Of a stretch of 64,000 nucleotides of DNA, positions 1-64,000 are shown in pieces. This stretch comes from Sulfuricurvum sp. Its GTDB lineage: Bacteria; Campylobacterota; Campylobacteria; Campylobacterales; Sulfurimonadaceae. The notes beneath the pieces are model-generated. The model saw nothing but the letters and a program-made list of their open reading frames with translations, was not told where the DNA came from and searched no databases. A program made the position numbers and the translations under genes. The DNA is taken from positions 62,001 through 126,000 of the forward strand of contig DYMK01000002.1 of the NCBI GenBank assembly GCA_020721585.1, written 5' to 3'. How positions within the stretch are numbered: position 1 is the stretch's first letter; every line of letters starts with the position of its first letter.

Positions 1-603
1 AAAATTCTCTTCAAACGTTCCTAAGAATTCTTCCATCGTATGGTAGTAATATTTGACATTATTGACCGCTTCGGTGGAGACAATACTCCCATCCTCTTTG
101 AGTTCGACCAGATAAACCCCCTCTCCTGTCGAGCCATAATTGACTTTAAGGACATATTTTTTCTCTTTGATGAGGCGATGGGGGAAATGGGTTTCAAACG
201 CTTCAAAATTGGGGTAAAACTCGGTGGTATTGTCACAAAACGGGGAATCTTTGAGTTTGTATAAGATGTCTTTGAAATTAAGGTTAATCATCACATCAGG
301 ATGGGTTTGCACCTCTGCTCCCGCATCGCTGAGCTGTTTTAAAAAATAAAAGTACTCATCGACCCGCTTGAGATTACCCGGATTGATGCGGCTGACCACA
401 ATAAGGGATTTTCCTTCCCCTTGTTTGAGAATATAGTCTTTAAGGAGTTCCCGTTTTTTGTGGGTATAAAAGACAATTTCCCCCTCACACTGGGCATGGT
501 GTTGGATCGCTTTTTGGATCACTTTGGTATCGGCTCGAAACCCATCGACCCCTTTATCGCTCCCTTTGGCGTATTCGATTATAACGAGATAACGTTCTTC
601 CAT
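1..603 (-). CDS. Cj0069-like protein, partial (3' end outside window)
   Basis: The minus-strand frame is open from an ATG at 601-603 to the window edge, giving the first 201 residues (MEERYLVIIEYAKGSDKGVD...). An AAGGAG ribosome site lies 8 bases before the ATG. The protein looks cytosolic: no signal peptide or membrane segment. A segment near residues 152-168 (VLKVNYGSTGEGVYLVE) resembles the nucleotide-loop strand of ATP-grasp-like folds; this is a weak visual match. The overall look recalls the uncharacterised Cj0069 family of Campylobacterota. It is the last visible gene of a tgt-pdxJ-pdxA run, 67 bases after pdxA, so probably co-transcribed. Function unknown; that the gene is real is much surer than the family name. 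Confidence 0.6.
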   Translation of the reverse strand, partial: MEERYLVIIEYAKGSDKGVDGFRADTKVIQKAIQHHAQCEGEIVFYTHKKRELLKDYILKQGEGKSLIVVSRINPGNLKRVDEYFYFLKQLSDAGAEVQTHPDVMINLNFKDILYKLKDSPFCDNTTEFYPNFEAFETHFPHRLIKEKKYVLKVNYGSTGEGVYLVELKEDGSIVSTEAVNNVKYYYHTMEEFLGTFEENF

Positions 604-670
604 TCTTACTGCTCCTTATCATGTTGGTAGTATTATCCTACGAAATAATTACCAAAAGATAACTGAATGG

Positions 671-1572
671 TTAGAAGTGAAGGGCTGCTTTTACCGCATT
701 ACTATAACTCACGGTAGAGGCTTTATTGCAGTAGGCAATGTCAAATGCCGTTCCATGATCCACTGACGTACGGATAATGGGCAGTCCCAAAGAGACGTTA
801 ATTCCTTCATCAAAATAGAGGGCTTTGAGTGGTGCCAATCCTTGATCATGATACATCGCCACCATCATCCGCGTATGGGCGCGAAAACGGGGGGTAAAGG
901 CAATATCAGGGACAATCGCCCCAAAAAAAATGGTTTTCCCTAAGGTAGTATTAACGTGTGCAATGGCTGCTTCAATGATCCGCTCTTCATCCCCCAATAC
1001 CCCATGATCCCCCGCATGCGGATTAAGCCCCAACACCGCAATACGCTCTTCCTGCGTGGTGGCATAGAGTCGAAGTAAAAAATCACTGATCCCCTCAAAG
1101 GTAATATGAGATGCCACGTCACGCAAGGGGATATGTTCGGTATAGAGTGCTACATAAAGTTTTTCGCATCCCAACATCATGATTGCATTCGAGTCAAAAA
1201 AATCACGCAACGCATCGGTGTGACCGACATAGTCAATCCCTGCACGTTTCCACGCCTCTTTGTGGATCGGGAGGGTGACGATCCCATCAACGGCTTTGGA
1301 CTTGGCTAACTCCATCGCCATTTTAAAGGAGTCATAGCTGTAGCGACCACTTTTGGCACTCACTTTTCCCGCTTCAATGACAAATTCACCCCCCACTTTG
1401 ACCATACTAAAATCATTAGGACATTGGGTGTGTAAGAGACGTGCGGCCTGATGCGCCATAGTGTAGTTGATGCAATACAAGGGTTGACAAAGGTGCTTGA
1501 TGGTCTCATGCGCTTTAAGGAGTATCTCAAATCCCACCCCATTGAGATCCCCCACACTAATGGCAAGCCGTT

Positions 1573-1585
<13 letters not shown>
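671..1585 (-). CDS. pdxA: 4-hydroxythreonine-4-phosphate dehydrogenase
   Basis: The protein oxidises 4-phosphohydroxy-L-threonine with NAD for pyridoxal-5'-phosphate synthesis (DXP-dependent route), in the cytosol with PdxJ. The 304-residue product carries the PdxA landmarks: SVGDLNGVG near residue 10, GHTD near 121 (metal-binding His), LNPHAGDHG near 200, MYHDQGLAP and TSVDHGTAFDIA near the C-terminus. Length is slightly under the usual ~330. Its start overlaps the end of pdxJ by 13 bases, so translation is probably coupled. Pairing with pdxJ is the usual arrangement in Campylobacterota and supports the call. Confidence 0.95.
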
Positions 1586-3481
<1,896 letters not shown>

Positions 3482-3498
3482 TCACTCTTTTTTTTCGT

Positions 3499-3504
3499 AT
3501 TTTA
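3499..3504 (-). promoter_or_regulatory. putative -10 box of the tgt-pdxJ-pdxA operon
   Basis: On the minus strand the sequence reads GGCTAAAATACG, with TAAAAT matching the -10 element, followed by an A-rich leader and GAGTGAG before the tgt ATG. No clear -35 is seen, which is usual for sigma-70 promoters in Campylobacterota. Visual call only. Confidence 0.4.
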
Positions 3505-3695
3505 GCCAAATCAGGGTAATTTACTGGCAGTGAAGAACTTTTTTTCTCGCTTCTTATATTTCTAACGTTGCCGTTTACGGTTTCCCGTATTTCTGTTGAG
3601 TTCCGTTCTTACGTGGAAAGTGGGAATGAGGGAAGATTACGAAAAGAGGCGTATTCGCCAGCAATGTATGTAATGCAATGGTGACACAACTGTTT

Positions 3696-3701
3696 TATAC
3701 T
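3696..3701 (+). promoter_or_regulatory. putative -10 box directly before the EAL gene
   Basis: TTTTATACTGCG contains TATACT ending 7 bases before the ATG at 3709. If used, transcription would begin at or next to the start codon, giving a leaderless message. This fits the absence of any purine-rich ribosome site in front of the gene. Confidence 0.4.
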
Positions 3702-3708
3702 GCGTACC

Positions 3709-5466
3709 ATGGAAGCTTTGCCCCCCCTCTATCAACACTATATTGATCACTTAGATGTCGCGTTTCAACCCATCGTCGATATTCATTCGGGTGCCATGTT
3801 CGGGGTTGAAGCCCTGTTACGGGGAACCGATGGATTGGGATTTGAGACCATTTTTGCCTTCTTTGACCATCTGTTTGACCATAATGTCCTCTATGCGTTT
3901 GATCTTGCGTTGCGGGAAAAAGTGATTGCGAAGTTTTGTACCATTTCGTTTCATCACGACATCAAACTCTTTTATAATCTCGATAACCGCCTTTTTGAGA
4001 TACACGATGCCCCCAGAGGAAATACCTCCCGCATCCTCAAAAAATACGGTCTTGACCATAAAAGCATCGTATTTGAACTCTCCGAACACAACGAAATCCA
4101 AAGCCTAGAACGGTTCACCGCCTTGATGTCCCGCTATAAAGATGAAGGGTTTAGTGTTGCGATTGATGATTTTGGGATTGGTCAATCAGGATACAAGATG
4201 CTGTATCATGCCACCCCTCATATCCTCAAAATCGACCGCTTTTTTTTAAGCGATGTCCACACCGATCAGAAAAAAAAGATTTTAGCCCGTAATATGGTGC
4301 AACTAGCGACTCTCATGGGGTGTCGTGTGATCGCTGAGGGGGTGGAAACGTATGAAGAGTGGCTGGTCTCCAAAGAGATTGGGTGCCATTGGGTACAGGG
4401 CTATTTTATCCAACGCCCCACGTGCGATTGCACCCAACTAAGCCCTCGTTATACCCAAGTGGAGGTTCTTCCGTTTGTGGAAAAACGGCTTTTAGGGGAT
4501 CAGGTCATTATCCGAAAACGGCTTGAGATGGTCGAGCCTATCTGCGTTAACGATTCAATGGAAAAACTTTTGGCTATTTTTAATACCAATCCCGATCTCT
4601 TTTTGATCCCCGTCATTGATGCGCAGGGGGTTCCGCTGGGGATTATCCATGAACATCGTCTCAAAAGCATTATCTACTCCCCTTTTGGGCAATCATTGAT
4701 CAAAAATAGCTCTTCAAATTTTTCAATTTTAGAAAATTATGTCGACGTAATCCCCATCGTCGATGTGACCATGCCTTTGGAGACCATTGTGGAATTATTC
4801 TCGCTGCATGACGATGCCATAGGGGTATTGGTGAGTGAATCCTCGAAATATTTGGGCTATTTGAGCGCGCGGGTGATGATTGAGGCGGTGCATGAGCGTA
4901 ATTTGATTCGGGCGCGGGATCAAAATCCCCTCAGTCGTCTTCCCGGTAATTTTAGGATTACTGAGTACATCGCCCACGCGTGCGAAGTAAAGTGTACCAG
5001 TGCGTTTTGCTATTTTGATTTCGACCATTTTAAACCCTTTAATGACTATTATGGCTTTCGTAATGGGGATCGTGCTATTGTCTTGTTCGCAGAATTAATG
5101 GGCAAAATTTTGCTCAACAACGCCTTTATCGGTCATATCGGTGGGGATGACTTTTTTGCGGGAGCATTGATCGACAATGAGACGATGTTTGACCAATTTG
5201 TCCTTAAAATACGTGAGTTAATCGAAACATTTGGGGAAGAGGTGCAAGAATTTTACCATCCAGACGATCGCCAACGGGGTTATATTATCGCCGATGATCG
5301 GCATGGTATTCGTCGAGAATTTAAGCTTTTGAGCGTAAGTGCTGTTTTAGTCTACAAAACAGGAAAAACGTCGATTCACTCCGCCGATCATTTGCAGCAC
5401 ATCTTTGCCAAAGAGAAGAAAAATGCCAAACGATGTTCTGATCATCTGTGTGTGATCCGAGATTGA
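3709..5466 (+). CDS. EAL-CBS-GGDDF cyclic-di-GMP signalling protein
   Basis: A 585-residue cytosolic protein with three parts. Residues ~1-245 form an EAL phosphodiesterase domain with the expected catalytic set: VEALLRG, the Asn of FYNLDN, FELSE, AIDDFGIG, LKIDRFF, AEGVET and VQGYF. Residues ~260-390 look like a CBS pair, a possible nucleotide sensor. Residues ~400-585 are a GGDEF-type domain whose signature reads GGDDF (near 478), with FDFDHFKPFNDYYG before it. The EAL half looks active; the GGDDF half may be regulatory or weakly active. No membrane segment is seen. The start is fixed by the EAL domain, yet no ribosome site precedes it. Confidence 0.9.
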   Translation: MEALPPLYQHYIDHLDVAFQPIVDIHSGAMFGVEALLRGTDGLGFETIFAFFDHLFDHNVLYAFDLALREKVIAKFCTISFHHDIKLFYNLDNRLFEIHDAPRGNTSRILKKYGLDHKSIVFELSEHNEIQSLERFTALMSRYKDEGFSVAIDDFGIGQSGYKMLYHATPHILKIDRFFLSDVHTDQKKKILARNMVQLATLMGCRVIAEGVETYEEWLVSKEIGCHWVQGYFIQRPTCDCTQLSPRYTQVEVLPFVEKRLLGDQVIIRKRLEMVEPICVNDSMEKLLAIFNTNPDLFLIPVIDAQGVPLGIIHEHRLKSIIYSPFGQSLIKNSSSNFSILENYVDVIPIVDVTMPLETIVELFSLHDDAIGVLVSESSKYLGYLSARVMIEAVHERNLIRARDQNPLSRLPGNFRITEYIAHACEVKCTSAFCYFDFDHFKPFNDYYGFRNGDRAIVLFAELMGKILLNNAFIGHIGGDDFFAGALIDNETMFDQFVLKIRELIETFGEEVQEFYHPDDRQRGYIIADDRHGIRREFKLLSVSAVLVYKTGKTSIHSADHLQHIFAKEKKNAKRCSDHLCVIRD

Positions 5467-5558
5467 CACAAAGATCTACCGTTCTTTTTATCCTATAGCC
5501 TTTGTGATGGAGCTATCAGCAAAAAAAAATTCCTAAAAAGCGCACTTTTCTTTTATGT

Positions 5559-5564
5559 TATACT
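5559..5564 (+). promoter_or_regulatory. putative -10 box for the lipoprotein gene
   Basis: TATGTTATACTGCC contains TATACT about 50 bases before the ATG at 5613. The -35 region is only T-rich. Visual call. Confidence 0.4.
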
Positions 5565-5612
5565 GCCAAGTGTAATTTATTGTATGAAAAATAGATGGAT
5601 GGGAGGTGTGTA

Positions 5613-6551
5613 ATGCGCGTTAAACGTTATATTTTTTACCCTGTATTCGCTCTTATGGGCTTTTTGTTGGTTTCGTGTGCCACGCAAAAAGAAGCTGCTC
5701 GAAGTCTCTCTTCAGAACAAGGGAAGGAGGTGATCAAAACCACTACGACTGATAAAAGAGGGGGCGGTGATTTTTCTGAAATTACCGCAACGGTCTATCC
5801 GACAAAACTTCCCTCCCCCAATCCCCCTCCCAGTGTGGTGGGAAGTGATGTTGTAGAGGAGCAGCCTTTGCCACCCAAAATACCTCTCCCCTCCAATAGT
5901 GATAGTCTGGATGATTCGACGGCTCCCTCTAAAGTACCATCAAAAACGTCTACTGCACCCCAAAATCCGATTCCTTCACGTTATCGAGTGATTTTGGATG
6001 CAGACAAACAGATTAATGTTCCGGGAGAAGCGGGTGCATTAAACGTGTGGATTGGGGATAGTACGTATGAACAGCCCCAAGAACAAGAGGATAAAATACG
6101 CGCTAAAACCCTCATTAGCAATACCAAAGCCAAACGGTGGGCAAGGGTTTCTCCCTATGGGGAAGCGTTTACTATTACCCCTGTTGAACCCATCTCGTGT
6201 TTTGAAATTGATCCCAGTGGTTCAGAAGTGCGCTTTAACTTGATCCCCAAAAAATCGAAATCGGGGGTTTATAAAGTCGGAGCAACGGTGTATCTTTATG
6301 GTCTAAGTGACTGTAGTGATACCCCAATCCCTAAATTTTCTGCCGATCTTAAAGTGAGTGTTCTTGTGAATAAAAAAGAGGTCGCCAAAGTCATAGCGTA
6401 TGAAAAAGGGGGCGAATTATGGGATGTTTTTTGGAAAGGGCTTATGGATTTTTGGGGCGCATTGGTCGCAGTAGTGTTTGGAACCCTATTGTTTATGGTG
6501 CGTAAAAAACTTAAAAACTGGTCTAGCACCGGTCACGAAAAATCAGAATAA
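5613..6551 (+). CDS. proline-rich lipoprotein with C-terminal membrane anchor, unknown function
   Basis: The product of 312 residues starts MRVKRYIFYPVFALMGFLLVSCATQ: a type II signal peptide with lipobox LVSC, so the mature protein should be lipidated at Cys. Residues ~60-130 are rich in Pro, Ser and Thr (a flexible linker); the middle holds a beta-rich region (PGEAGALNVWIGD, ARVSPYGEAFTITP). A second hydrophobic stretch near residues 280-300 (ALVAVVFGTLLFMV) is followed by a basic tail. A lipid anchor plus a C-terminal membrane helix is odd. The start with GGGAGG at 5601-5606 is preferred over the ATG at 5595. It precedes trpC by 19 bases. Family not recognised. Confidence 0.7.
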   Translation: MRVKRYIFYPVFALMGFLLVSCATQKEAARSLSSEQGKEVIKTTTTDKRGGGDFSEITATVYPTKLPSPNPPPSVVGSDVVEEQPLPPKIPLPSNSDSLDDSTAPSKVPSKTSTAPQNPIPSRYRVILDADKQINVPGEAGALNVWIGDSTYEQPQEQEDKIRAKTLISNTKAKRWARVSPYGEAFTITPVEPISCFEIDPSGSEVRFNLIPKKSKSGVYKVGATVYLYGLSDCSDTPIPKFSADLKVSVLVNKKEVAKVIAYEKGGELWDVFWKGLMDFWGALVAVVFGTLLFMVRKKLKNWSSTGHEKSE

Positions 6552-6570
6552 TACAAGCAGAGGATAACGG

Positions 6571-7356
6571 ATGATTTTAGATGATATTATTAAAAAAACC
6601 AAAGAGGATCTCAAAGAGAGAGAAGCGAAGTTTAGTATGGAGTGGTTGGGACGTTCGTTAGCATTTAACGCTCGTGCGCCACGGGATGTACGCCCCTTTT
6701 TGACTTCGACGGTCGAAGAGCCGTATCGCATTATTTCGGAAGTCAAAAAAGCAAGCCCTTCACGGGGGGTGATTCGAGAAGATTTTGATCCCGTTGCCAT
6801 TGCCCAAAGTTATGAACGTGGTGGTGCCAATGCCATCTCCATTTTGACCGAACCCCACTTTTTTCAAGGAAATTTGGAGTACCTTGCCCAAATTCGTCGT
6901 TATGTGGGGATCCCTTTGTTGCGTAAAGACTTCATCGTCTCTCGCTATCAACTCCTTGAAGCGTTGGTCTATGGTGCTGATTTTGTCCTTCTCATTGCAG
7001 CGGCACTCTCCAAAAATGAGCTTAAAGAGTTGCTTGCCTATACCCGTCATTTGGGGATGGAAGCGTTGGTCGAAATTCACGATAAAAGCGACCTAACCAA
7101 AGCCATTTATGCGGGAGCCGATCTTATTGGAATTAACCATCGTAACCTTCACACGTTTGAAATGAATATGAATTTAAGTTATGATTTAATCCCCCTCATC
7201 CCCAATGGGAAGATCATTGTCGCCGAAAGTGGCATTTATGAACACGGTCAATTGGAAGATTTGAACAAAGCCGGTGTGGATGCGTTTTTGGTCGGTGAGT
7301 CCCTTATGCGACAGGAGAATGTAGAGGGTGCGTTAAAAAAACTCAAAAATGGGTAA
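6571..7356 (+). CDS. trpC: indole-3-glycerol-phosphate synthase
   Basis: The protein closes the indole ring in tryptophan synthesis, converting CdRP to indole-3-glycerol phosphate. The 261-residue TIM barrel has [16 protein letters not shown] (catalytic Lys), [46 protein letters not shown] and VAESGI, all family landmarks in the right order. It is monofunctional, with no fused TrpF. It lies alone with respect to other trp genes, directly after the lipoprotein gene. Confidence 0.96.
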
Positions 7357-7416
7357 AGATTTTTAATTTTTCGATTTTTGTTTACTATTTAAGCAACCCT
7401 TGAGATTGTTTTAGGA

Positions 7417-7422
7417 TATGAT
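7417..7422 (+). promoter_or_regulatory. putative -10 box of the ATP-grasp/alpha-E cluster
   Basis: GGATATGATAAGC contains TATGAT about 33 bases before the first gene of the cluster. No standard-spaced -35 is visible. Low-confidence visual call. Confidence 0.3.
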
Positions 7423-7455
7423 AAGCCCGTTTAGTATTTTCCTAAGGGGGTGTCC

Positions 7456-8820
7456 ATGATTGAGTCGATAAGTCCAGAGTTACAAAAATTTTATGATATT
7501 TTTGAAGAGATTGATAAGGGAAAAATTTCAGAGTTTAAAGATTTTTTAGAAGCCAATGCGGTGAATTTTAATCTCTTTAAAGATGGCAATTTCATTGAGC
7601 GTTCCTTCCCTTTTGATATGATTCCACGGATTATTCCCAAGGATGAATTTGATCATCTTGAAGCGGGAATTATTCAACGGGTTAAAGCGTTGAACGCTTT
7701 TTTGAATGATATTTATGGTGAGCAACGTATTATTGCGGATGGGATTGTCCCCAGAGAATACGTCGATTCCGCCGTTGGATTTCTCCCCGAATTTATGAAT
7801 GTAGTCCCCCCTCAAATGATCCGAACCCATATTAGTGGCATTGATTTGGTCAAAGACAGTGTTAGTGGTGAGTGGGTGATCCTTGAAGATAATTTGCGGG
7901 TTCCCAGTGGGGTGAGTTACCCTTTGAGTATTCGTCGTGCTTTTCGTCACACCTACCCTGAATTTTTTGAATCGATGAAAATTTCAAAACTCAAGCAGTA
8001 CGGAGATCAGCTTAAAGCGGCCATGGACTATGTCAACACGGGTGGACTTAATGTCGTCTTAACTCCAGGGCGATACAACTCCGCATACTATGAGCACAGC
8101 TACTTAGCCAAAATTACCGGTTCAACGTTGGCATTGGGTGAAGATTTGGTGGTTGAAAATGATGAAGTCTTTTTGCGCAGTTACGATGGAAAACATCAGC
8201 GCGTCGGAGCAATTTACCGTCGATTGGACGATGATTTCTTGGATCCTGAAGTATTTCATCCCGAAAGTCTCATTGGGGTTCCCCATTTGGCAAGCGCGTA
8301 TCGTGCAGGGAATGTTGCCATTATGAACAGTATTGGTAATGGAGTGGCTGATGACAAGGGGATTTATTATTTTGTCCCCCAAATGGTCAAGTATTATTTA
8401 GATGAAGAACCATTGCTCAAAAACGCCCCTACCTATCTCCCCTATTATGAAAAAGATCGTGAGTATGTCTTGGCCAATATTGATACGTTGGTTATTAAAG
8501 ATGTCGCCGAAGCGGGAGGATATGGGGTATTGTTTGGTAACCGACTCTCCCCTGAACAACGTGAAGAGATTATCCAGATGATTATCGATGATCCTCGCCG
8601 TTTTATTGCCCAAGAGGTGATTGAATTTTACGATTTGCCGTGTATGATTAATGGGGAAATTGTCCCTCGAAAAGCCGATTTACGGGCGTACGTGATTTGT
8701 GGCGAAGAGGTGAGTGTGAGTATGGGGGGATTAACCCGTTTTGCAATGGAAGAGGGAAATTACCTCGTTAATTCGTCTCAAGGGGGCGGATTTAAAGATA
8801 CATGGGTGGTGGAATTATGA
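7456..8820 (+). CDS. circularly permuted ATP-grasp protein (CP_ATPgrasp, DUF404/DUF407 type)
   Basis: The 454-residue product resembles the circularly permuted ATP-grasp family, predicted amide or peptide-bond-forming ligases that use ATP. Family-like stretches are VILEDNLRVPSGVSYPL near residue 140, YDGKHQRVGAIYRRLDDDFLDP near 250, KDVAEAGGYGVLFG near 350 and PRKADLRAYVICGEE near 410. The ATG at 7456 (AAGGGGG five bases upstream) is preferred over the GTG at 7450. It overlaps the alpha-E gene by ATGA; this pairing is the recognised context of the family. The substrate is unknown. Two M14-like genes follow, suggesting synthesis and trimming of a peptide-like compound. Confidence 0.9.
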   Translation: MIESISPELQKFYDIFEEIDKGKISEFKDFLEANAVNFNLFKDGNFIERSFPFDMIPRIIPKDEFDHLEAGIIQRVKALNAFLNDIYGEQRIIADGIVPREYVDSAVGFLPEFMNVVPPQMIRTHISGIDLVKDSVSGEWVILEDNLRVPSGVSYPLSIRRAFRHTYPEFFESMKISKLKQYGDQLKAAMDYVNTGGLNVVLTPGRYNSAYYEHSYLAKITGSTLALGEDLVVENDEVFLRSYDGKHQRVGAIYRRLDDDFLDPEVFHPESLIGVPHLASAYRAGNVAIMNSIGNGVADDKGIYYFVPQMVKYYLDEEPLLKNAPTYLPYYEKDREYVLANIDTLVIKDVAEAGGYGVLFGNRLSPEQREEIIQMIIDDPRRFIAQEVIEFYDLPCMINGEIVPRKADLRAYVICGEEVSVSMGGLTRFAMEEGNYLVNSSQGGGFKDTWVVEL

Positions 8821-9509
8821 TGACAAACAGTATGGCTATTTCGGTCAATACCGCACAACGACTTTATTGGTTGGGTCGTTATGTGCAACGTGCTGAGACA
8901 CTGTTGCGTGAGTTGGTGAGCAGTTATGATTATGTTATCGATCGTGATACCGATGATGGGCGCAAACTCTACGCTAAATTGGGGGTCGACATTGACTATG
9001 TGAATGCGTTGGATTTTCTCAAACAAGGGATTTATGGGGATCATGGTTCCAGTATTGAATCAATCATTACATGGGCGAGGGAAAACGCCATCGAGACCCG
9101 CCACTTACTCGATGAGCGGGGATTTGCAACCCTTAATAAAATTTACAACCACATTGTAGCGGGACGTGATGGACGGGTTAGCCCTACCTCGTTAGAGGAG
9201 ATGATTGATGACTTTGCCCTTATTTTAGGGATTTTCTCCTCTGAATTAGAGCGACCAAGAGCCTACCATTTTATCCGTTTGGGGCAACAAATTGAACGCT
9301 TCGATCTGATCTTGCGTCTGTATCAAGGGGTTGATTTTGTGACCAGTGAATGGGAAACAATGGGAGCCATTGCTAAAGGGTTAAATGAACACTATCAACC
9401 GGTTGAATTTAGTGCTTCGTCTATTGGAGATGCCCTTGAAAAAGTCAATAGTGTCATTGATCGGGTTATTATGGTAACCCTTCCCACTGCATCGCAAACA
9501 CAAGGATAA
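8817..9509 (+). CDS. alpha-E domain protein (DUF403)
   Basis: A helical protein of 230 residues with the alpha-E signature RLYWLGRYVQRAETLLREL near residue 14. Alpha-E proteins nearly always accompany circularly permuted ATP-grasp ligases and are thought to form an accessory or catalytic partner; their biochemistry is not settled. It is shorter than the usual ~310 residues, so a C-terminal part seems absent or compact. It starts at the ATGA overlapping the ATP-grasp stop and is followed two bases later by the first M14-like gene, so the four genes form one operon. Confidence 0.88.
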   Translation: MMTNSMAISVNTAQRLYWLGRYVQRAETLLRELVSSYDYVIDRDTDDGRKLYAKLGVDIDYVNALDFLKQGIYGDHGSSIESIITWARENAIETRHLLDERGFATLNKIYNHIVAGRDGRVSPTSLEEMIDDFALILGIFSSELERPRAYHFIRLGQQIERFDLILRLYQGVDFVTSEWETMGAIAKGLNEHYQPVEFSASSIGDALEKVNSVIDRVIMVTLPTASQTQG

Positions 9510-9511
9510 GT

Positions 9512-10450
9512 ATGGGTTTGATCGAAGAAGTATTGACCATTGAACTTCCGGTAGGGGAATCTTTTCGGATTCAACGTTGCCGTTATCTCCCCTTAAAAGG
9601 GGAAAGTAACAAACGCATTTCGGTCGTCAGTGGTATCCACGGAGATGAACTAGAGGGGCAGTATGTTTGTTTTCTCTTGGGGCAATGGTTGCGTGAAAAT
9701 CCTGAAAAAATTCGAGGAACGATTGATATTTATCCCGCAATTAATTCTTTAGGCTTGGACAGTATTACCCGTTCTATCCCGTTTTATGGAGTGGATCTTA
9801 ATCGCACTTTCCCTGGGAGTAAAAACGATTTTCTCCCTGCCCAAATTGCCGATGGGGTCGTTGAGGTGATGAGAGGGTCGGATATTGCTGTGGATATCCA
9901 TTCCAGTAATATTTTCTTGCGCGAAATTCCTCAAGTGCGTATTGCTAAATCTCAAGAGAAGATGTTAGTCCCTTTGGCAAACTTACTCAATATCGATTTT
10001 GTGTGGGTACATGATGCCGTAACGGTACTGGAATCGACGTTTGCCCATGCAATGAATACCATTGGAACCAAAACCCTCGTCGTAGAGATGGGGGTTGGGA
10101 TGCGTTTGGGTAAAGCGTATGGTCATCAACTCTTAGATGGATTACTCAACCTTATGGCGCATGAAGGAATTTTGGATATTGATCCACTGGACGTTCGTTT
10201 CCCGATTCAATCCCATGTGGGAGAGGTTGCGTACCTTAATGCCAGTTCACCGGGGTTATTTGTCCCTGCTATAGAACACTGTCAAGTGATTGAAAAAGGG
10301 TCTCTTGTCGGTCATATTGTAAGCCCGTTAAGTGGCGAGATACTTGATGATGTGATTGCCCCCATCGGGGGGATCCTTTTTACCATTCGAGCCTATCCTA
10401 TTGTCTATGAAGGCTCTTTGTTGGGACGAATTTTTGGAGAGAAACAATGA
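9512..10450 (+). CDS. succinylglutamate desuccinylase/aspartoacylase-type (M14) zinc hydrolase
   Basis: The 312-residue product has the AstE/aspartoacylase metal site: SGIHGDELEG near residue 47 (His and Glu), LNRTFPG near 100 (Asn-Arg) and DIHSSN near 130 (third His), plus VVEMGVG. A C-terminal barrel (~230-312) resembles the lipoyl/biotinyl-like hammerhead common in this family. The family cleaves amide bonds of acylated amino acids or small peptides; a role in trimming the product of the upstream ligase is inferred. It overlaps the next, paralogous gene by ATGA. Confidence 0.85.
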   Translation: MGLIEEVLTIELPVGESFRIQRCRYLPLKGESNKRISVVSGIHGDELEGQYVCFLLGQWLRENPEKIRGTIDIYPAINSLGLDSITRSIPFYGVDLNRTFPGSKNDFLPAQIADGVVEVMRGSDIAVDIHSSNIFLREIPQVRIAKSQEKMLVPLANLLNIDFVWVHDAVTVLESTFAHAMNTIGTKTLVVEMGVGMRLGKAYGHQLLDGLLNLMAHEGILDIDPLDVRFPIQSHVGEVAYLNASSPGLFVPAIEHCQVIEKGSLVGHIVSPLSGEILDDVIAPIGGILFTIRAYPIVYEGSLLGRIFGEKQ

Positions 10451-11403
10451 GACGATTTGATATAGTAACGTTGGATTCTCCCAACCGCGCCCCTTTGCGT
10501 ATTGAGGGATTTTTATTTGGTGAACACCATGACAATGCCCCCTCGGTTGCCATTGTCGGGGCGATGAATGGCGATCAAATCAATCAGCTCTATGTTGCGT
10601 CTGGATTGGTAGAGTATTTACGTCGCAAAGAAGAAGAGGGTAAAATCATTGGGGAAATTTTGGTCATCCCTGCGGTGAATCCTTATGCGCTTAATATGGG
10701 AGAAAAAAACTGGCCCTTAGACAAAACTGATCTTAACATGATGTTCCCCGGATACGACCAAGGAGAGACAACCCAACGGATTACTGCACGGTTATTTGAA
10801 ACCCTCAAAGGGTATGATTATGGGATTATTTTAGAGGGGAGACGGGATCAAGGGATGTGTCTTCCTTATGTCAAACTTATCCAAAGTGGGTACGAAGATT
10901 TAGACGCTGTACGTGATTTGGGGATGGGATTTGTCCATTATCGCCCATACGAGCCGATAGAAACGGCAATGTTGCAATACAATTGGCAACTGTGGGAAAC
11001 CAATGCGTTTGCGATTGTTTTTGGTAAAAATGGGGCGATTGACCAAAGCGATAGTGATGAAGTCCATAATGCACTTATCCGATTTCTTTCCAAACGTAAA
11101 TTGTTGGATTGGCCCGTTTTTGAAGGGAAAAAAAGCAATATTTTACACTCTCAACAAATTACGTTACTTAAAGCTTCCCGTGCGGGTATTTTTATCCCCA
11201 AAGTGCACTGTGGTGCTTTTGTCAAAAAAGGGGAAGTTATAGGTCTTATTATGGATGCATTAAGTGGTGAAAAGCGAGAAAAAATGGTTGCACCGTGTGA
11301 GGGGATTGTGACGTGCCAATATTCTCACCCATTAATTTTTCAAAACTCTATCGCTTTTCGGATTGCATCGGTTGAACATTCTTCGACCCAAGAGAGGCTT
11401 TAG
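10447..11403 (+). CDS. M14/AstE-like paralogue with lost zinc ligands (probable pseudoenzyme)
   Basis: A 318-residue paralogue of the preceding gene with the same architecture and C-terminal barrel. Where the neighbour has HGDELEG this reads NGDQINQ, and the DIHSSN segment is replaced by ILEGRR; TDLNMMFPG keeps only part of the substrate loop. All three expected zinc ligands therefore appear replaced while the frame is intact. It may be a regulatory or structural partner of the active paralogue, as in other enzyme/pseudoenzyme pairs. Its stop codon region overlaps the convergent EnvC-like gene by four bases. Confidence 0.75.
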   Translation: MRRFDIVTLDSPNRAPLRIEGFLFGEHHDNAPSVAIVGAMNGDQINQLYVASGLVEYLRRKEEEGKIIGEILVIPAVNPYALNMGEKNWPLDKTDLNMMFPGYDQGETTQRITARLFETLKGYDYGIILEGRRDQGMCLPYVKLIQSGYEDLDAVRDLGMGFVHYRPYEPIETAMLQYNWQLWETNAFAIVFGKNGAIDQSDSDEVHNALIRFLSKRKLLDWPVFEGKKSNILHSQQITLLKASRAGIFIPKVHCGAFVKKGEVIGLIMDALSGEKREKMVAPCEGIVTCQYSHPLIFQNSIAFRIASVEHSSTQERL

Positions 11404-12647
11404 CGAATCACCTGCATCGGATTGATGTGGGCGTTACGCTGGGTTACTTCAAACAATAAGTCCCCCCCTACTCTACCAATGACTGATCCTTGTTTAATAC
11501 GCTGCCCCACCAGTACGGTGGGGGCGATACTGCTTAAATGGGCATAAATGGTGTGCAAGCCATTGTCATGTTCAATAATAATCAAATTTTTTAACATAGC
11601 AGTCGATTTTGCCAAAATAATCTTTCCATTAAAGATGGTTTTGACTTTGGCATCTGTTTCTGTTGGACGTAAAAAAACCGATTCACTGTAACTTTTAATC
11701 CCATAAACAGGATCGGTATAGGGACCAAAGGATTTGGTCACGACATACCCGTCCAAAGGGGATATCCCCCTTTCACCATTGTATTGAGCCCTGCGTGATG
11801 GAGGATCTATAGTAGGGGAAGGTGTCTCTTGGATGGTTTTGGTTGAGGTCACTTTTTTCCCCTCTTTAATGATCGTTTGTTTGACAACGATCATTTTAGG
11901 GGGGGCTTTGGGACGTTGAATAACACGTTGTTGCCGTTTGATGATATTGAGACCGGCAAGGGTACTTTGCAGGGAGCGTTGTTGCTCAATAACCCGTTCC
12001 AAGGAGCGTTTATACGACTCTTTTTCTTTATTTAAGAGTACAACTGCTTGCTCATTTTCCTGCTTGGTAGCGACAACTTTCTCTTTTTGTTGATCAATTT
12101 GGGCAATGGTTTGTTCCAACTGCATCGTTTGGTGGGAGAGGGCAGTGATTTTAGTATTATTGAGACTAAACGCGCGGGTGAGTTCTTGGACCTCTTGATT
12201 AATTTGTTTGCGATGAAGTTTGAGTATCTCTTCGGCAATGAGAGCATTGGCATCTTTGGCACGATCATCGCTAATAATAGAAGAGAGTGACGTGTTTTTA
12301 GCAATGGCAAGCACCAATTTTTTTTCTATCTCATTTTGGGTTTGAGCAATCGTGATTTGTTGCGATTGGAGATTCACAAGGCTCATTTTGCTTGAGTGAT
12401 AGATGGTTGATTTGCTCTGTAATTGGGAGGCAAGCGCATCAATGTGCTGCTGTTGTACTCCGATGACCTGACGTTGCTTGGCAATTTTAGTGGCGGTTTC
12501 AGTGAGCTTGGCATTCAACGAGCTGTAGGTCTCTTTGGTATTTTTAAGTTCAGAGGCAGTTGTTTTAATCCGCTCATCAATTTTTCCCCCACCATACAAA
12601 GAAACACTAATCAGTGGGATAAGCATCAACGAAAAAGAGAATCGCAT
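11400..12647 (-). CDS. EnvC-like periplasmic coiled-coil protein with degenerate LytM (M23) domain
   Basis: A 415-residue protein starting with a signal peptide (MRFSFSLMLIPLISVSLYGG). Residues ~22-235 are a long Gln/Lys-rich coiled coil. Residues ~295-415 form a LytM fold (FNGKIILAKS, YAHLSSIAPTVLVGQ, GRVGGDLLFEV). The HxxxD and HLHFE motifs of active M23 endopeptidases are missing: KSYSESVF and DLLFEV stand in their places. Degenerate LytM domains activate amidases in divisome EnvC, whose regulator is FtsEX. Since ftsX and ftsE lie directly upstream (3-base gap), an FtsEX-controlled activator of septal peptidoglycan hydrolysis is the best reading. Confidence 0.82.
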   Translation of the reverse strand: MRFSFSLMLIPLISVSLYGGGKIDERIKTTASELKNTKETYSSLNAKLTETATKIAKQRQVIGVQQQHIDALASQLQSKSTIYHSSKMSLVNLQSQQITIAQTQNEIEKKLVLAIAKNTSLSSIISDDRAKDANALIAEEILKLHRKQINQEVQELTRAFSLNNTKITALSHQTMQLEQTIAQIDQQKEKVVATKQENEQAVVLLNKEKESYKRSLERVIEQQRSLQSTLAGLNIIKRQQRVIQRPKAPPKMIVVKQTIIKEGKKVTSTKTIQETPSPTIDPPSRRAQYNGERGISPLDGYVVTKSFGPYTDPVYGIKSYSESVFLRPTETDAKVKTIFNGKIILAKSTAMLKNLIIIEHDNGLHTIYAHLSSIAPTVLVGQRIKQGSVIGRVGGDLLFEVTQRNAHINPMQVIR

Positions 12648-12650
12648 GAT

Positions 12651-13463
12651 CTATTTCTCTTCGTGATGGGAGATAACAATGGTAAACATAAACGTAATGG
12701 TGATACCAAGGGCAATGAGCAACGAGCGAAGGGTATCTTCTATGAGGCTAAAAAGCTGAACGCTAATACCGATCTCTTTGAGTTGAAGGGCAAGGAGGGC
12801 ATAATAATCCAATCCCCATAACGTACCACTGAGCAATAAGGTTGCAAGGATGGCATCGACGATGGCAAGACGAAATAAAACCGCTGAACGTAACAACGCA
12901 GGAGCCCCCAAGAGTGCCATAATGGCGACACGGTCGGTGTGTTGCACTTGAAGCAATCGCATCTCTTTAAAAATCAGCAGGAAAGTGACCACGGCGATAG
13001 CAATGGAGAGGAGTTGAAAGACCCGTTTAAACAAGAGCATCAGTTGGTACATCGCATCGTGCGTTTGGGCAAATCCCTCTACCCGCTCAATCTCAGGGGT
13101 TTTTTGAAGTGTGTGTTGCAATGCCGTAATTTGTTCGGGTGTGGGAAAACTTACTAAATAAATACGGTAAAACTTAGGGAGAGCGTGTTCTAAAAGTGCC
13201 AAGTTTTTTGGCGTGATCTCCCCCTGAAAACCTTTTAGCACGTGGGCTGTTTCAATGGGAACAGCGCGTTCAATCATCGAATCCATCCCTTTAAAGGTTT
13301 CTTGACTCATCGTATTTTTGGTGACCACAATAATCGAATAACTGTTTTTGAGATGGGATTCGTAGGTGCTGATGGTACGATCCACCGCAACATAAATTTC
13401 AACCGAGACCAAAACGGTAAAAAGGGCGATGATCAGGGAAAGATGGTTTTTAAGTGATTTCAT
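12651..13463 (-). CDS. ftsX: cell-division ABC transporter permease-like protein FtsX
   Basis: The 270-residue inner-membrane protein has one N-terminal helix (LSLIIALFTVLVSVEIYVAV), a periplasmic domain (~35-160) and three later helices, the FtsX topology. With FtsE it transmits ATP hydrolysis to the periplasmic EnvC-like protein next door. The ATG at 13461-13463 is chosen because GGGA lies six bases upstream; another ATG at 13469 is possible and the frame is open further. It overlaps the end of ftsE by about 14 bases. Sequence conservation of FtsX is low, so the call rests on topology and context. Confidence 0.85.
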   Translation of the reverse strand: MKSLKNHLSLIIALFTVLVSVEIYVAVDRTISTYESHLKNSYSIIVVTKNTMSQETFKGMDSMIERAVPIETAHVLKGFQGEITPKNLALLEHALPKFYRIYLVSFPTPEQITALQHTLQKTPEIERVEGFAQTHDAMYQLMLLFKRVFQLLSIAIAVVTFLLIFKEMRLLQVQHTDRVAIMALLGAPALLRSAVLFRLAIVDAILATLLLSGTLWGLDYYALLALQLKEIGISVQLFSLIEDTLRSLLIALGITITFMFTIVISHHEEK

Positions 13464-14124
13464 TAACATTTCCCGAGTCAATATGGTAATGGCGATAGGG
13501 GATGCGTAACCCTTTGGGGATACGGTGGGTAACGACAATGATTGTGGTATTGAGTTGGAGATTGCTCTCTTCAAGGAGATTCCAAATCAGCGAAGCGGAA
13601 TATTCATCCAAATTTCCAGTGGGTTCATCGGCGAGAATAAGGGTGGGATTGTGTGCTAATGCCCGCGCTATGGCGACCCGCTGTTGCTCACCCCCGCTGA
13701 GTTCGGGAGGGTATTTGCCTATTTGGTGGGATAATTTGACGTGAGAGAGGAGTCGTTGCACCTCTGCATCCCCGACATGGCGTTTGTAGCCTGAGATAAT
13801 CAAGGGAAGCATGACGTTTTTTTCAATCGTCCACTCTTTGATCAGTTTGTAATCTTGAAAAACAATGCCAATGTGACGACGAAGGGCATTAAGCTTGGAA
13901 GGTTTTACGTGATTCATATTCACGTCTCGCACATACAACTCTCCCCGAGAGGGGGCAATGGCACCGTAAAAGGATTTAAGCAACGTCGATTTTCCACTGC
14001 CACTCTCCCCCGTAATCACCACAAAATCACCCTCTTTAATCATAAAAGTAGCTCCATAAATAATGGTATCTAACTCTTGGTAGGCAAGGGAGAGATGATC
14101 TGCGATAATGATATTAGTGGGCAT
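13450..14124 (-). CDS. ftsE: cell-division ATP-binding protein FtsE
   Basis: A 224-residue ABC ATPase with Walker [12 protein letters not shown]-loop FQDYKLI, signature [15 protein letters not shown], Walker [14 protein letters not shown] and the switch His in VVTHR. It sits between trmB (11-base overlap) and ftsX, with the EnvC-like gene after ftsX, the expected FtsEX-EnvC layout. It powers control of peptidoglycan hydrolysis at the septum rather than transport. Confidence 0.92.
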
Positions 14125-15292
14125 GCAACAACTCGTTTAAGAGAGAATGGGCGTGTAAATTGGCATGAGAACGTACCGGTAGGGTCGGAAAATAGGAGGC
14201 TTTTCCCTCTTGAACGATCAAATAAAGGTGTTCAGGTCGGTCAAAACTTCCCATTGCCAAACGGATAATCCACCCTCCTCCGGCAATATCAAAACTCGCC
14301 TCGGTATTCAAAAATCCCCACTCACGGCGATAGGTTTGACGCTCGATTTTGGGCAAGATGGTATCATCGATGGGAGCATTGGAAAAGACAAACGCCCCTT
14401 CAAGAATTTTTTCGGGACTCTCTACACGATTCATAAGGGTCACATCGTAGATATTTTTTTCCATCTTTTTCCATCGATCTTCGTATTTGCTGGTAATGGC
14501 AATCTCCCGATTTTTGTGTACTTCAAAACTGACGTGTGGAGGATGGGAATAAGTCTCTAGGGCAAAACGGTAATAATTTTCACTGTCAGTACGTAATTCT
14601 AATCGTCCATCCACTTTGAGCGTCCGAATCGCTTCGGCGACAAAAGCATCCCCAATGACCCGACGATGGGGTTTTTTATCCCATGGAACCGGAAAATGGA
14701 CATAAATTTTGCTCAAGGTGTTGGAGGGGACAAACTCCAAAAAGAGGCGTGCATCGTAATCTAACACCATAATATTGGCGAGGTTTTGGATGGTGATTTG
14801 TTTGAGTGCTTGTTCCAATGAGGGTTTATGTATTTCCAATCCGATAAACAAAACAGTAGGTTGTGCCGCAGCTTGGTGAAGTAAATGGCGTGCAGAACCA
14901 AATCCTACCTCAAGATGTATGGCATCCGCAGTAGGAAACTGGGAGGCAAAAAAATCCACCGATTTGAGGGCATCGTGCTGTTTGAGATGGACATTTTCCC
15001 CGGTCGTATCGACATTGGAATCAAGGATCGTTAATTTTGCCCCTTGTGCATACGCAAGTAACGCTTTTTTGAGCAAAAAATTGGGGGTGGGACGGGTAAT
15101 TTTATCACTTTTGAGGAGATCTTTGTCGCCACTTTTTTTGTGCAAGAGGAAAAAATCACGATTTTTATGGTTCGTTGCGATAAGGGATTCTCTCCCCTCC
15201 CCGCGTGAGGTGGCAATAAAAGTAAAGGTCACCTCCCCTTGGGTATGGGGAAAAGTGAGCGGATGAAAATTTTGGATATGAAGATGCGGCAT
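14114..15292 (-). CDS. trmB: tRNA (guanine-N7-)-methyltransferase
   Basis: The protein methylates G46 of tRNA using SAM. The core (~120-300) has IHLEVGFGSARHLLHQA (SAM site), FIGLEIHKPSLEQ, VHFPVPWDKKPHRRV and GRLELRTDSENYY, which are TrmB motifs. At 392 residues it is much longer than the ~240 of E. coli; N- and C-terminal extensions of this kind are usual in Campylobacterota. It lies three bases after the fibronectin lipoprotein gene and overlaps ftsE. Confidence 0.92.
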   Translation of the reverse strand: MPHLHIQNFHPLTFPHTQGEVTFTFIATSRGEGRESLIATNHKNRDFFLLHKKSGDKDLLKSDKITRPTPNFLLKKALLAYAQGAKLTILDSNVDTTGENVHLKQHDALKSVDFFASQFPTADAIHLEVGFGSARHLLHQAAAQPTVLFIGLEIHKPSLEQALKQITIQNLANIMVLDYDARLFLEFVPSNTLSKIYVHFPVPWDKKPHRRVIGDAFVAEAIRTLKVDGRLELRTDSENYYRFALETYSHPPHVSFEVHKNREIAITSKYEDRWKKMEKNIYDVTLMNRVESPEKILEGAFVFSNAPIDDTILPKIERQTYRREWGFLNTEASFDIAGGGWIIRLAMGSFDRPEHLYLIVQEGKASYFPTLPVRSHANLHAHSLLNELLHAH

Positions 15293-15295
15293 ACG

Positions 15296-16552
15296 TTATT
15301 TTGCCTCGTATTGAAGTTTGATTTCAGCGGTTGGGAGAGAACGAAGTCCATTTTTGTCCATACCGATGATTTGGTAGATGTAGCTAACCCCAGCTTTGAC
15401 CGCATTGTCATGCACTTCGGTTTCGGTAATATTATTAAATTCAGTGGTGGTATGATCGAAGAAACCATTTTTGGTAGTTTTAAGGACGCTGTAACTGATA
15501 ATACGAGGATCATCATTCGTCCATTGTAAATCCGCACCTTTTGCACTGATTTTACTGTCATAAGGGACGGGCGTACGGGGTTTTCCCAAACTGGTACCAT
15601 TGATTCCTGTGCTATTAAGCGGGCTTTCTAACCCATCGTTATCGACTGCGGTCACTTGATAATAGAAGCTCTCTCCATCTTGGGTTGTCTTATCACTGAA
15701 AGTTGTTCCATGCAATTTGACATAATATTCATAGCGTCCCTCTTTGGTGGTTGAACGGTAGATATTGTAGTGATTGAGATCGGCTAAAGGGCTGGCTTCC
15801 CATTTGAGATTAACCAACTTGGGTTGATCACTGGTGGCGGTTAGATTTTTGATCTCAAGGGGTAACCGTTTGGTGACCACTTTGACAATTTCACTGGGTG
15901 GAGTAGAAAGTTTATCGAAGGTGATGGCACGAACACGGTAATAGTAGGTCTCACCATCGCTTAGATCGGTATCGATGTACTCCGCATTAAGCCGCCCCTC
16001 AATGACGTTAATCTCTTTCCACTCAACCCCCCGAGCATCGGATCGATCGATAGCATAGCCATTGATACGGGCATTAGGGTGGGGTCGCCAGATAAGTTTG
16101 GCACTGCGGGGCATATTGCCAATGGATTGAAAATAGCTTACCTGTGCAATCATGGGGAGTGTCGCGATGGTGACCATTTCGCTCCCATTGGATTCACTGT
16201 TATTTTTCCCTGTGGAGGTAAAACGGTACGAATAGTGGGTATTTGGGAGAAGATTTTTATCCAAATAGTGCGTTGTCAACCGATTTTCCAACGTGGCAAT
16301 GCGGGTGAGCGTCACTTGCCCCCCCTGCGCTGGATGGGAACGATAGACATTATACCCCGTGACGTTGGGATCACCAATCGCTTTCCACTCAAAGGCAGCC
16401 GAAGTAACATCGGTCAAGGAACCATTTAACGAGGGGACAGGTAAAGAAAGATCGATGGTGACCCTCTTTTCAACAGTAGGCTGAAGCGCGCAACCGCTAA
16501 AAAGACTAAGCGCTAAAGAGATGCTCAAAGTGTATTGAAGTGAACGTTGCAT
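15296..16552 (-). CDS. lipoprotein with fibronectin type III repeats
   Basis: The 418-residue product begins MQRSLQYTLSISLALSLFSGCALQ, a lipoprotein signal with lipobox LFSGC. The rest is about four fibronectin-III-like beta units, each with a YNVYRS/YAIDRS/YNIYRS/YSVLKT strand and a YYYRVRA/FYYQVTA/YIYQIIG strand. The frame is open well upstream but the ATG at 16550-16552 has AAAGGAAA and the lipoprotein signal, so it is preferred; this puts the first 47 bases inside the end of the rluD-like gene. Likely a surface or periplasmic adhesion/scaffold protein; partner unknown. Confidence 0.85.
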   Translation of the reverse strand: MQRSLQYTLSISLALSLFSGCALQPTVEKRVTIDLSLPVPSLNGSLTDVTSAAFEWKAIGDPNVTGYNVYRSHPAQGGQVTLTRIATLENRLTTHYLDKNLLPNTHYSYRFTSTGKNNSESNGSEMVTIATLPMIAQVSYFQSIGNMPRSAKLIWRPHPNARINGYAIDRSDARGVEWKEINVIEGRLNAEYIDTDLSDGETYYYRVRAITFDKLSTPPSEIVKVVTKRLPLEIKNLTATSDQPKLVNLKWEASPLADLNHYNIYRSTTKEGRYEYYVKLHGTTFSDKTTQDGESFYYQVTAVDNDGLESPLNSTGINGTSLGKPRTPVPYDSKISAKGADLQWTNDDPRIISYSVLKTTKNGFFDHTTTEFNNITETEVHDNAVKAGVSYIYQIIGMDKNGLRSLPTAEIKLQYEAK

Positions 16553-17474
16553 GAATTTCCTTTGGGTTAAAATGTTTTGTGAGGTAATTGTCCATCGTCG
16601 CATCCATCGGTGCGTGAAACGAGAGGCGTTGACCATGGGTGGGATGTACCAAATACAGTTTGTACGCATGGAGTAAAATATGGTCAATTTTGGTATCTTT
16701 TTGGTGGGTTCCATAAAGATGATCCCCCAAAATATGGCGACTGATCGATTCAAGATGGACGCGAATCTGATGGGTTCGACCGGTAAAAAGCTTGCACACA
16801 ATCAGCTCTGAGGACGCATCGTTGGAAAATGCCAATTTCCGAAACATCGTTTTGGCACTTTTACCACCCTCTGAGATAGCCATTTTAAGACGATTTTGAC
16901 CGCTTCGTCCGATGGGTTTATCGATGAGGGTCTCTTCTTCTTTGAGGGGTGGGGAGATAACTGCCAGATAATAGCGTCCCATGGTCTTGTCTTGCAACTG
17001 AAGCGATAAGGCTTCATGTGCGGTATTGTTTTTAGCAACCACCATCACCCCACTGGTACCACGATCGAGTCGATGGACAATCCCATGACGCTCTTCCCCG
17101 CTAAGGGTAGAAAGAGCAACACCACGCGTTTTAAGCCAATCGACCAGTGTCGGTTCTTTGACACTGGGAGCGGGATGGACGGTGAGACCACTGGGTTTAT
17201 TGATGACCAAAATATCCTCATCTTCAAATAAAACGTCTACGTCAAAATTGATCTCATACGCGGGAGTTGATTTCATCTGTGGGAACACAACGGCAACGCT
17301 TTGCCCCATTTTCAGTTTGAGTCCCGCTTTGGAGGTAGGACGCTGATCGACGCTAATCGCATTTTGGTCAATGAGCTGCGCAATTTGGTTACGGGTTTGG
17401 GAAAGCATCTGTGTCAAAAAAAGATCCAAGCGGATCGCTTCTTCAACCATAAAGGTTACATTATCTCGTTGCAT
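16506..17474 (-). CDS. rluD: RluA-family pseudouridine synthase (RluD-like)
   Basis: The protein isomerises uridines in 23S rRNA to pseudouridine. Residues ~8-65 form an S4-type RNA-binding domain (RLDLFLTQM, ISVDQRPTSKAG); then NKPSGLTVHPAP and the catalytic HRLDRGTSGVMVVAKN (Asp). RTHQIRVHL near residue 240 is also typical. The 322-residue length fits. The ATG at 17472-17474 has AGGGAA upstream, better than the ATG at 17492. RluD versus RluC cannot be settled by eye; RluD is favoured by the domain layout. Confidence 0.88.
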   Translation of the reverse strand: MQRDNVTFMVEEAIRLDLFLTQMLSQTRNQIAQLIDQNAISVDQRPTSKAGLKLKMGQSVAVVFPQMKSTPAYEINFDVDVLFEDEDILVINKPSGLTVHPAPSVKEPTLVDWLKTRGVALSTLSGEERHGIVHRLDRGTSGVMVVAKNNTAHEALSLQLQDKTMGRYYLAVISPPLKEEETLIDKPIGRSGQNRLKMAISEGGKSAKTMFRKLAFSNDASSELIVCKLFTGRTHQIRVHLESISRHILGDHLYGTHQKDTKIDHILLHAYKLYLVHPTHGQRLSFHAPMDATMDNYLTKHFNPKEIHATFTSIHFEHLFSA

Positions 17475-17550
17475 CAATTTCCCTAGTGTCATGGTTTGGT
17501 TATGCTACAATATCATACGAAAAAAAATTAACTACAAATGAGTTGTCCCA

Positions 17551-18660
17551 TTGCTTAATATTGATCGACGAATTCTAGCACATTTTGACTATGTAACGGT
17601 TGCATTGTTAATTCCGATTGTTTTTTTATCGGGTTGGCTTATTTATGAAATTCATCCTGTTTTAGGGCATAAACATTTAACCTATGTTGTGGTGGGGGTT
17701 AGTATCTTTTTTACCCTCTTTTTAATGCCCATTCGGCGGATGTTTTGGATGATCCCCATTTTTTATTGGGGGAGTGTGATATTACTCATTTTGGTTGAGG
17801 TGATTGGGCATGTCCGTTTGGGGGCAAAGCGGTGGATTGAGATCCCGTTTGTCCATTTCACGATCCAACCCTCAGAACTGTTTAAACCCACATTTATTTT
17901 GATGATGGCGTATTTGATTCATCGTAATCCACCACCACCTCAGGGGTATGGGTGGAAAGATTTTTCCAAACTCTCCTTTTTTATCTTTTTACCTTTTTTA
18001 TTGATTGCTAAAGAACCCGATTTGGGTACGGCGACCGTTTTGGTGCTCCTTGGGATGGGGATGCTCTTTATTGCGGGGGTTCATTGGAAAGTATGGACGG
18101 GGCTTATTGTCTTATTTGTGGTTTCGCTCCCCCTTATTTATACACAATTACACGATTATCAAAAACAGCGTTTGACCGATTTTGTGAGTGAAAAACCCAG
18201 TTACCATGTCGAACAATCGATTATCGCGATTGGGTCAGGGGGATTTTTTGGCAAACCCAAAGAAGAAGCAACCCAAACGCAGATGAAATTTCTCCCCATT
18301 GCTTCGAGTGATTTTATTTTTGCGTATGTGGTGGAACGATTTGGATTTTTTGGGGCATTTGTTTTGATCTCTTTGTACTCGGCACTCATTATCCATTTAC
18401 TTCTCCTCTCTGCATGGATTGAAGATTATTATATCAAGGTGATTACCAGTGGAATCGCCTTATTGGTCTTTATCTATATGAGTGTCAACATCGCAATGAC
18501 CATGGGATTAGCTCCGGTTGTTGGGGTGCCTTTGCCGATGTTTAGTTATGGGGGTAGCAGTTTTGTCAATTTTATGATCCTGTTTGCCATTATGGAAAAC
18601 CTTCTTGCGCACCGATTCCTCTGTGTCTACGACAGAGGGATTAAAAAAAGCTTTTTCTAA
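17551..18660 (+). CDS. rodA: rod-shape peptidoglycan polymerase RodA (SEDS family)
   Basis: A 369-residue SEDS membrane protein with about ten helices. Landmarks are KRWIEIPFVHFTIQPSELFKP, KEPDLGTATV (catalytic Asp) and MGLAPVVGVPLPMFSYGG. It polymerises glycan strands for cell elongation with a class B PBP. The start is inferred to be TTG at 17551: an in-frame stop lies four codons upstream and no ATG occurs before the first helix. RodA rather than FtsW is favoured by the short N-terminus. Divergent from the rluD-like gene. Confidence 0.9.
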   Translation: MLNIDRRILAHFDYVTVALLIPIVFLSGWLIYEIHPVLGHKHLTYVVVGVSIFFTLFLMPIRRMFWMIPIFYWGSVILLILVEVIGHVRLGAKRWIEIPFVHFTIQPSELFKPTFILMMAYLIHRNPPPPQGYGWKDFSKLSFFIFLPFLLIAKEPDLGTATVLVLLGMGMLFIAGVHWKVWTGLIVLFVVSLPLIYTQLHDYQKQRLTDFVSEKPSYHVEQSIIAIGSGGFFGKPKEEATQTQMKFLPIASSDFIFAYVVERFGFFGAFVLISLYSALIIHLLLLSAWIEDYYIKVITSGIALLVFIYMSVNIAMTMGLAPVVGVPLPMFSYGGSSFVNFMILFAIMENLLAHRFLCVYDRGIKKSFF

Positions 18661-18671
18661 TTTAAGCGTGT

Positions 18672-18677
18672 TATAAT
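18672..18677 (+). promoter_or_regulatory. -10 box of the tRNA gene
   Basis: GTGTTATAATTGCG has a perfect TATAAT ending 16 bases before the mature tRNA 5' end, as expected for a tRNA promoter. It overlaps nothing and lies 11 bases after the rodA stop. Confidence 0.6.
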
Positions 18678-18693
18678 TGCGACCCACATTTAG

Positions 18694-18769
18694 GGGTCAA
18701 TAGTTCAGTGGTTAGAGCCCTCCGCTCATAACGGAGTTGTCGCAGGTTCAAATCCTGCTTGACCCACCA
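18694..18769 (+). tRNA. tRNA with anticodon CAU (tRNA-Ile2 or elongator tRNA-Met)
   Basis: The 76-base cloverleaf has acceptor arms GGGTCAA/TTGACCC with discriminator A and an encoded CCA, D-stem GTTC/GAGC, anticodon stem CTCCG/CGGAG with loop CTCATAA (anticodon CAT at 18727-18729), and T-arm CAGGTTCAAATCCTG. The D-loop AGTGGTTA resembles Ile2 tRNAs, whose C34 is converted to lysidine by TilS, but elongator Met cannot be excluded by eye. It is not initiator Met: the acceptor starts with a paired G. Confidence 0.93.
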
Positions 18770-18833
18770 TCTACACGTAATTTTTTAAGCTTAATAACAC
18801 CCTACTTTATTTGACCGTTTAAATGGAGAAGAT

Positions 18834-19196
18834 ATGCGCCTATTACTACTCTTTTTTTTCCTCACTTTCCCCCTTTTTGCCGATTCTTCGTTGTATGCCC
18901 AAGGGAAAAAGCTCTATTTTTCCAAAGGGTGCAACGGGTGTCATGGAGTCTCTGCTGGGGGGACGAACCAATATCCACCACTGGCATATCGACGCAAAGC
19001 CTTTTTACTCTATAAGCTTAAACTTTTGCGCAACAAACAAGGCAATACTCAATTAGCTTCGATGATGATCCCTTTTGCGATGGGATTAACCGATGGTCAG
19101 ATGGATGCCTTGACCACTTTTTTAAGTGACTACCACGAAAGCAACAAGGGGAGTTATGTACCCGATTATTCGATGACGGGAGGGGGAAGTTCATGA
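18834..19196 (+). CDS. small periplasmic c-type cytochrome
   Basis: A 120-residue protein with a signal peptide (MRLLLLFFFLTFPLFA) and one heme motif CNGCH near residue 33; Met residues in SMMIPFAMG (near 78) could supply the distal ligand, making it a class I monoheme cytochrome. The size and Gly/Ser-rich tail fit a small soluble electron carrier. GGAGAAGAT precedes the ATG. The stop overlaps lpxB by ATGA. Confidence 0.88.
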   Translation: MRLLLLFFFLTFPLFADSSLYAQGKKLYFSKGCNGCHGVSAGGTNQYPPLAYRRKAFLLYKLKLLRNKQGNTQLASMMIPFAMGLTDGQMDALTTFLSDYHESNKGSYVPDYSMTGGGSS

Positions 19197-20239
19197 AATT
19201 ATTAGTCTCTGCATTGGAACATTCAGCCAATGTTCATTTGCGTTATTTGCTCAAAGAGCTAGGCGATGAGGTTGAATTACGGGGGATTTTTGATGCTTCG
19301 TTGGGAAATCCTCATGTTGACCTTCGCGCAACGGCGATTATGGGATTTGTGGATGCCTTAACAAAACTCCCCTTTTTCTTTCGCTTAAAAGATCAAATGG
19401 TCACCATGGCAGGAGAAGTGGATAAAGTACTCTTAATTGACTCTTCGGGTTTTAATCTCCCCTTAGCCAAAGCGATTCGTAAAGCGTATCCCACAAAAGA
19501 GATTATCTATTACATCCTCCCGCAAGCGTGGGCATGGAAGAAAAAACGGATCCCTGTATTGGAAAAAACGGTAACACGGTTGTGTTCGATCCTCCCCTTT
19601 GAACCCTCCTATTATTCCTCTACTTCCCCCATTGAGTACGTAGGACATCCGTTACTGGATGAAATTACGGTGACCAAACGTTCTCTTATCCCCACGGGAG
19701 TGGTGACGTTTATGCCCGGAAGTCGCCCCAGTGAAATCAAAAAATTAATGGATATTTTTCGGAAAGTACGCACTAGAATTCCCGCTGAAGCGATGTTGGT
19801 CATTCCACACCATTTTTCGCAAGCAAAAATTCACGAATTGTATGGCGACATTGCCTCATTTACCATCACGCACGATGCCCATACTACCCTTGCTGCGTCG
19901 GATTTTGCCTTTATTTGCAGTGGAACGGCGACGTTGGAAGCTTCTTTGATCAAAACCCCTTTTGTATTAGTTTATATCGCCAAAACATTGGATTATAAGA
20001 TTGGACGAGCGTTGATTAAACTCGACTATGCAGGATTGGGCAATTTGTTGTTTCTTCATGCGTATAATAAACCGTTCCATCCCGAATTTATCCAAGACGA
20101 GGTAACGGTCGAAAACTTGCATACGAGTTATCTCAAGATGGATCGTAACCAATTTTTTAAGGATGCAGGTCTATTGCACGATCTGTTGAAACACGGAAGT
20201 GCCAAGCGAGTCAGTCAGATTATTAAGGAAGTGAACTAA
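19193..20239 (+). CDS. lpxB: lipid-A-disaccharide synthase
   Basis: The protein joins UDP-2,3-diacylglucosamine and lipid X to form the lipid A disaccharide, at the cytosolic face of the inner membrane. The 348-residue GT19 protein shows LIDSSGFNLPLAKAIRK, YYILPQAWAWKKKRI, LPFEPSYY, YVGHPLLDE, FMPGSRPSEIKKL and CSGTATLEASLIKTPFVLVY, all LpxB features. Overlaps both neighbours by a few bases. Confidence 0.93.
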   Translation: MKLLVSALEHSANVHLRYLLKELGDEVELRGIFDASLGNPHVDLRATAIMGFVDALTKLPFFFRLKDQMVTMAGEVDKVLLIDSSGFNLPLAKAIRKAYPTKEIIYYILPQAWAWKKKRIPVLEKTVTRLCSILPFEPSYYSSTSPIEYVGHPLLDEITVTKRSLIPTGVVTFMPGSRPSEIKKLMDIFRKVRTRIPAEAMLVIPHHFSQAKIHELYGDIASFTITHDAHTTLAASDFAFICSGTATLEASLIKTPFVLVYIAKTLDYKIGRALIKLDYAGLGNLLFLHAYNKPFHPEFIQDEVTVENLHTSYLKMDRNQFFKDAGLLHDLLKHGSAKRVSQIIKEVN

Positions 20240-20769
20240 TGCTTAGAATCGTTTCATGGGTAAAAACCTGTAGTAGTCGTATGTTACATGAAAAAATTAT
20301 CCCCTATGTTTTTACCCTCTCCGATGCACCGATGTTGTTTCGTGATTTGTTACGCATCAATAAAATGTACCAAGATGGGTTAAAATTAGAGGGAAATGTC
20401 CCTGGATTTCGCTTTAGTGTGGGGCGAAGTTATCTTATTTTTACCCTGTTGTGGCACGCCGTGATGCTTCCCATTGCGATCATTTTTCACCAAATATTGG
20501 CCAAAGTGGATTGTCATTTGTTGATTATTATGGCGGTTTTATTTACGGGGATGTTTTTTGCCTTATACGCTATTTTCAAAGAGTATCTCATCGATACCGT
20601 AGCGCACACCATTTTGATACGGGGATGGGAAAACCATTTTCCGTATTTTGATTATCATACCCATGCCAAAGAAGTAGCGCATATCTACTCCGAAGCGTTG
20701 GATAAAGAGATTCCGCACAAAGAGTTGCAGTTGTATATTTTTGAAAAATTGGTGGAGGGGGAGAAGTGA
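20239..20769 (+). CDS. two-helix membrane protein, unknown function
   Basis: The 176-residue product has two hydrophobic helices near residues 73-91 and 95-115, an N-terminal cytosolic region with Cys-containing HTCSS-like start, and an acidic helical tail. Its ATG shares one base with the lpxB stop (TAATG), so it is translated together with lpxB. No family is recognised. A role tied to the envelope is only a guess from position. Confidence 0.7.
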   Translation: MLRIVSWVKTCSSRMLHEKIIPYVFTLSDAPMLFRDLLRINKMYQDGLKLEGNVPGFRFSVGRSYLIFTLLWHAVMLPIAIIFHQILAKVDCHLLIIMAVLFTGMFFALYAIFKEYLIDTVAHTILIRGWENHFPYFDYHTHAKEVAHIYSEALDKEIPHKELQLYIFEKLVEGEK

Positions 20770-20797
20770 TTTTTTTTCTTAAAGGGAATCAAGCTGG

Positions 20798-20817
20798 ATT
20801 CCCGCCTTCGCGGGAAT
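20798..20817. repeat. dRS3-like palindrome ATTCCC-N8-GGGAAT
   Basis: A 20-base palindrome (ATTCCCGC/GCGGGAAT, loop CTTC) within the longer context AGCTGGATTCCC...GGGAATGACG. It lies between the convergent ends of the lpxB operon and the dsbD operon and may also act as a terminator. It has exactly the ATTCCC-N8-GGGAAT form known as dRS3 in Neisseria. At least five more copies occur in this window. Confidence 0.85.
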
Positions 20818-20851
20818 GACGTATTTAGCGGTATGAAGTGTGTCCGATTGG

Positions 20852-21235
20852 TTATTTTTTAATGCTAGTCAAAAATCCCATAAACGTCGGAATATTCGCT
20901 GCGCCATCATACCGCTTGAGTTTTTCCCCCTTGGCATTGAGGAGATAAAACGTAGGGGTTCCCATGTAGCCTAGCCCTTGGGGAAGGGTATTGGTATGAA
21001 TATCCAAATGAACCGCAAGAAATTTTTTGCTAATGGTCTCTTCGACGATAGCTTCTTCAAAAACAACCTCCTCCATATACTCACACGCAGGACAATCCTC
21101 TTTGGAAAGCATCACCAGCACATTTTTTTTCTCTTTAGCTGCTTGGGACAATGCCGTGGTATACGACGATGCCCATTTAATCTCTGCCATCGCAGAGGAG
21201 ACCAGTAATAAAAGGATTAAGGTAGTTTTTTTCAT
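20852..21235 (-). CDS. periplasmic thioredoxin-fold protein
   Basis: The 127-residue protein has a signal peptide (MKKTTLILLLLVSSAMA) and a thioredoxin fold with redox motif CPAC in KEDCPACEYME near residue 47 and the cis-Pro in YMGTPTFYLL. It overlaps the end of dsbD by ATGA, so it is probably kept reduced by DsbD in the periplasm. The substrate is unknown; cytochrome c maturation or disulfide repair are the usual roles. It is related in size and layout to the gene at 44639. Confidence 0.85.
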   Translation of the reverse strand: MKKTTLILLLLVSSAMAEIKWASSYTTALSQAAKEKKNVLVMLSKEDCPACEYMEEVVFEEAIVEETISKKFLAVHLDIHTNTLPQGLGYMGTPTFYLLNAKGEKLKRYDGAANIPTFMGFLTSIKK

Positions 21236-23034
21236 GGCATGGTTCCTAAATGGGTTAAAAATTCTTTGGGTTCCTTGAATCCAATGAGGGTAGATGCTTC
21301 GATTTGCTCCCCTTTGTCATTAAAAAAGAGGATAGCAGGGGGGCCAAAAATATGGTATTTTTGGCTAATGGCTTTGGCGGAATCATCATTGGCAGTAAGG
21401 TCAACCCGAACCAAGACAAAAGGATCCATCGCCGTTTTAACCTCCTCATCACTAAAGGTTTTTTCATCCAACTCTTTGCACGCGGTACACCAATCGGCAT
21501 AAAAATCAACCAGAATTTTTTTCCCTTTGTTCTCTTTGATGATGGCATCGAGTTCATCGGTGGAGGTGATGGTCTCAAATTTTTGGTGTGCTTTGGTCGC
21601 TTGGGGTGCGATAACACTTTTATTGGCTAAAAAAGGGTCAAGGGGATGCAATAGGTTGGTCGCATTAGCCATCCCCCCTATCAATAACGCCATCCCGTAC
21701 AGTAGGATCATGATCCCCAACGCTTTAATATTGGCACGAGAACTCCACGCAGGGTGCTTACCTAAAGGTTCCAATGCCCCAATATTAACAGCAACAAAAA
21801 CGGCTAACCCTCCCCAAAGCAAGAGAGTGGTATTTTCATCCAACACACGTCCCATCATCCAAATGGCGATTCCAAGCAACATCACCCCAAAGATGGCTTT
21901 AATCACATCCATCCACATCCCCGGTTTGGGCATAAATTTCCCTGAGGTTGTCCCCACGATGAGCAAGGGAACCCCCATCCCGATGCTAAGGGCAAACAAC
22001 GCAACTCCCCCCAAAAGGGCATCGCCTGTTTGACCGATATAGATCAATGCTCCTGCTAAGGGAGCGGCGACACATGGCCCTACAATGAGGGCAGAGACAA
22101 ACCCCATGATGGCAATGCCCCAAACGCCACTTTTTTCTCCCCCTAGATGGGAGAGTCGGGATTGGATAGCGTGGGGAATTTGAAGTTCATAAACATCAAA
22201 CATGGAGAGAGATAACAGCACAAAAATAAGGGCAAAAACCGTGATGATCCATGGCGTTTGGAACGCTGCTTGAAGATTTGCGCCAAACAATCCCGCCAAG
22301 ACCCCTGCAATAGTATACGCCACTGCCATCGATAGAACATAGACTAGCGAGAGGAAAAAGGCGCGTCGCGTCCCAATACCCTTACCTTGCGCGATGATGA
22401 CCGAAGAGATAATGGGGATCATAGGAAAGACACAAGGGGTCAATGAAAGGAGAATCCCAAATCCAAAAAAGCTAATGATAATAACCCATACACTCCCATT
22501 CTTGATGACATCGGCAATGTGATCGCTTTCTGATCCTTGCTTAGGTGGTGCAACCGTTTTTTGGGGTTCCAAAACCGCCAAGGCTTTGAGGCGAGAGGGG
22601 TCAGTGAGTCCCAATTTATCGGCATTGACCATAATCTCTAAGGTAGTCTCTTGTGGTTCATAGCACAATCCCGCCAGTGAACACCCTTGGTAGGAGAGTT
22701 TGGCACGAACGGTTTGGGTGCCTGTGGTATTTTTCCCCTTAGTGAGGGTAATAAGGGTAATGGGATTTTTTTCGTAAACGGCATCTCCCTCATGATTCAC
22801 CGTGGCGGTCTTGGTGGTGATTTCAGAAAAATGGATACCGTTGTTAAGATTGGCATCGTCAATTTTAAGCTGATCTTTGTAGAGATAGATTTTATCCCCT
22901 AAAACAATTTCAACGGCGATGGTCTGGTCATCTACGGCGGTTATTTTAGGTTGGAATGCCTCTTCAGGCTGTAAAAAACTGACCCCAAAAAGGAGAGCCG
23001 TGGAGAAAAAGAGGGAGAGTAAAAAGCGCATCAA
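21232..23034 (-). CDS. dsbD: thiol:disulfide interchange protein DsbD
   Basis: The protein moves electrons from cytosolic thioredoxin to the periplasm. In 600 residues there is a signal peptide, an N-terminal alpha domain with QGCSLAGLC (~104-112), a central eight-helix membrane part with the two redox cysteines in TPCVFPMIP and GPCVAAPLAG, and a C-terminal thioredoxin domain with FYADWCTACKEL (CTAC near 516). All six key cysteines are present. The thioredoxin-like gene follows as its probable client. Confidence 0.95.
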   Translation of the reverse strand: MMRFLLSLFFSTALLFGVSFLQPEEAFQPKITAVDDQTIAVEIVLGDKIYLYKDQLKIDDANLNNGIHFSEITTKTATVNHEGDAVYEKNPITLITLTKGKNTTGTQTVRAKLSYQGCSLAGLCYEPQETTLEIMVNADKLGLTDPSRLKALAVLEPQKTVAPPKQGSESDHIADVIKNGSVWVIIISFFGFGILLSLTPCVFPMIPIISSVIIAQGKGIGTRRAFFLSLVYVLSMAVAYTIAGVLAGLFGANLQAAFQTPWIITVFALIFVLLSLSMFDVYELQIPHAIQSRLSHLGGEKSGVWGIAIMGFVSALIVGPCVAAPLAGALIYIGQTGDALLGGVALFALSIGMGVPLLIVGTTSGKFMPKPGMWMDVIKAIFGVMLLGIAIWMMGRVLDENTTLLLWGGLAVFVAVNIGALEPLGKHPAWSSRANIKALGIMILLYGMALLIGGMANATNLLHPLDPFLANKSVIAPQATKAHQKFETITSTDELDAIIKENKGKKILVDFYADWCTACKELDEKTFSDEEVKTAMDPFVLVRVDLTANDDSAKAISQKYHIFGPPAILFFNDKGEQIEASTLIGFKEPKEFLTHLGTMP

Positions 23035-23111
23035 AAAAACCTTGCGGATGTATTTTGTTTATTTTAGCACAGTTACATGAATAGAATCGCTTTTATTAAG
23101 GGTTCAGACAT

Positions 23112-23117
23112 TATAAT
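23112..23117 (+). promoter_or_regulatory. -10 box for the LprI-like gene
   Basis: GACATTATAATTTTTG carries TATAAT 36 bases before the ATG at 23153. The upstream region is T-rich without a clear -35. Confidence 0.5.
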
Positions 23118-23152
23118 TTTTGTTAATCATCTCATAGAAAAGGTACTTCTCG

Positions 23153-23527
23153 ATGCAAAAACTCCTCTTCACCCTTTTTTTTGGCTCAACGGCTCTCCTC
23201 TTTGCTAACTCTTCGTGCGATGTCCCTAAAAATGATTTCGATGGTCTCTATTGTCTCAATAAGGTCTACCAAGAAGCAGACAAAGAGCTTAATGAAAATT
23301 TTAAAAATTTACGAACCCGTTTGGATACCAATGGTAAAGGGGCGTTGAAAGCGGGTCAATTGGTATGGATTGATCATCGTAATAATCAGTGTTCCAAACG
23401 GGTGGATAATAATTTTTACGTTAATCTCGATTGCGCAACCAAAATGACCATTCAACGCAGTCAGTTTTTGCAAGACCGTTTACGCGAATGTGTGAGCAGT
23501 GGATGTCAAAATAGTAAATTGTGGTAA
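23153..23527 (+). CDS. LprI/DUF1311-family periplasmic protein
   Basis: A 124-residue protein with signal peptide (MQKLLFTLFFGSTALLFA). The mature part has the LprI-type layout: an early Cys, DGLYCLNKVYQEADKELNENF, GQLVWIDHRNNQC, then QRSQFLQDRLRECV, with six cysteines likely forming disulfides. The family includes proteins reported as lysozyme inhibitors, but most members are uncharacterised. Single-gene unit: own -10 box and a following hairpin. Confidence 0.8.
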   Translation: MQKLLFTLFFGSTALLFANSSCDVPKNDFDGLYCLNKVYQEADKELNENFKNLRTRLDTNGKGALKAGQLVWIDHRNNQCSKRVDNNFYVNLDCATKMTIQRSQFLQDRLRECVSSGCQNSKLW

Positions 23528-23533
23528 CCTTTA

Positions 23534-23566
23534 GGATAAAACAGGACTTGCTTCTTGGTTTTATCC
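23534..23566 (+). terminator. hairpin after the LprI-like gene
   Basis: GGATAAAAC at 23534-23542 pairs with GTTTTATCC at 23558-23566 (perfect nine-base arms, 15-base loop) just after the stop codon. There is no strong T-run, so termination strength is uncertain. Confidence 0.4.
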
Positions 23567-23640
23567 GTAAGTTTTTCAGCTCCCTTATACTCTACAATGC
23601 TACACTAAAAATATTTTAACTTTCTCCATAAGGTTGTTTC

Positions 23641-25554
23641 ATGTCTAATCGTCTCTCTCACGAAGATTCTCCCTATCTCCAACAACACAAAGATAACCCT
23701 TTTGATTGGTATCCGTGGTGCGATGAGGCATTTGCACGGGCAAAATACGAGAAAAAACCCCTTTTTATCTCCATTGGGTACAGCAGCTGTCACTGGTGTC
23801 ATGTGATGGAACATGAAGTATTTGAAAATCAAAGCATTGCCGAATTTGTGAATCGTCATTTTATTTGTATTAAAGTAGACAAAGAGGAGCGTCCCGACAT
23901 CGACAAACATTTTCAAGAACTCCATTCGCTCCTTAATCGTCGCAGCGGTGGGTGGCCGTTGTCGATTTTTTGTACCCCTGAGAATAAACCCTTTTATGCT
24001 GCGACCTATATCCCCCCTTATACGCGGGATCGGATGATGGGATTTAGTGAACTTTCTACCATTATTGCCGATAAAGTTGCGGCGCGGGATGAAAAACTTT
24101 TCCAAAATGCCGATGAAATCCTCTCCTTTATGCAACCCGATACCCGCCCCACCCAAGCTACGCATCTCACTGGGAATCTCATGGTGCAGTTTGATAAACA
24201 AGCGGAGCATAATTTTGATGTGATACATGGTGGGTTTTCCAAATCACCGAAATTTCCCCACGCTTCGACGTTGGAGACGTTGATGATCCTGCACGCCCTT
24301 GACCCCCAAGTACCCCGTCATACCCTCATCACCCGCACGCTCAATGGAATGGCAAAAGGGGGGATGTACGATCTCATCGAGGGGGGCTTTTGCCGTTACA
24401 GTACCGATGAAACGTGGTTGATTCCCCATTTTGAAAAGATGACCTACGATAATGGTCTGTTGTGTGGGGTATATGCCCAAGCGTATGCCATGTTTGAAGA
24501 ACCTGCGTACCGTCGATGCGCCGAAGAGATTGCCGATTTTATGACCCAAAAAATGATGGAAGATAACCTCTTTTACAGTGCCAGTGATGCCGATACCCAA
24601 GGGGAAGAGGGAAAATATTTTGTCTACACGTATGCGGAGATACTAAGCGCCTTGCACCAAGCAAAGGTGAGTGATATTCAAAGCGCAGTAAAGCTTTTGG
24701 AACTTACCCCCAATGGCAATTTTGAAGGGGAGTGTATTATCACCCTCTCCTCACTGGAACGTCCGGAGTGGTTTGAACCGTTTGCTCATGCGTGTCGCCA
24801 TCTTCGCTCCTTACGCCCCTACCCTTTTATCGATCGGAAGGTCAATACTGCATGGAATGCCATGATGATTAATGCCTTGTTTATTTTAGGCAAACATACG
24901 CCTCATTATGAAATCCAAGCCATCGCATCCCTTCAAACTCTCCTCTCGACTATGTGGATTGATGACACCCTTTATCACACCACGTTGATCCACAAAACCC
25001 CTAAAATCGGGGCTTTCTTAGAAGATTATGCTTATTTGGCTTCGGCATTGATCCAAGCGTATCACACGACGTTGGAGGAGATGTATTTGATCCAAGCGCA
25101 ACACCTTACCAACAAAGCATTAGAAGCGTTTTATGACAATGGGGTATGGTATTTTAGTCGCGGATCGTTTGCGACCATTGCCGAACTCGATGATGGCTCC
25201 TACCCCAGTGCCATGGCGGTGATGGTCGATGTTCTCCTCTCTTTAGGGAGTTTGGTGGAGGGAAAATACCGCCATTTTGCCTTTAAAAGCCTCGAATACG
25301 TCTCTCTCAAACTGATGAAAACTCCCATCTATTACCCCAAACTCGCCCAACAAACGATTCGCTATCTCAAAGGGGATCGGATTATCAAAGCCCCTAAATC
25401 TTCTTTACTGCAATGCGAATCGTTTACCTACCCTTTTGTGGTATTAAAAATCGATGAGAGTGTCGAAGGTTTTTTGATCTGCGGTGAGCATAGCTGTTTT
25501 GCCTCTACCCCCCATTGTGATGCACTCAATGAGATGATTGAGACGACGCTGTAA
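23641..25554 (+). CDS. YyaL/SSP411-type thioredoxin-domain protein (DUF255)
   Basis: The 637-residue protein starts with the highly conserved DUF255 region: [38 protein letters not shown] (thioredoxin-like CHWC), DKEERPDID and [11 protein letters not shown]. The remainder (~200-637) resembles an alpha/alpha six-hairpin barrel like N-acylglucosamine epimerases ([27 protein letters not shown]). No signal peptide: cytosolic. Widely conserved, exact reaction unknown. Single plus-strand gene ending at a repeat cluster. Confidence 0.9.
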
Positions 25555-25562
25555 TGCACGAG

Positions 25563-25583
25563 ACCCTGAAACCAGTTCAGGGT
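25563..25583. repeat. palindrome ACCCTGAA-N5-TTCAGGGT
   Basis: Perfect eight-base arms with a five-base loop, flanked by AG on the left and GACG on the right. A half copy (GTTCAGGGTGACG) follows at 25597-25609. The same palindrome occurs at 28896, 61137 and 62066. Confidence 0.85.
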
Positions 25584-25614
25584 GACGGGTTAGAGCGTTC
25601 AGGGTGACGAAACC

Positions 25615-25640
25615 TGTCATTCCCGCGAAGGGCGTAAAGC
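25615..25640. repeat. decayed dRS3-like half-element
   Basis: GTCATTCCCGCGAAGGGCG keeps the left arm of the ATTCCC palindrome; the right arm is degraded. Part of the repeat cluster between the YyaL-like gene and the nuclease-like gene. Confidence 0.5.
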
Positions 25641-25643
25641 GTA

Positions 25644-25669
25644 AAAAATGATAATTTCTTATCATTTTT
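25644..25669. terminator. bidirectional terminator-like hairpin
   Basis: AAAAATGATAA and TTATCATTTTT form perfect 11-base arms around a four-base loop (TTTC). With A-runs on one side and T-runs on the other it could end transcription from both directions. It sits between the convergent YyaL-like and nuclease-like genes. Confidence 0.6.
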
Positions 25670-25724
25670 AGCTTGAAGCGGGGCATCGATGTGCGATAGC
25701 ACCGATGTCACTAAGTCTAGCTGG

Positions 25725-25744
25725 ATTCCCGTCTTCACGGGAAT
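25725..25744. repeat. dRS3-like palindrome ATTCCC-N8-GGGAAT
   Basis: ATTCCC, eight bases (GTCTTCAC), GGGAAT, inside CTAGCTGGATTCCC...GGGAATGACG. It ends ten bases before the stop of the nuclease-like gene. Confidence 0.85.
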
Positions 25745-25753
25745 GACGAGAGA

Positions 25754-26317
25754 TTACGGATTTTTAGGGATAAACGTCTCCATCACATCCCCTTTGCGTT
25801 GTAAGACAATCACATTATTTTCCAACGCTTTTTCTTTTAGCTCTGGAGGCATATAAAACGAAGCAAGTGCCAAATGATGCGTATAATCTTTATAAATGGG
25901 AAAAAGTTCTCTAAAATTTTCTTGTTTTTTGGTCAAAAGTTTTTCTAAATCTTTTTCATGCGCTTTGTATTTTACTTCGATAATCGCAATATCTTTGCCA
26001 TTGACCATCACTATATCAAATTCATCACGCAAATTTTTGGTACTGCTTTTCCAATTTTTATCGATAAAATCGTAATGGATTCCCGCTAAGTCTTTTTTAT
26101 CTTCGAGAGAATTATAAAAAAATTCTTCGGCGACATCCCCTTGGTTGTTGGAAATGTTTCCTAAGAGTACGCCCATTTTGGTAAGTTTGGCTTCATTGCG
26201 TTTCATCTGCTCATCCGTTTTTTTGATCTGCTCATCCGTTTTTTTCATCTGTTCGTCGGTTTTGGCTTGTGAAATTGCTAAACTTGCCACGAGGTCTTTG
26301 AGTTCTTGATCGGTCAT
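25754..26317 (-). CDS. PD-(D/E)XK nuclease-like protein with N-terminal coiled coil (DUF3782-like)
   Basis: A 187-residue protein. Residues ~15-45 contain three near-identical seven-residue units (KKTDEQM/KKTDEQI/KKTDEQM), an oligomerising coiled coil. Residues ~60-140 have a PD-(D/E)XK-like core: GDVAEEFF (helix Glu), then EFDIVMVNGKDIAIIEVKYK, giving the D...E-x-K arrangement. Such proteins are often annotated DUF3782 and are scattered, mobile-looking genes. AAGGAG precedes the ATG. It diverges from the STAND gene 101 bases away; a shared role as effector or regulator is possible but unproven. Confidence 0.75.
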   Translation of the reverse strand: MTDQELKDLVASLAISQAKTDEQMKKTDEQIKKTDEQMKRNEAKLTKMGVLLGNISNNQGDVAEEFFYNSLEDKKDLAGIHYDFIDKNWKSSTKNLRDEFDIVMVNGKDIAIIEVKYKAHEKDLEKLLTKKQENFRELFPIYKDYTHHLALASFYMPPELKEKALENNVIVLQRKGDVMETFIPKNP

Positions 26318-26347
26318 CGGGGTCTCCTTAAGGGAAATACTAACGCT

Positions 26348-26353
26348 ATTTTA
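26348..26353 (-). promoter_or_regulatory. putative -10 box of the nuclease-like gene
   Basis: On the minus strand GGTAAAATAGCG has TAAAAT 31 bases before the start codon, with AAGGAG between them. Visual call. Confidence 0.35.
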
Positions 26354-26418
26354 CCATAACCCTTAAGAAACAATCCGATACCATTTAAAGGATAAAAATA
26401 CTGCGAGTGGGTAAAAAA

Positions 26419-28902
26419 ATGGGCAACACGATTACTATTGAGGGAGACAACAAAGATGCTATTGTCATAGGGGATAATAATAAGGTAATCACCCAAAAGG
26501 CTCCCCACACCATCCCCAAAAATTTAGCCTCCACCCTCACCCCCACCCTTGCGCATTTCGTGGGGAGGGAATCGGAGCTAGAAGAGATTGAACAACGGCT
26601 TAAGGAGGATTCCATGCTTTTGTTGCTCAATGGTATCGGGGGGATCGGGAAAAGTACCCTCGCGTCGTACTATTTTCACCACCACAAAGAGCGTTTTGAC
26701 CATTATGGCTACGTGCAGGTCGATGAGGCGATTGAGCTGAATTTTAAAAAAGCGTTTGCGACATCGTTGGATTTGAAAAACGAGACCCTTGAGGAGTCTT
26801 TTGAGGAGGCGATCGGTAAGCTCTCCAATCTCAGCGGGAAAAAACTGCTGGTCATTGATGATCTCAAAGTCGCCTCCGACTCCCCCTCACTGCGTGCGAT
26901 TTTGGGATTGGCACACTGTGGGTTTACCCTCTTGTTTACCTCACGCACGACGTTTCCCAATCTACCCCATCGCTTCGTAGAGCATCTCCCCCTTCCCAAC
27001 GCCAAAGAGCTTTTTGGCAAACACTATCCCAAAGCCGTGGATGAGGAAAAACTCGAACAGCTCTTGCGCATCATCGACTCCCATACCCTCCTTATCGAAC
27101 TGATCGCCAAGATTATGGTCGAAGAGGGATACACCTTGGATCACATCCTCACGCAACTCTCCCAAGGGGCGATGGTCACGATCGAATATACCGACGATGA
27201 GGGGCGTTTGGCGATGATCAATGATCGTCTCAATCGCCTCTTTAATCTCCAAAATCTCTCAGAGACGTACCTTCTCTTGCTCAAAAAGTTCGTTATCCTC
27301 CCCTCTGCTGATCTTCCCTTTGGGGAACTTTCCGAGATATTGGGGGAGACGGCACAGGGGAGACTGACGTTTTTGGTCAAACGGGGGTGGCTCATCGGGG
27401 GAGAAGAGAGCTATAAACTTCATCCCATTCTCCATGCCTATCTCATTGCCAATACTCCCCCCACGAGGGAGGAGATTTCCCCCCAGTTTGACTTTTTTAT
27501 GAACGCTATTCGTAACAGTACTCCTTCCGATGAGCTGAGTAAAAAGAATCATGATTTGCCTTATTTTGAGGCGATGGCGCGGTTTTGGGTAAAAAATGGG
27601 TCGATGGAGAAGAAAATAGGCTATTTTTTAGCTCAATTGGGATTTCTTTATCATTCCATCGGAGCGTACGGTCACGCCCTAGAGTATCTCGAACGCTCGC
27701 TTGCCATCTGCCAAGCCATCGGGGATAAAAGCGGTGAGGGGACGACGCTCAATAATATTGGTCAAATCTACAAAGCACGAGGCGATCTGACCACCGCCTT
27801 AACGTACCTGCAACAATCGCTTACTATCCGCCAAGCCATCGGGGATAAAAAGGGTGAGGGGATGACGCTCAATAATATTGCTGCAATCTACCACGCACGG
27901 GGTGATCTGACCACCGCCTTAAGGTACCTGCAACAATCCCTTGCCATCTACCAAGCCATCGGGAATCAACGCGGTGAGGGATCGACGCTCAATAATATTG
28001 GTCAAATCTACCAAGCACGAGGCGATCTGACCACCGCCTTAACGTACCTGCAACAATCCCTTGCCATCTACCACGCCATCGGGGATAAAAGTGGTGAGGG
28101 ATCGACGCTTAATAATATCTCTCAAATCTACGACGCACGAGGCGATCTGACCACCGCCTTAACGTACCTGCAACAATCCCTTGCCATCTACCACGCCATC
28201 GGGGATAAAAGTGGTGAGGGATCGACGCTTAATAATATCTCTCAAATCTACGACGCACGAGGCGATCTGACCACCGCCTTAACGTACCTGCAACAATCCC
28301 TTGCCATCTACCACGCCATCGGGGATAAAAGTGGTGAGGGATCGACGCTTAATAATATCTCTCAAATCTACGACGCACGAGGCGATCTGACCACCGCCTT
28401 AACGTACCTGCAACAATCCCTTGCCATCTACCACGCCATCGGGGATAAAAGTGGTGAGGGGACGACGCTCAATAATATTGCTGCAATCTACCACGCACGA
28501 GGCGATCTGACCACCGCCTTAACCTACCTGCAACACTCCCTTGCTATTCTCCAAGCCATCGGGAATCAACGCGGTGAGGGATCGTCGCTCAATAATATTG
28601 CTGCAATCTACCAAGCACGAGGCGATCTGACCACCGCCTTAACCTACCTGCAACACTCCCTTGCTATCCGCCAAGCCATCGGAGATAAATCGGGGATGTG
28701 TGCCACCCTTTTTAATATTGGGCATATCCATTGGAAAAATGACGACCACGACCAAGCAATCCAAAACTGGGTAGAGGCGTATCGTATCGCCAAAAAAATA
28801 GAGTATGCAGAATTACTTAATGCTCTTGAAGGATTGGCGAAAGATTTAGGGCATGAAGAGGGGTTGGGATATTGGGAGCGTCTTAGTCGTGAGAGACCCT
28901 GA
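26419..28902 (+). CDS. STAND-type NTPase with a C-terminal tandem TPR array
   Basis: An 827-residue protein. The N-terminus (NTITIEGDNKDAIVIGDNNKV) is a short beta-rich lead often seen in front of STAND ATPases. The NTPase domain (~45-330) has Walker A NGIGGIGKSTLA near 70, Walker B KLLVIDDL near 143 and sensor-like TSRTTF. Residues ~415-775 are nine TPR units of exactly 40 residues with consensus LTTALTYLQQSLAIYQAIGD. At DNA level these are 120-base repeats, some identical. No dedicated effector domain is visible. STAND proteins sense invaders or stress; this one may work with the divergent nuclease. The ATG at 26419 is preferred over GTG 26407. The stop codon lies in a palindromic repeat. 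Confidence 0.85.
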   Translation: MGNTITIEGDNKDAIVIGDNNKVITQKAPHTIPKNLASTLTPTLAHFVGRESELEEIEQRLKEDSMLLLLNGIGGIGKSTLASYYFHHHKERFDHYGYVQVDEAIELNFKKAFATSLDLKNETLEESFEEAIGKLSNLSGKKLLVIDDLKVASDSPSLRAILGLAHCGFTLLFTSRTTFPNLPHRFVEHLPLPNAKELFGKHYPKAVDEEKLEQLLRIIDSHTLLIELIAKIMVEEGYTLDHILTQLSQGAMVTIEYTDDEGRLAMINDRLNRLFNLQNLSETYLLLLKKFVILPSADLPFGELSEILGETAQGRLTFLVKRGWLIGGEESYKLHPILHAYLIANTPPTREEISPQFDFFMNAIRNSTPSDELSKKNHDLPYFEAMARFWVKNGSMEKKIGYFLAQLGFLYHSIGAYGHALEYLERSLAICQAIGDKSGEGTTLNNIGQIYKARGDLTTALTYLQQSLTIRQAIGDKKGEGMTLNNIAAIYHARGDLTTALRYLQQSLAIYQAIGNQRGEGSTLNNIGQIYQARGDLTTALTYLQQSLAIYHAIGDKSGEGSTLNNISQIYDARGDLTTALTYLQQSLAIYHAIGDKSGEGSTLNNISQIYDARGDLTTALTYLQQSLAIYHAIGDKSGEGSTLNNISQIYDARGDLTTALTYLQQSLAIYHAIGDKSGEGTTLNNIAAIYHARGDLTTALTYLQHSLAILQAIGNQRGEGSSLNNIAAIYQARGDLTTALTYLQHSLAIRQAIGDKSGMCATLFNIGHIHWKNDDHDQAIQNWVEAYRIAKKIEYAELLNALEGLAKDLGHEEGLGYWERLSRERP
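27661..28740 (+). repeat. tandem 120-base repeats coding for TPR units
   Basis: Nine 120-base units in frame, the first (27661-27780) divergent. From 28021 to 28460 the sequence is identical to itself at a shift of 120 bases, so the units starting 28081, 28201 and 28321 are perfect copies. The other units differ mainly at a few positions per unit (for example GGTCAAATC versus GCTGCAATC). Such sameness indicates recent amplification or gene conversion, and copy number is likely to vary between strains. Confidence 0.95.
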
Positions 28903-28916
28903 ATCAAGTTCAGGGT
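28896..28916. repeat. palindrome ACCCTGAA-N5-TTCAGGGT overlapping the STAND stop codon
   Basis: Perfect eight-base arms, loop TCAAG, followed by GACA. The TGA stop of the STAND gene (28900-28902) is inside the left arm, so the repeat supplies the last codons (R-P-stop). Confidence 0.85.
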
Positions 28917-28929
28917 GACATACACTGTC

Positions 28930-28950
28930 ATTGCGGACTCGATCCGCAAT
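28930..28950. repeat. palindrome ATTGCGGA-N5-TCCGCAAT
   Basis: Perfect eight-base arms with loop CTCGA, preceded by TGTC so that the left border again reads GTCA. It has the same 8-5-8 layout as the ACCCTGAA palindrome but a different sequence. Confidence 0.8.
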
Positions 28951-28972
28951 CTAAGACCCTGAGTCTAGCTGG

Positions 28973-28992
28973 ATTCCCGCTCTCTAGGGAAT
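28973..28992. repeat. dRS3-like palindrome ATTCCC-N8-GGGAAT
   Basis: ATTCCC, GCTCTCTA, GGGAAT inside CTAGCTGGATTCCC...GGGAATGACA. Here the inner arm bases no longer pair, while the outer six-base arms are intact. It lies 20 bases before the next gene. Confidence 0.8.
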
Positions 28993-29012
28993 GACATAGT
29001 AAAGGATTTTTT

Positions 29013-29309
29013 ATGAAATACATCGCGCTTATCGCATTTCATTTTGGGAATGTGTTGTTTTTTATTTTTTCGGCATTGGTGGGAATCTTTTTTCTCTTAG
29101 CCATCTCCAGTGATCCCCTTGTGTCCCTTTTTTTCCTCATTATGATCCCCATTTGGATAGGGTATACCAAAATCCTCACCCAAATCAAAACCGCACCCCA
29201 CGACAATGCGCGTATCCGTTATCAGTTTCAAGCAGCATTGGTCGCATGGGGAAGCATCTTTTTGGTTTTTGGTGGATGTATCTATCTCATTGATTTTAGC
29301 GCGCGCTAA
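29013..29309 (+). CDS. small membrane protein, unknown function
   Basis: A 98-residue protein with about three hydrophobic helices (~8-31, 36-52 and 72-93). AAAGGA precedes the ATG. The stop shares a base with the start of the Lgt-like gene (TAATG), so it is the first gene of a tightly coupled five-gene operon. No family recognised. Confidence 0.65.
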   Translation: MKYIALIAFHFGNVLFFIFSALVGIFFLLAISSDPLVSLFFLIMIPIWIGYTKILTQIKTAPHDNARIRYQFQAALVAWGSIFLVFGGCIYLIDFSAR

Positions 29310-29992
29310 TGACCATCCATCTCCTCTTTGATCTGCTCTCCTACAGCGTCGCGTTTCTCATCTCGTGGAAATGGATACGCCCATCTTCCCCCACCATCGC
29401 CGATGAGACCGTTGCTTATGGGTATTACACCGTTTTACTGATCGGATTTTTTATCGGAGCCTTTGGGTTAGGAACGCTCAATGCCTACTACTCGACCCAT
29501 ACGATGGTGATCGGAAAATCGGTTTTGGGGGCGTTGTTTGGGGGGATTGTTGCCACGGAAGTGTTTAAATACTTCATGGGGATTCGTGGCTCCACGGGGG
29601 CGTATTTTGTCCCCTCACTCTCCATTGGGATCGCCATTGGTCGCATTGGGTGCTACATGGCAGGATTAGACGATTACACCTACGGCATTGCGACCACGTC
29701 GATCTTCGGGCATGATTTTGGGGATGGGGTGTTACGTCATCCGGTTCAACTTTATGAAAGTGGGGCGATGGGACTCTTTTTTCTCTACAGCGTGAGCGCG
29801 TATTATCACAATCAAGACCAGTTTGAAGCGACCATTTTTTACCAATTCGTCGGATACTACGCCCTACAACGATTTATATGGGAATTTTTAAAACCCTATG
29901 CTACCATTGGGTGGGGATTTACCCTTTTCCAGTGGCTTTGTGTGCTATTGATGCTTTATGCCCTTATTTTTTGTGTTAGGAAACGACGATGA
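29309..29992 (+). CDS. prolipoprotein diacylglyceryl transferase-like membrane protein (atypical signature)
   Basis: A 227-residue polytopic membrane protein with about seven helices, resembling Lgt, which transfers diacylglycerol from phosphatidylglycerol to the lipobox Cys. Similar parts are GIAIGRIGCYMAGLDDYTYG near residue 110 and RHPVQLYES near 145 (Lgt: HPxQLYE). The classical GRxGNFxNxE signature is changed: Cys-Tyr replaces Asn-Phe and the Asn/Glu are absent. It overlaps a lipoprotein gene by ATGA, two lipoproteins in all following. It may be a specialised Lgt paralogue or may act on another lipid or substrate. Confidence 0.75.
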   Translation: MTIHLLFDLLSYSVAFLISWKWIRPSSPTIADETVAYGYYTVLLIGFFIGAFGLGTLNAYYSTHTMVIGKSVLGALFGGIVATEVFKYFMGIRGSTGAYFVPSLSIGIAIGRIGCYMAGLDDYTYGIATTSIFGHDFGDGVLRHPVQLYESGAMGLFFLYSVSAYYHNQDQFEATIFYQFVGYYALQRFIWEFLKPYATIGWGFTLFQWLCVLLMLYALIFCVRKRR

Positions 29993-30666
29993 GACAGTTT
30001 GTAATGATGATAATCGTGGCGTTACTCTTAAGCGGATGTATGACCGCCATGTTATGGGAAGACTCCCCTAACAGTGGGATCCAAACGACCACGTATAGCG
30101 ATACGATTGAATCGTTTATGGTCACCCAGGATGGGAGTAAAATGGTTTTTGCGAGTCAAAAGTACCATTATATTCTTGAGAGTGACCCTGCTTTGGTTTT
30201 TTTGTTGTCCCATAAAGATGAATTGGCGGTGCGCTACGCGTTCCCGCAAGGCAGTTACGGTGTTTACAATGGTGCGGTGAATGCGATGTTTCATGCCACG
30301 TTAAATCTGGTCGATATTGATCCGCAACTGATCCACCTTTGCAATGAACGCCATTATGGGAATTTTCAGGGGAGTCAACTGCTCTTTTCGTTTAATCTGC
30401 ATGGGACACGTTACCAAAGTGATCCCAAGATCAACGCGCAAATGACCCACCTACACACCCCTATCACCCTTGAGTTTAGGGAATCAACCAGCCCCAGTGA
30501 AGCCCAAAAAAACGTCAAAACCCTCACCAAAGTCGCCCTCACCCCCCTTACCTTGGCAGCGGATGGGGCGATTATTATTTTGGGGGTGATTTTGGAAAGT
30601 GGCTTATGGATTGAGCCTCATTACCACTCCCATGGCAGAAGAAATTATGGACGACGACATCACTAA
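29989..30666 (+). CDS. lipoprotein, first of a tandem paralogous pair
   Basis: The 225-residue product starts MRQFVMMIIVALLLSGCMTAMLW: a lipoprotein signal with lipobox LLSGC. The body shares long stretches with the next gene: ESFMVTQDGSKMVFAS, YHYILESDPALVFLLSHKDEL, SFNLHGTRYQSDPKIN and a hydrophobic C-terminal segment (LTLAADGAIIILGVIL). The tail is His/Arg-rich (HSHGRRNYGRRHH), possibly metal- or acid-lipid-binding. Function unknown. Confidence 0.75.
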   Translation: MRQFVMMIIVALLLSGCMTAMLWEDSPNSGIQTTTYSDTIESFMVTQDGSKMVFASQKYHYILESDPALVFLLSHKDELAVRYAFPQGSYGVYNGAVNAMFHATLNLVDIDPQLIHLCNERHYGNFQGSQLLFSFNLHGTRYQSDPKINAQMTHLHTPITLEFRESTSPSEAQKNVKTLTKVALTPLTLAADGAIIILGVILESGLWIEPHYHSHGRRNYGRRHH

Positions 30667-30681
30667 AAAAAGGAATCAACG

Positions 30682-31332
30682 ATGAAAAAAATGTTTTGGG
30701 CAGTGTTAACCCTTGTGGTTGTGAGTTTTATGTTTATGGGGTGTTTTACCACCATGTTATGGGATAAAAAGGGTGCTTCGACCACCACAACCCGCTATCA
30801 CGAGACGATTAACGCCTTTATGATGAGTCAGGATGGTAAGACGATCCTTTTTGGCAGTGACCGTTACCATTATTTGTTTCAAAGTGATCCGACGTTGGCG
30901 TTTTTATTGACCCACAAAGATGAATTGCCCGTGGTTTATCAATTTGACAAAGGGTCGTATTGGGTCAATCCAAACAACGCAACGCAAGCAATGTTTACCG
31001 CCGATGTGGATCTAAACCGTTGCGAACCCCTTTTGGTCACGACGATGAGTGATAACCATTTTGGAACCCTAAATGCCAAGACCAACAGCCTCCATTTTTC
31101 GTTTCGTCTTCAGGGTGAGCGTTATCTCAGTGACCCAAAAATCAATGATAAGCTCACCCTCCTACGTACCCCCATTGGGTTGACTGTGACAGAATATCAT
31201 GAAACGTCCCATGCAGGAGAAACGGTTGGAAAAATCCTCCTTACCCCCCTTGCCATCGCTGCGGATGGGGTGACCATTGTTATTGGTGCGGTGATATTAC
31301 TCCCCGTTCTGATTCTTTCTGGGGGGCGTTGA
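30682..31332 (+). CDS. lipoprotein, second of a tandem paralogous pair
   Basis: A 216-residue paralogue of the preceding gene, with signal MKKMFWAVLTLVVVSFMFMGC (lipobox FMGC), then TTMLWDKK, YHETINAFMMSQDGKTILFGS, YHYLFQSDPTLAFLLTHKDEL and RYLSDPKINDK. A C-terminal helix (ADGVTIVIGAVILLPVLIL) ends without the His-rich tail of its sister. Its TGA overlaps the radical SAM start (TGATG). Arose by duplication; family not recognised. Confidence 0.75.
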   Translation: MKKMFWAVLTLVVVSFMFMGCFTTMLWDKKGASTTTTRYHETINAFMMSQDGKTILFGSDRYHYLFQSDPTLAFLLTHKDELPVVYQFDKGSYWVNPNNATQAMFTADVDLNRCEPLLVTTMSDNHFGTLNAKTNSLHFSFRLQGERYLSDPKINDKLTLLRTPIGLTVTEYHETSHAGETVGKILLTPLAIAADGVTIVIGAVILLPVLILSGGR

Positions 31333-32723
31333 TGGCACATTACTCCCAAAAATACGACCTCTATTTAGGCTCCACCCAAAGTTTTTGTCACCTCTGTGGC
31401 ACCCTTACTAAACTCATCGATACCCATATCGTGACCAAAGACAATGCGGTATTTTTGCGCAAATTTTGCCCCAAATGCGGGGAATCGATGGTCAAAATCT
31501 CCAGTGACTATGAGTATTTTAAAACCTGTGAGAGCTATCTTAAAGCCCCCGATTTACCCGAAATGGCGAACACTCAGGTGTTACGCGGGTGTCCTTTTGA
31601 CTGTGGGGTGTGTCCTCAGCACCAAAATCATCCCTGTCTTGCCCTCTTTAACATCACCGATGAGTGCAATATGAAGTGCAATATCTGCTATTTCTCCTCC
31701 TATCCCGGAGCGGGGAATCATCGAAGCATGGAAGCGATTCAGCAGATGCTCTCTACACTCCTCAAAGTCGAAAGCACGCCCGATCTCATCCAAGTGACGG
31801 GGGGGGAACCAACCACCCATCCCCAAATTATGGAGATTTTGCGCTATCTCAAAAAATCGCCCGTCCGTCATTTGATGCTCAATACCAACGGTATCCGTAT
31901 TGCCCAAGAAGAGGCGTTTGTCAAAGAGCTGAAATCGCTTGGGGCAGGGTTTGAAGTCTATTTGCAGTTTGATTCGATGCAAGAAGAAGCACTTCGCGAT
32001 ATTCGCGATAGAGATATGCGTTCTATCCGTCTGAAAGCATTGGAGTTGCTTGAAAAGTACAGCATTTCCACCACACTGGTGTGCGTTATCAAAAAAGGGG
32101 TCAATGACCATGAGATTCCCGACCTTATCGATTTTTCTCGACGCTACACCTGTGTCCGTGGGGTGGTTTTTCAGCCCGTCCAAGAGGCAGGACGAATTGA
32201 GGCGGTGGAGGGTTTTCGCATTACCCTCTCGGAAATACGCTCCCGTATTATCGATGATCCACGCAATCCGTTCACCGGCGAAGACATGATCCCCCTCCCC
32301 TGCGATCCGCACAAAATCGGAGTGGGCTATGCGGCAAAAACGATGCGCGATGGTTACGCCGATTTGTTCCCCGTCACGGGAAAAATCCCCAAAGAGATGA
32401 TCACCACCCATACGGGGACGGTGGCGTTTGAGCAAGATCGTGCGTTTGTCAAAACCATCATCGATACAGTGAGTTTGGATACGGCGATGGGGGAAGCGAT
32501 TCTCAAAGATAAAATTAAACAAAAACTTTTTTGTTGCTGGCCCGATTTTTTAGCTCCTGCGGATATGGGGTATGAAAACGTCTATCGGATTGTTATTATG
32601 GAATTTTCAGACCTTTATAACTTTGATTCGACTAACATTAAGCGTGAGTGTAATTTTATGATCGAACCGGATCGGGCGATTCCGTTTTCGACCTACAATA
32701 TGGGGATTAAATTTTCACACTAA
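31332..32723 (+). CDS. radical SAM protein of the MJ0619/tetraether-synthase (Tes)-like group
   Basis: The 463-residue enzyme has an N-terminal Cys-rich zone (CHLCGTL near 15, CPKCGES near 45), RGCPFDCGVCPQHQNHPC near 90, the radical SAM motif CNMKCNIC near 112, GGEPTTHP (SAM), LNTNGIRIA, YLQFDS and a C-terminal CNFMIEPDRAIPFSTYN. This order matches COG1964 radical SAM proteins such as archaeal MJ0619 and Tes, which carry extra FeS clusters; members join lipid tails or act on pterins. The GGGGGG before the ATG favours 31332. Being in an operon with an Lgt-like enzyme and two lipoproteins, a lipid or lipoprotein modification is inferred. Confidence 0.8.
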   Translation: MAHYSQKYDLYLGSTQSFCHLCGTLTKLIDTHIVTKDNAVFLRKFCPKCGESMVKISSDYEYFKTCESYLKAPDLPEMANTQVLRGCPFDCGVCPQHQNHPCLALFNITDECNMKCNICYFSSYPGAGNHRSMEAIQQMLSTLLKVESTPDLIQVTGGEPTTHPQIMEILRYLKKSPVRHLMLNTNGIRIAQEEAFVKELKSLGAGFEVYLQFDSMQEEALRDIRDRDMRSIRLKALELLEKYSISTTLVCVIKKGVNDHEIPDLIDFSRRYTCVRGVVFQPVQEAGRIEAVEGFRITLSEIRSRIIDDPRNPFTGEDMIPLPCDPHKIGVGYAAKTMRDGYADLFPVTGKIPKEMITTHTGTVAFEQDRAFVKTIIDTVSLDTAMGEAILKDKIKQKLFCCWPDFLAPADMGYENVYRIVIMEFSDLYNFDSTNIKRECNFMIEPDRAIPFSTYNMGIKFSH

Positions 32724-32736
32724 CAACCACTTCGTC

Positions 32737-32756
32737 ATTCCCGCAACGGCGGGAAT
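32737..32756. repeat. dRS3-like palindrome ATTCCC-N8-GGGAAT
   Basis: GTCATTCCCGC AACG GCGGGAATCCAGCT: same element as at 20798 but in the opposite orientation. It lies 13 bases after the radical SAM stop and could terminate that operon. Confidence 0.85.
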
Positions 32757-32808
32757 CCAGCTCTCTTTTAAAGGGAAAAAATTTACTACACCAACAGGAG
32801 AGTATTTA

Positions 32809-33765
32809 ATGCACGCAAAAGGTTCTATGGCACGCGAAGAGATTTCAGAAGCAACGGATATTGAGACTATTGTTCACGATGATCGACATAAAACCAAAGA
32901 AGAGAACACTAAAGAGCGACGTAAACACAACACCAAAAAAAAAGAGGAACGCCTCCCTATTTGGGTTAAATCCAGTGTCATTTCCTACGAAGATGAGCTA
33001 AAAACGCTCCAAATTGAGTTGCTTAAATTGCAAAATCATATCAAGGACAAAGGGCTTAAAGTCTTGATGATCTTTGAAGGGCGCGATGCAGCGGGTAAGG
33101 GGGGGACGATCAAACGGATCACTGAACACCTAAACCCTCGGGGTGCGCGGGTGGTGGCATTGGATAAACCCTCCGACATCGAAAAAACCCAATGGTATTT
33201 TCAACGCTACGTAGCGCATCTCCCCAGTGCGGGTGAAATGGTCTTTTTCGACCGTAGTTGGTACAATCGGGCGGGGGTTGAACCCGTCATGGGATTTTGT
33301 ACCGAAGAGGAACACAAAGAGTTCTTGCATGAAGTGGGGGAATTTGAGCGGATGTTGGTCAATTCGGGGATTATTTTGTTTAAATTTTATTTTTCGGTCT
33401 CCAAAAATGAGCAAGCCAAACGGTTCAAACAGCGCAAAACCGATCCTCTCAAACAGTTTAAACTCTCCCCCGTCGATGAAAAATCGCAAAATTTATGGGA
33501 TAAATACACCATTGCCAAATATTCGATGTTGTTAGCTTCCCACACCGACCATGCACCGTGGATGATTATCCGTTCGGACAACAAGAAAAAAGCGCGTCTG
33601 AACTGTTTTCGCTACATCCTCTCCCATACTCAATACCCCCATAAAATTGGGGCGGAACATCTCAAACTCTCCTCTAAAATATTGCTTGGGGGAGATGAAG
33701 AGCTTCAATTGATGGAATCGAGTATGTCACTTAAACGCAATGATGAGTTTAACGAAAAAGGATGA
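32809..33765 (+). CDS. ppk2: polyphosphate kinase 2 family protein
   Basis: A 318-residue protein: a charged, lysine-rich N-terminal tail (~1-50) then a P-loop kinase fold with Walker A FEGRDAAGKGGTIKR near 90, lid/Walker B FFDRSWYNRAGVEPVMGF near 160 and KQRKTDPLKQFKLSP near 222. PPK2 enzymes use polyphosphate to phosphorylate nucleotides (or the reverse). Length and single domain indicate a class I enzyme. Start is supported by AGGAG. It overlaps the SulP gene by ATGA. Confidence 0.92.
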   Translation: MHAKGSMAREEISEATDIETIVHDDRHKTKEENTKERRKHNTKKKEERLPIWVKSSVISYEDELKTLQIELLKLQNHIKDKGLKVLMIFEGRDAAGKGGTIKRITEHLNPRGARVVALDKPSDIEKTQWYFQRYVAHLPSAGEMVFFDRSWYNRAGVEPVMGFCTEEEHKEFLHEVGEFERMLVNSGIILFKFYFSVSKNEQAKRFKQRKTDPLKQFKLSPVDEKSQNLWDKYTIAKYSMLLASHTDHAPWMIIRSDNKKKARLNCFRYILSHTQYPHKIGAEHLKLSSKILLGGDEELQLMESSMSLKRNDEFNEKG

Positions 33766-35969
33766 CGCTCTCCCCTCTTTTGCGATCTACCTCTCTTCGT
33801 CACGATTTTTGGGGTGGGATGGCAGCGATGTTGGTCGCCCTTCCCGCCGCGATTGCGTTTGGAGTGAGTGTGTATGCCCCCTTGGGGGGAGATTATGCCA
33901 CCTATGGAGCCATTGCGGGGATTTTAGGGGTGAGCATTTTGGGGATTATTGCCCCGTTATTGGGGGGAACCTCTCGCCTTATCTCTGCTCCTAGCGCACC
34001 TGCGGCAGCGGTTCTATCAGCATTTGCCTTGGAATATACGACTGCTGGGATAACCGCTTCGAGTGTTTTTGTCATGTTAATGCTCATTGGGGTCTTCGCG
34101 GGAGTTTTTCAACTTCTCTTTGGGCGCATCGGATTGGGACAACTGATTAAATATATCCCTTTTCCGGTGGTGAGTGGGTATCTTAGCGGGGTGGGATTGG
34201 TCATCATCACCTCCCAATTGCCCAATTTTGTTGGTTCTCCCCATGGAGAGCATTTTTGGCAATCACTTCAGCGCCCTTTTATGTGGCAGTGGCAAAGTCT
34301 CCTCATCGGGGGGATGACCCTCTTTACCATGATGATGGGAGATAAATGGTTTCGCTCGTTTCCTACGGTCATCATCGCTTTTATCGTGGGGATTATGACG
34401 TATGCCTTTTTGGGATGGTGTGATCCTACGGTATTTCTACCGCAAAGCACCCTTATTGTCGGATCTATCAGTGAACAGGGGAGTTTTCCCATTCTCCAAA
34501 GCATCACCGATCGGTTAGTGGGGGTCGTGGAGCTATCGCAATTAAGCTTTGAACGGATCCTTCTCCCCTCCCTCACCCTTGCCACATTGCTCTCGATTGA
34601 TACGCTAAAAACGTCTATCATTGTGGATTCGATGACCCATACGTTTAATGATCCCAACCAAGAACTCATGGCGCAAGGGGTCGCCAATACCGCCAGTGCT
34701 ATGTTGGGGGGGATGAGTGGATCGGGGACGATGGGACCTACGATGGTCAATCTCTCCAGTGGGGCAACCTCCAACCTCTCAGGTTTGTTTGAGGGGATAC
34801 TCTCCCTGATCGCTTTTTTGGTATGGGGGGCGTTTATCGGATGGATCCCCATCGCAGCATTGGCAGGAATTTTGATCGTGGTGGGGTTTCGGATGATTGA
34901 TCCTCACAGTGTCAAACTCTTACGCTCCCAAACGACTGTGTTTGATTTTTGCATCATTGTGATCGTTGCCCTGACTGCCTTAAGTGTAAGTTTGATTGCC
35001 GCTGCGGGGGTGGGATTGGTGTTAGCCATGATACTGTATCTGATGCGACAGATGGGAGAATCGATTCTTTATCGTCAATTGGATGGGAATGAGGTTCACA
35101 GCAAAATTATCCGTAATCATATCAAAGAGCGTATTCTCCATGCACAAGGGGAGTTATTATGTGTGTATGAGTTGCAAGGGAGCCTCTTTTTTGGGACGGC
35201 ACACCAATTGTACGCGATGCTTAAAAATGATCTTCCCGATAAAAAATACCTTATTTTGGATATGAAACGGGTCGAAACGGTCGATCTGACCGCTGCCCAT
35301 GTTTTGCTTCAGCTTAAAGATATACTGCATGAACGGGGGGGATATTTGTTACTCTCCCGTTTGCCCCATAAGCTCCCCAGTGGAGAAGATTTGGAACGGT
35401 ATTTTCACCACGTCGGAGTACTCAAACACCTCTCCCCTGCGATGATTTTTGATAATTTGGATGAAGCGGTGGAGTGGGTGGAGGAACGTATGTTACGTGA
35501 TACGTCCCCTCATGTCCCCTCTGCGGAGATGTTATCCCTTAATCAATTTGATCTCTTTAAGGAACGGCGCAGTGACACGTTAGAAGAGATTGAAAAACTT
35601 TTGGAGTCCCAATGGTACAAAAAAGGGGAGCGAATCTACTCCCAAGGGGAATCGAGTGGGGAGATATTTTTGATCCGTCAAGGGCGCGTCCGCCTTTTAC
35701 TCCCCTCTTCCCATGGGGAAAAAAGTATCCATTTGGGGACGTATGAAGAGGGGAACTTTTTTGGGGAATTTTCATTTTTAGAAGGAACTTCGCACTATAC
35801 CCACAGTGTTGCGGAACGGGATACCCATCTTTACCGTATCTCCCGCGAAGCGTTTGATCTTTTTGCCCAACATCACAAAAAAGCCTCGTTGCACTTTATG
35901 CAGTCCCTTGCGACCGTATTAGCCCAACGGCTTCGCCTCACCCGTTCGGAATTGGGGGATGAGGTGTAA
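33762..35969 (+). CDS. SulP-family anion transporter with STAS and cyclic-nucleotide-binding domains
   Basis: The 735-residue inner-membrane protein has about 11-12 helices (~20-420) with SulP features (LPAAIAFGVSVYAPLGG, ISAPSAPAAAVL, GGMSGSGTMGPTMVNLSSG), a STAS domain (~440-560; YLILDMKRVETVDLTAA) and a C-terminal cNMP-binding domain (~605-720; GEIFLIRQGRVRLL, EEGNFFGEFSFLEG). SulP proteins carry sulfate, bicarbonate or other anions; the substrate cannot be read from sequence. The fused cNMP domain suggests allosteric control. Co-transcribed with ppk2. Confidence 0.9.
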   Translation: MTLSPLLRSTSLRHDFWGGMAAMLVALPAAIAFGVSVYAPLGGDYATYGAIAGILGVSILGIIAPLLGGTSRLISAPSAPAAAVLSAFALEYTTAGITASSVFVMLMLIGVFAGVFQLLFGRIGLGQLIKYIPFPVVSGYLSGVGLVIITSQLPNFVGSPHGEHFWQSLQRPFMWQWQSLLIGGMTLFTMMMGDKWFRSFPTVIIAFIVGIMTYAFLGWCDPTVFLPQSTLIVGSISEQGSFPILQSITDRLVGVVELSQLSFERILLPSLTLATLLSIDTLKTSIIVDSMTHTFNDPNQELMAQGVANTASAMLGGMSGSGTMGPTMVNLSSGATSNLSGLFEGILSLIAFLVWGAFIGWIPIAALAGILIVVGFRMIDPHSVKLLRSQTTVFDFCIIVIVALTALSVSLIAAAGVGLVLAMILYLMRQMGESILYRQLDGNEVHSKIIRNHIKERILHAQGELLCVYELQGSLFFGTAHQLYAMLKNDLPDKKYLILDMKRVETVDLTAAHVLLQLKDILHERGGYLLLSRLPHKLPSGEDLERYFHHVGVLKHLSPAMIFDNLDEAVEWVEERMLRDTSPHVPSAEMLSLNQFDLFKERRSDTLEEIEKLLESQWYKKGERIYSQGESSGEIFLIRQGRVRLLLPSSHGEKSIHLGTYEEGNFFGEFSFLEGTSHYTHSVAERDTHLYRISREAFDLFAQHHKKASLHFMQSLATVLAQRLRLTRSELGDEV

Positions 35970-36052
35970 AATAACTCAAAATATCACAAATCAAACACTT
36001 TTTTTAGCTATTCACAAAAAAAGTAGTACAATGTCTCTAGCGAATTTGTAAA

Positions 36053-36090
36053 ATATTATATTATATTATATTATATTATATTATATTATA
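36053..36090 (+). repeat. ATATT pentanucleotide microsatellite
   Basis: Seven full tandem copies of ATATT (36053-36087) plus a partial one, running into the TATAAT box at 36087-36092. It lies just upstream of the roadblock-like gene. Tandem repeats of this sort slip during replication and can change promoter spacing. Confidence 0.95.
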
Positions 36091-36092
36091 AT
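36087..36092 (+). promoter_or_regulatory. -10 box abutting the ATATT microsatellite
   Basis: TATTATAATTTTCG contains TATAAT 31 bases before the ATG at 36123, with AAGGGG at 36112-36117 as ribosome site. A second box, TACAAT at 36027-36032, lies upstream of the microsatellite, so the repeat is either in the promoter spacer or in the leader. Confidence 0.5.
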
Positions 36093-36122
36093 TTTCGCAT
36101 AAACTTATTTAAGGGGTACTGT

Positions 36123-36479
36123 ATGATTTTAGATAACATTGATGGTGTGTTGGCGGAGGTTCTTTCACTTAATGGCGCGTTAGCAGCTTCAGTAATTGAT
36201 TGGAAAAGTGGTATGACGTTGGGGATGAAAAACAATAGTAATTTTGATATTGAGCTAGCTTCAGCAGGAAATTCTGAAGTGGTTAAAGCAAAAATGGCAA
36301 CCATGCGAAGCTTGGGTCTTCACGGAGCTATTGATGATATTCTTATCACGTTAACTGACCAATTACACATTATCAAAATGGTTCCATCTGCCCCTGAATT
36401 GTGTGTCTATCTTGCTTTGGATGCAAATAAAGCTAATTTAGCATTGGCACGAAATAAGCTACAAACAATTATCAAATAG
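36123..36479 (+). CDS. roadblock/LC7-like small protein
   Basis: A 118-residue cytosolic protein with an alpha-beta layout of the roadblock/LC7 fold: a first helix (NIDGVLAEVLSL), strand LAASVIDWKSGMTLG, a long helix (SEVVKAKMATMRSL), strands DDILITLTDQLHIIKMV and LCVYLALDA, last helix. Such proteins are dimeric regulators of small GTPases or signalling hubs (MglB-like). No MglA-type GTPase is adjacent. It is followed by a GAF-receiver gene. The roadblock call is by fold pattern and moderately sure. Confidence 0.65.
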   Translation: MILDNIDGVLAEVLSLNGALAASVIDWKSGMTLGMKNNSNFDIELASAGNSEVVKAKMATMRSLGLHGAIDDILITLTDQLHIIKMVPSAPELCVYLALDANKANLALARNKLQTIIK

Positions 36480-36488
36480 CTTTGTGCT

Positions 36489-36518
36489 GTCTTTTGAGCT
36501 AAAAATGGCTCAAAAGAC
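36489..36518 (+). terminator. hairpin after the roadblock-like gene
   Basis: GTCTTTTGAGC and GCTCAAAAGAC form perfect 11-base arms around an eight-base loop, starting ten bases after the stop. It may end or attenuate transcription before the response-regulator gene. Only a short T stretch follows. Confidence 0.5.
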
Positions 36519-36537
36519 TTTGCATTCTTCAAAAAAT

Positions 36538-36574
36538 AATCTAAAAAGGTAATTCTTTCTTATCTTTTTAGATT
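36538..36574 (+). promoter_or_regulatory. second hairpin between roadblock-like and GAF-receiver genes
   Basis: AATCTAAAAAGGTAA pairs with TTATCTTTTTAGATT at 14 of 15 positions around a seven-base loop, ending 32 bases before the next ATG. It could be a terminator (T-rich right arm) or a leader structure controlling the downstream gene. Confidence 0.4.
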
Positions 36575-36606
36575 TATCCATCCCTTTTTAACAAAGAAGT
36601 TACTTT

Positions 36607-37710
36607 ATGGATTTTACCCAAATTATAGCACCATTACGAGAGAACAAAAGAGATGCAGTAGCCATCCACCGTTTGATAAAAGAGGCAGTGGGAGCTAAAG
36701 TAGTTGATATTCTTTTTTACGATGAAAAAGAGAATATTTTTTTTGACAAGGTCAGTAAAATTACCATTCATGCTAGTTTTTTGGATGAATCGAGTCTCTT
36801 AGGGTATATTTTGACGGAAAAAAGAGCGTATTTTACGACAAATATACTCGGGGAGAAGCGGTATAACTTTGCTATTGATAATCCCTTTAAGATAGAGATG
36901 AAAAATCAGATTATTATCCCTATCCTTCGCAATAAAACAATTAAGGGAATTATCCGATTTTCACAGCTTCCAATAGGATTTTCTTATGAGGATTATCGAC
37001 ATCTTGCGGTAGTCTTACCCATATTTGAGGAGATTTTTTTCGATACGATTCACAGTATCTATGATACGGTTCCTCAAAAAGTTGAAAGGGTAAAAATTTT
37101 TAATATTGTTAACCAAATGCGCCGATTATTTGAAACACTTTTGGAAAATATTACTGATCCGGAAGTGGAAAAACTCATTGCTGCAGGCGAAGAGAATATT
37201 GAGACGATTCTGACGTATCTCAATCCTAACACTACCAATGTCGCTAATATTAAAAAAGAACTTCAGCAATTAAATCAACAAAAAAATCGCCTTTGTCTTA
37301 ACGTATTAATTGCTGATGATGTTCGTATTAATGTACAGATTCTTAATGCGATACTTTCAGAGGAGGAGAGTGTTGATAAAATCTTTTTTGCGTATGATGG
37401 GATAGAAGCGATTAAGGTCATTGAAAACGCGTACAATAATAATCACAGGATTGGCATTTTTTTTCTTGATCACCATATGCCAGGGTTAACGGGGACGCAG
37501 ATTGCAGAAAAACTGAAAGGGAAACACTATTTTGAGGATAAGATTAGTATTGTCTCGATTACCAATGATCCAGAAGCTATTGCTAAAAAAAATTATCTAT
37601 ATGATTATCATATCTCTAAACCTTTCAAAAAAGAGAAAGTAAAAGAGATCATTCATAAAATCAAAATAGATCATTTCAGCGTTGAAGAGGAAAAGAAAAA
37701 GGTGTGTTAA
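36607..37710 (+). CDS. GAF-like sensor protein with C-terminal receiver domain
   Basis: A 367-residue protein. Residues ~10-160 look like a GAF-type sensor; a helical linker with LNQQKNR coiled coil follows; residues ~233-350 are a receiver domain with acidic pair IADDVR, phospho-acceptor FFLDHHMPGLTG, switch SITND and conserved Lys in ISKPF. A REC at the C-terminus without an output domain suggests a relay or docking partner. It follows the roadblock-like gene, so the two may form a signalling pair. Base composition is more AT-rich than in the flanking genes. Ends in a Lys-rich tail. Confidence 0.8.
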   Translation: MDFTQIIAPLRENKRDAVAIHRLIKEAVGAKVVDILFYDEKENIFFDKVSKITIHASFLDESSLLGYILTEKRAYFTTNILGEKRYNFAIDNPFKIEMKNQIIIPILRNKTIKGIIRFSQLPIGFSYEDYRHLAVVLPIFEEIFFDTIHSIYDTVPQKVERVKIFNIVNQMRRLFETLLENITDPEVEKLIAAGEENIETILTYLNPNTTNVANIKKELQQLNQQKNRLCLNVLIADDVRINVQILNAILSEEESVDKIFFAYDGIEAIKVIENAYNNNHRIGIFFLDHHMPGLTGTQIAEKLKGKHYFEDKISIVSITNDPEAIAKKNYLYDYHISKPFKKEKVKEIIHKIKIDHFSVEEEKKKVC

Positions 37711-37767
37711 TTTTTTTCCTCCAACTTTGCATATTTACATGCTTTTAAGTTGCCGTTGAGTTTTGTT

Positions 37768-37787
37768 ATTCCCGCAAAAGCGGGAAG
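37768..37787. repeat. dRS3-like palindrome, one base off
   Basis: ATTCCC-GCAAAAGC-GGGAAG: the last arm base is changed but inner pairing CCCGC/GCGGG is intact. It lies between convergent genes (GAF-receiver and thrC) and may serve as a shared terminator; it overlaps the last bases before the thrC stop. Confidence 0.75.
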
Positions 37788-37792
37788 CTAGC

Positions 37793-39265
37793 TTATAAAA
37801 ACGCCAAAATTTCCTGTTCAATGTCCGCTTTATCGATCACCGTTGCTTGGGTGATAGGCTTGGTAAAGAGTCCTTGAATCATCGCAGGGATGGCGATATG
37901 CGCCGTTTGACTGATCGTATGCAGCGCATCACTATCGGATTGGTTGTTTGCACCGCCTAAGGCATGGGCGATGGTTGGGGAAAATTTCGTCCATTCCGCG
38001 GTGGAATAGACGATGGTTTTAAGCGGTTGGGTCGCACAGCAATCGTACGCCTTAAAACAGGTGGCTGTATGGGGATCCATGAGATACCCTTGCTGTGTAT
38101 ACGCCTCTTTAATGTAGGCTTTCCCCTCATCGCCATTGCAATAATCGGCTGAAAAGAGGGTTTGGAGGCGCATGGTCTCATCATCACTTAGGGCGTAACA
38201 ACGCTCTTTGTCCAATTTTTCCATCAATACTTTGGTGCGTTGATCCCCAAAAAGGTCAAATAAAATCCGTTCAACATTGCTAGAGACCAAAATATCCATC
38301 GCAGGCGAAGTGGTCGAGACCACTTGTTGGTTGCGTAAATCGTAACGTCCGGTGTTGATCAGACGGGTAAGGACATTGTTTTCATTGGAGGCAATGATGA
38401 TTTTTTCCACCGGAAGCCCCATTTGATAGGCATAATACCCCCCAAGCGCATTTCCAAAATTCCCGCTTGGGACATCCAAATAGACCTTTTCCCCCATCGT
38501 GATGACGTTGTGACGCACCAGTTCAAGATAGCTGTGGATGTGATAAATGATCTGAAAAATAATCCGCCCGAAATTGACCGAATTGGCCGCGGAGAGGGCA
38601 ATGTTTTTGGCTTTGAGGGTGGATTTAAAACTCTCCGATCCCAAAAGGTGCTTTAACGCCCGTTGCGCATCGTCAAAATCGCCATGAATCCCGATCACTT
38701 TGAGATTCGGGGCATCTTCGGTCACCATTTGGAGGCGTTGCACATCGGAAGTTCCCCCATTCGGATAGAGGCACGCCACGCGTACATTGGGACGATTCTT
38801 AAAGGTCTCCAGTGCAGCGGGGCCCGTATCGCCACTGGTTGCGGCTAAAATCAGGTACTCTTGATTCCGTTTTTGGGCAATCGAAGAGAGCAACACCCCA
38901 AAAGGTTGTAATGCCATATCTTTGAACGCACGGGTAGGCCCATGGTACAACTCACTCACATACAAATCTTCCAAAACTTTGACCACGGGGACAGGATTGG
39001 AGGGATCATCGAATCCATCATACAGTGCCAAGGCTTCATCCATAACGCTTTCATCAATATCAATCTGTAACGTCGTGAGTAAATCTTTTGCCAACGTTTT
39101 GTACGAAGAATCCAAATGTCGGGTCAAAAAAGCTTCCCCCAACGTAGGCAGCTCTTTGGGGACATACAACCCACCAAAAGAGGCTATGGGGCTTAAAATT
39201 GCCTCCGAAAAAGTCACTTCACTGGAATGGACTCCATCGTTTCCGCGTGTTTCAATAAATTTCAT
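37793..39265 (-). CDS. thrC: threonine synthase
   Basis: The protein is a PLP enzyme converting O-phosphohomoserine to threonine. The 490-residue product has the type-2 layout: SFGGLYVPKELP near residue 30, YHGPTRAFKDMALQPFG near 103 (PLP-binding Lys), LAATSGDTGPAAL, VPSGNFGNALGGYYA and HTATCFKAYD. The ATG at 39263-39265 (MKFIETRGNDG) fits the family start; the frame runs 14 codons further. Single gene, facing an upstream hairpin. Confidence 0.95.
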   Translation of the reverse strand: MKFIETRGNDGVHSSEVTFSEAILSPIASFGGLYVPKELPTLGEAFLTRHLDSSYKTLAKDLLTTLQIDIDESVMDEALALYDGFDDPSNPVPVVKVLEDLYVSELYHGPTRAFKDMALQPFGVLLSSIAQKRNQEYLILAATSGDTGPAALETFKNRPNVRVACLYPNGGTSDVQRLQMVTEDAPNLKVIGIHGDFDDAQRALKHLLGSESFKSTLKAKNIALSAANSVNFGRIIFQIIYHIHSYLELVRHNVITMGEKVYLDVPSGNFGNALGGYYAYQMGLPVEKIIIASNENNVLTRLINTGRYDLRNQQVVSTTSPAMDILVSSNVERILFDLFGDQRTKVLMEKLDKERCYALSDDETMRLQTLFSADYCNGDEGKAYIKEAYTQQGYLMDPHTATCFKAYDCCATQPLKTIVYSTAEWTKFSPTIAHALGGANNQSDSDALHTISQTAHIAIPAMIQGLFTKPITQATVIDKADIEQEILAFL

Positions 39266-39381
39266 GGTTACATTTCCCCAAGTAAAAAAGTGGGGAATTA
39301 TAGCCAAGGGTCACTCACGCTTGGCTTAGAGGGGGATGATCTACGTCATTCCCTTTACGTCGAAGAACCATTTTTACGCTT

Positions 39382-39834
39382 TTATTTTTTCCCCGCATCG
39401 TCCAAAAGCAAAAAGAGTTTTAACTCCCCTTGCATCTGAGTAGAGAGGCTATCCCACCGTCTTTGGATACGGCGCAATCGCGCGAGTTTCCCTTTACGTG
39501 TGGAAACCTCAATATCCCGAACCAAATAGTGATACCGAACCAGCTCTTTGGTGCGTTGGGAAATCAGGGGACAGCGACGAATAATATGCCAACTGAGTTC
39601 TTCATGATTGGTAAAACTGTACGTCCCATCCCGTTGATCCTCTTCGTCTTGATACGCGCAAAACGGTTTCCCGATGTCATGGAGCAGTGCGGGGATGATA
39701 AAGCGGTACTGAGAATGTTTCAATGCCATGTAGGCTACTTTAAGGGTATGCCCCAATACCCCATAACGATGGTACCGATTTTGGGTAAAAAGCAGCGTTG
39801 TCCAAAAAACTTTTCCAAAAACAGGGTTTATCAC
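39382..39834 (-). CDS. HD-domain protein
   Basis: A 150-residue protein with HD phosphohydrolase residues: YGVLGHTLKV (His), ALLHDIGKPF (His-Asp) and a later Asp in FLLLDDAG. HD domains cleave phosphate esters of nucleotides, cyclic dinucleotides or tRNA. Compact and without other domains. It overlaps the upstream esterase-HD fusion gene by ATGA; the two are surely co-translated. Confidence 0.8.
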   Translation of the reverse strand: MINPVFGKVFWTTLLFTQNRYHRYGVLGHTLKVAYMALKHSQYRFIIPALLHDIGKPFCAYQDEEDQRDGTYSFTNHEELSWHIIRRCPLISQRTKELVRYHYLVRDIEVSTRKGKLARLRRIQRRWDSLSTQMQGELKLFLLLDDAGKK

Positions 39835-40934
39835 GGGGTAGTCACCGCATCATAATCCTGAATTTTTTGGTGTAATTGCGCAGAGAGGTGCTTTGATGCA
39901 GGGTGCAACGCCTCCCAAATTTTTTGGGCTTCATCACGATAAGAGGCTTTTTTCGCAACACTCCAATGGGGGGGAACGCCCGTAAGATTGGTGATACGAT
40001 CGGAAAGTTTGACACACCACACCCAGTGCGGTTGGGTTTGAATCCGTAATAAAGAATCCTCCATTTGGGCGGATTTATCCCCTAAATCGGTATTTTTGGT
40101 CAGTGCCACTACCCCATTGGCAATTTCTTCCCCAAACGCTTCGTGAATCTCCTCATACGTGATGGCCGTATCTTCGATGGTATCATGTAACAACGCTACG
40201 ATAAGGGCATTTTCTTCCTCTTCTTTGGGAAAAGCATCGTTACGCATCCCTACCATGGTGTGGATTGCAACGCTCATAAGGTGGTGTAAATAGGGCAATC
40301 CCATAGGGGTTTTTTGATCTCCATGCGCTTTGGCAGCAAAAGTGATAGCCTCCACAAGTCGTTGGGAATCCCAATGGGAGGGGAGATTAAAAAAAGTTTT
40401 AATGGTCGAAATATGGCGTTCAATCCCCTGAAAACTGTGATTTCCCCCCTCTTCTACGATAAGGGAGGCTTCGGATAGGGTCTCAAGGGCATCCCGATAA
40501 TCCAACACCTCATCACCACTTTGGAGCAATACCAAGAGACGATCAAAGGGGATACTTTCCGGTCGTAATGAGAGAAGCAATTCCAAATGGGATCGATTCC
40601 ACTCAAATCCGCTCCCATCGTAATAATTTTCCCCCTCCCCTAACGCCTCTTCAAGACTCGTATAGGGACGGAGCGCAGGATTAATGAGTACCGCTTTAAG
40701 ACCATATTTTTGGGCTAAATGAAGCGCGTAAAATCCCCCTAAAGAGCTTCCTATGAGAGAGACCGTGTCATTACGGGAAAAATTTTCAATGAGATCAGAG
40801 AGGGTGGAAATGGCCAGCTTAGGATTGGTGGGCAACGAGGGGGCGATATACCCCTCTTCTGCAAAAAAAGGGCGTAAGGCTTTAGCTTTGGACCCCTCAC
40901 CACTGCTCCCAAATCCGTGAATATAGATAATCAT
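39831..40934 (-). CDS. YqiA-like alpha/beta esterase fused to an HD domain
   Basis: A 367-residue two-domain protein. Residues ~1-185 are a YqiA/UPF0227-type esterase: YIHGFGSSGEG, nucleophile SLIGSSLGGFYAL, acid in LQSGDEVLDY, catalytic His in GGNHSFQG. Residues ~190-350 are an HD domain like the hydrolase part of RelA/SpoT: PYLHHLMSVA, VALLHDTIEDT, VKLSDRITNL. Such a fusion is unusual. It lies 12 bases after the DUF1566 gene with CAAAGGAGC as ribosome site and overlaps a second HD gene. Confidence 0.85.
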   Translation of the reverse strand: MIIYIHGFGSSGEGSKAKALRPFFAEEGYIAPSLPTNPKLAISTLSDLIENFSRNDTVSLIGSSLGGFYALHLAQKYGLKAVLINPALRPYTSLEEALGEGENYYDGSGFEWNRSHLELLLSLRPESIPFDRLLVLLQSGDEVLDYRDALETLSEASLIVEEGGNHSFQGIERHISTIKTFFNLPSHWDSQRLVEAITFAAKAHGDQKTPMGLPYLHHLMSVAIHTMVGMRNDAFPKEEEENALIVALLHDTIEDTAITYEEIHEAFGEEIANGVVALTKNTDLGDKSAQMEDSLLRIQTQPHWVWCVKLSDRITNLTGVPPHWSVAKKASYRDEAQKIWEALHPASKHLSAQLHQKIQDYDAVTTP

Positions 40935-40946
40935 AAAGCTCCTTTG

Positions 40947-41474
40947 TTATTTGACTTCAGGGATAATATTGGTAATTACCCCTAAAGCAACTTTGAGTTT
41001 TCCTTTTTTGTGAAGGCGCATAAGCATCTCTATATCCAAAGGTTCCCCTTTGACACATCGAACGTAATTGGTCGCGCTTTTAGGATAGACACCCTCATTG
41101 CCCGTATAAAAATAGACCCCAAACGCATACTCAGTATCATTGTCATGGCTTGAGGCAGACCAATAGTGATCCGATACGCTGTTGGTTATCCCTTTCAAAA
41201 GATAAGGGTCACCACTTTTGGTACTGTCCACTAACGTAACGAGTTCATAAATAGTGGGCAATCGCCAACCCTCTTCTCCCTCTAACGTTAGCGCAGAGCA
41301 ATACCCTTTTGCCCCTTCCCAATCGTGTTCCACACTGCTAGCTTCAGTCGTATCTTGCCATGATAGACCCGTGACCGAGTCTTTGGCGATCCCATTTTGG
41401 CTCATTATCTTCGCATTTGCCACACCATTGATCAATGTGACCATCACCCCTATAACGACTAGTGTGTGTTTCAC
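40947..41474 (-). CDS. DUF1566-family periplasmic protein
   Basis: A 175-residue protein with a signal peptide (MKHTLVVIGVMVTLINGVANA). The mature part carries the DUF1566/Lcl-C pattern: DSVTGLSWQDT, AKGYCSALTLEGEEGWRLPTI, YELVTLVD, YWSASSHDND and NYVRCVKG. Two Cys may form a disulfide. The family is found in surface and secreted proteins with unknown roles. Located between fbaA (30-base gap) and the esterase-HD gene. Confidence 0.82.
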   Translation of the reverse strand: MKHTLVVIGVMVTLINGVANAKIMSQNGIAKDSVTGLSWQDTTEASSVEHDWEGAKGYCSALTLEGEEGWRLPTIYELVTLVDSTKSGDPYLLKGITNSVSDHYWSASSHDNDTEYAFGVYFYTGNEGVYPKSATNYVRCVKGEPLDIEMLMRLHKKGKLKVALGVITNIIPEVK

Positions 41475-41504
41475 GATCTTCTCCTCTGTACCTTTTAGGG
41501 TATT

Positions 41505-42584
41505 TTAATTACGATCGATGGCGTTAAGATCACTAAAAGCGACTTTGACCCGATTTACCAACGTTTTTTGCCCTTCACGGAGCCATTTACGAGGGTCATA
41601 ATATTTTTTATTGGGTTTATCCTCCCCATCAGGATTACCGATTTGCCCTTGCAAATACCCCTCATAGTGGAGATAATAAGCTTTGACCCCTTCCCATGTT
41701 GCCCACTGCGTATCGGTGTCAATGTTCATTTTGATCACCCCATAGCCAATGGCTTCACGAATTTCTTCTAACGTAGACCCTGATCCCCCATGAAACACAA
41801 AATTAACCGGTTTGGGAGCCGTATTGAATTTTTCTTCGATGTATTTTTGAGAGTTGTCCAAAATGGTCGGCGTAAGGACAACATTACCGGGTTTGTAGAC
41901 CCCATGAACGTTCCCAAATGAAGCAGCAATGGTGAAGTTTTGACTCACCGCAGAGAGTTGCTCGTACGCATACGCAACCTCTTCAGGCTGGGTATAGAGA
42001 AGTGCATTATCGATATTGGTGTTATCCACCCCATCTTCTTCCCCCCCTGTGACCCCAAGCTCAATCTCCAAGGTCATCCCAATACGATCCATCCGTTTCA
42101 TATACTCCACACACGTCGCCACATTCTCTTCTAAAGGCTCTTCGGAGAGATCCAACATATGAGAGCTAAACAACGGTTTGCCGTGCATTTGAAAATGGGC
42201 TTCTCCTGCCATCAACAACGTATCAATCCATGGGAGTAAATGGCGTGCAGCATGATCCGTATGCAATACCACGGGGATTCCATACGCCTCTGCCATCGCA
42301 TGAACGTGCATTGCGCCTGCAATCGCCCCGACAATCGCCGCTTTTTCATGTGCGTTGCTTAACCCTTTACCCGCATAATAACTCGCACCCCCATTGGAGA
42401 ACTGAATAATTACGGGAGAATTGACCTCTTTTGCCGCTTCAAGCACCCCATTAATCGAATCGGTATTGACCACATTCACCGCTGGAAGGGCGAAACCTTC
42501 TTCTTTGGCGATTCTAAAAAGGGTTTGTAAATCGTCGCCAAATACGACACCTGGTTTGATTGAGTCTAAAATACGGTTGGACAT
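41505..42584 (-). CDS. fbaA: class II fructose-bisphosphate aldolase
   Basis: The protein cleaves or forms fructose 1,6-bisphosphate with zinc. The 359-residue product has PAVNVVNTDSINGVL, VVLHTDHAARHLLPWID (Asp and metal His), LEIELGVTGGEEDGVDN, FGNVHGVYKPGNV, FVFHGGSGST and MNIDTDTQWATW, matching the E. coli FbaA type. The ATG at 42582-42584 with GGAG is chosen over the ATG at 42617. First gene of a minus-strand operon. Confidence 0.96.
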   Translation of the reverse strand: MSNRILDSIKPGVVFGDDLQTLFRIAKEEGFALPAVNVVNTDSINGVLEAAKEVNSPVIIQFSNGGASYYAGKGLSNAHEKAAIVGAIAGAMHVHAMAEAYGIPVVLHTDHAARHLLPWIDTLLMAGEAHFQMHGKPLFSSHMLDLSEEPLEENVATCVEYMKRMDRIGMTLEIELGVTGGEEDGVDNTNIDNALLYTQPEEVAYAYEQLSAVSQNFTIAASFGNVHGVYKPGNVVLTPTILDNSQKYIEEKFNTAPKPVNFVFHGGSGSTLEEIREAIGYGVIKMNIDTDTQWATWEGVKAYYLHYEGYLQGQIGNPDGEDKPNKKYYDPRKWLREGQKTLVNRVKVAFSDLNAIDRN

Positions 42585-42616
42585 GAGACGCTCCATAATG
42601 AATAAAAATAGCCCCA

Positions 42617-42622
42617 ATTATA
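42617..42622 (-). promoter_or_regulatory. -10 box of the fbaA operon
   Basis: On the minus strand ACTGCTATAATTGG has a perfect TATAAT 33 bases before the fbaA start codon. The -35 region is weak. Confidence 0.5.
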
Positions 42623-42695
42623 GCAGTTTAGACCCCTCATGCACTTTAGCTGTGCTAAAATTATCCCTATAGTGTCGCATAAGGAGCAAACGAAA

Positions 42696-44069
42696 ATGGT
42701 ACGATGGGTTTTTTGGCTCCTGTTTGGGATGATACGCGTTGTTGAGGCTCAATCGTCTACCCCCTTTTATTCCCTCTCCCACCCTTTGGAACACGATGCC
42801 CATCAGTTACGCCAACTCAATGAACGTTTTTTGGTTCCCCATGAACCCCAACTGGTCGCTAATTATTGTAACGATGTCGAAACAACCGTACAATTGGGGG
42901 AAAAATTAGCCAAAAAATCCCCCAAAGAAGAGAAACTGTTTGCGTATTATTTGGAAGAATTACGTTCTCTTGCCTCCCGACAAGAGGCGATTTTTCAACT
43001 CTACCGCGAATCGCTCATAGCAGCGATCAAAACCAATGACAAACCCAAATTTCACCATCTTGCCTCTATCGAGCTAGAACCCTTGCATCAACCTCGTATC
43101 CGTTCTGAAGCGATTGCATTTTACCAAAAAAACTTCCCCAAAAACTCCATCCAAACCCTCGATGCATTGTGCAAAGAACAACTCTTGGAGACCAAAAGCA
43201 TCCATTTTATCGAAGAGCAAGAGCAAGCTTACGAAGAGCATTTGCGGACACTCAAACGCTCTGATATTGCCAAAATCAAACAAACCGCCAAAATCGGTTC
43301 CCAAAAGAGTGTCTTGGTAAGTGAAGCAACCATGCCCAATGGAGACATCGTTTTTGAAGCGGAAAATCTTAACCCGTATGTGGTCACCCTCTCGTTGGAT
43401 TTTGAAACCCTGACCAATTTAACCCCCAATCAAACGCTCCCCTTACATATCGAATTAGTAGGACGCAGTAAAAAAGAGCTGGTGCGTCTCCATCCCCTCC
43501 ATGCGGGTCAACCAACGGTTCAAAAATCAACGTATGGATGGGTACGAGGGTCAGCGTTTGTTCGTCATGATGATACCTATATCTATCGCCTCCCCTTTGC
43601 CAGTGGGATGAGTGTCCGCGTGGGACAAGGGTACAATGGCGGGCTTTCCCACAAAGGACTCTCTGCGTACGCCATTGATTTTTCTGTCCCCATCGGAACC
43701 CCCATCTATGCTGCACGAGAGGGGGAAGTGGTCGGTGTGGATGTGAGTAATAATCGGGGAGGTGCATCCCCTGCGTACCGCCCCTATATGAACTATGTGA
43801 CCATCAAACACAGTGATGGAACCTTAGGAAACTACTACCATCTTAAACAAGGGGGATCGGCAGTTCGCATTGGTGAACGGGTCAAAAAAGGGCAACTTAT
43901 CGCCTATTCGGGCAATACAGGCTATACCACCGCGCCCCATTTGCATTTTAGCGTGAGTATGGTCGATCCCATCTCCATGCGTCGCCCTAAAAACTTACCA
44001 ATCGTCATCCAAAGTAAAGAGGGACTCATTACCTGTCCCACTCAAGGGGATCGTTACACACCATTATAA
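42696..44069 (+). CDS. M23-family peptidoglycan endopeptidase
   Basis: A 457-residue secreted protein with a signal peptide (MVRWVFWLLFGMIRVVEA). Residues ~20-220 are helical and charged; ~220-310 form a beta domain; ~320-450 are the M23 catalytic domain with SHKGLSAYAIDFSVP (His and Asp zinc ligands), YYHLKQGG and HLHFSV, so it looks active, unlike the EnvC-like gene. It probably trims cross-links in cell-wall shaping. The ATG at 42696 follows AAGGAG by nine bases; the earlier ATG lacks a signal peptide. Confidence 0.9.
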   Translation: MVRWVFWLLFGMIRVVEAQSSTPFYSLSHPLEHDAHQLRQLNERFLVPHEPQLVANYCNDVETTVQLGEKLAKKSPKEEKLFAYYLEELRSLASRQEAIFQLYRESLIAAIKTNDKPKFHHLASIELEPLHQPRIRSEAIAFYQKNFPKNSIQTLDALCKEQLLETKSIHFIEEQEQAYEEHLRTLKRSDIAKIKQTAKIGSQKSVLVSEATMPNGDIVFEAENLNPYVVTLSLDFETLTNLTPNQTLPLHIELVGRSKKELVRLHPLHAGQPTVQKSTYGWVRGSAFVRHDDTYIYRLPFASGMSVRVGQGYNGGLSHKGLSAYAIDFSVPIGTPIYAAREGEVVGVDVSNNRGGASPAYRPYMNYVTIKHSDGTLGNYYHLKQGGSAVRIGERVKKGQLIAYSGNTGYTTAPHLHFSVSMVDPISMRRPKNLPIVIQSKEGLITCPTQGDRYTPL

Positions 44070-44123
44070 GTTTTTTAATGGTATGATTTTGCCGTTTTCG
44101 TCATATTATAACAACGGTGAGTC

Positions 44124-44642
44124 ATGAAAAATAAAAATATTGTCTTGATTGGATTTATGGGAGTGGGAAAAGGATCGGTTGCCAGAGCCATGGTAAAACG
44201 ATCGTGTATGGTAGCAGTCGATACCGATGATGTGATCGAAAGTATCGAAAATCGCTCTATCAAAGATATCTTTGCGACCGATGGAGAAGCGTATTTTCGT
44301 GCGTTAGAGCGTAAAACCGCCCGTTGGCTTAAAAAAAGTGTCGACAATACCATCATCTCCACAGGGGGGGGATTTTTCAAGGTCCCTGCCCTCAAAAAAG
44401 TGGGGAAAGTTGTTTTGCTCAACGCCCCTTTTGATACCATTTATGAGCGTATTTTGACCCATCCCGATGCGGCGAAGAAACTCAAAAAACGGCCACTTTT
44501 CCAAGATATTGACAAAGCACGCGCTTTGTATGAAGAGCGGTTGCCCCAATACCTCAAAGTTGCCGATATGGTGATCGATGTCAGCAATAAAAACGTCGAT
44601 GCCATTGCCAAAGAAATACTCAAAAAAGGTAAAAAACGATGA
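44124..44642 (+). CDS. aroK: shikimate kinase
   Basis: The protein phosphorylates shikimate in the aromatic amino-acid pathway. The 172-residue product has P-loop GFMGVGKGSVA, DTDDVIE (substrate Asp), GEAYFRALE, STGGGFF and RPLFQD lid, all shikimate kinase marks. Overlaps the thioredoxin-like gene by ATGA. Confidence 0.95.
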   Translation: MKNKNIVLIGFMGVGKGSVARAMVKRSCMVAVDTDDVIESIENRSIKDIFATDGEAYFRALERKTARWLKKSVDNTIISTGGGFFKVPALKKVGKVVLLNAPFDTIYERILTHPDAAKKLKKRPLFQDIDKARALYEERLPQYLKVADMVIDVSNKNVDAIAKEILKKGKKR

Positions 44643-45049
44643 AAATTTTTCTCTTCTTAGTTCTTGCACTTTCAACATTGTTGGGCGCGTCCATCCAGTG
44701 GGAACATGACTATACCGAAGGGGTAAAACAGGTCAAAACGCTCAATAAACCGATGCTGTTTATCGTCTCAAGTCACCATTGCCGCTATTGCGTTCAGTTG
44801 GAGTCCACGACCCTCAAAGATCCCCGTGTCATCCAAAAAGTCAATGCTGCTTACGTTCCTGTCATAGTCTATATGGAGGACAGACCCCTTTTCCCGCGTG
44901 AATTTTATGCAGGAGGAACACCAACGACATGGTTTATCAAAGGGGATGGTAACGCAATGTTTAAACCTTTGATGGGGGCATTGGATGCAAGCAGTTTTTT
45001 AGAAGCACTGACCATTGTCACGACCGAATATAAAAAAATCAGCAAATAA
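44639..45049 (+). CDS. periplasmic thioredoxin-fold protein
   Basis: A 136-residue protein with a signal peptide (MKIFLFLVLALSTLLGA) and thioredoxin fold; redox motif CRYC in SSHHCRYCVQLES near residue 48 and cis-Pro in GGTPTTWFI. Related in layout to the DsbD-linked gene at 20852. Located between aroK and hisD without functional link to either; probably DsbD-dependent. The next gene starts 15 bases later. Confidence 0.82.
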   Translation: MKIFLFLVLALSTLLGASIQWEHDYTEGVKQVKTLNKPMLFIVSSHHCRYCVQLESTTLKDPRVIQKVNAAYVPVIVYMEDRPLFPREFYAGGTPTTWFIKGDGNAMFKPLMGALDASSFLEALTIVTTEYKKISK

Positions 45050-45063
45050 TAAAGGAGTCCTCT

Positions 45064-46353
45064 ATGACCACCATTCACACCCATGATCCCCGTTTTCAAA
45101 CCATTTTTGACGAGCTTCTAAACCGTGGTAAGATGGATATGGAACACGTTGGCACCATTGTCAAAAATCTTATTGATGAGATTCGTGCGGATCAAGACAC
45201 TGCACTCATTGCCCATATCGCGAAGTTTGACCACTGGACTCCCGCTTCAGGAGCGGATCTACGTATCTCTACGGAGAGCATGAAAGCAGCGTACGATTCG
45301 CTTGAACCTACCCTTAAATCCGCGCTCCACTTAGCGTACGATCGCATCCGTGCGTATCACGAAAAACAGCTTCCTAAAAGTTGGTTTGATACCGAAGCCA
45401 ATGGAACCATTTTAGGGCAAAAAGTGACCCCCGTTGATCGAGCAGGTCTGTATATCCCAGGGGGGAAAGCTGCGTATCCCAGTTCCTTACTGATGAATGT
45501 CATTCCCGCTCAAGTCGCGGGAGTCGAAAAAATTATCGTCTGTACCCCAACCCCTGATAATGAACCCAATGCCCTCTTGCTTGCAGCGTGTCATTTGTGT
45601 GGGGTGAGTGAGGTGTTCAAAGTAGGCGGTGCCAGTGCCATTGGTGCTATGGCGTATGGCACCCAAACCATCCCCAAGGTCGATGTAATCACGGGGCCGG
45701 GGAATATTTTTGTCGCTACGGCGAAAAAAATGGTGTTTGGCGAAGTGAACATTGATATGATTGCAGGTCCCAGTGAGATTGGGGTGTTAGCCGATGATTC
45801 GGCTAATCCTGAACACATTGCCATTGATCTCCTCTCCCAAGCCGAACACGATGAGATGGCAAGCTCCATTCTCATTACCCCCTCGCAAGCCTTCGCCGAT
45901 CAGTGTGTGATTGAGATTGAAAAATGGCTCCAAAAACTCCCACGTGAAAAAATTGCCCGTACCTCCATTGAAGAGCGTGCCGCCATTATTATCACCACCA
46001 CCATGGAAGAAGCGATTGGATTAATGAATCAAATTGCCCCCGAACACCTCGAAGTAGCAACCAACAACCCCTTTGAACTGTTAGCTTCGATTAAACACGC
46101 AGGAGCTATTTTCTTAGGTCATAACACCCCAGAAGCGATTGGTGATTATGTCGCAGGTCCCAATCACACCCTCCCTACGGGGGGAACAGCTCGATTTTAT
46201 TCCCCATTGGGTGTCGAAAATTTTATGAAAAAATCGTCCATTATCGCTTTTTCCGCACAAGGAATTGCCCAAATAGGAGAAGCCTGCGCACTCATTGCCC
46301 ATACCGAAGGGTTAGGAGCACACGAAGCTTCGGTACGGTGCCGCTTACCCTAA
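45064..46353 (+). CDS. hisD: histidinol dehydrogenase
   Basis: The protein makes the last two oxidations of histidine synthesis, from histidinol to histidine, with NAD and zinc. The 429-residue product has VDRAGLYIPGGKAAYPS, FKVGGASAIGAMAYGT, DVITGPGNIFVATAKK, DMIAGPSEIGVLAD, LLSQAEHDEMA (catalytic His-Glu) and PEHLEVAT. An AAAGGAG site precedes the ATG. Last gene of the aroK run. Confidence 0.97.
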   Translation: MTTIHTHDPRFQTIFDELLNRGKMDMEHVGTIVKNLIDEIRADQDTALIAHIAKFDHWTPASGADLRISTESMKAAYDSLEPTLKSALHLAYDRIRAYHEKQLPKSWFDTEANGTILGQKVTPVDRAGLYIPGGKAAYPSSLLMNVIPAQVAGVEKIIVCTPTPDNEPNALLLAACHLCGVSEVFKVGGASAIGAMAYGTQTIPKVDVITGPGNIFVATAKKMVFGEVNIDMIAGPSEIGVLADDSANPEHIAIDLLSQAEHDEMASSILITPSQAFADQCVIEIEKWLQKLPREKIARTSIEERAAIIITTTMEEAIGLMNQIAPEHLEVATNNPFELLASIKHAGAIFLGHNTPEAIGDYVAGPNHTLPTGGTARFYSPLGVENFMKKSSIIAFSAQGIAQIGEACALIAHTEGLGAHEASVRCRLP

Positions 46354-46494
46354 AACCTTCCTCTTTTCCCCCATCGGGGAAGTTACCTAATGGTTACATA
46401 TCAAAAAGTTATAACAAAAAATAAACAAAATTTATTTTCTGTTAAAGCTATTTTAGTTACCATCAATTCAGCAGAAATGCCGTTGTACGCTTAT

Positions 46495-46500
46495 TATAAT
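46495..46500 (+). promoter_or_regulatory. -10 box of the molybdoenzyme operon
   Basis: GCTTATTATAATGGTGC contains TATAAT 54 bases before the ATG at 46555. The region upstream is AT-rich without a clear -35. Confidence 0.5.
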
Positions 46501-46512
46501 GGTGCTAAATAG

Positions 46513-46537
46513 TTATTATTGTTAAAAACAATAATAA
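46513..46537 (+). promoter_or_regulatory. perfect inverted repeat in the leader of the molybdoenzyme operon
   Basis: TTATTATTGTT and AACAATAATAA form 11-base arms around AAA, starting 13 bases after the -10 box and ending 17 bases before the first ATG. It could be an operator or an RNA hairpin next to the AAGGAG site. Confidence 0.45.
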
Positions 46538-46554
46538 TAATTCAAGGAGAATAT

Positions 46555-47193
46555 ATGCAGCTAGGTTTCTTGGTGGACCTTCATCTCTGTATGGGGTGTA
46601 AGGGCTGTGAGATTGCGTGTAAAGTGGAAAATGAAGTTCCCCTTTCTACATGGCGTCTCCGTGTTAAATATATCGATGTAGGGACGTTTCCAGAGACGAA
46701 ACGAACCTTTACCCCACTTCGTTGTAATCATTGTGCCAATGCACCGTGTGAACGTATTTGTCCCGTTAGTGCCTTGCATTATCTTGAAAATGGTATTGTC
46801 AATATCGATAAAGAGCGTTGTATCGGATGTGCTGGGTGTGTTATGGCGTGTCCTTATGGTGCGATCTATATCGATCCTCAAACCCAAACTGCCGATAAAT
46901 GTACCTATTGTGCCCACCGTATCGCTAGTTCTATGATGCCTTCGTGCGTTGTTGCGTGTCCCGTTGAAGCCAATATTTTTGGAGATTTGGATAATCCAAC
47001 TTCTAATATTAGTAAATATATTCAACAACATCAAGGGGATGTTCAAGTTCGCAAACCCGAAAAAGGGACAGATCCACACCATTTCTATGTAGGTGGTGGT
47101 AATGTTCAACTCAATCCATTGGCATCGTCCCGTGATGAAGGTCATAATCTCTTTAACAAGCTTACCCATCTTCCACTAGGAGGTCATCACTAA
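46555..47193 (+). CDS. four-cluster iron-sulfur electron-transfer subunit of a molybdoenzyme
   Basis: The 212-residue product is a PsrB/NrfC/TtrB-like ferredoxin subunit with four cysteine groups: CMGCKGCEIACK near 14, CNHCANAPCERICP near 60, CIGCAGCVMACP near 94 and CTYCAHR...CVVACP near 117. It links the NrfD-like membrane quinol module to the catalytic subunit. No signal peptide, so it is carried out with the Tat-exported partner. The ATG at 46555 with AAGGAG is preferred to the TTG at 46519. TAATG overlap with the next gene. Confidence 0.92.
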   Translation: MQLGFLVDLHLCMGCKGCEIACKVENEVPLSTWRLRVKYIDVGTFPETKRTFTPLRCNHCANAPCERICPVSALHYLENGIVNIDKERCIGCAGCVMACPYGAIYIDPQTQTADKCTYCAHRIASSMMPSCVVACPVEANIFGDLDNPTSNISKYIQQHQGDVQVRKPEKGTDPHHFYVGGGNVQLNPLASSRDEGHNLFNKLTHLPLGGHH

Positions 47194-48092
47194 TGGCACA
47201 TGAAATGATTGCAGCAACGAATGCCATCGTTGTTCTTGACGTAGCACTTCCTGGTATCGTTTGGGGGTGGATTATCACCATGAATATGTGGGCAAAAAGC
47301 ATCGGGACAGGGATTGTCTTTTTGACTTTTTTCTTATTGAAAAAATACCCCGAAAAAACCGGTTTTATCCGTTTTCCCGCAGTGGCAATTTCGATTGTCT
47401 TTATCCACATCTTCTTATTTTTTACGGTCATTGATTTGCACCAAATGTTCCGTTTTTGGCATATTTTCTTTTATCCTCACCTTACGTCCGCTATCACCAT
47501 TGGCGCATGGATGGCAACAGGATTTGTCGGACTTCTTTTGGCGATGGCGTACGCTATTTATATGCAAAAAGATGAAGCCCTTTATGATAAGTATTTGGGT
47601 TGGACGGTATTGTTAGCGATTCCTGTCACCTTGTATACCGCTGGGTTGATGGCAGAATCAACCGCACGTGAATTGTGGCAAATGCCCACCGAATCGGCGC
47701 AAATGATTTTAGCGGCCTTGCTAGCAGGATCAGCAACGATGATTTTGTTGGGGGGCAATAAATTTGATAATGCCGTCAAAAAAGATTTGGGACTTGTCTT
47801 AGGATTAAGTGCTTTTGCCGCCTTTATCCTTTATATGTCGGAGTATATTTTTGGTGCGATGAAAGCCGAAGAGGTTGCTGCAACCTTAGCGTTCATTAAG
47901 GGGGGTGAATACACCATTCTGTTCTGGATTGGTCAAATGATGGCATTTATCATCCCGATGGTCTTGGTCTGCATGAGTATCACAAAGGAACGCTACTACT
48001 TATTAAAAATTGCGGCTGTCTCCGCTTTGGTCGGACTGTGGATCAGCAAACACGTGTGGCTAGTTATCCCACAACTATTAAATATGAGCTAA
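47193..48092 (+). CDS. NrfD/PsrC-type membrane subunit
   Basis: A 299-residue inner-membrane protein with about eight to nine helices; NAIVVLDVALPGIVWGWIITMN at the start and AGLMAESTARELWQMP near 150 resemble NrfD-family proteins that exchange electrons and protons with the quinone pool. It is shorter than PsrC but typical of the NrfD fold. It overlaps the FeS gene by one base and precedes the catalytic gene by eight bases, an FeS-membrane-catalytic (B-C-A) order. Confidence 0.88.
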   Translation: MAHEMIAATNAIVVLDVALPGIVWGWIITMNMWAKSIGTGIVFLTFFLLKKYPEKTGFIRFPAVAISIVFIHIFLFFTVIDLHQMFRFWHIFFYPHLTSAITIGAWMATGFVGLLLAMAYAIYMQKDEALYDKYLGWTVLLAIPVTLYTAGLMAESTARELWQMPTESAQMILAALLAGSATMILLGGNKFDNAVKKDLGLVLGLSAFAAFILYMSEYIFGAMKAEEVAATLAFIKGGEYTILFWIGQMMAFIIPMVLVCMSITKERYYLLKIAAVSALVGLWISKHVWLVIPQLLNMS

Positions 48093-48103
48093 AGAGGTAA
48101 ATG

Positions 48104-51100
48104 ATGTATTTAGAAAGCCGAAGAACATTTTTAAAAGGTACCGCATTTACCGTTGCGGGCATTGCCGTTGCTAAGGGGGTATTTTCCACCGATGCAGCAG
48201 CAGAGTCACTCAAAAAAAGTAAATTTACCAATACCCCTGATACCCTCTCTTTCTATCCCCCTTTGGATCAATGGGATAGTTTCCAAGAGCTCGATGGAAC
48301 CGACTGGAAACGAGGTGGTATCGGTCGTCATGGTGTCCAAAGTGAAGAGAATCCTGATGGTATTTTAGTTCATGATTTCATGATTATTCCCACTGCGTGT
48401 TCCAACTGTGAAGCTTCGTGTGGATTAACGGCATGGGTCGATAAAAAAACTTTAACCGTTCGCAAATACATGGGAAATCCCCTTCATCCGGGTTCACGTG
48501 GTCGTAACTGTGCCAAAGGGTACGCGGTTCAGTCGCAAATGTACGATCCCGATCGTATCCCCTTCCCCCTCAAACGCGCCCCAGGGTCTAAACGTGGTGA
48601 GGGAAAATGGATCCGTACCACATGGGATGAGGCAATGACGACCATCGGTAAAAAGATGGGAGATACCATCCGAATTGGCGATGAACTTTCTCGTAAATCG
48701 GTGATGTACCATGTTGGTCGCCCCAATGAAAACGGGTTTGTCCCCAAAATTTGGGAAAGTTTGGGATTGGATTCCTATAACTCCCATACCAATATTTGTT
48801 CGGCTAATGGGCGTACCCCAACCATCCATTTTGTTAACGATGACCGTACCAGTCCTGACTGGGGAAATGCCAAACTCATTTTCCTCAACTCCTCACACGC
48901 TGCCGATGCCGGTCACTATTTTGCGCAAGCAGCTGCCTATATCGCTGATGCCCGTAAAAAAGGGGCAAAAATGGTCGTTATGGATCCACGTCTCTCCAAT
49001 TCAGCGGGTATCGCGGATCTTTGGTTGGCACCGTGGCCGGGAACCGAATCGGTCATCTATCTCTATTTGGCAAGCCGTATTTTAAATGACAATCTTGTTC
49101 ACCGTGACTTTGTAAAGCGTTGGTTTAACTGGGACACTTTGATGAAAGATAGCGACTATCTTAATTACATGGTAGAGAAAAAATACGTTACCAAGCTTCC
49201 TGAGGGGCGTGATTTTGACGCGTATTTGGAGCTTCTCAAAGATATGTACGCTCCCTATACCCTTGAATATGCTCAAAAAGAGACCCACATCCCTGCGTAC
49301 AAACTTGAAAAATTGTATGAAATGTTTATTTGGGCAGAAGATGCCATTTCTACTTACGTTTGGCGTGCAGCAGCAGCGGGGAACCGTGGAGGCTGGATGG
49401 TCGGTAAAGCGGTCTTCTTTGTCACGGGATTGCGTGGCGCGATTGGAAATGTCGGCGGAACAGGCTTTTATCACGCGCACGATATTTCCGTCGGTGGAAA
49501 AGGGGGAAGTGCAACCGTTGGTCAAGGAAAAAGTGGCGTAGATGTACCTCCCGTTAAAGCGTGGAATGAATTAACATGGCCACCGGAATGGCCTTTAAAT
49601 ACCTATGAAATGTCCTTTTTGTTACCCCATCTTTTGAGCGATACCGCATGGCAGAAAAAATGGAACGATCGTGGATTGCAAGTACCCAGTAAATTGGCAG
49701 TTTATGCACCCCGTATGTACAATCCCGTCTGGATTAATCCCGATGGATTCCGTTGGATTGAAGTGCTTAAAGACGAATCCAAAATGGAGCTTACCTTTAA
49801 TCTCTCCCCTGTATGGTCAGAGACTAACTGGTATATGGACTATGTTCTTCCTGTCGGATTGGCGGGTGAGCGTCACGACCAACACTCCGAAGCGACCCTT
49901 CCTGCACGATGGACAACGTTCCGTCAACCGGTATTGCGCGTTGCGTTGGAAAAATCGGGATGGAAACCCAAAGATCCTAACCGTGCCACTCTTGAAGCCC
50001 ATATCAAAGCAGGTCTTGGAGAAGTGTGGGAAGAGAACGAATTTTGGTTCCAACTCTGTACCGATTATATTGATCCCGATGGCAGCTTGAACATCAAAAA
50101 AATGTGGGAATCCAAACGTCATCCTGGTAAAGCGGTCACCATTTCCGAATGGTACGATGCCGCCTTTGGGGACAACTTACCCAAACTCTTTGAAACCGTT
50201 ATGAATGATGACCGTTATAAAAACGAAGAGTTCCCCGTTTACGCGTACATGAGAGATCATGGAGTATGGCTTGAAGAGGACAAAATTTACAATGTCCAAG
50301 AGCGTGAACTCAAAATCGAAGAGGAAAAAATCGAATCCTATGAACATAAATACGATGCGGGAAGCATGAGTGTCGATGGTTCAGGAATTATCAGTGTCGT
50401 CGATGATAAAGGAAATTCCAAAAAAATCGGTATCCAAATCGATGGCAAAAAAATTCAAGGATTTACCACCCCAACCCGTAAACTCGATGTTTACACCCAA
50501 TGGGTTGCTAAAGATTGGAAGTGGCCTGAATACGCTATGCCGATCTATCCTCGTAATGAGCAAGAAAAAGTGGAGATGGTGCATATTGTCTCTCATGTCA
50601 ATCATACCTATATGACCGAGAAAAATGCGTTTGCCCTAAATACGGTATTCCGTTTACCGTACAACATCCATACCCGTTCGGCAAACTCCAAACATTTGAT
50701 GGAGATTTCCCAAAATCATGATCCCATTTGGATCAGTACAGGGGATGCTAAACGTCTTGGATTCAAACGCGGTGATGCCATTCGTGTCAAAATCGTTGAT
50801 ACCGTTTCAGGATTAGAGAGTGGTCACTTTGTGGCTATGGCGGTTCCTACTGAGGGAGTTCTTCCCGGAACATTGGCGTGTTCGCACCACGGTGGACGCT
50901 GGAAACTGACCAATCATGTCACCATCCCCAATGGAGTGAGTGATGGAAAAGTAGCTACAGGGGCTGCACCACGTGATTTGAGCAATAAAGCATTCCTCCA
51001 AGAATCACCTGCCAATGTGGGTAAAGCAGGAGCGCAAACCAAGATTGATGATTACAGTGGTACCACGGGTATCAACAGTTTTGGGGTTCCCGTTGCTGAA

Positions 51101-51496
51101 ATCCAAATGGATGGAAAAGAGGGTAAACTCAAATACGTGGAGGGGATCAAAGGGTTTAAAGCTGAACGCTTCCCTGAATATAACCGCGACTCCGAAAATG
51201 TATGGTGGGATGGATTAAGTGGTTCATGGCAAAATGCCGTAGCGGCACCCCATCCAGACCCCGTATCAGGAATGCACTGCTGGCACCATAAAGTATTGCT
51301 CGAACCTGCCCAAGCAGGGGATAAAATTGGGGATATTTTTGTCAACTACGACAACAATATGAAAGTCTATCAAGCGTGGAGAGATAAACTTTCCCGTGGA
51401 TTGGATGCTAACTCCAAACTTCGCCGACCAAGACATATCTTCCGTCCTTGGGTTAAATTGGATCCTGCATCGTACGATGTGACCATTAAAGCTTAA
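48104..51496 (+). CDS. Tat-exported molybdopterin oxidoreductase catalytic subunit
   Basis: The 1130-residue DMSO-reductase-superfamily enzyme starts with a twin-arginine signal (ESRRTFLKGTAFTVAG). An FeS site CSNCEASCG...NCAKGY follows near residue 100-140. The bis-MGD core includes HTNICSANGR (probable Mo-ligand Cys), AKLIFLNSSHAAD, VMDPRLSNSAG and a C-terminal dinucleotide domain (IHTRSANSKHL, GFKRGDAIRVK). It is long for the family. It should act in the periplasm on an inorganic sulfur, selenium, arsenic or related oxyanion; the substrate cannot be named. The second ATG (48104) sits better behind AGAGG than the one at 48101. Confidence 0.9.
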   Translation: MYLESRRTFLKGTAFTVAGIAVAKGVFSTDAAAESLKKSKFTNTPDTLSFYPPLDQWDSFQELDGTDWKRGGIGRHGVQSEENPDGILVHDFMIIPTACSNCEASCGLTAWVDKKTLTVRKYMGNPLHPGSRGRNCAKGYAVQSQMYDPDRIPFPLKRAPGSKRGEGKWIRTTWDEAMTTIGKKMGDTIRIGDELSRKSVMYHVGRPNENGFVPKIWESLGLDSYNSHTNICSANGRTPTIHFVNDDRTSPDWGNAKLIFLNSSHAADAGHYFAQAAAYIADARKKGAKMVVMDPRLSNSAGIADLWLAPWPGTESVIYLYLASRILNDNLVHRDFVKRWFNWDTLMKDSDYLNYMVEKKYVTKLPEGRDFDAYLELLKDMYAPYTLEYAQKETHIPAYKLEKLYEMFIWAEDAISTYVWRAAAAGNRGGWMVGKAVFFVTGLRGAIGNVGGTGFYHAHDISVGGKGGSATVGQGKSGVDVPPVKAWNELTWPPEWPLNTYEMSFLLPHLLSDTAWQKKWNDRGLQVPSKLAVYAPRMYNPVWINPDGFRWIEVLKDESKMELTFNLSPVWSETNWYMDYVLPVGLAGERHDQHSEATLPARWTTFRQPVLRVALEKSGWKPKDPNRATLEAHIKAGLGEVWEENEFWFQLCTDYIDPDGSLNIKKMWESKRHPGKAVTISEWYDAAFGDNLPKLFETVMNDDRYKNEEFPVYAYMRDHGVWLEEDKIYNVQERELKIEEEKIESYEHKYDAGSMSVDGSGIISVVDDKGNSKKIGIQIDGKKIQGFTTPTRKLDVYTQWVAKDWKWPEYAMPIYPRNEQEKVEMVHIVSHVNHTYMTEKNAFALNTVFRLPYNIHTRSANSKHLMEISQNHDPIWISTGDAKRLGFKRGDAIRVKIVDTVSGLESGHFVAMAVPTEGVLPGTLACSHHGGRWKLTNHVTIPNGVSDGKVATGAAPRDLSNKAFLQESPANVGKAGAQTKIDDYSGTTGINSFGVPVAEIQMDGKEGKLKYVEGIKGFKAERFPEYNRDSENVWWDGLSGSWQNAVAAPHPDPVSGMHCWHHKVLLEPAQAGDKIGDIFVNYDNNMKVYQAWRDKLSRGLDANSKLRRPRHIFRPWVKLDPASYDVTIKA

Positions 51497-51509
51497 TCTA
51501 CCAATACGT

Positions 51510-51555
51510 CCCTCTTCTAAGAGGGCGTTCTTAAAGGGGATTTTTACCCCTTTTT
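51510..51555 (+). terminator. double hairpin with T-tract after the catalytic gene
   Basis: CCCTCTT/AAGAGGG at 51510-51525 is followed by AAAGGGG/CCCCTTT at 51533-51553, ending in TTTTT. The second is a good intrinsic terminator. It separates structural genes from the chaperone and polyferredoxin genes and may lower their expression. Confidence 0.7.
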
Positions 51556-51594
51556 GCTACACTTTGACCACTTCACTTAAAAGGTTTTACTATT

Positions 51595-52218
51595 ATGGAT
51601 GAAATCATTGCACGAAGCAATATTTATGCCCTCCTTTCTCGCATACTTCTCCAAGAACTGGATGAAACGATGGTAAAAACCCTCATTCACGATGAGATCA
51701 TGCTTGAATTTTTACCCCACTGGAAAAACTGGGAACAACGGACAACGGTTGCACCCAAAGTCCTTTTGGAAACCTATCTGAATCCTGATTTTACCAATCT
51801 ATCACTGCTTCATTTAGTCCCTTACGAAACCTTTTATACCCGAGAAGATCAGATGATCGAAACCGGTGGAGCCAATCCTGTCACCGATATTTACAGTGCT
51901 TACGATTTTTTGGTCGATTATGAAGTTGCACGCGTGGTCTCCTCTGACCATATCGGGATTGAATTGGAATTTATGTACCATCTGTGTGAAGCCCAAAAAA
52001 AGGCACTCGAAAAAAATGATGCCCAAGCCGTTGCCGCCCTTCAACGGGTGCAGTATGACTTTTTACATACCCATCTTCTCCAATGGGCGCCCATGTATCT
52101 CATCAATATGAAATACGAATCCCGTACCCCCTTATATTATGATGCAGCTGAGATGACATTGGAATTTATCCTTACCGACTACGAAACCCTCCATGCTGTG
52201 GTTGCACCTGCGGCATGA
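51595..52218 (+). CDS. TorD/DmsD-family molybdoenzyme chaperone
   Basis: A 207-residue all-helical cytosolic protein with TorD-family traits: RSNIYALLSRILLQE near the start, LVPYETFYTRED near 77, DHIGIELEFMYHLCEAQ near 118 and HTHLLQWAPMYL near 155. It should bind the Tat signal and help insert the cofactor into the preceding catalytic subunit before export. ATGA overlap with the polyferredoxin gene. Confidence 0.88.
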   Translation: MDEIIARSNIYALLSRILLQELDETMVKTLIHDEIMLEFLPHWKNWEQRTTVAPKVLLETYLNPDFTNLSLLHLVPYETFYTREDQMIETGGANPVTDIYSAYDFLVDYEVARVVSSDHIGIELEFMYHLCEAQKKALEKNDAQAVAALQRVQYDFLHTHLLQWAPMYLINMKYESRTPLYYDAAEMTLEFILTDYETLHAVVAPAA

Positions 52219-53309
52219 GTCTCTTAACCCTCTCACCGCAAAGTTGTGTTCGAGCCTTGAGCGTCAATGCCCAATGCACCCACTGTGAAACACATTGCCC
52301 CACACGTGCCATTAGCATTACCGGGAAATTACCCGCGATTAATCATGCGTTATGTGTCGGATGTGCTGGGTGCGTGAGTGTGTGTCCCACCGAAGCACTC
52401 GCATTAGATGATTTTTCCCCCACCGATTTTTTCTTTGCGTTTTTATCCGAAGAAGAAAACCTCCTCTCGTGTCAAAAAAATCTCCCCTGTCTGGCAGCTC
52501 TAAGTCCTGAACAACTTCTCTCTTTTGCCCAAATGAAACAGGGAATTACCTTGGATACAGGGCATTGTTCTAGATGTACTCTTGGGGAAAGCGTCTTAAA
52601 AAAACTTTCCCAAACGTGTGAAGATGTCAATTATCTCCTAGAAGCCATTGATTCTCCTTTCCACGTCACGTGTACTGAAGTGGGCTATCACAAAGAGGAT
52701 TTACCTCCCCAACGGAGAGATTTTTTCAAAACATTCCATCTCAAAGAATTGGGAAAAATACAGGGAAATTTTGACAAAGAGATCCAAAAATCGACCGATG
52801 AATTTGTCCATCACACCTTAGATTCGTCCCATACTCAAGCACTCCGAACCAAAAAAATCACCGATCGACGCAAACTGTTTTACACCGCGCTCAAACGAAG
52901 TACACCCCCTGAAGTTTTTCATGTTATTGATGGTACGCGCCTGTCGTTTACCTCCCAAAAACTGATGGATACCTCTTTATGTACCGCGTGTGAAATGTGC
53001 TATCGTATCTGTCCTACAGGGGCATTGCTCTCCGATACTCGGAACAGTAAAATCACGTTTGACCCCTTCTTGTGTGTCAAATGCCATCTGTGTCACGATG
53101 TGTGTGAACCCAATGCCCTTACCCTCTCCCCCTCCTACAATTTACGGGAGTGGTACGCACCCAAAGTTCAGACCCTCATTGCCTACCGTGTTCGAGCGTG
53201 CGATGAGTGTGGAACGATCTTTAGCAGCAACCAAGGGGAAAAGCTCTGCCGCCGTTGCGCACTCGAAGAGGAAGAAGCACACCAACTATGGGGGATACCA
53301 CACGTATGA
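52215..53309 (+). CDS. polyferredoxin with several 4Fe-4S sites and a C-terminal zinc ribbon
   Basis: A 364-residue protein. The N-terminal part has CTHCETHCP and CVGCAGCVSVCP; the C-terminal part has CTACEMCYRICP and CVKCHLCHDVCEP, i.e. about four [4Fe-4S] groups, and a final CDECGTIFSSNQGEKLCRRC ribbon near 325. A middle region has extra Cys (CQKNLPC, CSRCTLGE). No signal peptide: cytosolic. It may feed electrons to cluster assembly or cofactor steps for the molybdoenzyme, as seen for NapF-like proteins; this is inferred from context. Overlaps the next gene by ATGA. Confidence 0.85.
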   Translation: MSLLTLSPQSCVRALSVNAQCTHCETHCPTRAISITGKLPAINHALCVGCAGCVSVCPTEALALDDFSPTDFFFAFLSEEENLLSCQKNLPCLAALSPEQLLSFAQMKQGITLDTGHCSRCTLGESVLKKLSQTCEDVNYLLEAIDSPFHVTCTEVGYHKEDLPPQRRDFFKTFHLKELGKIQGNFDKEIQKSTDEFVHHTLDSSHTQALRTKKITDRRKLFYTALKRSTPPEVFHVIDGTRLSFTSQKLMDTSLCTACEMCYRICPTGALLSDTRNSKITFDPFLCVKCHLCHDVCEPNALTLSPSYNLREWYAPKVQTLIAYRVRACDECGTIFSSNQGEKLCRRCALEEEEAHQLWGIPHV

Positions 53310-53743
53310 TGAACCAAGACAACCAAATCACTACCCAAACATTGCTGTATGGGTTTATCGCGGAAAATGCCCACAGTAACCGTTTTTCCGTGACCATCAA
53401 CCGTTTGTTTAAAGAAAACGGGATCAATGCCATGGTCATACCCATGAATATTCGCCCCGATGATGTTACCTTTACCCTCTCCCAAATGGGTAATTCCAAG
53501 CTTAATGGTGCGCTCATTGCCACAGAGTACCAAGAAGAGGCTCTCTCTTTGCTTCATCATGCGTCACTTTTGGCGCGTGAGAGTGGCTATTGTGATTTTA
53601 TCCGCATTGTTGAGGGGAATCTACACGGGGAGCTTCTCATGCCCATCGCGTTGGAACGCTTTGCGGATACCTTTAGTGAGGATATTGCCCTTAACGCAAT
53701 GACCCACTATTTTTATGACCTAATTACAGGAGAAACCAAATGA
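53306..53743 (+). CDS. stand-alone AroE N-domain-like protein in the molybdoenzyme operon
   Basis: A 145-residue protein. Residues ~10-85 follow the pattern of the shikimate-dehydrogenase substrate domain: LYGFIAENAHSNRFSVTIN (AroE: G..G.pi.HS.SP..hN), a helix, then NAMVIPMNIRPDDVTFTL and LNGALIATEYQEEALSLL. The catalytic Lys/Asp region (NVTIPHK type) is replaced by GALIATEYQ and no NAD domain follows, so AroE activity is unlikely. A ligand-binding or chaperone-like role in molybdoenzyme maturation is speculative. Start at the ATGA overlap; an ATG three bases later is possible. Confidence 0.6.
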   Translation: MMNQDNQITTQTLLYGFIAENAHSNRFSVTINRLFKENGINAMVIPMNIRPDDVTFTLSQMGNSKLNGALIATEYQEEALSLLHHASLLARESGYCDFIRIVEGNLHGELLMPIALERFADTFSEDIALNAMTHYFYDLITGETK

Positions 53744-54234
53744 TAAAAAATGATTTTAGTGATTTAAAAGCGGAATTTGACCAGTTTATACGCGATAAAT
53801 GCGACACTGATACGTGTGAAAGTGATCAAAAAGATGCGGAGGAGGCACAAGAGTATGTCCCCGGATTTGTCGATGAGTTAGGGGATAAATTACTTGCCCC
53901 TTATCACAGCGGTGTCTATTTTTCCCGCATGGACATCAAGCGGGTTGCCGAAGCAATCGATGAATCGATCCCCATCAAAGAGCGCAAAAAAATGATCAAA
54001 GCATTATTCCGTCATACTACCCAAAAAGGGTATTTGCAACGTGCTTTTGATGAGTTCAACCGCCATTTTGGGGGACGTATTTTGATCTATACCGAACTTT
54101 CCGAAGCATTTCCCGCCTCAAAACCCATTTTTGATGCCAATATTGCCAAAATCAAAAAGACCCAACGGATGCTGGATCAAATTATCCTCGATTTTGAAGA
54201 GATCGAACCCACCGATGAACCAATGATGATTTAA
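53740..54234 (+). CDS. acidic helical protein, unknown function, end of the molybdoenzyme operon
   Basis: The 164-residue product is rich in Asp/Glu and Lys, mostly helical, with two Cys in DKCDTDTCES near residue 20 and no signal peptide or membrane helix. Coupled by ATGA to the AroE-N-like gene. No family recognised. The position suggests an assembly or regulatory factor. It ends in a four-base overlap with the convergent PAS-GGDEF gene. Confidence 0.65.
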   Translation: MIKNDFSDLKAEFDQFIRDKCDTDTCESDQKDAEEAQEYVPGFVDELGDKLLAPYHSGVYFSRMDIKRVAEAIDESIPIKERKKMIKALFRHTTQKGYLQRAFDEFNRHFGGRILIYTELSEAFPASKPIFDANIAKIKKTQRMLDQIILDFEEIEPTDEPMMI

Positions 54235-55550
54235 TCCGCTTCCGGGAGAAAACACCCATTGTTATGGACGCAAATGCAGTTTCTTCCTGTCTCTTTCGCA
54301 CGGTACAAAGCCTCATCAGCAAGCGAATAGAGATTATCCTCACACACGGTAGTATCACTAATAATGATCCCCAGTGAGGCGGTCACAAAAGGGGAAATTT
54401 TACTCTTGGTGTGCAAAATCTCTAATTTTTCTATCGCTTTGCGAAGGACTTTGGCTTGATTAAGGCTCTCTTGAGGAGAGTTTACCGTACAAATAATCCC
54501 AAATTCCTCTCCCCCCAATCGAAAACAAAAATCGCTCGCACGATTAAAATAGTGTTTAAGGGTATGCGCCACTTTGACCAAGGTTTCATCCCCTTTGAGA
54601 TGACCGTACGCATCGTTGTATTGTTTAAAAAAATCGATGTCCAACATGATGAAAGCGATACATTTTTTATCCCGTTTCGCTCGATTGATCTCTTGGGGCA
54701 ATATCTGATTAAAATAGCGTCGATTGTACAATGAGGTCAATCCATCGGTAATGGCTAAATGTTCCAACTCATTTTTATACCGTTCTAACTCGGTAATATC
54801 GGTAAAAGTGACCAACGATCGGATGGAGTCAAACGCAGCCGCACGCACCAAAAAAATATGGGCTTCTTGGGTCTGAGGATGGATAATTTTAACTTTAGCA
54901 TCGTTATGACGGGCATGATTTACTTCGGTGATCCATTTGGATTTATTGTAAATAAACCCCTCTTCTTCCCTAAAAAAGTCACATACACACTGATGCTCTC
55001 GATTAAAAGCGATAAAATCGGGGTATCCAAAAAAATCCAATAATTTTTTATTACCCATCACCAATTTTTTGCCATCGGTCAAAATCACAAATCCATCTTG
55101 GGCATCCAGCAATTTTTGGATATAACTTTCATCTTCCACCACCCCAAAATTATACCGCTCTCCCTCATAATCAACGTAATAGGCATGGATAAGTACAGGA
55201 TACAAACGCCCCTGAGCATCTTTATGGATACTGTGAAAGATGATATTACGATCCCGTTCGTACGTTTCCCAAAGCTTTTTAGCCTCCTCTTCCGTCTCGC
55301 AACTTACATTAATATCGGCAATGGTCATGGTCAGAAATTGTTCTTTGGTATACCCGTATTTGGCAATAACCGGCTCATTCACATAAACAAAACGGTGTTC
55401 ACTGTTGGCAACAAAAATAAGATTGTTCAAATGGTTAAGCATATAATCAACAAAGAACATCTCTCGACGCACCTCATCGTCTCGTCCACCCGTTAAAAAA
55501 TTTTCTACGGAGACATACGATGAATTTTCTTGAATGTACCCTTTTTCCAT
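54231..55550 (-). CDS. PAS-PAS-GGDEF diguanylate cyclase
   Basis: A 439-residue cytosolic protein. Two PAS-like domains (~30-150 with FVANSEHRFVYVNEP; ~150-270 with DGFVILTDGKKLVMGN) precede a GGDEF domain: DGLTSLYNRRYFNQ, LDIDFFKQYNDAYGH and active signature LGGEEFGI, so it should make cyclic-di-GMP. No transmembrane helix. The ATG at 55548-55550 with AAGGG is preferred over a TTG one codon before. Convergent with the molybdoenzyme operon. Confidence 0.92.
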   Translation of the reverse strand: MEKGYIQENSSYVSVENFLTGGRDDEVRREMFFVDYMLNHLNNLIFVANSEHRFVYVNEPVIAKYGYTKEQFLTMTIADINVSCETEEEAKKLWETYERDRNIIFHSIHKDAQGRLYPVLIHAYYVDYEGERYNFGVVEDESYIQKLLDAQDGFVILTDGKKLVMGNKKLLDFFGYPDFIAFNREHQCVCDFFREEEGFIYNKSKWITEVNHARHNDAKVKIIHPQTQEAHIFLVRAAAFDSIRSLVTFTDITELERYKNELEHLAITDGLTSLYNRRYFNQILPQEINRAKRDKKCIAFIMLDIDFFKQYNDAYGHLKGDETLVKVAHTLKHYFNRASDFCFRLGGEEFGIICTVNSPQESLNQAKVLRKAIEKLEILHTKSKISPFVTASLGIIISDTTVCEDNLYSLADEALYRAKETGRNCICVHNNGCFLPEAD

Positions 55551-55625
55551 CAAAACCCTTTGAATCTGTCAATCTTCATTCATTAAGATTCAAGTATACC
55601 CAAAAAAGGGGAAGAAAAAAAGGGG

Positions 55626-56267
55626 TTATTCTATAATATAACTAATAGGAAGGGTAATTTCCCACGCATCTTTTCCTAGCTCTTTGGGGATAGGGCGTAC
55701 TTTGGCAAGTGCCGTTAAAATCTCTTTGGCAGCCGTGTCCAAAAGGGTGAAATTAGAACTTTGTCTCACTTTTACATTGGTAATGGTGCCATCTGCCATC
55801 ACCGTAAAGGTGACTTCCACTGTCCCTGTTTGTCCCAATCGTTTGGCATTTTTGGGATAATTTTTATGGTCCTCCACATTTTGACGCAGATACCCCAAAT
55901 ACTGATTTTTGATCGAAGCGGTATCCACTTGAGGCAGTTTGGGTGGCGCTGGGGGGGGAGTCGCCTCGACGGGTTTGGTCACCGTAGCTACCGATGGCAC
56001 CGTTGGCTGCGCTTTTACCACAACATTGGGCAGTGTGTGCGAAGTGGTCACGGGTGAGAGGGGAATCGTTTGTGGCATGACCGCTGGGGGGGGCGGTTTG
56101 GATTGCGTCACCTTTTGCGTTAGAGTAGGAGGTGAGGGTAATGCCACCATCGTCACGACAATGGGCTTAGGTTTGGGGGATTGTTTTGTGTGGTTCATCC
56201 AAAACCCAAGTGCCATAATGACCATAAGATGCAGCACCGCAGAGAGGGCAAGGCTTTTTTTCAACAT
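55626..56267 (-). CDS. tonB: TonB energy-transducing protein
   Basis: A 213-residue protein with an N-terminal inner-membrane helix (SLALSAVLHLMVIMALGFWM), a Pro-rich spacer (~30-110) and a C-terminal TonB fold (YPKNAKRLGQTGTVEVTF, VRPIPKEL). It couples the proton force to outer-membrane receptors. Last gene of the receptor-exbB-exbD-tonB operon, three bases after exbD. Confidence 0.92.
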   Translation of the reverse strand: MLKKSLALSAVLHLMVIMALGFWMNHTKQSPKPKPIVVTMVALPSPPTLTQKVTQSKPPPPAVMPQTIPLSPVTTSHTLPNVVVKAQPTVPSVATVTKPVEATPPPAPPKLPQVDTASIKNQYLGYLRQNVEDHKNYPKNAKRLGQTGTVEVTFTVMADGTITNVKVRQSSNFTLLDTAAKEILTALAKVRPIPKELGKDAWEITLPISYIIE

Positions 56268-56270
56268 TTT

Positions 56271-56648
56271 TTAGTTCCGCTTGGTGGCAAGGGAGAGGTG
56301 AGTATACCCCGCTTGAGTGAGCGTATCAATCGTCGTGACAAAATAATCATACTCCATTTTGGCATCCCCATTAATCACAATAGTCGTCTCTTTGGGCGTT
56401 TGAGCCAACAGGGACACCAAAGAGGTCGTGTCGGCAATTTTTCCATCGAGATAGAGCTTTTTATCCTCAGTCAAGGTAATCTCACGGGGTTTATCGACTT
56501 TGCTAGGGTGTGCAGAGGCTTGAGGGAGATCGACTTTGATCGACCCTTTGGCAATAAACGTCGCAGTGGTCAACACAATCGCCAACAACACCAACATAAT
56601 GTCGATGAAGGGGATAACGTTGATCGATTCGATTTTTTTAATCGCCAT
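56271..56648 (-). CDS. exbD: biopolymer transport protein ExbD
   Basis: The 125-residue product has one N-terminal helix with the functional Asp (NVIPFIDIMLVLLAIVLTTA) and a periplasmic domain (KLYLDGK, TTIVINGDAKMEYDYFV). With ExbB it forms the proton-driven motor for TonB. The start overlaps exbB by 11 bases. Confidence 0.94.
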   Translation of the reverse strand: MAIKKIESINVIPFIDIMLVLLAIVLTTATFIAKGSIKVDLPQASAHPSKVDKPREITLTEDKKLYLDGKIADTTSLVSLLAQTPKETTIVINGDAKMEYDYFVTTIDTLTQAGYTHLSLATKRN

Positions 56649-57063
56649 GACGTATCTCCCAACGCATCATCAACACCTCCATTTTACGCACCAAATAGTT
56701 ATGAAACACGATGGAAGGGATTGCCACCAACAACCCAAACGCGGTTGCTTTAAGGGCTAAGGCTAATCCCATCATAATAGCATTGCTATCGGCCATCCCA
56801 TTGGATCCAATGGTGTAAAAAGTGAGAATAATCCCAAAAACCGTCCCCAATAACCCAACATAAGGGGCATTGGAAGCGATGGTTGAGATAATGGTGAGGT
56901 TATTTCCCAACTCAATTTCAAGCTCTTTTTGATGCGTATACACTTCTACGTCTATGCTTTTGTACACCAATATTCGCTCAATCCCTACCCCAATGGATAC
57001 AATGCTCATCAAACCCAAAATGGCGAAGATCGCAATGTCCAAAAAATCTTTGTACTGTTCCAT
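56638..57063 (-). CDS. exbB: biopolymer transport protein ExbB
   Basis: A 141-residue membrane protein with three helices; NLTIISTIASNAPYVGLLGTVFGI is the typical ExbB helix pair, and FGLLVAIPSIVFHNYLVRKM the last helix. Compact size is usual for ExbB in Campylobacterota. Ten bases after the receptor gene. Confidence 0.93.
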   Translation of the reverse strand: MEQYKDFLDIAIFAILGLMSIVSIGVGIERILVYKSIDVEVYTHQKELEIELGNNLTIISTIASNAPYVGLLGTVFGIILTFYTIGSNGMADSNAIMMGLALALKATAFGLLVAIPSIVFHNYLVRKMEVLMMRWEIRHGD

Positions 57064-57073
57064 GGTTTTTCCT

Positions 57074-59158
57074 TTAAAATGTTGCTTTGATACCGACGTA
57101 ACTCATCCGACCCCGTAACGGTCCCCAAATATTCCCGACATTATAGCCACCCGTTGCGTCATAATACAAAGGGGACTCGTATTTCGTCTGCGTATAATCA
57201 AATAAATTTTTCACCCCCGCATAAATGCTAAACGTTTTGGAAAGTTCTTTGGAAATTTTCATATCGACCGTGGTAAAACTGGGGGCATGGGTCGATTTGG
57301 GAGAGGTCATCGCCAGATCATTAAAGCGATTGCTATACCCATAAGGACTCAAATCACGCCCCCCCGTCCATGTTGCCTCTCCCATAATATCCCATCCCTC
57401 ATGTTCCCAATCCAATGCCACGCGAGCGCGTTGTTCGATGGCAGCGATATACAGCAACTCTTTGTACTGCTTATCGTAAAAATAGCGTTCATATCCCCCT
57501 GAAATACTCAACGAAGGGGTAAGAGCATACCCAAGGACAATATCCCCATTACGCACCGCAACGGCTTGATTCGAGTTTTGTAAAATCGGTTTTCCCATCG
57601 CGTCATACGAAACATACGCTAAATTTTTGACCTGCGTATAGGCGACACTGCTGCTTACACTCAGTCCCCCTTTAACGTACGAAAGGGCATACGTCGCGTT
57701 GTTGGAGCGTTCGATTTTGGTCACATCCACCCCAAAGCCTTGACTTCCGATCAATCCATGCTCTGATTCAAAAAAGCTCAACGGAGCGCGATACCCCTCC
57801 CCTGCGGAAAATCGAGAGGTGAGATAGTCGGTGTGGTTATACCGTAAGTGGAGTCGTGGTACCACGATGGTCGTATCAATTTCATCCCCTTTGGCAAACT
57901 GTCCCGTAAAATTGGTGGTGATCTTAGCTCCACGGAGGGCAAGATTAAGTTCAGTTTTATCATTGATCGTCCATGTATCTTGGAGATACAACCCTAATGC
58001 TTGGGTCGTAAAATCATCATGACCATTAGAATCAGCGGTGGCGACAAATTTAGTGGATTGCGCCTTCATCGTCTCTTTTTTAAGATCCGTTCCGTAGGTG
58101 AGAAAATGGTTCTCCCCCAAAGGGTGTTTATAATTGAGATCGACAAAAAGGGTATTGTCTTTGTTGCGGTAATCCGTTCCCTCATACATCGACTCTTGCC
58201 CTGCGGTGGCATAGGCAACCGTCCCTTTAAACGTCCCATTCTCCCCCACGTGCGTCCATTTTCCCGTTGCTTCATCCCGTGTCGTGGTGACATTCTCCAT
58301 CGTTCCCATGGGATCGCCCGCATAAGCATTATTCACATTTCCCCCCACAAAAGTGGGAGTGACACCCCCCGTGGCGTAAAATTGGGCAAACGTATCCCCT
58401 TTACTCACCATGGGACCACCATAAACATTGGAAGTGGAGTGACTTACTTTTAACTCCAGTAAATCACGCGTAGTGAGTTGATGAAAAAGATTCACCGAAC
58501 CCAATTGATTTTCCAATTTTGGAGCTTCATTCACCCCATTGTGATCGCGATCGTATTGGTTGTAATTGCTGTACATTCCCGAGAAGAGAATCCCTGTTTT
58601 TTTGTCTGAGGTGATCCCCTCCCCCACAAACGATCCCAAGGTATAGCCTTGTTCTCCGAATGCAAAATTAAACTCTCCCCCATTTTTTTTCGCCCGACGG
58701 GAAACGATATTAAGTGTCCCCCCAATCGCTTCAGGTGCGGTCAAACTTGCCCCACTGCCACGCGAAATTTCGATGCTCTCCACATCGCCTGTTCCTAGTG
58801 CATCCATCCCATAATAGCTTGAGACCGTCGAATGAAAGGGGACCCCATCGGATAACACCGTCGTATGCTCCCCTTTCATCCCATTAAGCATTACCCGTTT
58901 AATTCCACACATCGAGCAATTGGTAGTCACATCGACCCCTGGGGATTTTTCGATCGCTTCGACCAATGACACTGCTTGTTTTTTCTCTATCTCTTTACGA
59001 GAGACCACTTCGGTTTTTTCAATACTGTCTTTGACGTGAGCTTGTTGATTCATATTATTTTGAGAGGTTTTAACACTCACCGCTTCTAAATAATCTTGAG
59101 CATGGAGAGAAATTCCCGAAATACATAAAGCACTGATAATAGAATACGTTACACGCAT
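57074..59158 (-). CDS. TonB-dependent outer-membrane receptor
   Basis: A 694-residue protein with a signal peptide (MRVTYSIISALCISGISLHA), a TonB-box-like EAVSV near residue 25, a plug (~55-165; KQAVSLVEAIEKSPGVDV, VLSDGVPFHS, ISRGSGASLTAPEAIGGTLN) and a 22-strand barrel ending in GIKATF. The plug carries CSMCGIKRV, a CxxC pair that is typical of a receptor subgroup whose ligand is not settled. Iron supply is suggested by the Fur-box match and the exbBD-tonB operon. The ATG at 59156-59158 with AAGGAA is preferred. Confidence 0.9.
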   Translation of the reverse strand: MRVTYSIISALCISGISLHAQDYLEAVSVKTSQNNMNQQAHVKDSIEKTEVVSRKEIEKKQAVSLVEAIEKSPGVDVTTNCSMCGIKRVMLNGMKGEHTTVLSDGVPFHSTVSSYYGMDALGTGDVESIEISRGSGASLTAPEAIGGTLNIVSRRAKKNGGEFNFAFGEQGYTLGSFVGEGITSDKKTGILFSGMYSNYNQYDRDHNGVNEAPKLENQLGSVNLFHQLTTRDLLELKVSHSTSNVYGGPMVSKGDTFAQFYATGGVTPTFVGGNVNNAYAGDPMGTMENVTTTRDEATGKWTHVGENGTFKGTVAYATAGQESMYEGTDYRNKDNTLFVDLNYKHPLGENHFLTYGTDLKKETMKAQSTKFVATADSNGHDDFTTQALGLYLQDTWTINDKTELNLALRGAKITTNFTGQFAKGDEIDTTIVVPRLHLRYNHTDYLTSRFSAGEGYRAPLSFFESEHGLIGSQGFGVDVTKIERSNNATYALSYVKGGLSVSSSVAYTQVKNLAYVSYDAMGKPILQNSNQAVAVRNGDIVLGYALTPSLSISGGYERYFYDKQYKELLYIAAIEQRARVALDWEHEGWDIMGEATWTGGRDLSPYGYSNRFNDLAMTSPKSTHAPSFTTVDMKISKELSKTFSIYAGVKNLFDYTQTKYESPLYYDATGGYNVGNIWGPLRGRMSYVGIKATF

Positions 59159-59173
59159 GGATTTTTCCTTTTT

Positions 59174-59192
59174 GATAATAAAAATCATATTC
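59174..59192. promoter_or_regulatory. Fur-box-like operator before the TonB operon
   Basis: GATAATAAAAATCATATTC matches the classical GATAATGATAATCATTATC at 15 of 19 positions. It lies 16 bases upstream of the receptor start codon, so binding would block transcription or initiation. It suggests iron repression of the receptor-exbB-exbD-tonB operon. Campylobacterota Fur sites are often looser than this consensus, so the match is notable. Confidence 0.55.
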
Positions 59193-59264
59193 GTAATACT
59201 ACCGTTATTTTATTTTTATGTCAATAGTGATAGTCGTTATTAATTTATACCCTTTCTAACGTGC

Positions 59265-59270
59265 TATAAT
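59265..59270 (+). promoter_or_regulatory. -10 box of the DUF2809 gene
   Basis: ACGTGCTATAATTAAC contains TATAAT 33 bases before the ATG at 59304. Confidence 0.5.
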
Positions 59271-59303
59271 TAACCTTCAAATTATTTAAAAAAAGTGACT
59301 ACG

Positions 59304-59669
59304 ATGCATCCACGTTTCTTTTATCTTATCGCGACCATTACCCTTTTCCTCATCGAAGTGCTGATTGCCACGACCTTAAAACACTACACTTTTATCCGTG
59401 CCACTGTCGGGGATTTATTGGTGGTTATATTGATCTATTGTTTTATGAAAATTTGGTATCCATTTGAAGCAAAAAAATTAGCCATTGGGGTATTTATCTT
59501 CGCGGTGATGATCGAAATTTCCCAATATTTTCACCTTGCCAACCTCCTTCATCTCCATGGTATCGGACGGATTATTTTGGGAACAAATTTTAGTTTTCAA
59601 GACATCGCTATGTATGCGTTTGGGTGTTGGATAGCATATTGGGGGGATAAAAGACTTCAAAGATACTAA
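59304..59669 (+). CDS. DUF2809 membrane protein
   Basis: A 121-residue protein with four helices. The family pattern is visible: RATVGDLLVVILIYCF, AVMIEISQYF, LGTNFSFQDIAMYAFGCW. The GD and FxxxD charged residues inside the membrane region are conserved in DUF2809, whose role is unknown. The ATG at 59304 is chosen over GTG at 59295. Confidence 0.82.
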   Translation: MHPRFFYLIATITLFLIEVLIATTLKHYTFIRATVGDLLVVILIYCFMKIWYPFEAKKLAIGVFIFAVMIEISQYFHLANLLHLHGIGRIILGTNFSFQDIAMYAFGCWIAYWGDKRLQRY

Positions 59670-59680
59670 GAAGATAATGC

Positions 59681-59686
59681 TATAAT
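59681..59686 (+). promoter_or_regulatory. -10 box of dbpA
   Basis: GATAATGCTATAATCCC has TATAAT 28 bases before the dbpA ATG, 12 bases after the DUF2809 stop. Confidence 0.5.
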
Positions 59687-59714
59687 CCCACATCTCCTTA
59701 TTAAAGTATTTTTA

Positions 59715-61067
59715 ATGTCCTCTTTTGATTCTTTACCCCTTCGCACGCCTCTAAAAATGGCGCTCAAACGGCTCCATTTTGATACGATGACCCCTATTCA
59801 AGGGGAATCACTCACCCCGATTCTACAAGGATCGGACATCATCGCCCAAGCTTCCACCGGAAGTGGAAAAACGTTGGCATTTACCTTAGGGATCTTGCAA
59901 ACCATTAATCCTAAATATTTTGCCATCCAATCCTTGATCCTCTGCCCTACCCGTGAGTTAGCAGAACAAGTTGCCAAAGTGATCCGTTCGTGCGCTTCCG
60001 AAATTGGGAACATTAAAGTACTGACCCTCTGTGGAGGTCTCCCCATGAAAGCGCAACGCCACTCCCTCACCCATGGAGCCCATGTTATCGTCGGTACGCC
60101 AGGTCGAGTGCTGAAGCTTGCCCAATTGGATGCCATTGATCTCAAAAGCTGTAAATTGGCGGTGTTGGATGAGGCAGATCAGATGGTCGATATGGGATTT
60201 ATCGAGGACATTGAAGCTATTTTTGGCTATCTCCCCTCCCCTAAGCAGACGTTGTTGTTTTCTGCTACCTATCCTGAATCGATCAAAGAACTCACCGCAA
60301 AACTCACCCATAAACCCATTGTGATTAAAACCCATACCACGGAGATCAAACCCGATATTGACGAATTGGCGTATGTGGTCAGCGATAAGACCCTTGCCCT
60401 TAATACTCTCATCACCCATCATGCCATTACCAATGCGATTATCTTTTGTAACACCAAAGTCGTGGCATCGGAACTCACCCAAACGCTCCAGTACGCAGGG
60501 TTACACGCCCTTGCCTTGCATGGAGATATGGAGCAATTTGACCGTAATGAGGCGATTATCCAGTTTCGTAATGGCAGCGCACCTTTTCTCGTCGCAACCG
60601 ATGTTGCAGGGCGGGGGATCGATATTGAGGGGTTGGATGTGATCATCAATTACGATGTTCCCCAACAGTTGGATCGTTACATCCACCGGATTGGGCGGAC
60701 GGGGCGCGCAGGAAAAAATGGGATGGCAATTACACTGGTCTCTCCCCATCAAGGGGATTCATTTTTGGGATTAGAGCGTCACATCGAGCTTCAAGAATTG
60801 CCTCGTAACCTCAATGATTTTGACTTTTCAACGGCGATGCAGACCCTTTGTATCGATGCAGGGAAAAAAGAGAAATTACGCGCAGGGGATATTGTGGGAG
60901 CATTGATTCATGAGGGGGGATTGACCCACGAACAGATTGGAAAAATCGATCAGCTCGACCATCTCAGTTACGTCGCTGTTGTCCGTACCCTTGCCCCCTC
61001 CATCCATAAAAAGATCCAAAACCGCCCCATCAAAGGGAAAAAGTTTCGGATATGGTTGTTGGATTAG
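59715..61067 (+). CDS. dbpA: DEAD-box RNA helicase DbpA-like
   Basis: A 450-residue helicase with all DEAD-box motifs: Q-motif TPIQGES, Walker A ASTGSGKT, PTRELAEQV, GTPGRVL, VLDEADQM, SAT, IFCNTK, ATDVAGRGIDI and HRIGRTGRAG. The C-terminal ~75 residues (LRAGDIVGALIHEGGLT, LSYVAVV) look like the DbpA RNA-binding domain that targets 23S rRNA hairpin 92, so a role in large-subunit assembly is likely. Its last codons lie in the 127-base duplicated segment. No clear ribosome site before the ATG. Confidence 0.9.
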   Translation: MSSFDSLPLRTPLKMALKRLHFDTMTPIQGESLTPILQGSDIIAQASTGSGKTLAFTLGILQTINPKYFAIQSLILCPTRELAEQVAKVIRSCASEIGNIKVLTLCGGLPMKAQRHSLTHGAHVIVGTPGRVLKLAQLDAIDLKSCKLAVLDEADQMVDMGFIEDIEAIFGYLPSPKQTLLFSATYPESIKELTAKLTHKPIVIKTHTTEIKPDIDELAYVVSDKTLALNTLITHHAITNAIIFCNTKVVASELTQTLQYAGLHALALHGDMEQFDRNEAIIQFRNGSAPFLVATDVAGRGIDIEGLDVIINYDVPQQLDRYIHRIGRTGRAGKNGMAITLVSPHQGDSFLGLERHIELQELPRNLNDFDFSTAMQTLCIDAGKKEKLRAGDIVGALIHEGGLTHEQIGKIDQLDHLSYVAVVRTLAPSIHKKIQNRPIKGKKFRIWLLD

Positions 61068-61144
61068 ACCCCGAAACACGTTCTGGGTGAGGATCGCTGT
61101 CATGCTGAACGTGATTCAGCATCTCTCTCTTTTTAGACCCTGAA
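61018..61144. repeat. 127-base direct repeat, copy 1 (includes dbpA 3' end)
   Basis: Covers the last 16 codons of dbpA plus 77 following bases. It matches 61947-62073 in 126 of 127 positions (G at 61096 versus A at 62025). It contains palindrome ATGCTGAA-N5-TTCAGCAT at 61102-61122. Confidence 0.95.
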
Positions 61145-61159
61145 CGCGTTTCAGGGTCT
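61135..61159. repeat. palindrome AGACCCTGAA-N5-TTCAGGGTCT
   Basis: Perfect ten-base arms around CGCGT, at the right border of direct-repeat copy 1. Same core as the palindromes at 25563, 28896 and 62066. May act as the dbpA terminator. Confidence 0.8.
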
Positions 61160-61171
61160 GGTAACGCAGAC

Positions 61172-61216
61172 AAGTACTATACACTCCCACTTTTCAAGTG
61201 GGAGTGTATAGTACTT
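61172..61216. repeat. 21-base perfect inverted repeat with 3-base loop
   Basis: The left arm starts AAGTACTATACACTCC and the right arm is its exact reverse complement; the loop is TTC. It ends at the stop codon of the membrane-protein gene at 61216. The inner part (CTCCCACTT/AAGTGGGAG) is shared with the palindrome at 61917-61939. Confidence 0.95.
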
Positions 61217-61851
61217 TAAGAGAATATGGCGTGAAAGAATTTCCGAACCATTTCAATTGAAACTAAAATAAAGCTCGCAAACATCATAGAACTAAAAACT
61301 GTAACTACTCCAATATAAAAGCTTATCCCAAAACGGGTATGAAAAACTGGATAAAATAATCCGCTATCTGAATCTGATAACAACAAATTAGGGAGATCAT
61401 AAAAACTGATATACATAATACAAATCAGATAAATCAGACCATAAAAAAAAGCAACACTCAATTTTTCTCCTGTAATCTGAACCCCCTTATGTCTAAAAAT
61501 AAACATTAGAAAGATCAAGATAGGTACAGTCAAATATGCTATAGACAATTCTAATAAAATGAGTTGAGGCATTTCACTGTGATGCGACATCGCAAAAATT
61601 CCAGGAAATAATGATGTCATAACTTTTATAAATGACTGACAGAAAAAGCAAGCCATTATCGATTTTTCATTTACATATAATGACGGAATCGAAAATAAAA
61701 GTAATATTACGAATAGGACAATACTAGTTACATTACGTTTATAGTATTGATGAATAGTATCCTGATGATTTTTAAGGATTTGTAATATTTTTATAGGCAC
61801 ATACATAAATAATACAATGAAAAAAATCAGTATCCATTTTAAAAAGTTCAT
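61216..61851 (-). CDS. AT-rich multi-pass membrane protein, orphan-like
   Basis: A 211-residue protein with about six hydrophobic helices and few charged loops; one CFFC pair near residue 68. It begins with a membrane helix (MNFLKWILIFFIVLFMYV). Base composition is clearly more AT-rich than the neighbours and codons are AT-ending, suggesting acquisition. It lies between two copies of the dbpA-end repeat and between palindromes. No family recognised and no transposase seen. A real gene is likely because of the long open frame in AT-rich DNA. Confidence 0.55.
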   Translation of the reverse strand: MNFLKWILIFFIVLFMYVPIKILQILKNHQDTIHQYYKRNVTSIVLFVILLLFSIPSLYVNEKSIMACFFCQSFIKVMTSLFPGIFAMSHHSEMPQLILLELSIAYLTVPILIFLMFIFRHKGVQITGEKLSVAFFYGLIYLICIMYISFYDLPNLLLSDSDSGLFYPVFHTRFGISFYIGVVTVFSSMMFASFILVSIEMVRKFFHAIFS

Positions 61852-61874
61852 TTATGTTACTTCCTTTAGTTCTC

Positions 61875-61946
61875 TCGTTCCCACTTGCCACGTGGGAATG
61901 CAAACAAGGGCTATACGCTCCCACTTGGAAAGTGGGAGCGAGGGGG
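61875..61946. repeat. composite palindromic repeat (TTCCCACTT / GCTCCCACTT units)
   Basis: Two adjoining imperfect hairpins: CGTTCCCACTTGCCACGTGGGAATG at the left and GCTCCCACTT-GGA-AAGTGGGAGC (perfect ten-base arms, 61917-61939) at the right, separated by CAAACAAGGGCTATAC. The layout resembles REP-like dispersed repeats found in many bacteria. A fragment occurs near 3611. It forms the border of the inserted segment, directly before direct-repeat copy 2. Confidence 0.8.
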
Positions 61947-62073
61947 AAAACCGCCCCATCAAAGGGAAAAAGTTTCGGATATGGTTGTTGGATTAGACCC
62001 CGAAACACGTTCTGGGTGAGGATCACTGTCATGCTGAACGTGATTCAGCATCTCTCTCTTTTTAGACCCTGAA
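61947..62073. repeat. 127-base direct repeat, copy 2
   Basis: Second copy of the dbpA 3' end and following bases, with one mismatch to copy 1. It encodes a dead remnant of the last dbpA codons without upstream frame. Palindrome ATGCTGAA-N5-TTCAGCAT is at 62031-62051. Confidence 0.95.
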
Positions 62074-62086
62074 TCGAGTTCAGGGT
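62066..62086. repeat. palindrome ACCCTGAA-N5-TTCAGGGT
   Basis: Perfect eight-base arms, loop TCGAG, followed by GACT and then directly by the dRS3-like element at 62093. Confidence 0.85.
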
Positions 62087-62092
62087 GACTGG

Positions 62093-62112
62093 ATTCCCGC
62101 CTTCGCGGGAAT
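62093..62112. repeat. dRS3-like palindrome ATTCCC-N8-GGGAAT
   Basis: ATTCCCGC-CTTC-GCGGGAAT, identical in core to the copy at 20798, with CTGG before and GACG after. It lies 34 bases before the pgi stop codon. Confidence 0.85.
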
Positions 62113-62146
62113 GACGATGTAAGGGGTGCATTTAGGGTGACGTAAA

Positions 62147-63379
62147 CTATTCGCTAAAATAGCCTTGAAGGATTTGTTTCCCCAGTTCAACACCGGGTTG
62201 ATTGTAGGTATTCACCCCCAAAAGTACCCCCGAAGCGGATGTGAGTAACTCATAATAGATAATCATCTCCCCCACCGTAGTAGGATCGATGGCACTTAGC
62301 GTAATCTCATCCACACTCACCCCACTTTGGCGGACGCTTTGCATCGTCGCTTGACATTGGGCATTGATCAAAGTATTAAACGGATACCCATTGACAAAAT
62401 CCACTTTTTCCAAAAAGGGGAGTGAAAGGCGAGGGATTGTCAATTCATCGCACGAATGTTCAATACGGATAAAAGTGACCGTTTTATTAAGGGGTCCTTC
62501 GATGATCAATTGTAAAAACGAGTGTTGATCGACCGAACCAATCAGCGAAATGGGGGTAAGCCCAACCCGTTCATTGTATTCATTGCGTTTACCCAGCGAC
62601 TCGCCCCACAACTGAACGACCCATTTCCCCAACTCTTCAAACGCATCCGAATACGAAAACAGCACATTCATGGGGAGGGATTGGGCATTATGGACATAAA
62701 ACGCCGCTTTTTTGAGGAGATGATCCTCTTTGCGATCCCAAAAAGATTCCATAAATCCTTTGGCACCTTCTAATAATTCCTCAACATTAAACCCCGCCAC
62801 CAAAAGAGGGACAACCCCAACGGCACTTAATACCGAAAAGCGTCCCCCCACATTATCGGGAATCGCAAACCGTTGCAAACCGTAATGGTGGGCAAATTGA
62901 CTCAAAATCGACCCCTCATCACTCACGACAATGACCTGTTGTGAATTTTCCAACGTCATCTCAAAGGTGGCAATAAGGTATTTAAAAATAGAGAGGGTCT
63001 CTACGGTTCCCCCCGATTTGGAGATCACCACAAAGAGGGTTTTGGCGATTTCAATGTGGGAGGCGGTGTAGGCGATACTTAAGGGATCAGAGTTTTCAAA
63101 ATAGACAATTTTTTTAGCGTGAGGGGTGGAAGCACGAAGGAGACGATCGATGGCTTTGATCCCCAATGACGATCCTCCGATCCCCACCACGGCGATGGTA
63201 TCAAAAAACGTCGTTTTAGGGAGAAGTTCCCCTCTCACCTTCGCACACAACGCCAATGACGACGCAGGAAGGGTGTAATACCCGATCGTTTGAGACTCCT
63301 CTTGCAACGATTCAAAGGTTTGCTCTAGCAAAGCACCATTGATCTGACTGGTCTCAAAGTGGGTTTGAAAGCTCAACAT
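62147..63379 (-). CDS. pgi: glucose-6-phosphate isomerase
   Basis: The protein interconverts glucose-6-phosphate and fructose-6-phosphate. The 410-residue product has GIGGSSLGIKAIDRLL near 70, VISKSGGTVETLSIF near 125, GGRFSVLSAVGVVPLLVAG near 190, WGESLGKRNEYNERVGLTP near 265 and the C-terminal GVEL region. The short form (~400 residues) is usual in Campylobacterota. The ATG at 63377-63379 is two bases after the gap stop; a longer frame to 63436 overlaps gap and is unlikely. Co-transcribed with gap. Confidence 0.93.
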   Translation of the reverse strand: MLSFQTHFETSQINGALLEQTFESLQEESQTIGYYTLPASSLALCAKVRGELLPKTTFFDTIAVVGIGGSSLGIKAIDRLLRASTPHAKKIVYFENSDPLSIAYTASHIEIAKTLFVVISKSGGTVETLSIFKYLIATFEMTLENSQQVIVVSDEGSILSQFAHHYGLQRFAIPDNVGGRFSVLSAVGVVPLLVAGFNVEELLEGAKGFMESFWDRKEDHLLKKAAFYVHNAQSLPMNVLFSYSDAFEELGKWVVQLWGESLGKRNEYNERVGLTPISLIGSVDQHSFLQLIIEGPLNKTVTFIRIEHSCDELTIPRLSLPFLEKVDFVNGYPFNTLINAQCQATMQSVRQSGVSVDEITLSAIDPTTVGEMIIYYELLTSASGVLLGVNTYNQPGVELGKQILQGYFSE

Positions 63380-63381
63380 GG

Positions 63382-64000
63382 TTAATGGTTTCCAATCAAA
63401 ACGGTCATATCCACCAAACGACTGCTGTATCCCCACTCATTGTCATACCATGCCAACACTTTGACCGTGTGACCATCTACGACACTGGTCATATCAGGTA
63501 CGTACGTCGAACTGTACGTAGAACCGACAAAATCACACGAGACCCGTTTATCATTGTCAATCTCGATTAACCCTTTGAAGGCTCCCTCGCTGGCGGTTTG
63601 GAACGCGGCATGAATTGCTTCTTTGGTCACGCTTGCTTTGAGATTTGCGGTCAAGTCAACCACCGAAACATCAGGGGTAGGGACACGCATTGCATAGCCG
63701 TTGAGTTTACCCAAAAGGTGAGGCATTACTTTACCGATTGCTTTGGCAGCACCGGTGGAGGTGGGGATCATATTCAGGGCTGCAGCACGGGCGCGACGAG
63801 GGTCTTTGGAGTGTTTAACGTCCAACACATTTTGGTCATTGGTATACGAGTGAATGGTGGTCATAAGGGCGTTTTCAATCCCAAACGCATCGTCCAATAC
63901 TTTACAAATAGGCCCAAGACAGTTGGTGGTACAGCTAGCGTTGGAGATAATGGCTTCCCCTTGATAAGCATCGGAATTGACCCCAAGCACATAGGTAGGA
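63382..64000 (-). CDS. gap: glyceraldehyde-3-phosphate dehydrogenase, partial (5' end outside window)
   Basis: The C-terminal ~206 residues of a type I GAPDH, open to the window edge. It begins PTYVLGVNSDAYQGEAI and has the catalytic SNASCTTNCLGP, THSYTNDQNVLD, RARAAALNMIPTSTGAAKAIG, GYAMRVPTPDVSVVDL and WYDNEWGYSSRLVDM. It makes 1,3-bisphosphoglycerate in glycolysis or runs in reverse. Followed by pgi after two bases, so this is a sugar-phosphate operon. Confidence 0.97.
   Translation of the reverse strand, partial: PTYVLGVNSDAYQGEAIISNASCTTNCLGPICKVLDDAFGIENALMTTIHSYTNDQNVLDVKHSKDPRRARAAALNMIPTSTGAAKAIGKVMPHLLGKLNGYAMRVPTPDVSVVDLTANLKASVTKEAIHAAFQTASEGAFKGLIEIDNDKRVSCDFVGSTYSSTYVPDMTSVVDGHTVKVLAWYDNEWGYSSRLVDMTVLIGNH

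What the first reader, a model, noticed from the sequence alone, without database searches (positions are those of the whole stretch)
29013..32723. Operon joining an atypical Lgt-like enzyme, twin lipoproteins and a Tes/MJ0619-like radical SAM enzyme
Seen: five genes with TAATG, ATGA and TGATG overlaps (one 15-base gap between the lipoproteins); Lgt-like HPVQLYE but altered GRIGCYMAGL signature; two paralogous lipoproteins; a radical SAM protein with the extra Cys motifs of the COG1964 group. Known: Lgt lipidates lipoproteins; Tes joins lipid tails by radical C-C bonds. Inferred: a dedicated lipid or lipoprotein modification system, for example unusual acyl linkage of the two lipoproteins or a membrane-spanning lipid.
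Basis: partly seen in the sequence, partly recalled or inferred. Interest (0 to 1): 0.68.

Follow-up and report, generated by a model that had tools for sequence, protein, structure and literature searches.

The report
Lgt-like/radical-SAM membrane-cysteine lipidation cassette (predicted)
Across at least five bacterial phyla, a divergent lipoprotein-lipidating enzyme and a relative of the enzyme that welds archaeal membrane lipids together travel as a pair, with tiny membrane proteins whose one shared feature is a cysteine at a membrane-helix end, which suggests an undescribed way of attaching lipids to proteins.

Summary
The five genes, the overlaps, the 45%-identical lipoproteins, the divergent Lgt and the Tes/TrsS-type radical SAM enzyme are all there.

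The conserved core is the pair Lgt-like + radical SAM. It sits together in all 29 close loci (Campylobacterota, Ca. Gracilibacteria/Altimarinus, one Thiomargarita contig), in 7 of 10 more distant gammaproteobacterial loci, and in Persicobacter (Bacteroidota), two mycobacterial plasmids and Nonomuraea. Of 397 Campylobacterota genomes, the Lgt-like gene occurs in only four, each time beside the rSAM. The twin lipoproteins are optional.

Seventeen relatives average 23% identity; their only invariant column is a cysteine near the C-terminus, at the predicted periplasmic end of the last helix. Such small proteins lie in 33 of 39 cassettes, about 40-fold above background, and in 0 of 25 related rSAM loci without Lgt-like genes.

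Best explanation (inferred, about 0.4): the Lgt paralogue puts a glycerolipid on this membrane-exit cysteine, and the rSAM tailors the lipid. The Lgt lipid pocket is kept; H103 and N146 are replaced. Tes membership fails its cut-off, so C-C tail joining is not specifically supported.

The parts
29013..29309 (+). Small 3-TM membrane protein (98 aa) with one Cys 10 residues before the C-terminus (SIFLVFGG-C-IYLIDFSAR): candidate lipid acceptor
   Evidence: TM segments, Cys position; 17 homologues, Cys the only invariant column; positive-inside: K/R 60 before vs 9 after the last TM over 22 proteins
29309..29992 (+). Divergent Lgt paralogue (227 aa): donor-pocket residues R112/R188/Y184/E150 (= R143/R239/Y235/E202 of E. 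coli Lgt) kept; H103 replaced by Leu, N146 by Cys
   Evidence: (5azb Z 13.6, 210 of 227 aligned)
29989..30666 (+). Lipoprotein A (225 aa), lipobox LLSGC followed by MTAMLWED; optional part
30682..31332 (+). Lipoprotein B (216 aa), 45% identical to A, lipobox FMGC followed by FTTMLWDK; optional part. No homologue elsewhere in this genome
31332..32723 (+). Class-D-like radical SAM enzyme (463 aa) of the Tes/TrsS superfamily: C19/C22/C46/C49 rubredoxin-like site, C87/C91/C94+H97 N-cluster, C112/C116/C119 radical SAM cluster, invariant C66, C102, C274, C324, C402, C440
   Evidence: 7tol TM-score 0.70
28967..29000 (.). Copy of a dispersed REP-like repeat just upstream of the operon (not thought to belong to the system)
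32729..32762 (.). Inverted copy of the same dispersed repeat just downstream of the operon (47 exact copies genome-wide)

Best explanation
The operon encodes a dedicated system that lipidates membrane-exit cysteines. Step 1 (inferred): the cytosolic radical SAM enzyme, a relative of the tetraether lipid synthase, tailors a glycerolipid tail or another small lipid substrate common to all hosts. Step 2 (inferred from kept active-site residues): the Lgt paralogue, which keeps the phospholipid head-group pocket of Lgt, transfers the (modified) diacylglyceryl-type group to a cysteine thiol. Step 3 (inferred from conservation and topology): the acceptors are the small dedicated membrane proteins, whose cysteine sits at the periplasmic end of an in-to-out helix (a 'C-terminal lipobox' in gene 1 and its relatives; a first-helix [ST]CGG form in Gracilibacteria and some gammaproteobacteria), plus, where present, the operon's own lipoproteins. 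Shown here: co-inheritance of the pair, presence of membrane-cysteine partners, invariance of that cysteine, the Lgt fold and donor residues, and the Tes-like fold and cofactor motifs. No chemistry has been shown.
For: Lgt-like + rSAM adjacent in 29 of 29 close loci and in 7 of 10 gammaproteobacterial loci, Persicobacter, M. avium, M. branderi and Nonomuraea. Lgt-like gene in 4 of 397 Campylobacterota genomes, each beside the rSAM. Small TM-Cys protein in 33 of 39 cassettes, 0.74 per kb against 0.019 per kb-strand background, and in 0 of 25 related rSAM loci without Lgt-like. The Cys is the only invariant column among 17 proteins at 23% mean identity; the C-terminus is predicted outside; the residue before it is mostly G/T/S/A, as in lipoboxes. 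Donor residues R143, R239, Y235, E202 are kept in all Lgt-like proteins checked, while H103 becomes L/V/A/I/M and N146 becomes C/A. Lgt fold Z 13.6. rSAM fold closest to a lipid-binding enzyme, GDGT-MAS (PMC9433317). Within the Campylobacterota/Thiomargarita set the rSAM is 77% identical, the Lgt-like 59% and the small protein 23%, as expected if the rSAM acts on a common lipid and not on the variable peptides.
Against: No direct evidence of lipid transfer. H103 is essential in E. coli Lgt (PMC4728403) and here is aliphatic; natural Lgts tolerate Y/W/F there (PMC13251419), but aliphatic residues are not mentioned in the passages read. N146C is linked to low or uncertain activity (PMC13251419). 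The small proteins could be regulatory or structural subunits, and their Cys could serve redox or metal binding. The C-type and N-type small proteins are not demonstrably homologous. The enzyme that would flip a modified lipid to the periplasm is not known. The mycobacterial rSAM lacks the N-cluster motif.
Confidence: 0.4

Rival explanations
1. Peptide maturation. The radical SAM enzyme modifies the small membrane proteins or lipoproteins themselves (thioether, C-C cross-link or methylation around the Cys), as in RiPP maturation, and the Lgt-like protein adds the lipid anchor. The product would be a lipidated, radical-modified peptide.
For: Small dedicated ORFs beside the enzymes, often duplicated in tandem (L052, L092, L098, M. 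avium, M. branderi), look like precursor peptides. A RiPP-lipoprotein hybrid made with the ordinary lipoprotein pathway is known (DAG-RiPPs, PMC12636315).
Against: The rSAM is 66-77% identical between loci whose small proteins share almost nothing but a Cys; no leader-binding RRE or SPASM domain was found by Pfam; the Cys is predicted periplasmic while the enzyme has no evident export signal.
Confidence: 0.2
2. Free-lipid product. The pair makes a membrane-spanning or otherwise cross-linked glycerolipid; the small proteins are accessory subunits.
For: Closest fold and structure hit is GDGT-MAS/Tes; the RS, N-cluster and rubredoxin-like sites are kept; an rSAM paralogue in the same phylum sits with ketoacyl-synthase and SDR genes.
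Against: Below the Tes cut-off (231 of 450 bits). Tes C-terminal Cys and Tyr459 are not kept. An Lgt relative has no obvious role in tail coupling. It does not explain the invariant membrane-exit Cys.
Confidence: 0.14
3. Small-molecule or cofactor route. The radical SAM enzyme methylates or modifies a soluble or quinone-like substrate, and the Lgt-like protein attaches that cofactor or its lipid carrier to the membrane Cys (a covalently held redox cofactor).
For: Related rSAM genes without Lgt sit beside methyltransferases and DUF547 or CcdA/disulfide-redox genes; Pfam names the N-terminal zinc ribbon after a pterin methyltransferase; a substrate common to all hosts fits the very conserved rSAM.
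Against: The Lgt head-group and diacylglyceryl pocket is kept, which points to a glycerophospholipid donor; no methyltransferase or redox gene is regularly linked in the Lgt-bearing cassettes.
Confidence: 0.13
4. Ordinary second Lgt plus an unrelated radical SAM gene, held together by chance or co-transcription.
For: Many genomes have Lgt paralogues (MSMEG_5408, PMC13251419).
Against: Strict linkage across at least five phyla, with changing flanking genes and lipoproteins.
Confidence: 0.03

Closest known systems
Lgt, phosphatidylglycerol:prolipoprotein diacylglyceryl transferase (E. coli, PDB 5azb/5azc)
   Same: Fold (Z 13.6, 210 of 227 residues), R143, R239, Y235, E202, the HPxQLYE motif and the S-x-x-G-G/A-L frame around position 103
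   Different: H103 replaced by an aliphatic residue in all members checked; N146 by C or A; signature becomes GR[ILF]G[CA]xxxGL.D.T[YFH]G outside the actinobacteria; 26 bits against the TIGR00544 cut-off of 118.9 in the window; a canonical Lgt coexists in the genome
Tes / GDGT-MAS (MJ0619, PDB 7tol/7tom), tetraether lipid synthase
   Same: Overall fold (TM 0.70), CX3CX2C radical SAM cluster, N-cluster C-x3-C-x2-C plus His, rubredoxin-like N-terminal site
   Different: Rd site CxxC...CxxC, not CxxC...CxxH; C-terminal Cys rewired (RCC to REC, PFC to PFS453, new FCCWP401-402, PLPC324DPH); Tyr459 becomes Met; 231 bits against cut-off 450; 28% identity
TrsS radical SAM (seleno)protein family (NF045646)
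   Same: Best NCBIfam match, full length (264 bits, E 1.6e-78)
   Different: Well under the cut-off of 490; lacks the PFC and CC Cys of Arcobacter-type relatives; linked to Lgt-like and small TM-Cys genes, which 25 related loci without an Lgt-like gene lack
DAG-RiPPs (RiPP-lipoprotein hybrids, PMC12636315)
   Same: Small dedicated genes whose products combine metalloenzyme chemistry and lipidation at Cys
   Different: They use MNIO enzymes and the housekeeping lipoprotein pathway at an N-terminal signal peptide, not a dedicated Lgt paralogue or a radical SAM enzyme

Membership tests
Lgt (prolipoprotein diacylglyceryl transferase, PF01790 / TIGR00544) | Pfam LGT domain above gathering score | tested here: met
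   65.2 bits against 24.9
Lgt (prolipoprotein diacylglyceryl transferase, PF01790 / TIGR00544) | Equivalog score TIGR00544 >= 118.9 | tested here: not met
   26.2 bits
Lgt (prolipoprotein diacylglyceryl transferase, PF01790 / TIGR00544) | Lgt fold | tested here: met
   AF2 pLDDT 87.9; VIA-align 5azb Z 13.6 over 210 residues, next unrelated Z 7.5
Lgt (prolipoprotein diacylglyceryl transferase, PF01790 / TIGR00544) | PG-pocket residues R143, R239, Y235, E202 | tested here: met
   R112, R188, Y184, E150; kept in all Lgt-like proteins aligned
Lgt (prolipoprotein diacylglyceryl transferase, PF01790 / TIGR00544) | H103 (or natural Y/W/F) | tested here: not met
   L/V/A/I/M in all 16 Lgt-like proteins; canonical copy L064 has His
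Lgt (prolipoprotein diacylglyceryl transferase, PF01790 / TIGR00544) | N146 | tested here: not met
   Cys, or Ala in Gracilibacteria; N146C occurs in distant Lgts (PMC13251419)
Lgt (prolipoprotein diacylglyceryl transferase, PF01790 / TIGR00544) | Diacylglyceryl transfer to lipobox Cys | not testable with these tools
   Needs assay
Tes / GDGT-MAS (NF045702) | Curated score >= 450 | tested here: not met
   231.1 bits
Tes / GDGT-MAS (NF045702) | CX3CX2C cluster and N-cluster C3+His | tested here: met
   C112/116/119; C87/91/94 + H97, invariant in 29 sequences
Tes / GDGT-MAS (NF045702) | Rubredoxin site CxxC...CxxH | tested here: not met
   CxxC...CxxC (C19, C22, C46, C49), invariant; a metal site is still likely
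Tes / GDGT-MAS (NF045702) | C-terminal auxiliary cluster with labile Met439 | tested here: inconclusive
   M423 aligns to Met439, but most Cys positions differ; C324, C402, C440 could form another site
Tes / GDGT-MAS (NF045702) | Csp3-Csp3 coupling of lipid tails | not testable with these tools
   Needs lipid mass spectrometry
TrsS (NF045646) | Curated score >= 490 | tested here: not met
   264.3 bits; 291-328 bits for relatives L092 and L070, 195 for M. avium
RiPP / sactipeptide maturase | SPASM or RRE domain with precursor peptide | tested here: not met
   No SPASM or RRE Pfam match; small dedicated ORFs are present
Prokaryotic viperin (pVip) | pVip as best family | tested here: not met
   PADLOC 48.6 bits over the radical SAM core only, against 264 bits full length to TrsS

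The most novel reading that the evidence does not exclude
A previously undescribed protein-lipidation pathway in bacteria: a 'C-terminal lipobox' on small multi-helix membrane proteins receives a radically modified glycerolipid from a dedicated Lgt paralogue, the lipid being tailored by a tetraether-synthase relative; the cassette is patchily shared by Campylobacterota, Pseudomonadota, Bacteroidota, Actinomycetota and Gracilibacteria, probably by horizontal transfer.
Probability: 0.3. Interest if true: 0.88.

Novelty: categorically new. Interest (0 to 1): 0.72.

Why it matters
Known bacterial diacylglyceryl lipidation uses an N-terminal lipobox and the housekeeping Lgt (established knowledge; PMC8689077). 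A cross-phylum cassette that pairs an Lgt paralogue with a Tes-type radical SAM enzyme and acceptors carrying a cysteine at the end of a transmembrane helix would widen what counts as a lipoprotein. It would also give a function to some bacterial Tes-family enzymes, which the GDGT-MAS authors found in bacteria not known to make biphytanyl chains (PMC9433317). The three parts are small and can be tested by co-expression. 'Categorically new' is meant at the level of the system: both enzymes belong to known superfamilies.

Tried and rejected
Twin lipoproteins as the essential partner: rejected, since several loci (L037, L040, L045, L048, L051, L052, L057, L058 and all Gracilibacteria) have none between the core genes. 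Mobile unit bounded by the flanking 34-nt inverted repeats: rejected, since it is a dispersed REP-like palindrome with 47 exact copies in the genome. Viral or defence origin: no IMG/VR hit, and only generic viperin similarity in PADLOC. RNA elements: none at gathering threshold. Plain Foldseek with the Lgt-like model gave no significant hit (best E 0.05; 5azb not among the 50 rows shown); the structural aligner on Foldseek's own candidates ranked E. coli Lgt first by a wide margin, so the miss is put down to Foldseek. The rSAM model has low confidence in its C-terminal third, so the rewired Cys could not be placed in 3D. Literature: the search pairing radical SAM with prolipoprotein diacylglyceryl transferase found only incidental papers, and a combined neighbourhood search found none.
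Full report
1. What is there. The organism is a Sulfuricurvum-type campylobacterote: the nearest relatives are Sulfuricurvum sp. PD_MW2 (90% rSAM identity) and PC08-66 (80%). A canonical Lgt sits elsewhere in the genome (218.7 bits), so gene 2 is a second, divergent copy. The lipoproteins have no other homologue in the genome.

2. Conservation. In 299 genomes of the order, only five carry the close rSAM clade, in scattered genera. A profile of the Lgt-like protein searched in 397 Campylobacterota genomes hits four, each at the rSAM locus. A scan of about 85,000 species genomes gave 28 close loci, in Sulfuricurvum, Sulfurovum and other Campylobacterota MAGs, one contig binned as Thiomargarita nelsonii, and six Gracilibacteria/Altimarinus-type contigs in which TGA reads as Gly. 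Every one of these and the window locus has the Lgt-like gene on the same strand just upstream of the rSAM. Profile searches then gave ten more distant gammaproteobacterial genomes. Seven have the Lgt-like gene adjacent. Two have instead a DUF547 protein and a methyltransferase, and one is a more distant rSAM beside SDR genes. Plasmid records added Persicobacter psychrovividus, Mycobacterium avium pS2b, M. branderi pJCM12687 and Nonomuraea. In the rSAM tree the Campylobacterota, Gracilibacteria, gammaproteobacterial and Persicobacter sequences form one group with the actinobacterial trio deeper; the DUF547-linked pair falls inside the group, and the Thiomargarita copy falls within Campylobacterota. 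That copy is either horizontal transfer or misbinning of a 6-kb contig.

3. The third component. In 17 proteins from loci immediately upstream of the Lgt-like gene, mean identity is 23% (minimum 11%). The only invariant column is one Cys, 6-11 residues from the C-terminus, right after the last predicted helix, with Phe six residues before it in 16 of 17. Positive charges number 60 in the 15 residues before the last helix and 9 after it over 22 proteins, so the tail, and the Cys, should face the periplasm. This is the geometry of an Lgt substrate: an in-to-out helix ending in Cys, here at the C-terminal end of the protein. The residue before the Cys is mostly G, T, S or A. Two mycobacterial proteins carry the same design (GWALxSxLxAGxCTGLNP), as do Persicobacter (FVIGTGICGSLLS) and gammaproteobacteria. 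Gracilibacteria and some gammaproteobacteria have instead small proteins whose first helix ends in Cys, usually CG or CGG. By one fixed criterion, 33 of 39 cassettes hold such a protein, at 0.74 per kb of cassette against 0.019 per kb-strand of the flanks. Of 25 related rSAM loci without an Lgt-like gene, none does. Of the six cassettes missed, five have at least one lipobox lipoprotein and the sixth (L097) has both a lipoprotein and a small Cys protein just outside the search range. The criterion was written after seeing the examples, so the enrichment is descriptive; the gammaproteobacterial, Persicobacter and actinobacterial cases, which turned up after the pattern had been noticed in Campylobacterota and Gracilibacteria, are the nearest thing to an independent test. 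No small protein tested matches a Pfam or NCBIfam family above cut-off.

4. The Lgt-like protein. AlphaFold2 gives pLDDT 87.9. The structural aligner puts E. coli Lgt first (Z 13.6, 210 of 227 residues; next 7.5). Alignment to Lgt shows R143, R239, Y235 and E202 kept in all members examined. These are residues of the phosphatidylglycerol pocket (PMC4728403, PMC8689077). H103, essential in E. coli, is aliphatic in all of them, and N146 is Cys or Ala. H103 is Y, W or F in some natural Lgts, and arm-2 residues with H103 and the head domain are held to set protein-substrate specificity (PMC13251419). The simplest reading is that the lipid donor side is kept and the acceptor side changed.

5. The radical SAM protein. 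It is full-length related to TrsS and Tes but far below both curated cut-offs. The fold is nearest GDGT-MAS (TM 0.70), with modest model confidence. The RS cluster, the N-terminal cluster (C3H) and a rubredoxin-like Cys4 site are invariant. The C-terminal region differs: CC becomes EC, PFC becomes PFS, and C324 and FCCWP (C402 invariant, C401 in 24 of 25) are features of the clade. Since the [4Fe-4S]C cluster is where GDGT-MAS holds its carbon intermediate (PMC9433317), the same C-C coupling cannot be assumed.

6. Mechanism. Within the Campylobacterota/Thiomargarita set the mean identities are rSAM 77%, Lgt-like 59%, lipoproteins 30% and small proteins 23%; to Gracilibacteria, rSAM 66% and Lgt-like 35%. 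An enzyme that stays this constant while the peptides change freely most likely acts on something common to all hosts, such as a lipid. An Lgt-like partner that drifts faster fits one that meets different acceptors. Hence the proposal: the rSAM tailors a glycerolipid, and the Lgt-like enzyme puts it on membrane-exit cysteines of dedicated small proteins and, where present, the operon's lipoproteins, whose lipobox is followed in most by a conserved xT..xLW motif. Shown: linkage, partners, invariance, topology prediction, folds. Inferred: every chemical step. Rivals are peptide maturation, a free lipid product, and a small-molecule or cofactor route.

7. Novelty. No held paper found here describes this association. 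Lgt paralogues, bacterial Tes homologues (PMC9433317) and RiPP-lipoprotein hybrids (PMC12636315) are known separately. The system as a whole is, as far as these tools show, undescribed.

Noticed in passing
window 26407-28902: NB-ARC/TPR protein whose TPR region is eight near-identical 120-bp tandem repeats (91% match), a likely recently expanded STAND-type protein just upstream of the operon.
   Followed up: partly
window 28967-29000 and 32729-32762: Inverted copies of a REP-like palindrome (TCATTCCCGC..GGGAATCCAGCT) abut both ends of the operon; 47 exact copies occur in the genome and none in the reversed-pattern control.
   Followed up: yes
L035 1315-6900 (genome G163): Another Tes/TrsS-type radical SAM paralogue sits with SDR and ketoacyl-synthase genes, suggesting a fatty-acid or polyketide-linked role; L101 in a gammaproteobacterium shows a similar rSAM-SDR-rSAM set.
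   Followed up: partly
L034 2725-6311 (genome G163): Two tandem Tes-like radical SAM genes follow a PEMT/ICMT-type membrane methyltransferase, another possible lipid-modifying set.
   Followed up: partly
L099 5518-8674, L100 3669-6819: A related rSAM, nested in the tree among the Lgt-linked ones, is instead followed by a DUF547 protein and a methyltransferase, with no Lgt-like gene and no small TM-Cys protein.
   Followed up: partly
L104 1323-5634 (M. branderi plasmid pJCM12687) and L103 2111-5431 (M. avium plasmid pS2b): Cassette with two tandem CTGLNP-tailed small membrane proteins, annotated hypothetical; in M. branderi twin DUF3558 lipoproteins precede it, echoing the twin lipoproteins of the window.
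   Followed up: partly
G498, G499, G500 (Gracilibacteria), G501 (Thiomargarita): Each of these genomes carries a third Lgt-family gene besides the canonical one and the cassette copy; its neighbours were not examined.
   Followed up: no
L007-L024 (family f20): A TrsS-like radical SAM gene (~30% identical to the window's) recurs in one family of the order, without Lgt-like or small Cys partners; its function is unknown.
   Followed up: no

Follow-up and report, generated by a model that had tools for sequence, protein, structure and literature searches.

An ATATT tandem array in the predicted promoter of a Roadblock-fold gene of Sulfuricurvum sp.

A perfect tandem array of the pentamer ATATT lies just upstream of a small Roadblock-fold gene in Sulfuricurvum sp. 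The array is real and rare, and it is laid out in a way that speaks against a simple on/off switch. We regard it most probably as the upstream portion of a sigma70 promoter, AT-rich and easy to melt, in which copy number would have a graded effect or none. We assign a probability of about 55% to the whole of this reading, in which the array would form the AT-rich upstream half of a promoter lacking a -35 box and changes in copy number would be graded or nearly neutral in effect. That the promoter is active, where transcription starts, that the array grew by slippage and that copy number is nearly neutral in effect are steps that we infer.

Length and rarity of the array

The initial annotation described 7.6 copies of ATATT within positions 36020-36123 of the window (the whole 64-kb stretch of DNA analysed), with a TATAAT box before the ATG and a TACAAT box upstream of the repeat. 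The span is correct, both boxes are present, and Tandem Repeats Finder returned 7.6 copies with a 100% match and no indels, the repeat proper occupying 36053-36090 (Table 1). The period-5 run measures 38 bp. Dinucleotide shuffling of the window (100 replicates) and shuffling of the AT-rich intergenic region (2000 replicates) both gave a longest run of 17 bp; the length of the array is not a product of chance. By pattern search it is the sole array of its class of at least 20 bp in its own genome (2.29 Mb), and at 23 bp or more the class is found in this genome only among 397 genomes of the phylum, 2 of which carry the composition-matched control TTTAA. With the threshold at 20 bp, matches occur in 2 of 121 family genomes, its own being counted, and a third family genome (G118) has a 22-bp array in another rotation. 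Searches of plasmids and of viral contigs gave no match to the array locus, and plasmid or viral carriage was rejected for the sets searched. A literature search by listings and passages turned up neither this array nor any ATATT repeat in a promoter of Sulfuricurvum or Sulfurimonas.

The interior of the array contains 7 overlapping TATTAT hexamers on the + strand and 7 TATAAT hexamers on the - strand. By nearest-neighbour calculation, the array has the lowest stability of any 38-bp stretch in the window (-28.9 kcal/mol, compared with a mean of -50.1), a property that suits promoter melting.

Table 1. Features of the array locus (positions in the window)
Feature	Position	Strand	Basis or remark
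T7 run, possible UP-like element (putative function)	35999-36005	+	Sequence
A7 run, possible UP-like element (putative function)	36016-36022	+	Read from sequence
TACAAT, second -10-like box, 5' of array	36027-36032	+	Sequence
Imperfect palindrome bracketing array (GCGAA 36040-36044, TTCGC 36094-36098)	36040-36098	+	Fold
TTGTAA, -35-like	36046-36051	+	17 nt before in-array TATTAT (36069-36074), 35 nt before TATAAT
(ATATT)7.6 perfect array	36053-36090	+	-46 to -9 if start is 36099; Tandem Repeats Finder, shuffles
TATAAT, probable -10 box at 3' edge of array	36087-36092	+	Distance to ATG
Putative transcription start	36099	+	7 nt past TATAAT box
AAGGGG, Shine-Dalgarno	36111-36116	+	Sequence
118-aa Roadblock-fold protein	36123-36479	+	AlphaFold model, Foldseek
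Terminator-like hairpin, 13 pairs, weak T tail	36489-36518	+	Between the two genes
367-aa protein, C-terminal receiver domain (residues 233-349)	36607-37710	+	Pfam PF00072, E 2e-12

Promoter layout

The placement of the array in a promoter, as initially proposed, is well supported by the position of the TATAAT box, whose distance to the ATG is typical of both the genome and the lineage. The first 4 bases of the box are also the last 4 of the array, and 30 nt lie between the box and the ATG; from the end of the array to the ATG there are 32 nt. Among 70 predicted genes with at least 80 nt of upstream DNA in 181 kb of the same contig, 21 upstream TATAAT hits were found, of which 13 lay 20-39 nt from the start. 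In the wider lineage the median distance was 30 nt (n=32 boxes lying 15-60 nt before a start, the ATATT array excluded). Since the TATAAT boxes of contig and lineage sit similarly, the box at the array edge is the likely -10 element and 36099 the likely start.

The hexamer 17 nt 5' of this TATAAT is TATTAT, not TTGACA, so that the locus has the pattern of Campylobacterota sigma70 promoters lacking a -35 box: a TATAAT at the usual distance and no -35. A TATTAT in the -35 slot is in line with the promoters of Campylobacter jejuni, which, in the passages of PMC3847290 that describe them, have no -35 box and display a periodic signal of roughly 10 nt. A TTGACA-like column is likewise not evident in the per-position base frequencies of the 32 lineage promoters. 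T is frequent in these promoters at -17, -28, -39 and -50 (0.5 to 0.59), a weak pattern that may hint at a periodic signal.

We propose that the TATAAT at the 3' edge would serve as the -10 element and that the array, occupying -46 to -9, would provide an easily melted stretch of overlapping -10-like hexamers, with a TATTAT each 5 bp. The array probably grew by slippage from the -10 region of a low-GC two-gene insert (see below).

Against this reading, the TACAAT box may drive the gene through the array. The array would then lie in an 84-nt 5' leader, as an AU-rich hairpin closed by GCGAA/UUCGC, and mRNA stability or translation would depend on the length of the array. We regard this as improbable: the TACAAT at 36027 is present and a hairpin is predicted, but TATAAT lies at the commoner distance from the start and the z-score of the fold is modest (-2.3, with 5 of 200 shuffles as stable). 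Nor did Rfam return any known RNA family or riboswitch at its curated score, and an RNA element of either kind was rejected on that result. The palindrome would form an RNA hairpin if transcribed through from upstream, and may have arisen by chance.

Predicted effects of unit gain and loss

In the preferred reading, the array itself supplies the spacer, the -35 slot and the proximal upstream region, and so the core promoter would be unchanged by unit gain or small loss. By computation, gain of whole units, or loss of up to two, keeps -36 to -7 identical and shifts the upstream DNA alone, by 5 bp per step. With the core unchanged, differences in copy number would be expected to act little or gradedly, not as an ON/OFF switch. 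Whole-unit losses reduce the spacer between TTGTAA and TATAAT from 35 to 30, 25, 20 and 15 nt, never reaching 16-18 nt, and the pair formed by TTGTAA and the in-array TATTAT stays 17 nt apart for as long as at least 4 units remain. A switch of the spacer type is not supported, because the core is constant under unit gain or small loss, no whole-unit change yields a spacer of 16-18 nt and the array does not lie between two fixed boxes. From this anatomy, a simple ON/OFF switch appears unlikely.

Five base pairs is about half a helical turn, and half-turn shifts may affect contacts made upstream, so that a graded or parity effect may arise via upstream elements. Because the unit is half a turn and the core would survive unit gain or small loss, odd and even copy numbers could in principle set expression by rotating upstream contacts around an intact core, although we think a strict parity switch of this kind quite doubtful. 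The more general and interesting rival is a half-turn rheostat like those of sabA and nadA, in which 5-bp units would turn the upstream A7 and T7 runs, or a regulator site, relative to the core, and expression would alternate or drift. We consider this fairly unlikely. The array does lie between A/T-run DNA (35999-36022) and the core promoter. Passages in the sources describe a shift in the axial alignment of UP-like elements by the T-tract of sabA (PMC4081817), and a quasi-periodic dependence of transcript level on TAAA number in nadA (PMC2791445). In addition, the 7.6 units in promoter position exceed the cut-off of at least 5 units usual for contingency loci with a long repeat unit, as given in a passage of PMC6321876; by that criterion the array is long enough to slip, and phase variation through this candidate array is possible. 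However, no period-5 run longer than 12 bp occurs within 250 nt upstream of any of 38 homologous genes, and no second array of period 2-6 above threshold occurs in the 181 kb sampled, which thus give no sign of a contingency-locus lifestyle; as a qualification, 32 poly-G/C tracts of 7-8 bases do occur there.

Other repeats in the genome

The 181-kb sample comprised the window and six stretches (L127-L132) of contig C98. None of its poly-G/C tracts is longer than 8 bases and no poly-A/T tract reaches 10. By the Campylobacter cut-off (7), poly-G/C tracts of 7-8 would count as potentially variable; none reaches 9. Examples inside open frames are a G8 at 31799 and a G7 at 35335. In the part of the Campylobacter repeat survey that bears on this (PMC6321876), 91% of repeats are poly-G/C and no unit is longer than two bases, and a pentamer repeat would therefore be unusual in Campylobacter too. 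The appeal to precedent in Campylobacterota that accompanied the first description of the array is correspondingly weak. Elsewhere in the window (26407-28902, + strand), an 831-aa NTPase-like protein contains eight near-identical 40-aa TPR-like units, encoded with a 120-bp DNA period (91% match, 27700-28689). This protein matches a TPR model of PADLOC and, weakly, others including Avs4, and its in-frame repeat number could vary.

Short arrays across the family

Short TATWAT arrays (three units, 16 bp) were found in 31 of 200 family genomes and the control TTWAA, also in three units, in 27 of 200. We compared 30 TATWAT loci, one per genome (G009 contributed no locus), with 27 control loci, also one per genome (L184-L186 were further hits in genomes that already had one, and were left aside). 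The gene caller applied to these loci is crude; inspection by eye showed at least one near start that it had missed (L139). An array lay no more than 60 nt upstream of a predicted start in 17/30 TATWAT and 8/27 control loci (Fisher p 0.061), and no more than 100 nt upstream in 22/30 and 12/27 (p 0.033), while 1/30 and 8/27, respectively, fell inside a gene (p 0.0095). With intragenic loci dropped, the 60-nt comparison becomes 17/29 against 8/19 (p 0.38) and the 100-nt comparison gives p 0.52, so that no promoter preference of the TATWAT arrays beyond being intergenic is shown; the 60-nt result counts against the promoter reading. A promoter device common to the lineage was not supported, the matched control being about as common and intergenic positions not significantly different. 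Some short TATWAT arrays lie just before genes that were named by eye, with no family search, as lipoprotein-like (L104), chemoreceptor-like (L045/L134) and Sel1-like exported (L107).

The similar frequency of the control would also suit a neutral product of slippage in AT-rich intergenic DNA, with no effect on expression, as would the composition of the intergenic region around the ATATT array, which is just 20% GC. We give this little credence for the ATATT array itself, as it overlaps the best-placed -10 box and its sequence therefore belongs to the likely promoter.

The Roadblock-fold gene and its neighbour

The product of the gene downstream of the array had been called roadblock-like, which is right by fold. 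An AlphaFold model of the 118-aa protein (pLDDT 94.6, 22 sequences) matched chains of MglB, Roadblock/LC7 and LAMTOR in Foldseek (E about 1e-6; TM 0.7-0.8 to MglB and Roadblock/LC7), and by this model the protein has the fold of the Roadblock/LC7 superfamily. A Pfam search gave no match even at E 5, PF03259 (Robl_LC7) included. Among 121 family genomes the gene was found in 2. Judged by record title, most of its 38 relatives in named genomes belong to Gammaproteobacteria, and one, with 63% identity, is from Sulfurovum. The family is conserved and without a Pfam entry (consensus AAAGNSEVVKAK); its records are titled Gammaproteobacteria, Acidobacteriota, Verrucomicrobiales and others, and L036 and L041 contain several copies. 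Five viral contigs (L187-L191) encode distant relatives with 40-51% identity. Conservation of the array with the gene family was ruled out by the upstream regions of the 38 homologues; that of the G034 homologue (L044) was read by eye only.

On the - strand of L044, in genome G034, the small Roadblock-fold gene (1863-1486) adjoins both another small gene (2392-1970) and a histidine-kinase-like frame (1418-3), and in Sulfurovum L005 (3001-6354) histidine-kinase-like frames lie between two copies of the Roadblock-fold gene. Read by eye, these two cases suggest a recurring link with two-component signalling.

The next gene had been labelled GAF-receiver. The receiver domain is confirmed by Pfam (PF00072) but GAF is not, because Response_reg is the only Pfam family above cut-off and the N-terminal half of the 367-aa protein has no assignment; a single-sequence model of this protein was unusable (pLDDT 42). 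Variation of its expression along with that of the Roadblock-fold gene is weakly supported, since a terminator-like hairpin and a gap of 127 nt intervene.

The GC content of the Roadblock-fold and receiver genes (0.375 and 0.337) is lower than that of their neighbours (0.488 and 0.471), and the two-gene segment sits between sulP and thrC. In 12 of the 29 relatives retrieved, sulP and thrC are convergent neighbours whose aligned ends lie 8-40 nt apart; in 16 no thrC lies within the flank of about 1.5 kb, and in 1 the contig ends. Because of the low GC and this adjacency, the gene pair is most likely a horizontal insertion.

Should the array prove variable in length, an environmental lineage of Campylobacterota would have a pentanucleotide repeat in a promoter that serves a signalling gene rather than a surface antigen, and the 5-bp steps would allow helical phasing to be tested cleanly. 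Otherwise, the array would exemplify a -10 region that has grown into a microsatellite without breaking its promoter.

Comparison with known systems

In promoter repeats of the spacer type, such as the TA repeat of hif and the poly-G of porA, the -35 and -10 boxes flank the repeat and a unit change sets their register. The ATATT array shares with these its position in a probable promoter (for the poly-G of porA, compare PMC3639595), but the computed unit changes do not alter register in this way. The T-tract of Helicobacter pylori sabA is, like the array, a promoter-proximal simple repeat in a Campylobacterota genome, and by analogy the array could alter how upstream elements align with the core promoter; A7 and T7 runs lie upstream of the array, the roles of both being putative. 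In the passages of PMC4081817 on this locus, however, sabA has a homopolymer that changes in 1-bp steps, with measured length variants and output, whereas the ATATT array has a 5-bp unit that includes the edge of the probable -10 element. The TAAA tract of Neisseria meningitidis nadA resembles it as an AT-rich repeat of 4-5 bp that lies upstream of a promoter, with a possible helical-phase effect. According to passages of PMC2791445, the nadA tract is spanned by operator OpIII (-85 to -55) and has a high-affinity NadR operator on either side, with IHF involved; the ATATT array, in contrast, extends to -9. The 118-aa gene product has the fold of MglB and Roadblock-LC7 proteins but, unlike them, no Pfam Robl_LC7 match, and its identity to the solved structures listed is 9-20%. 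Finally, the sigma70 promoters of C. jejuni, as described in part of PMC3847290, resemble the array locus in having a -10 box without a -35 box and A/T-rich periodic upstream DNA; their periodic signal is imperfect, whereas the array here is a perfect tandem repeat.
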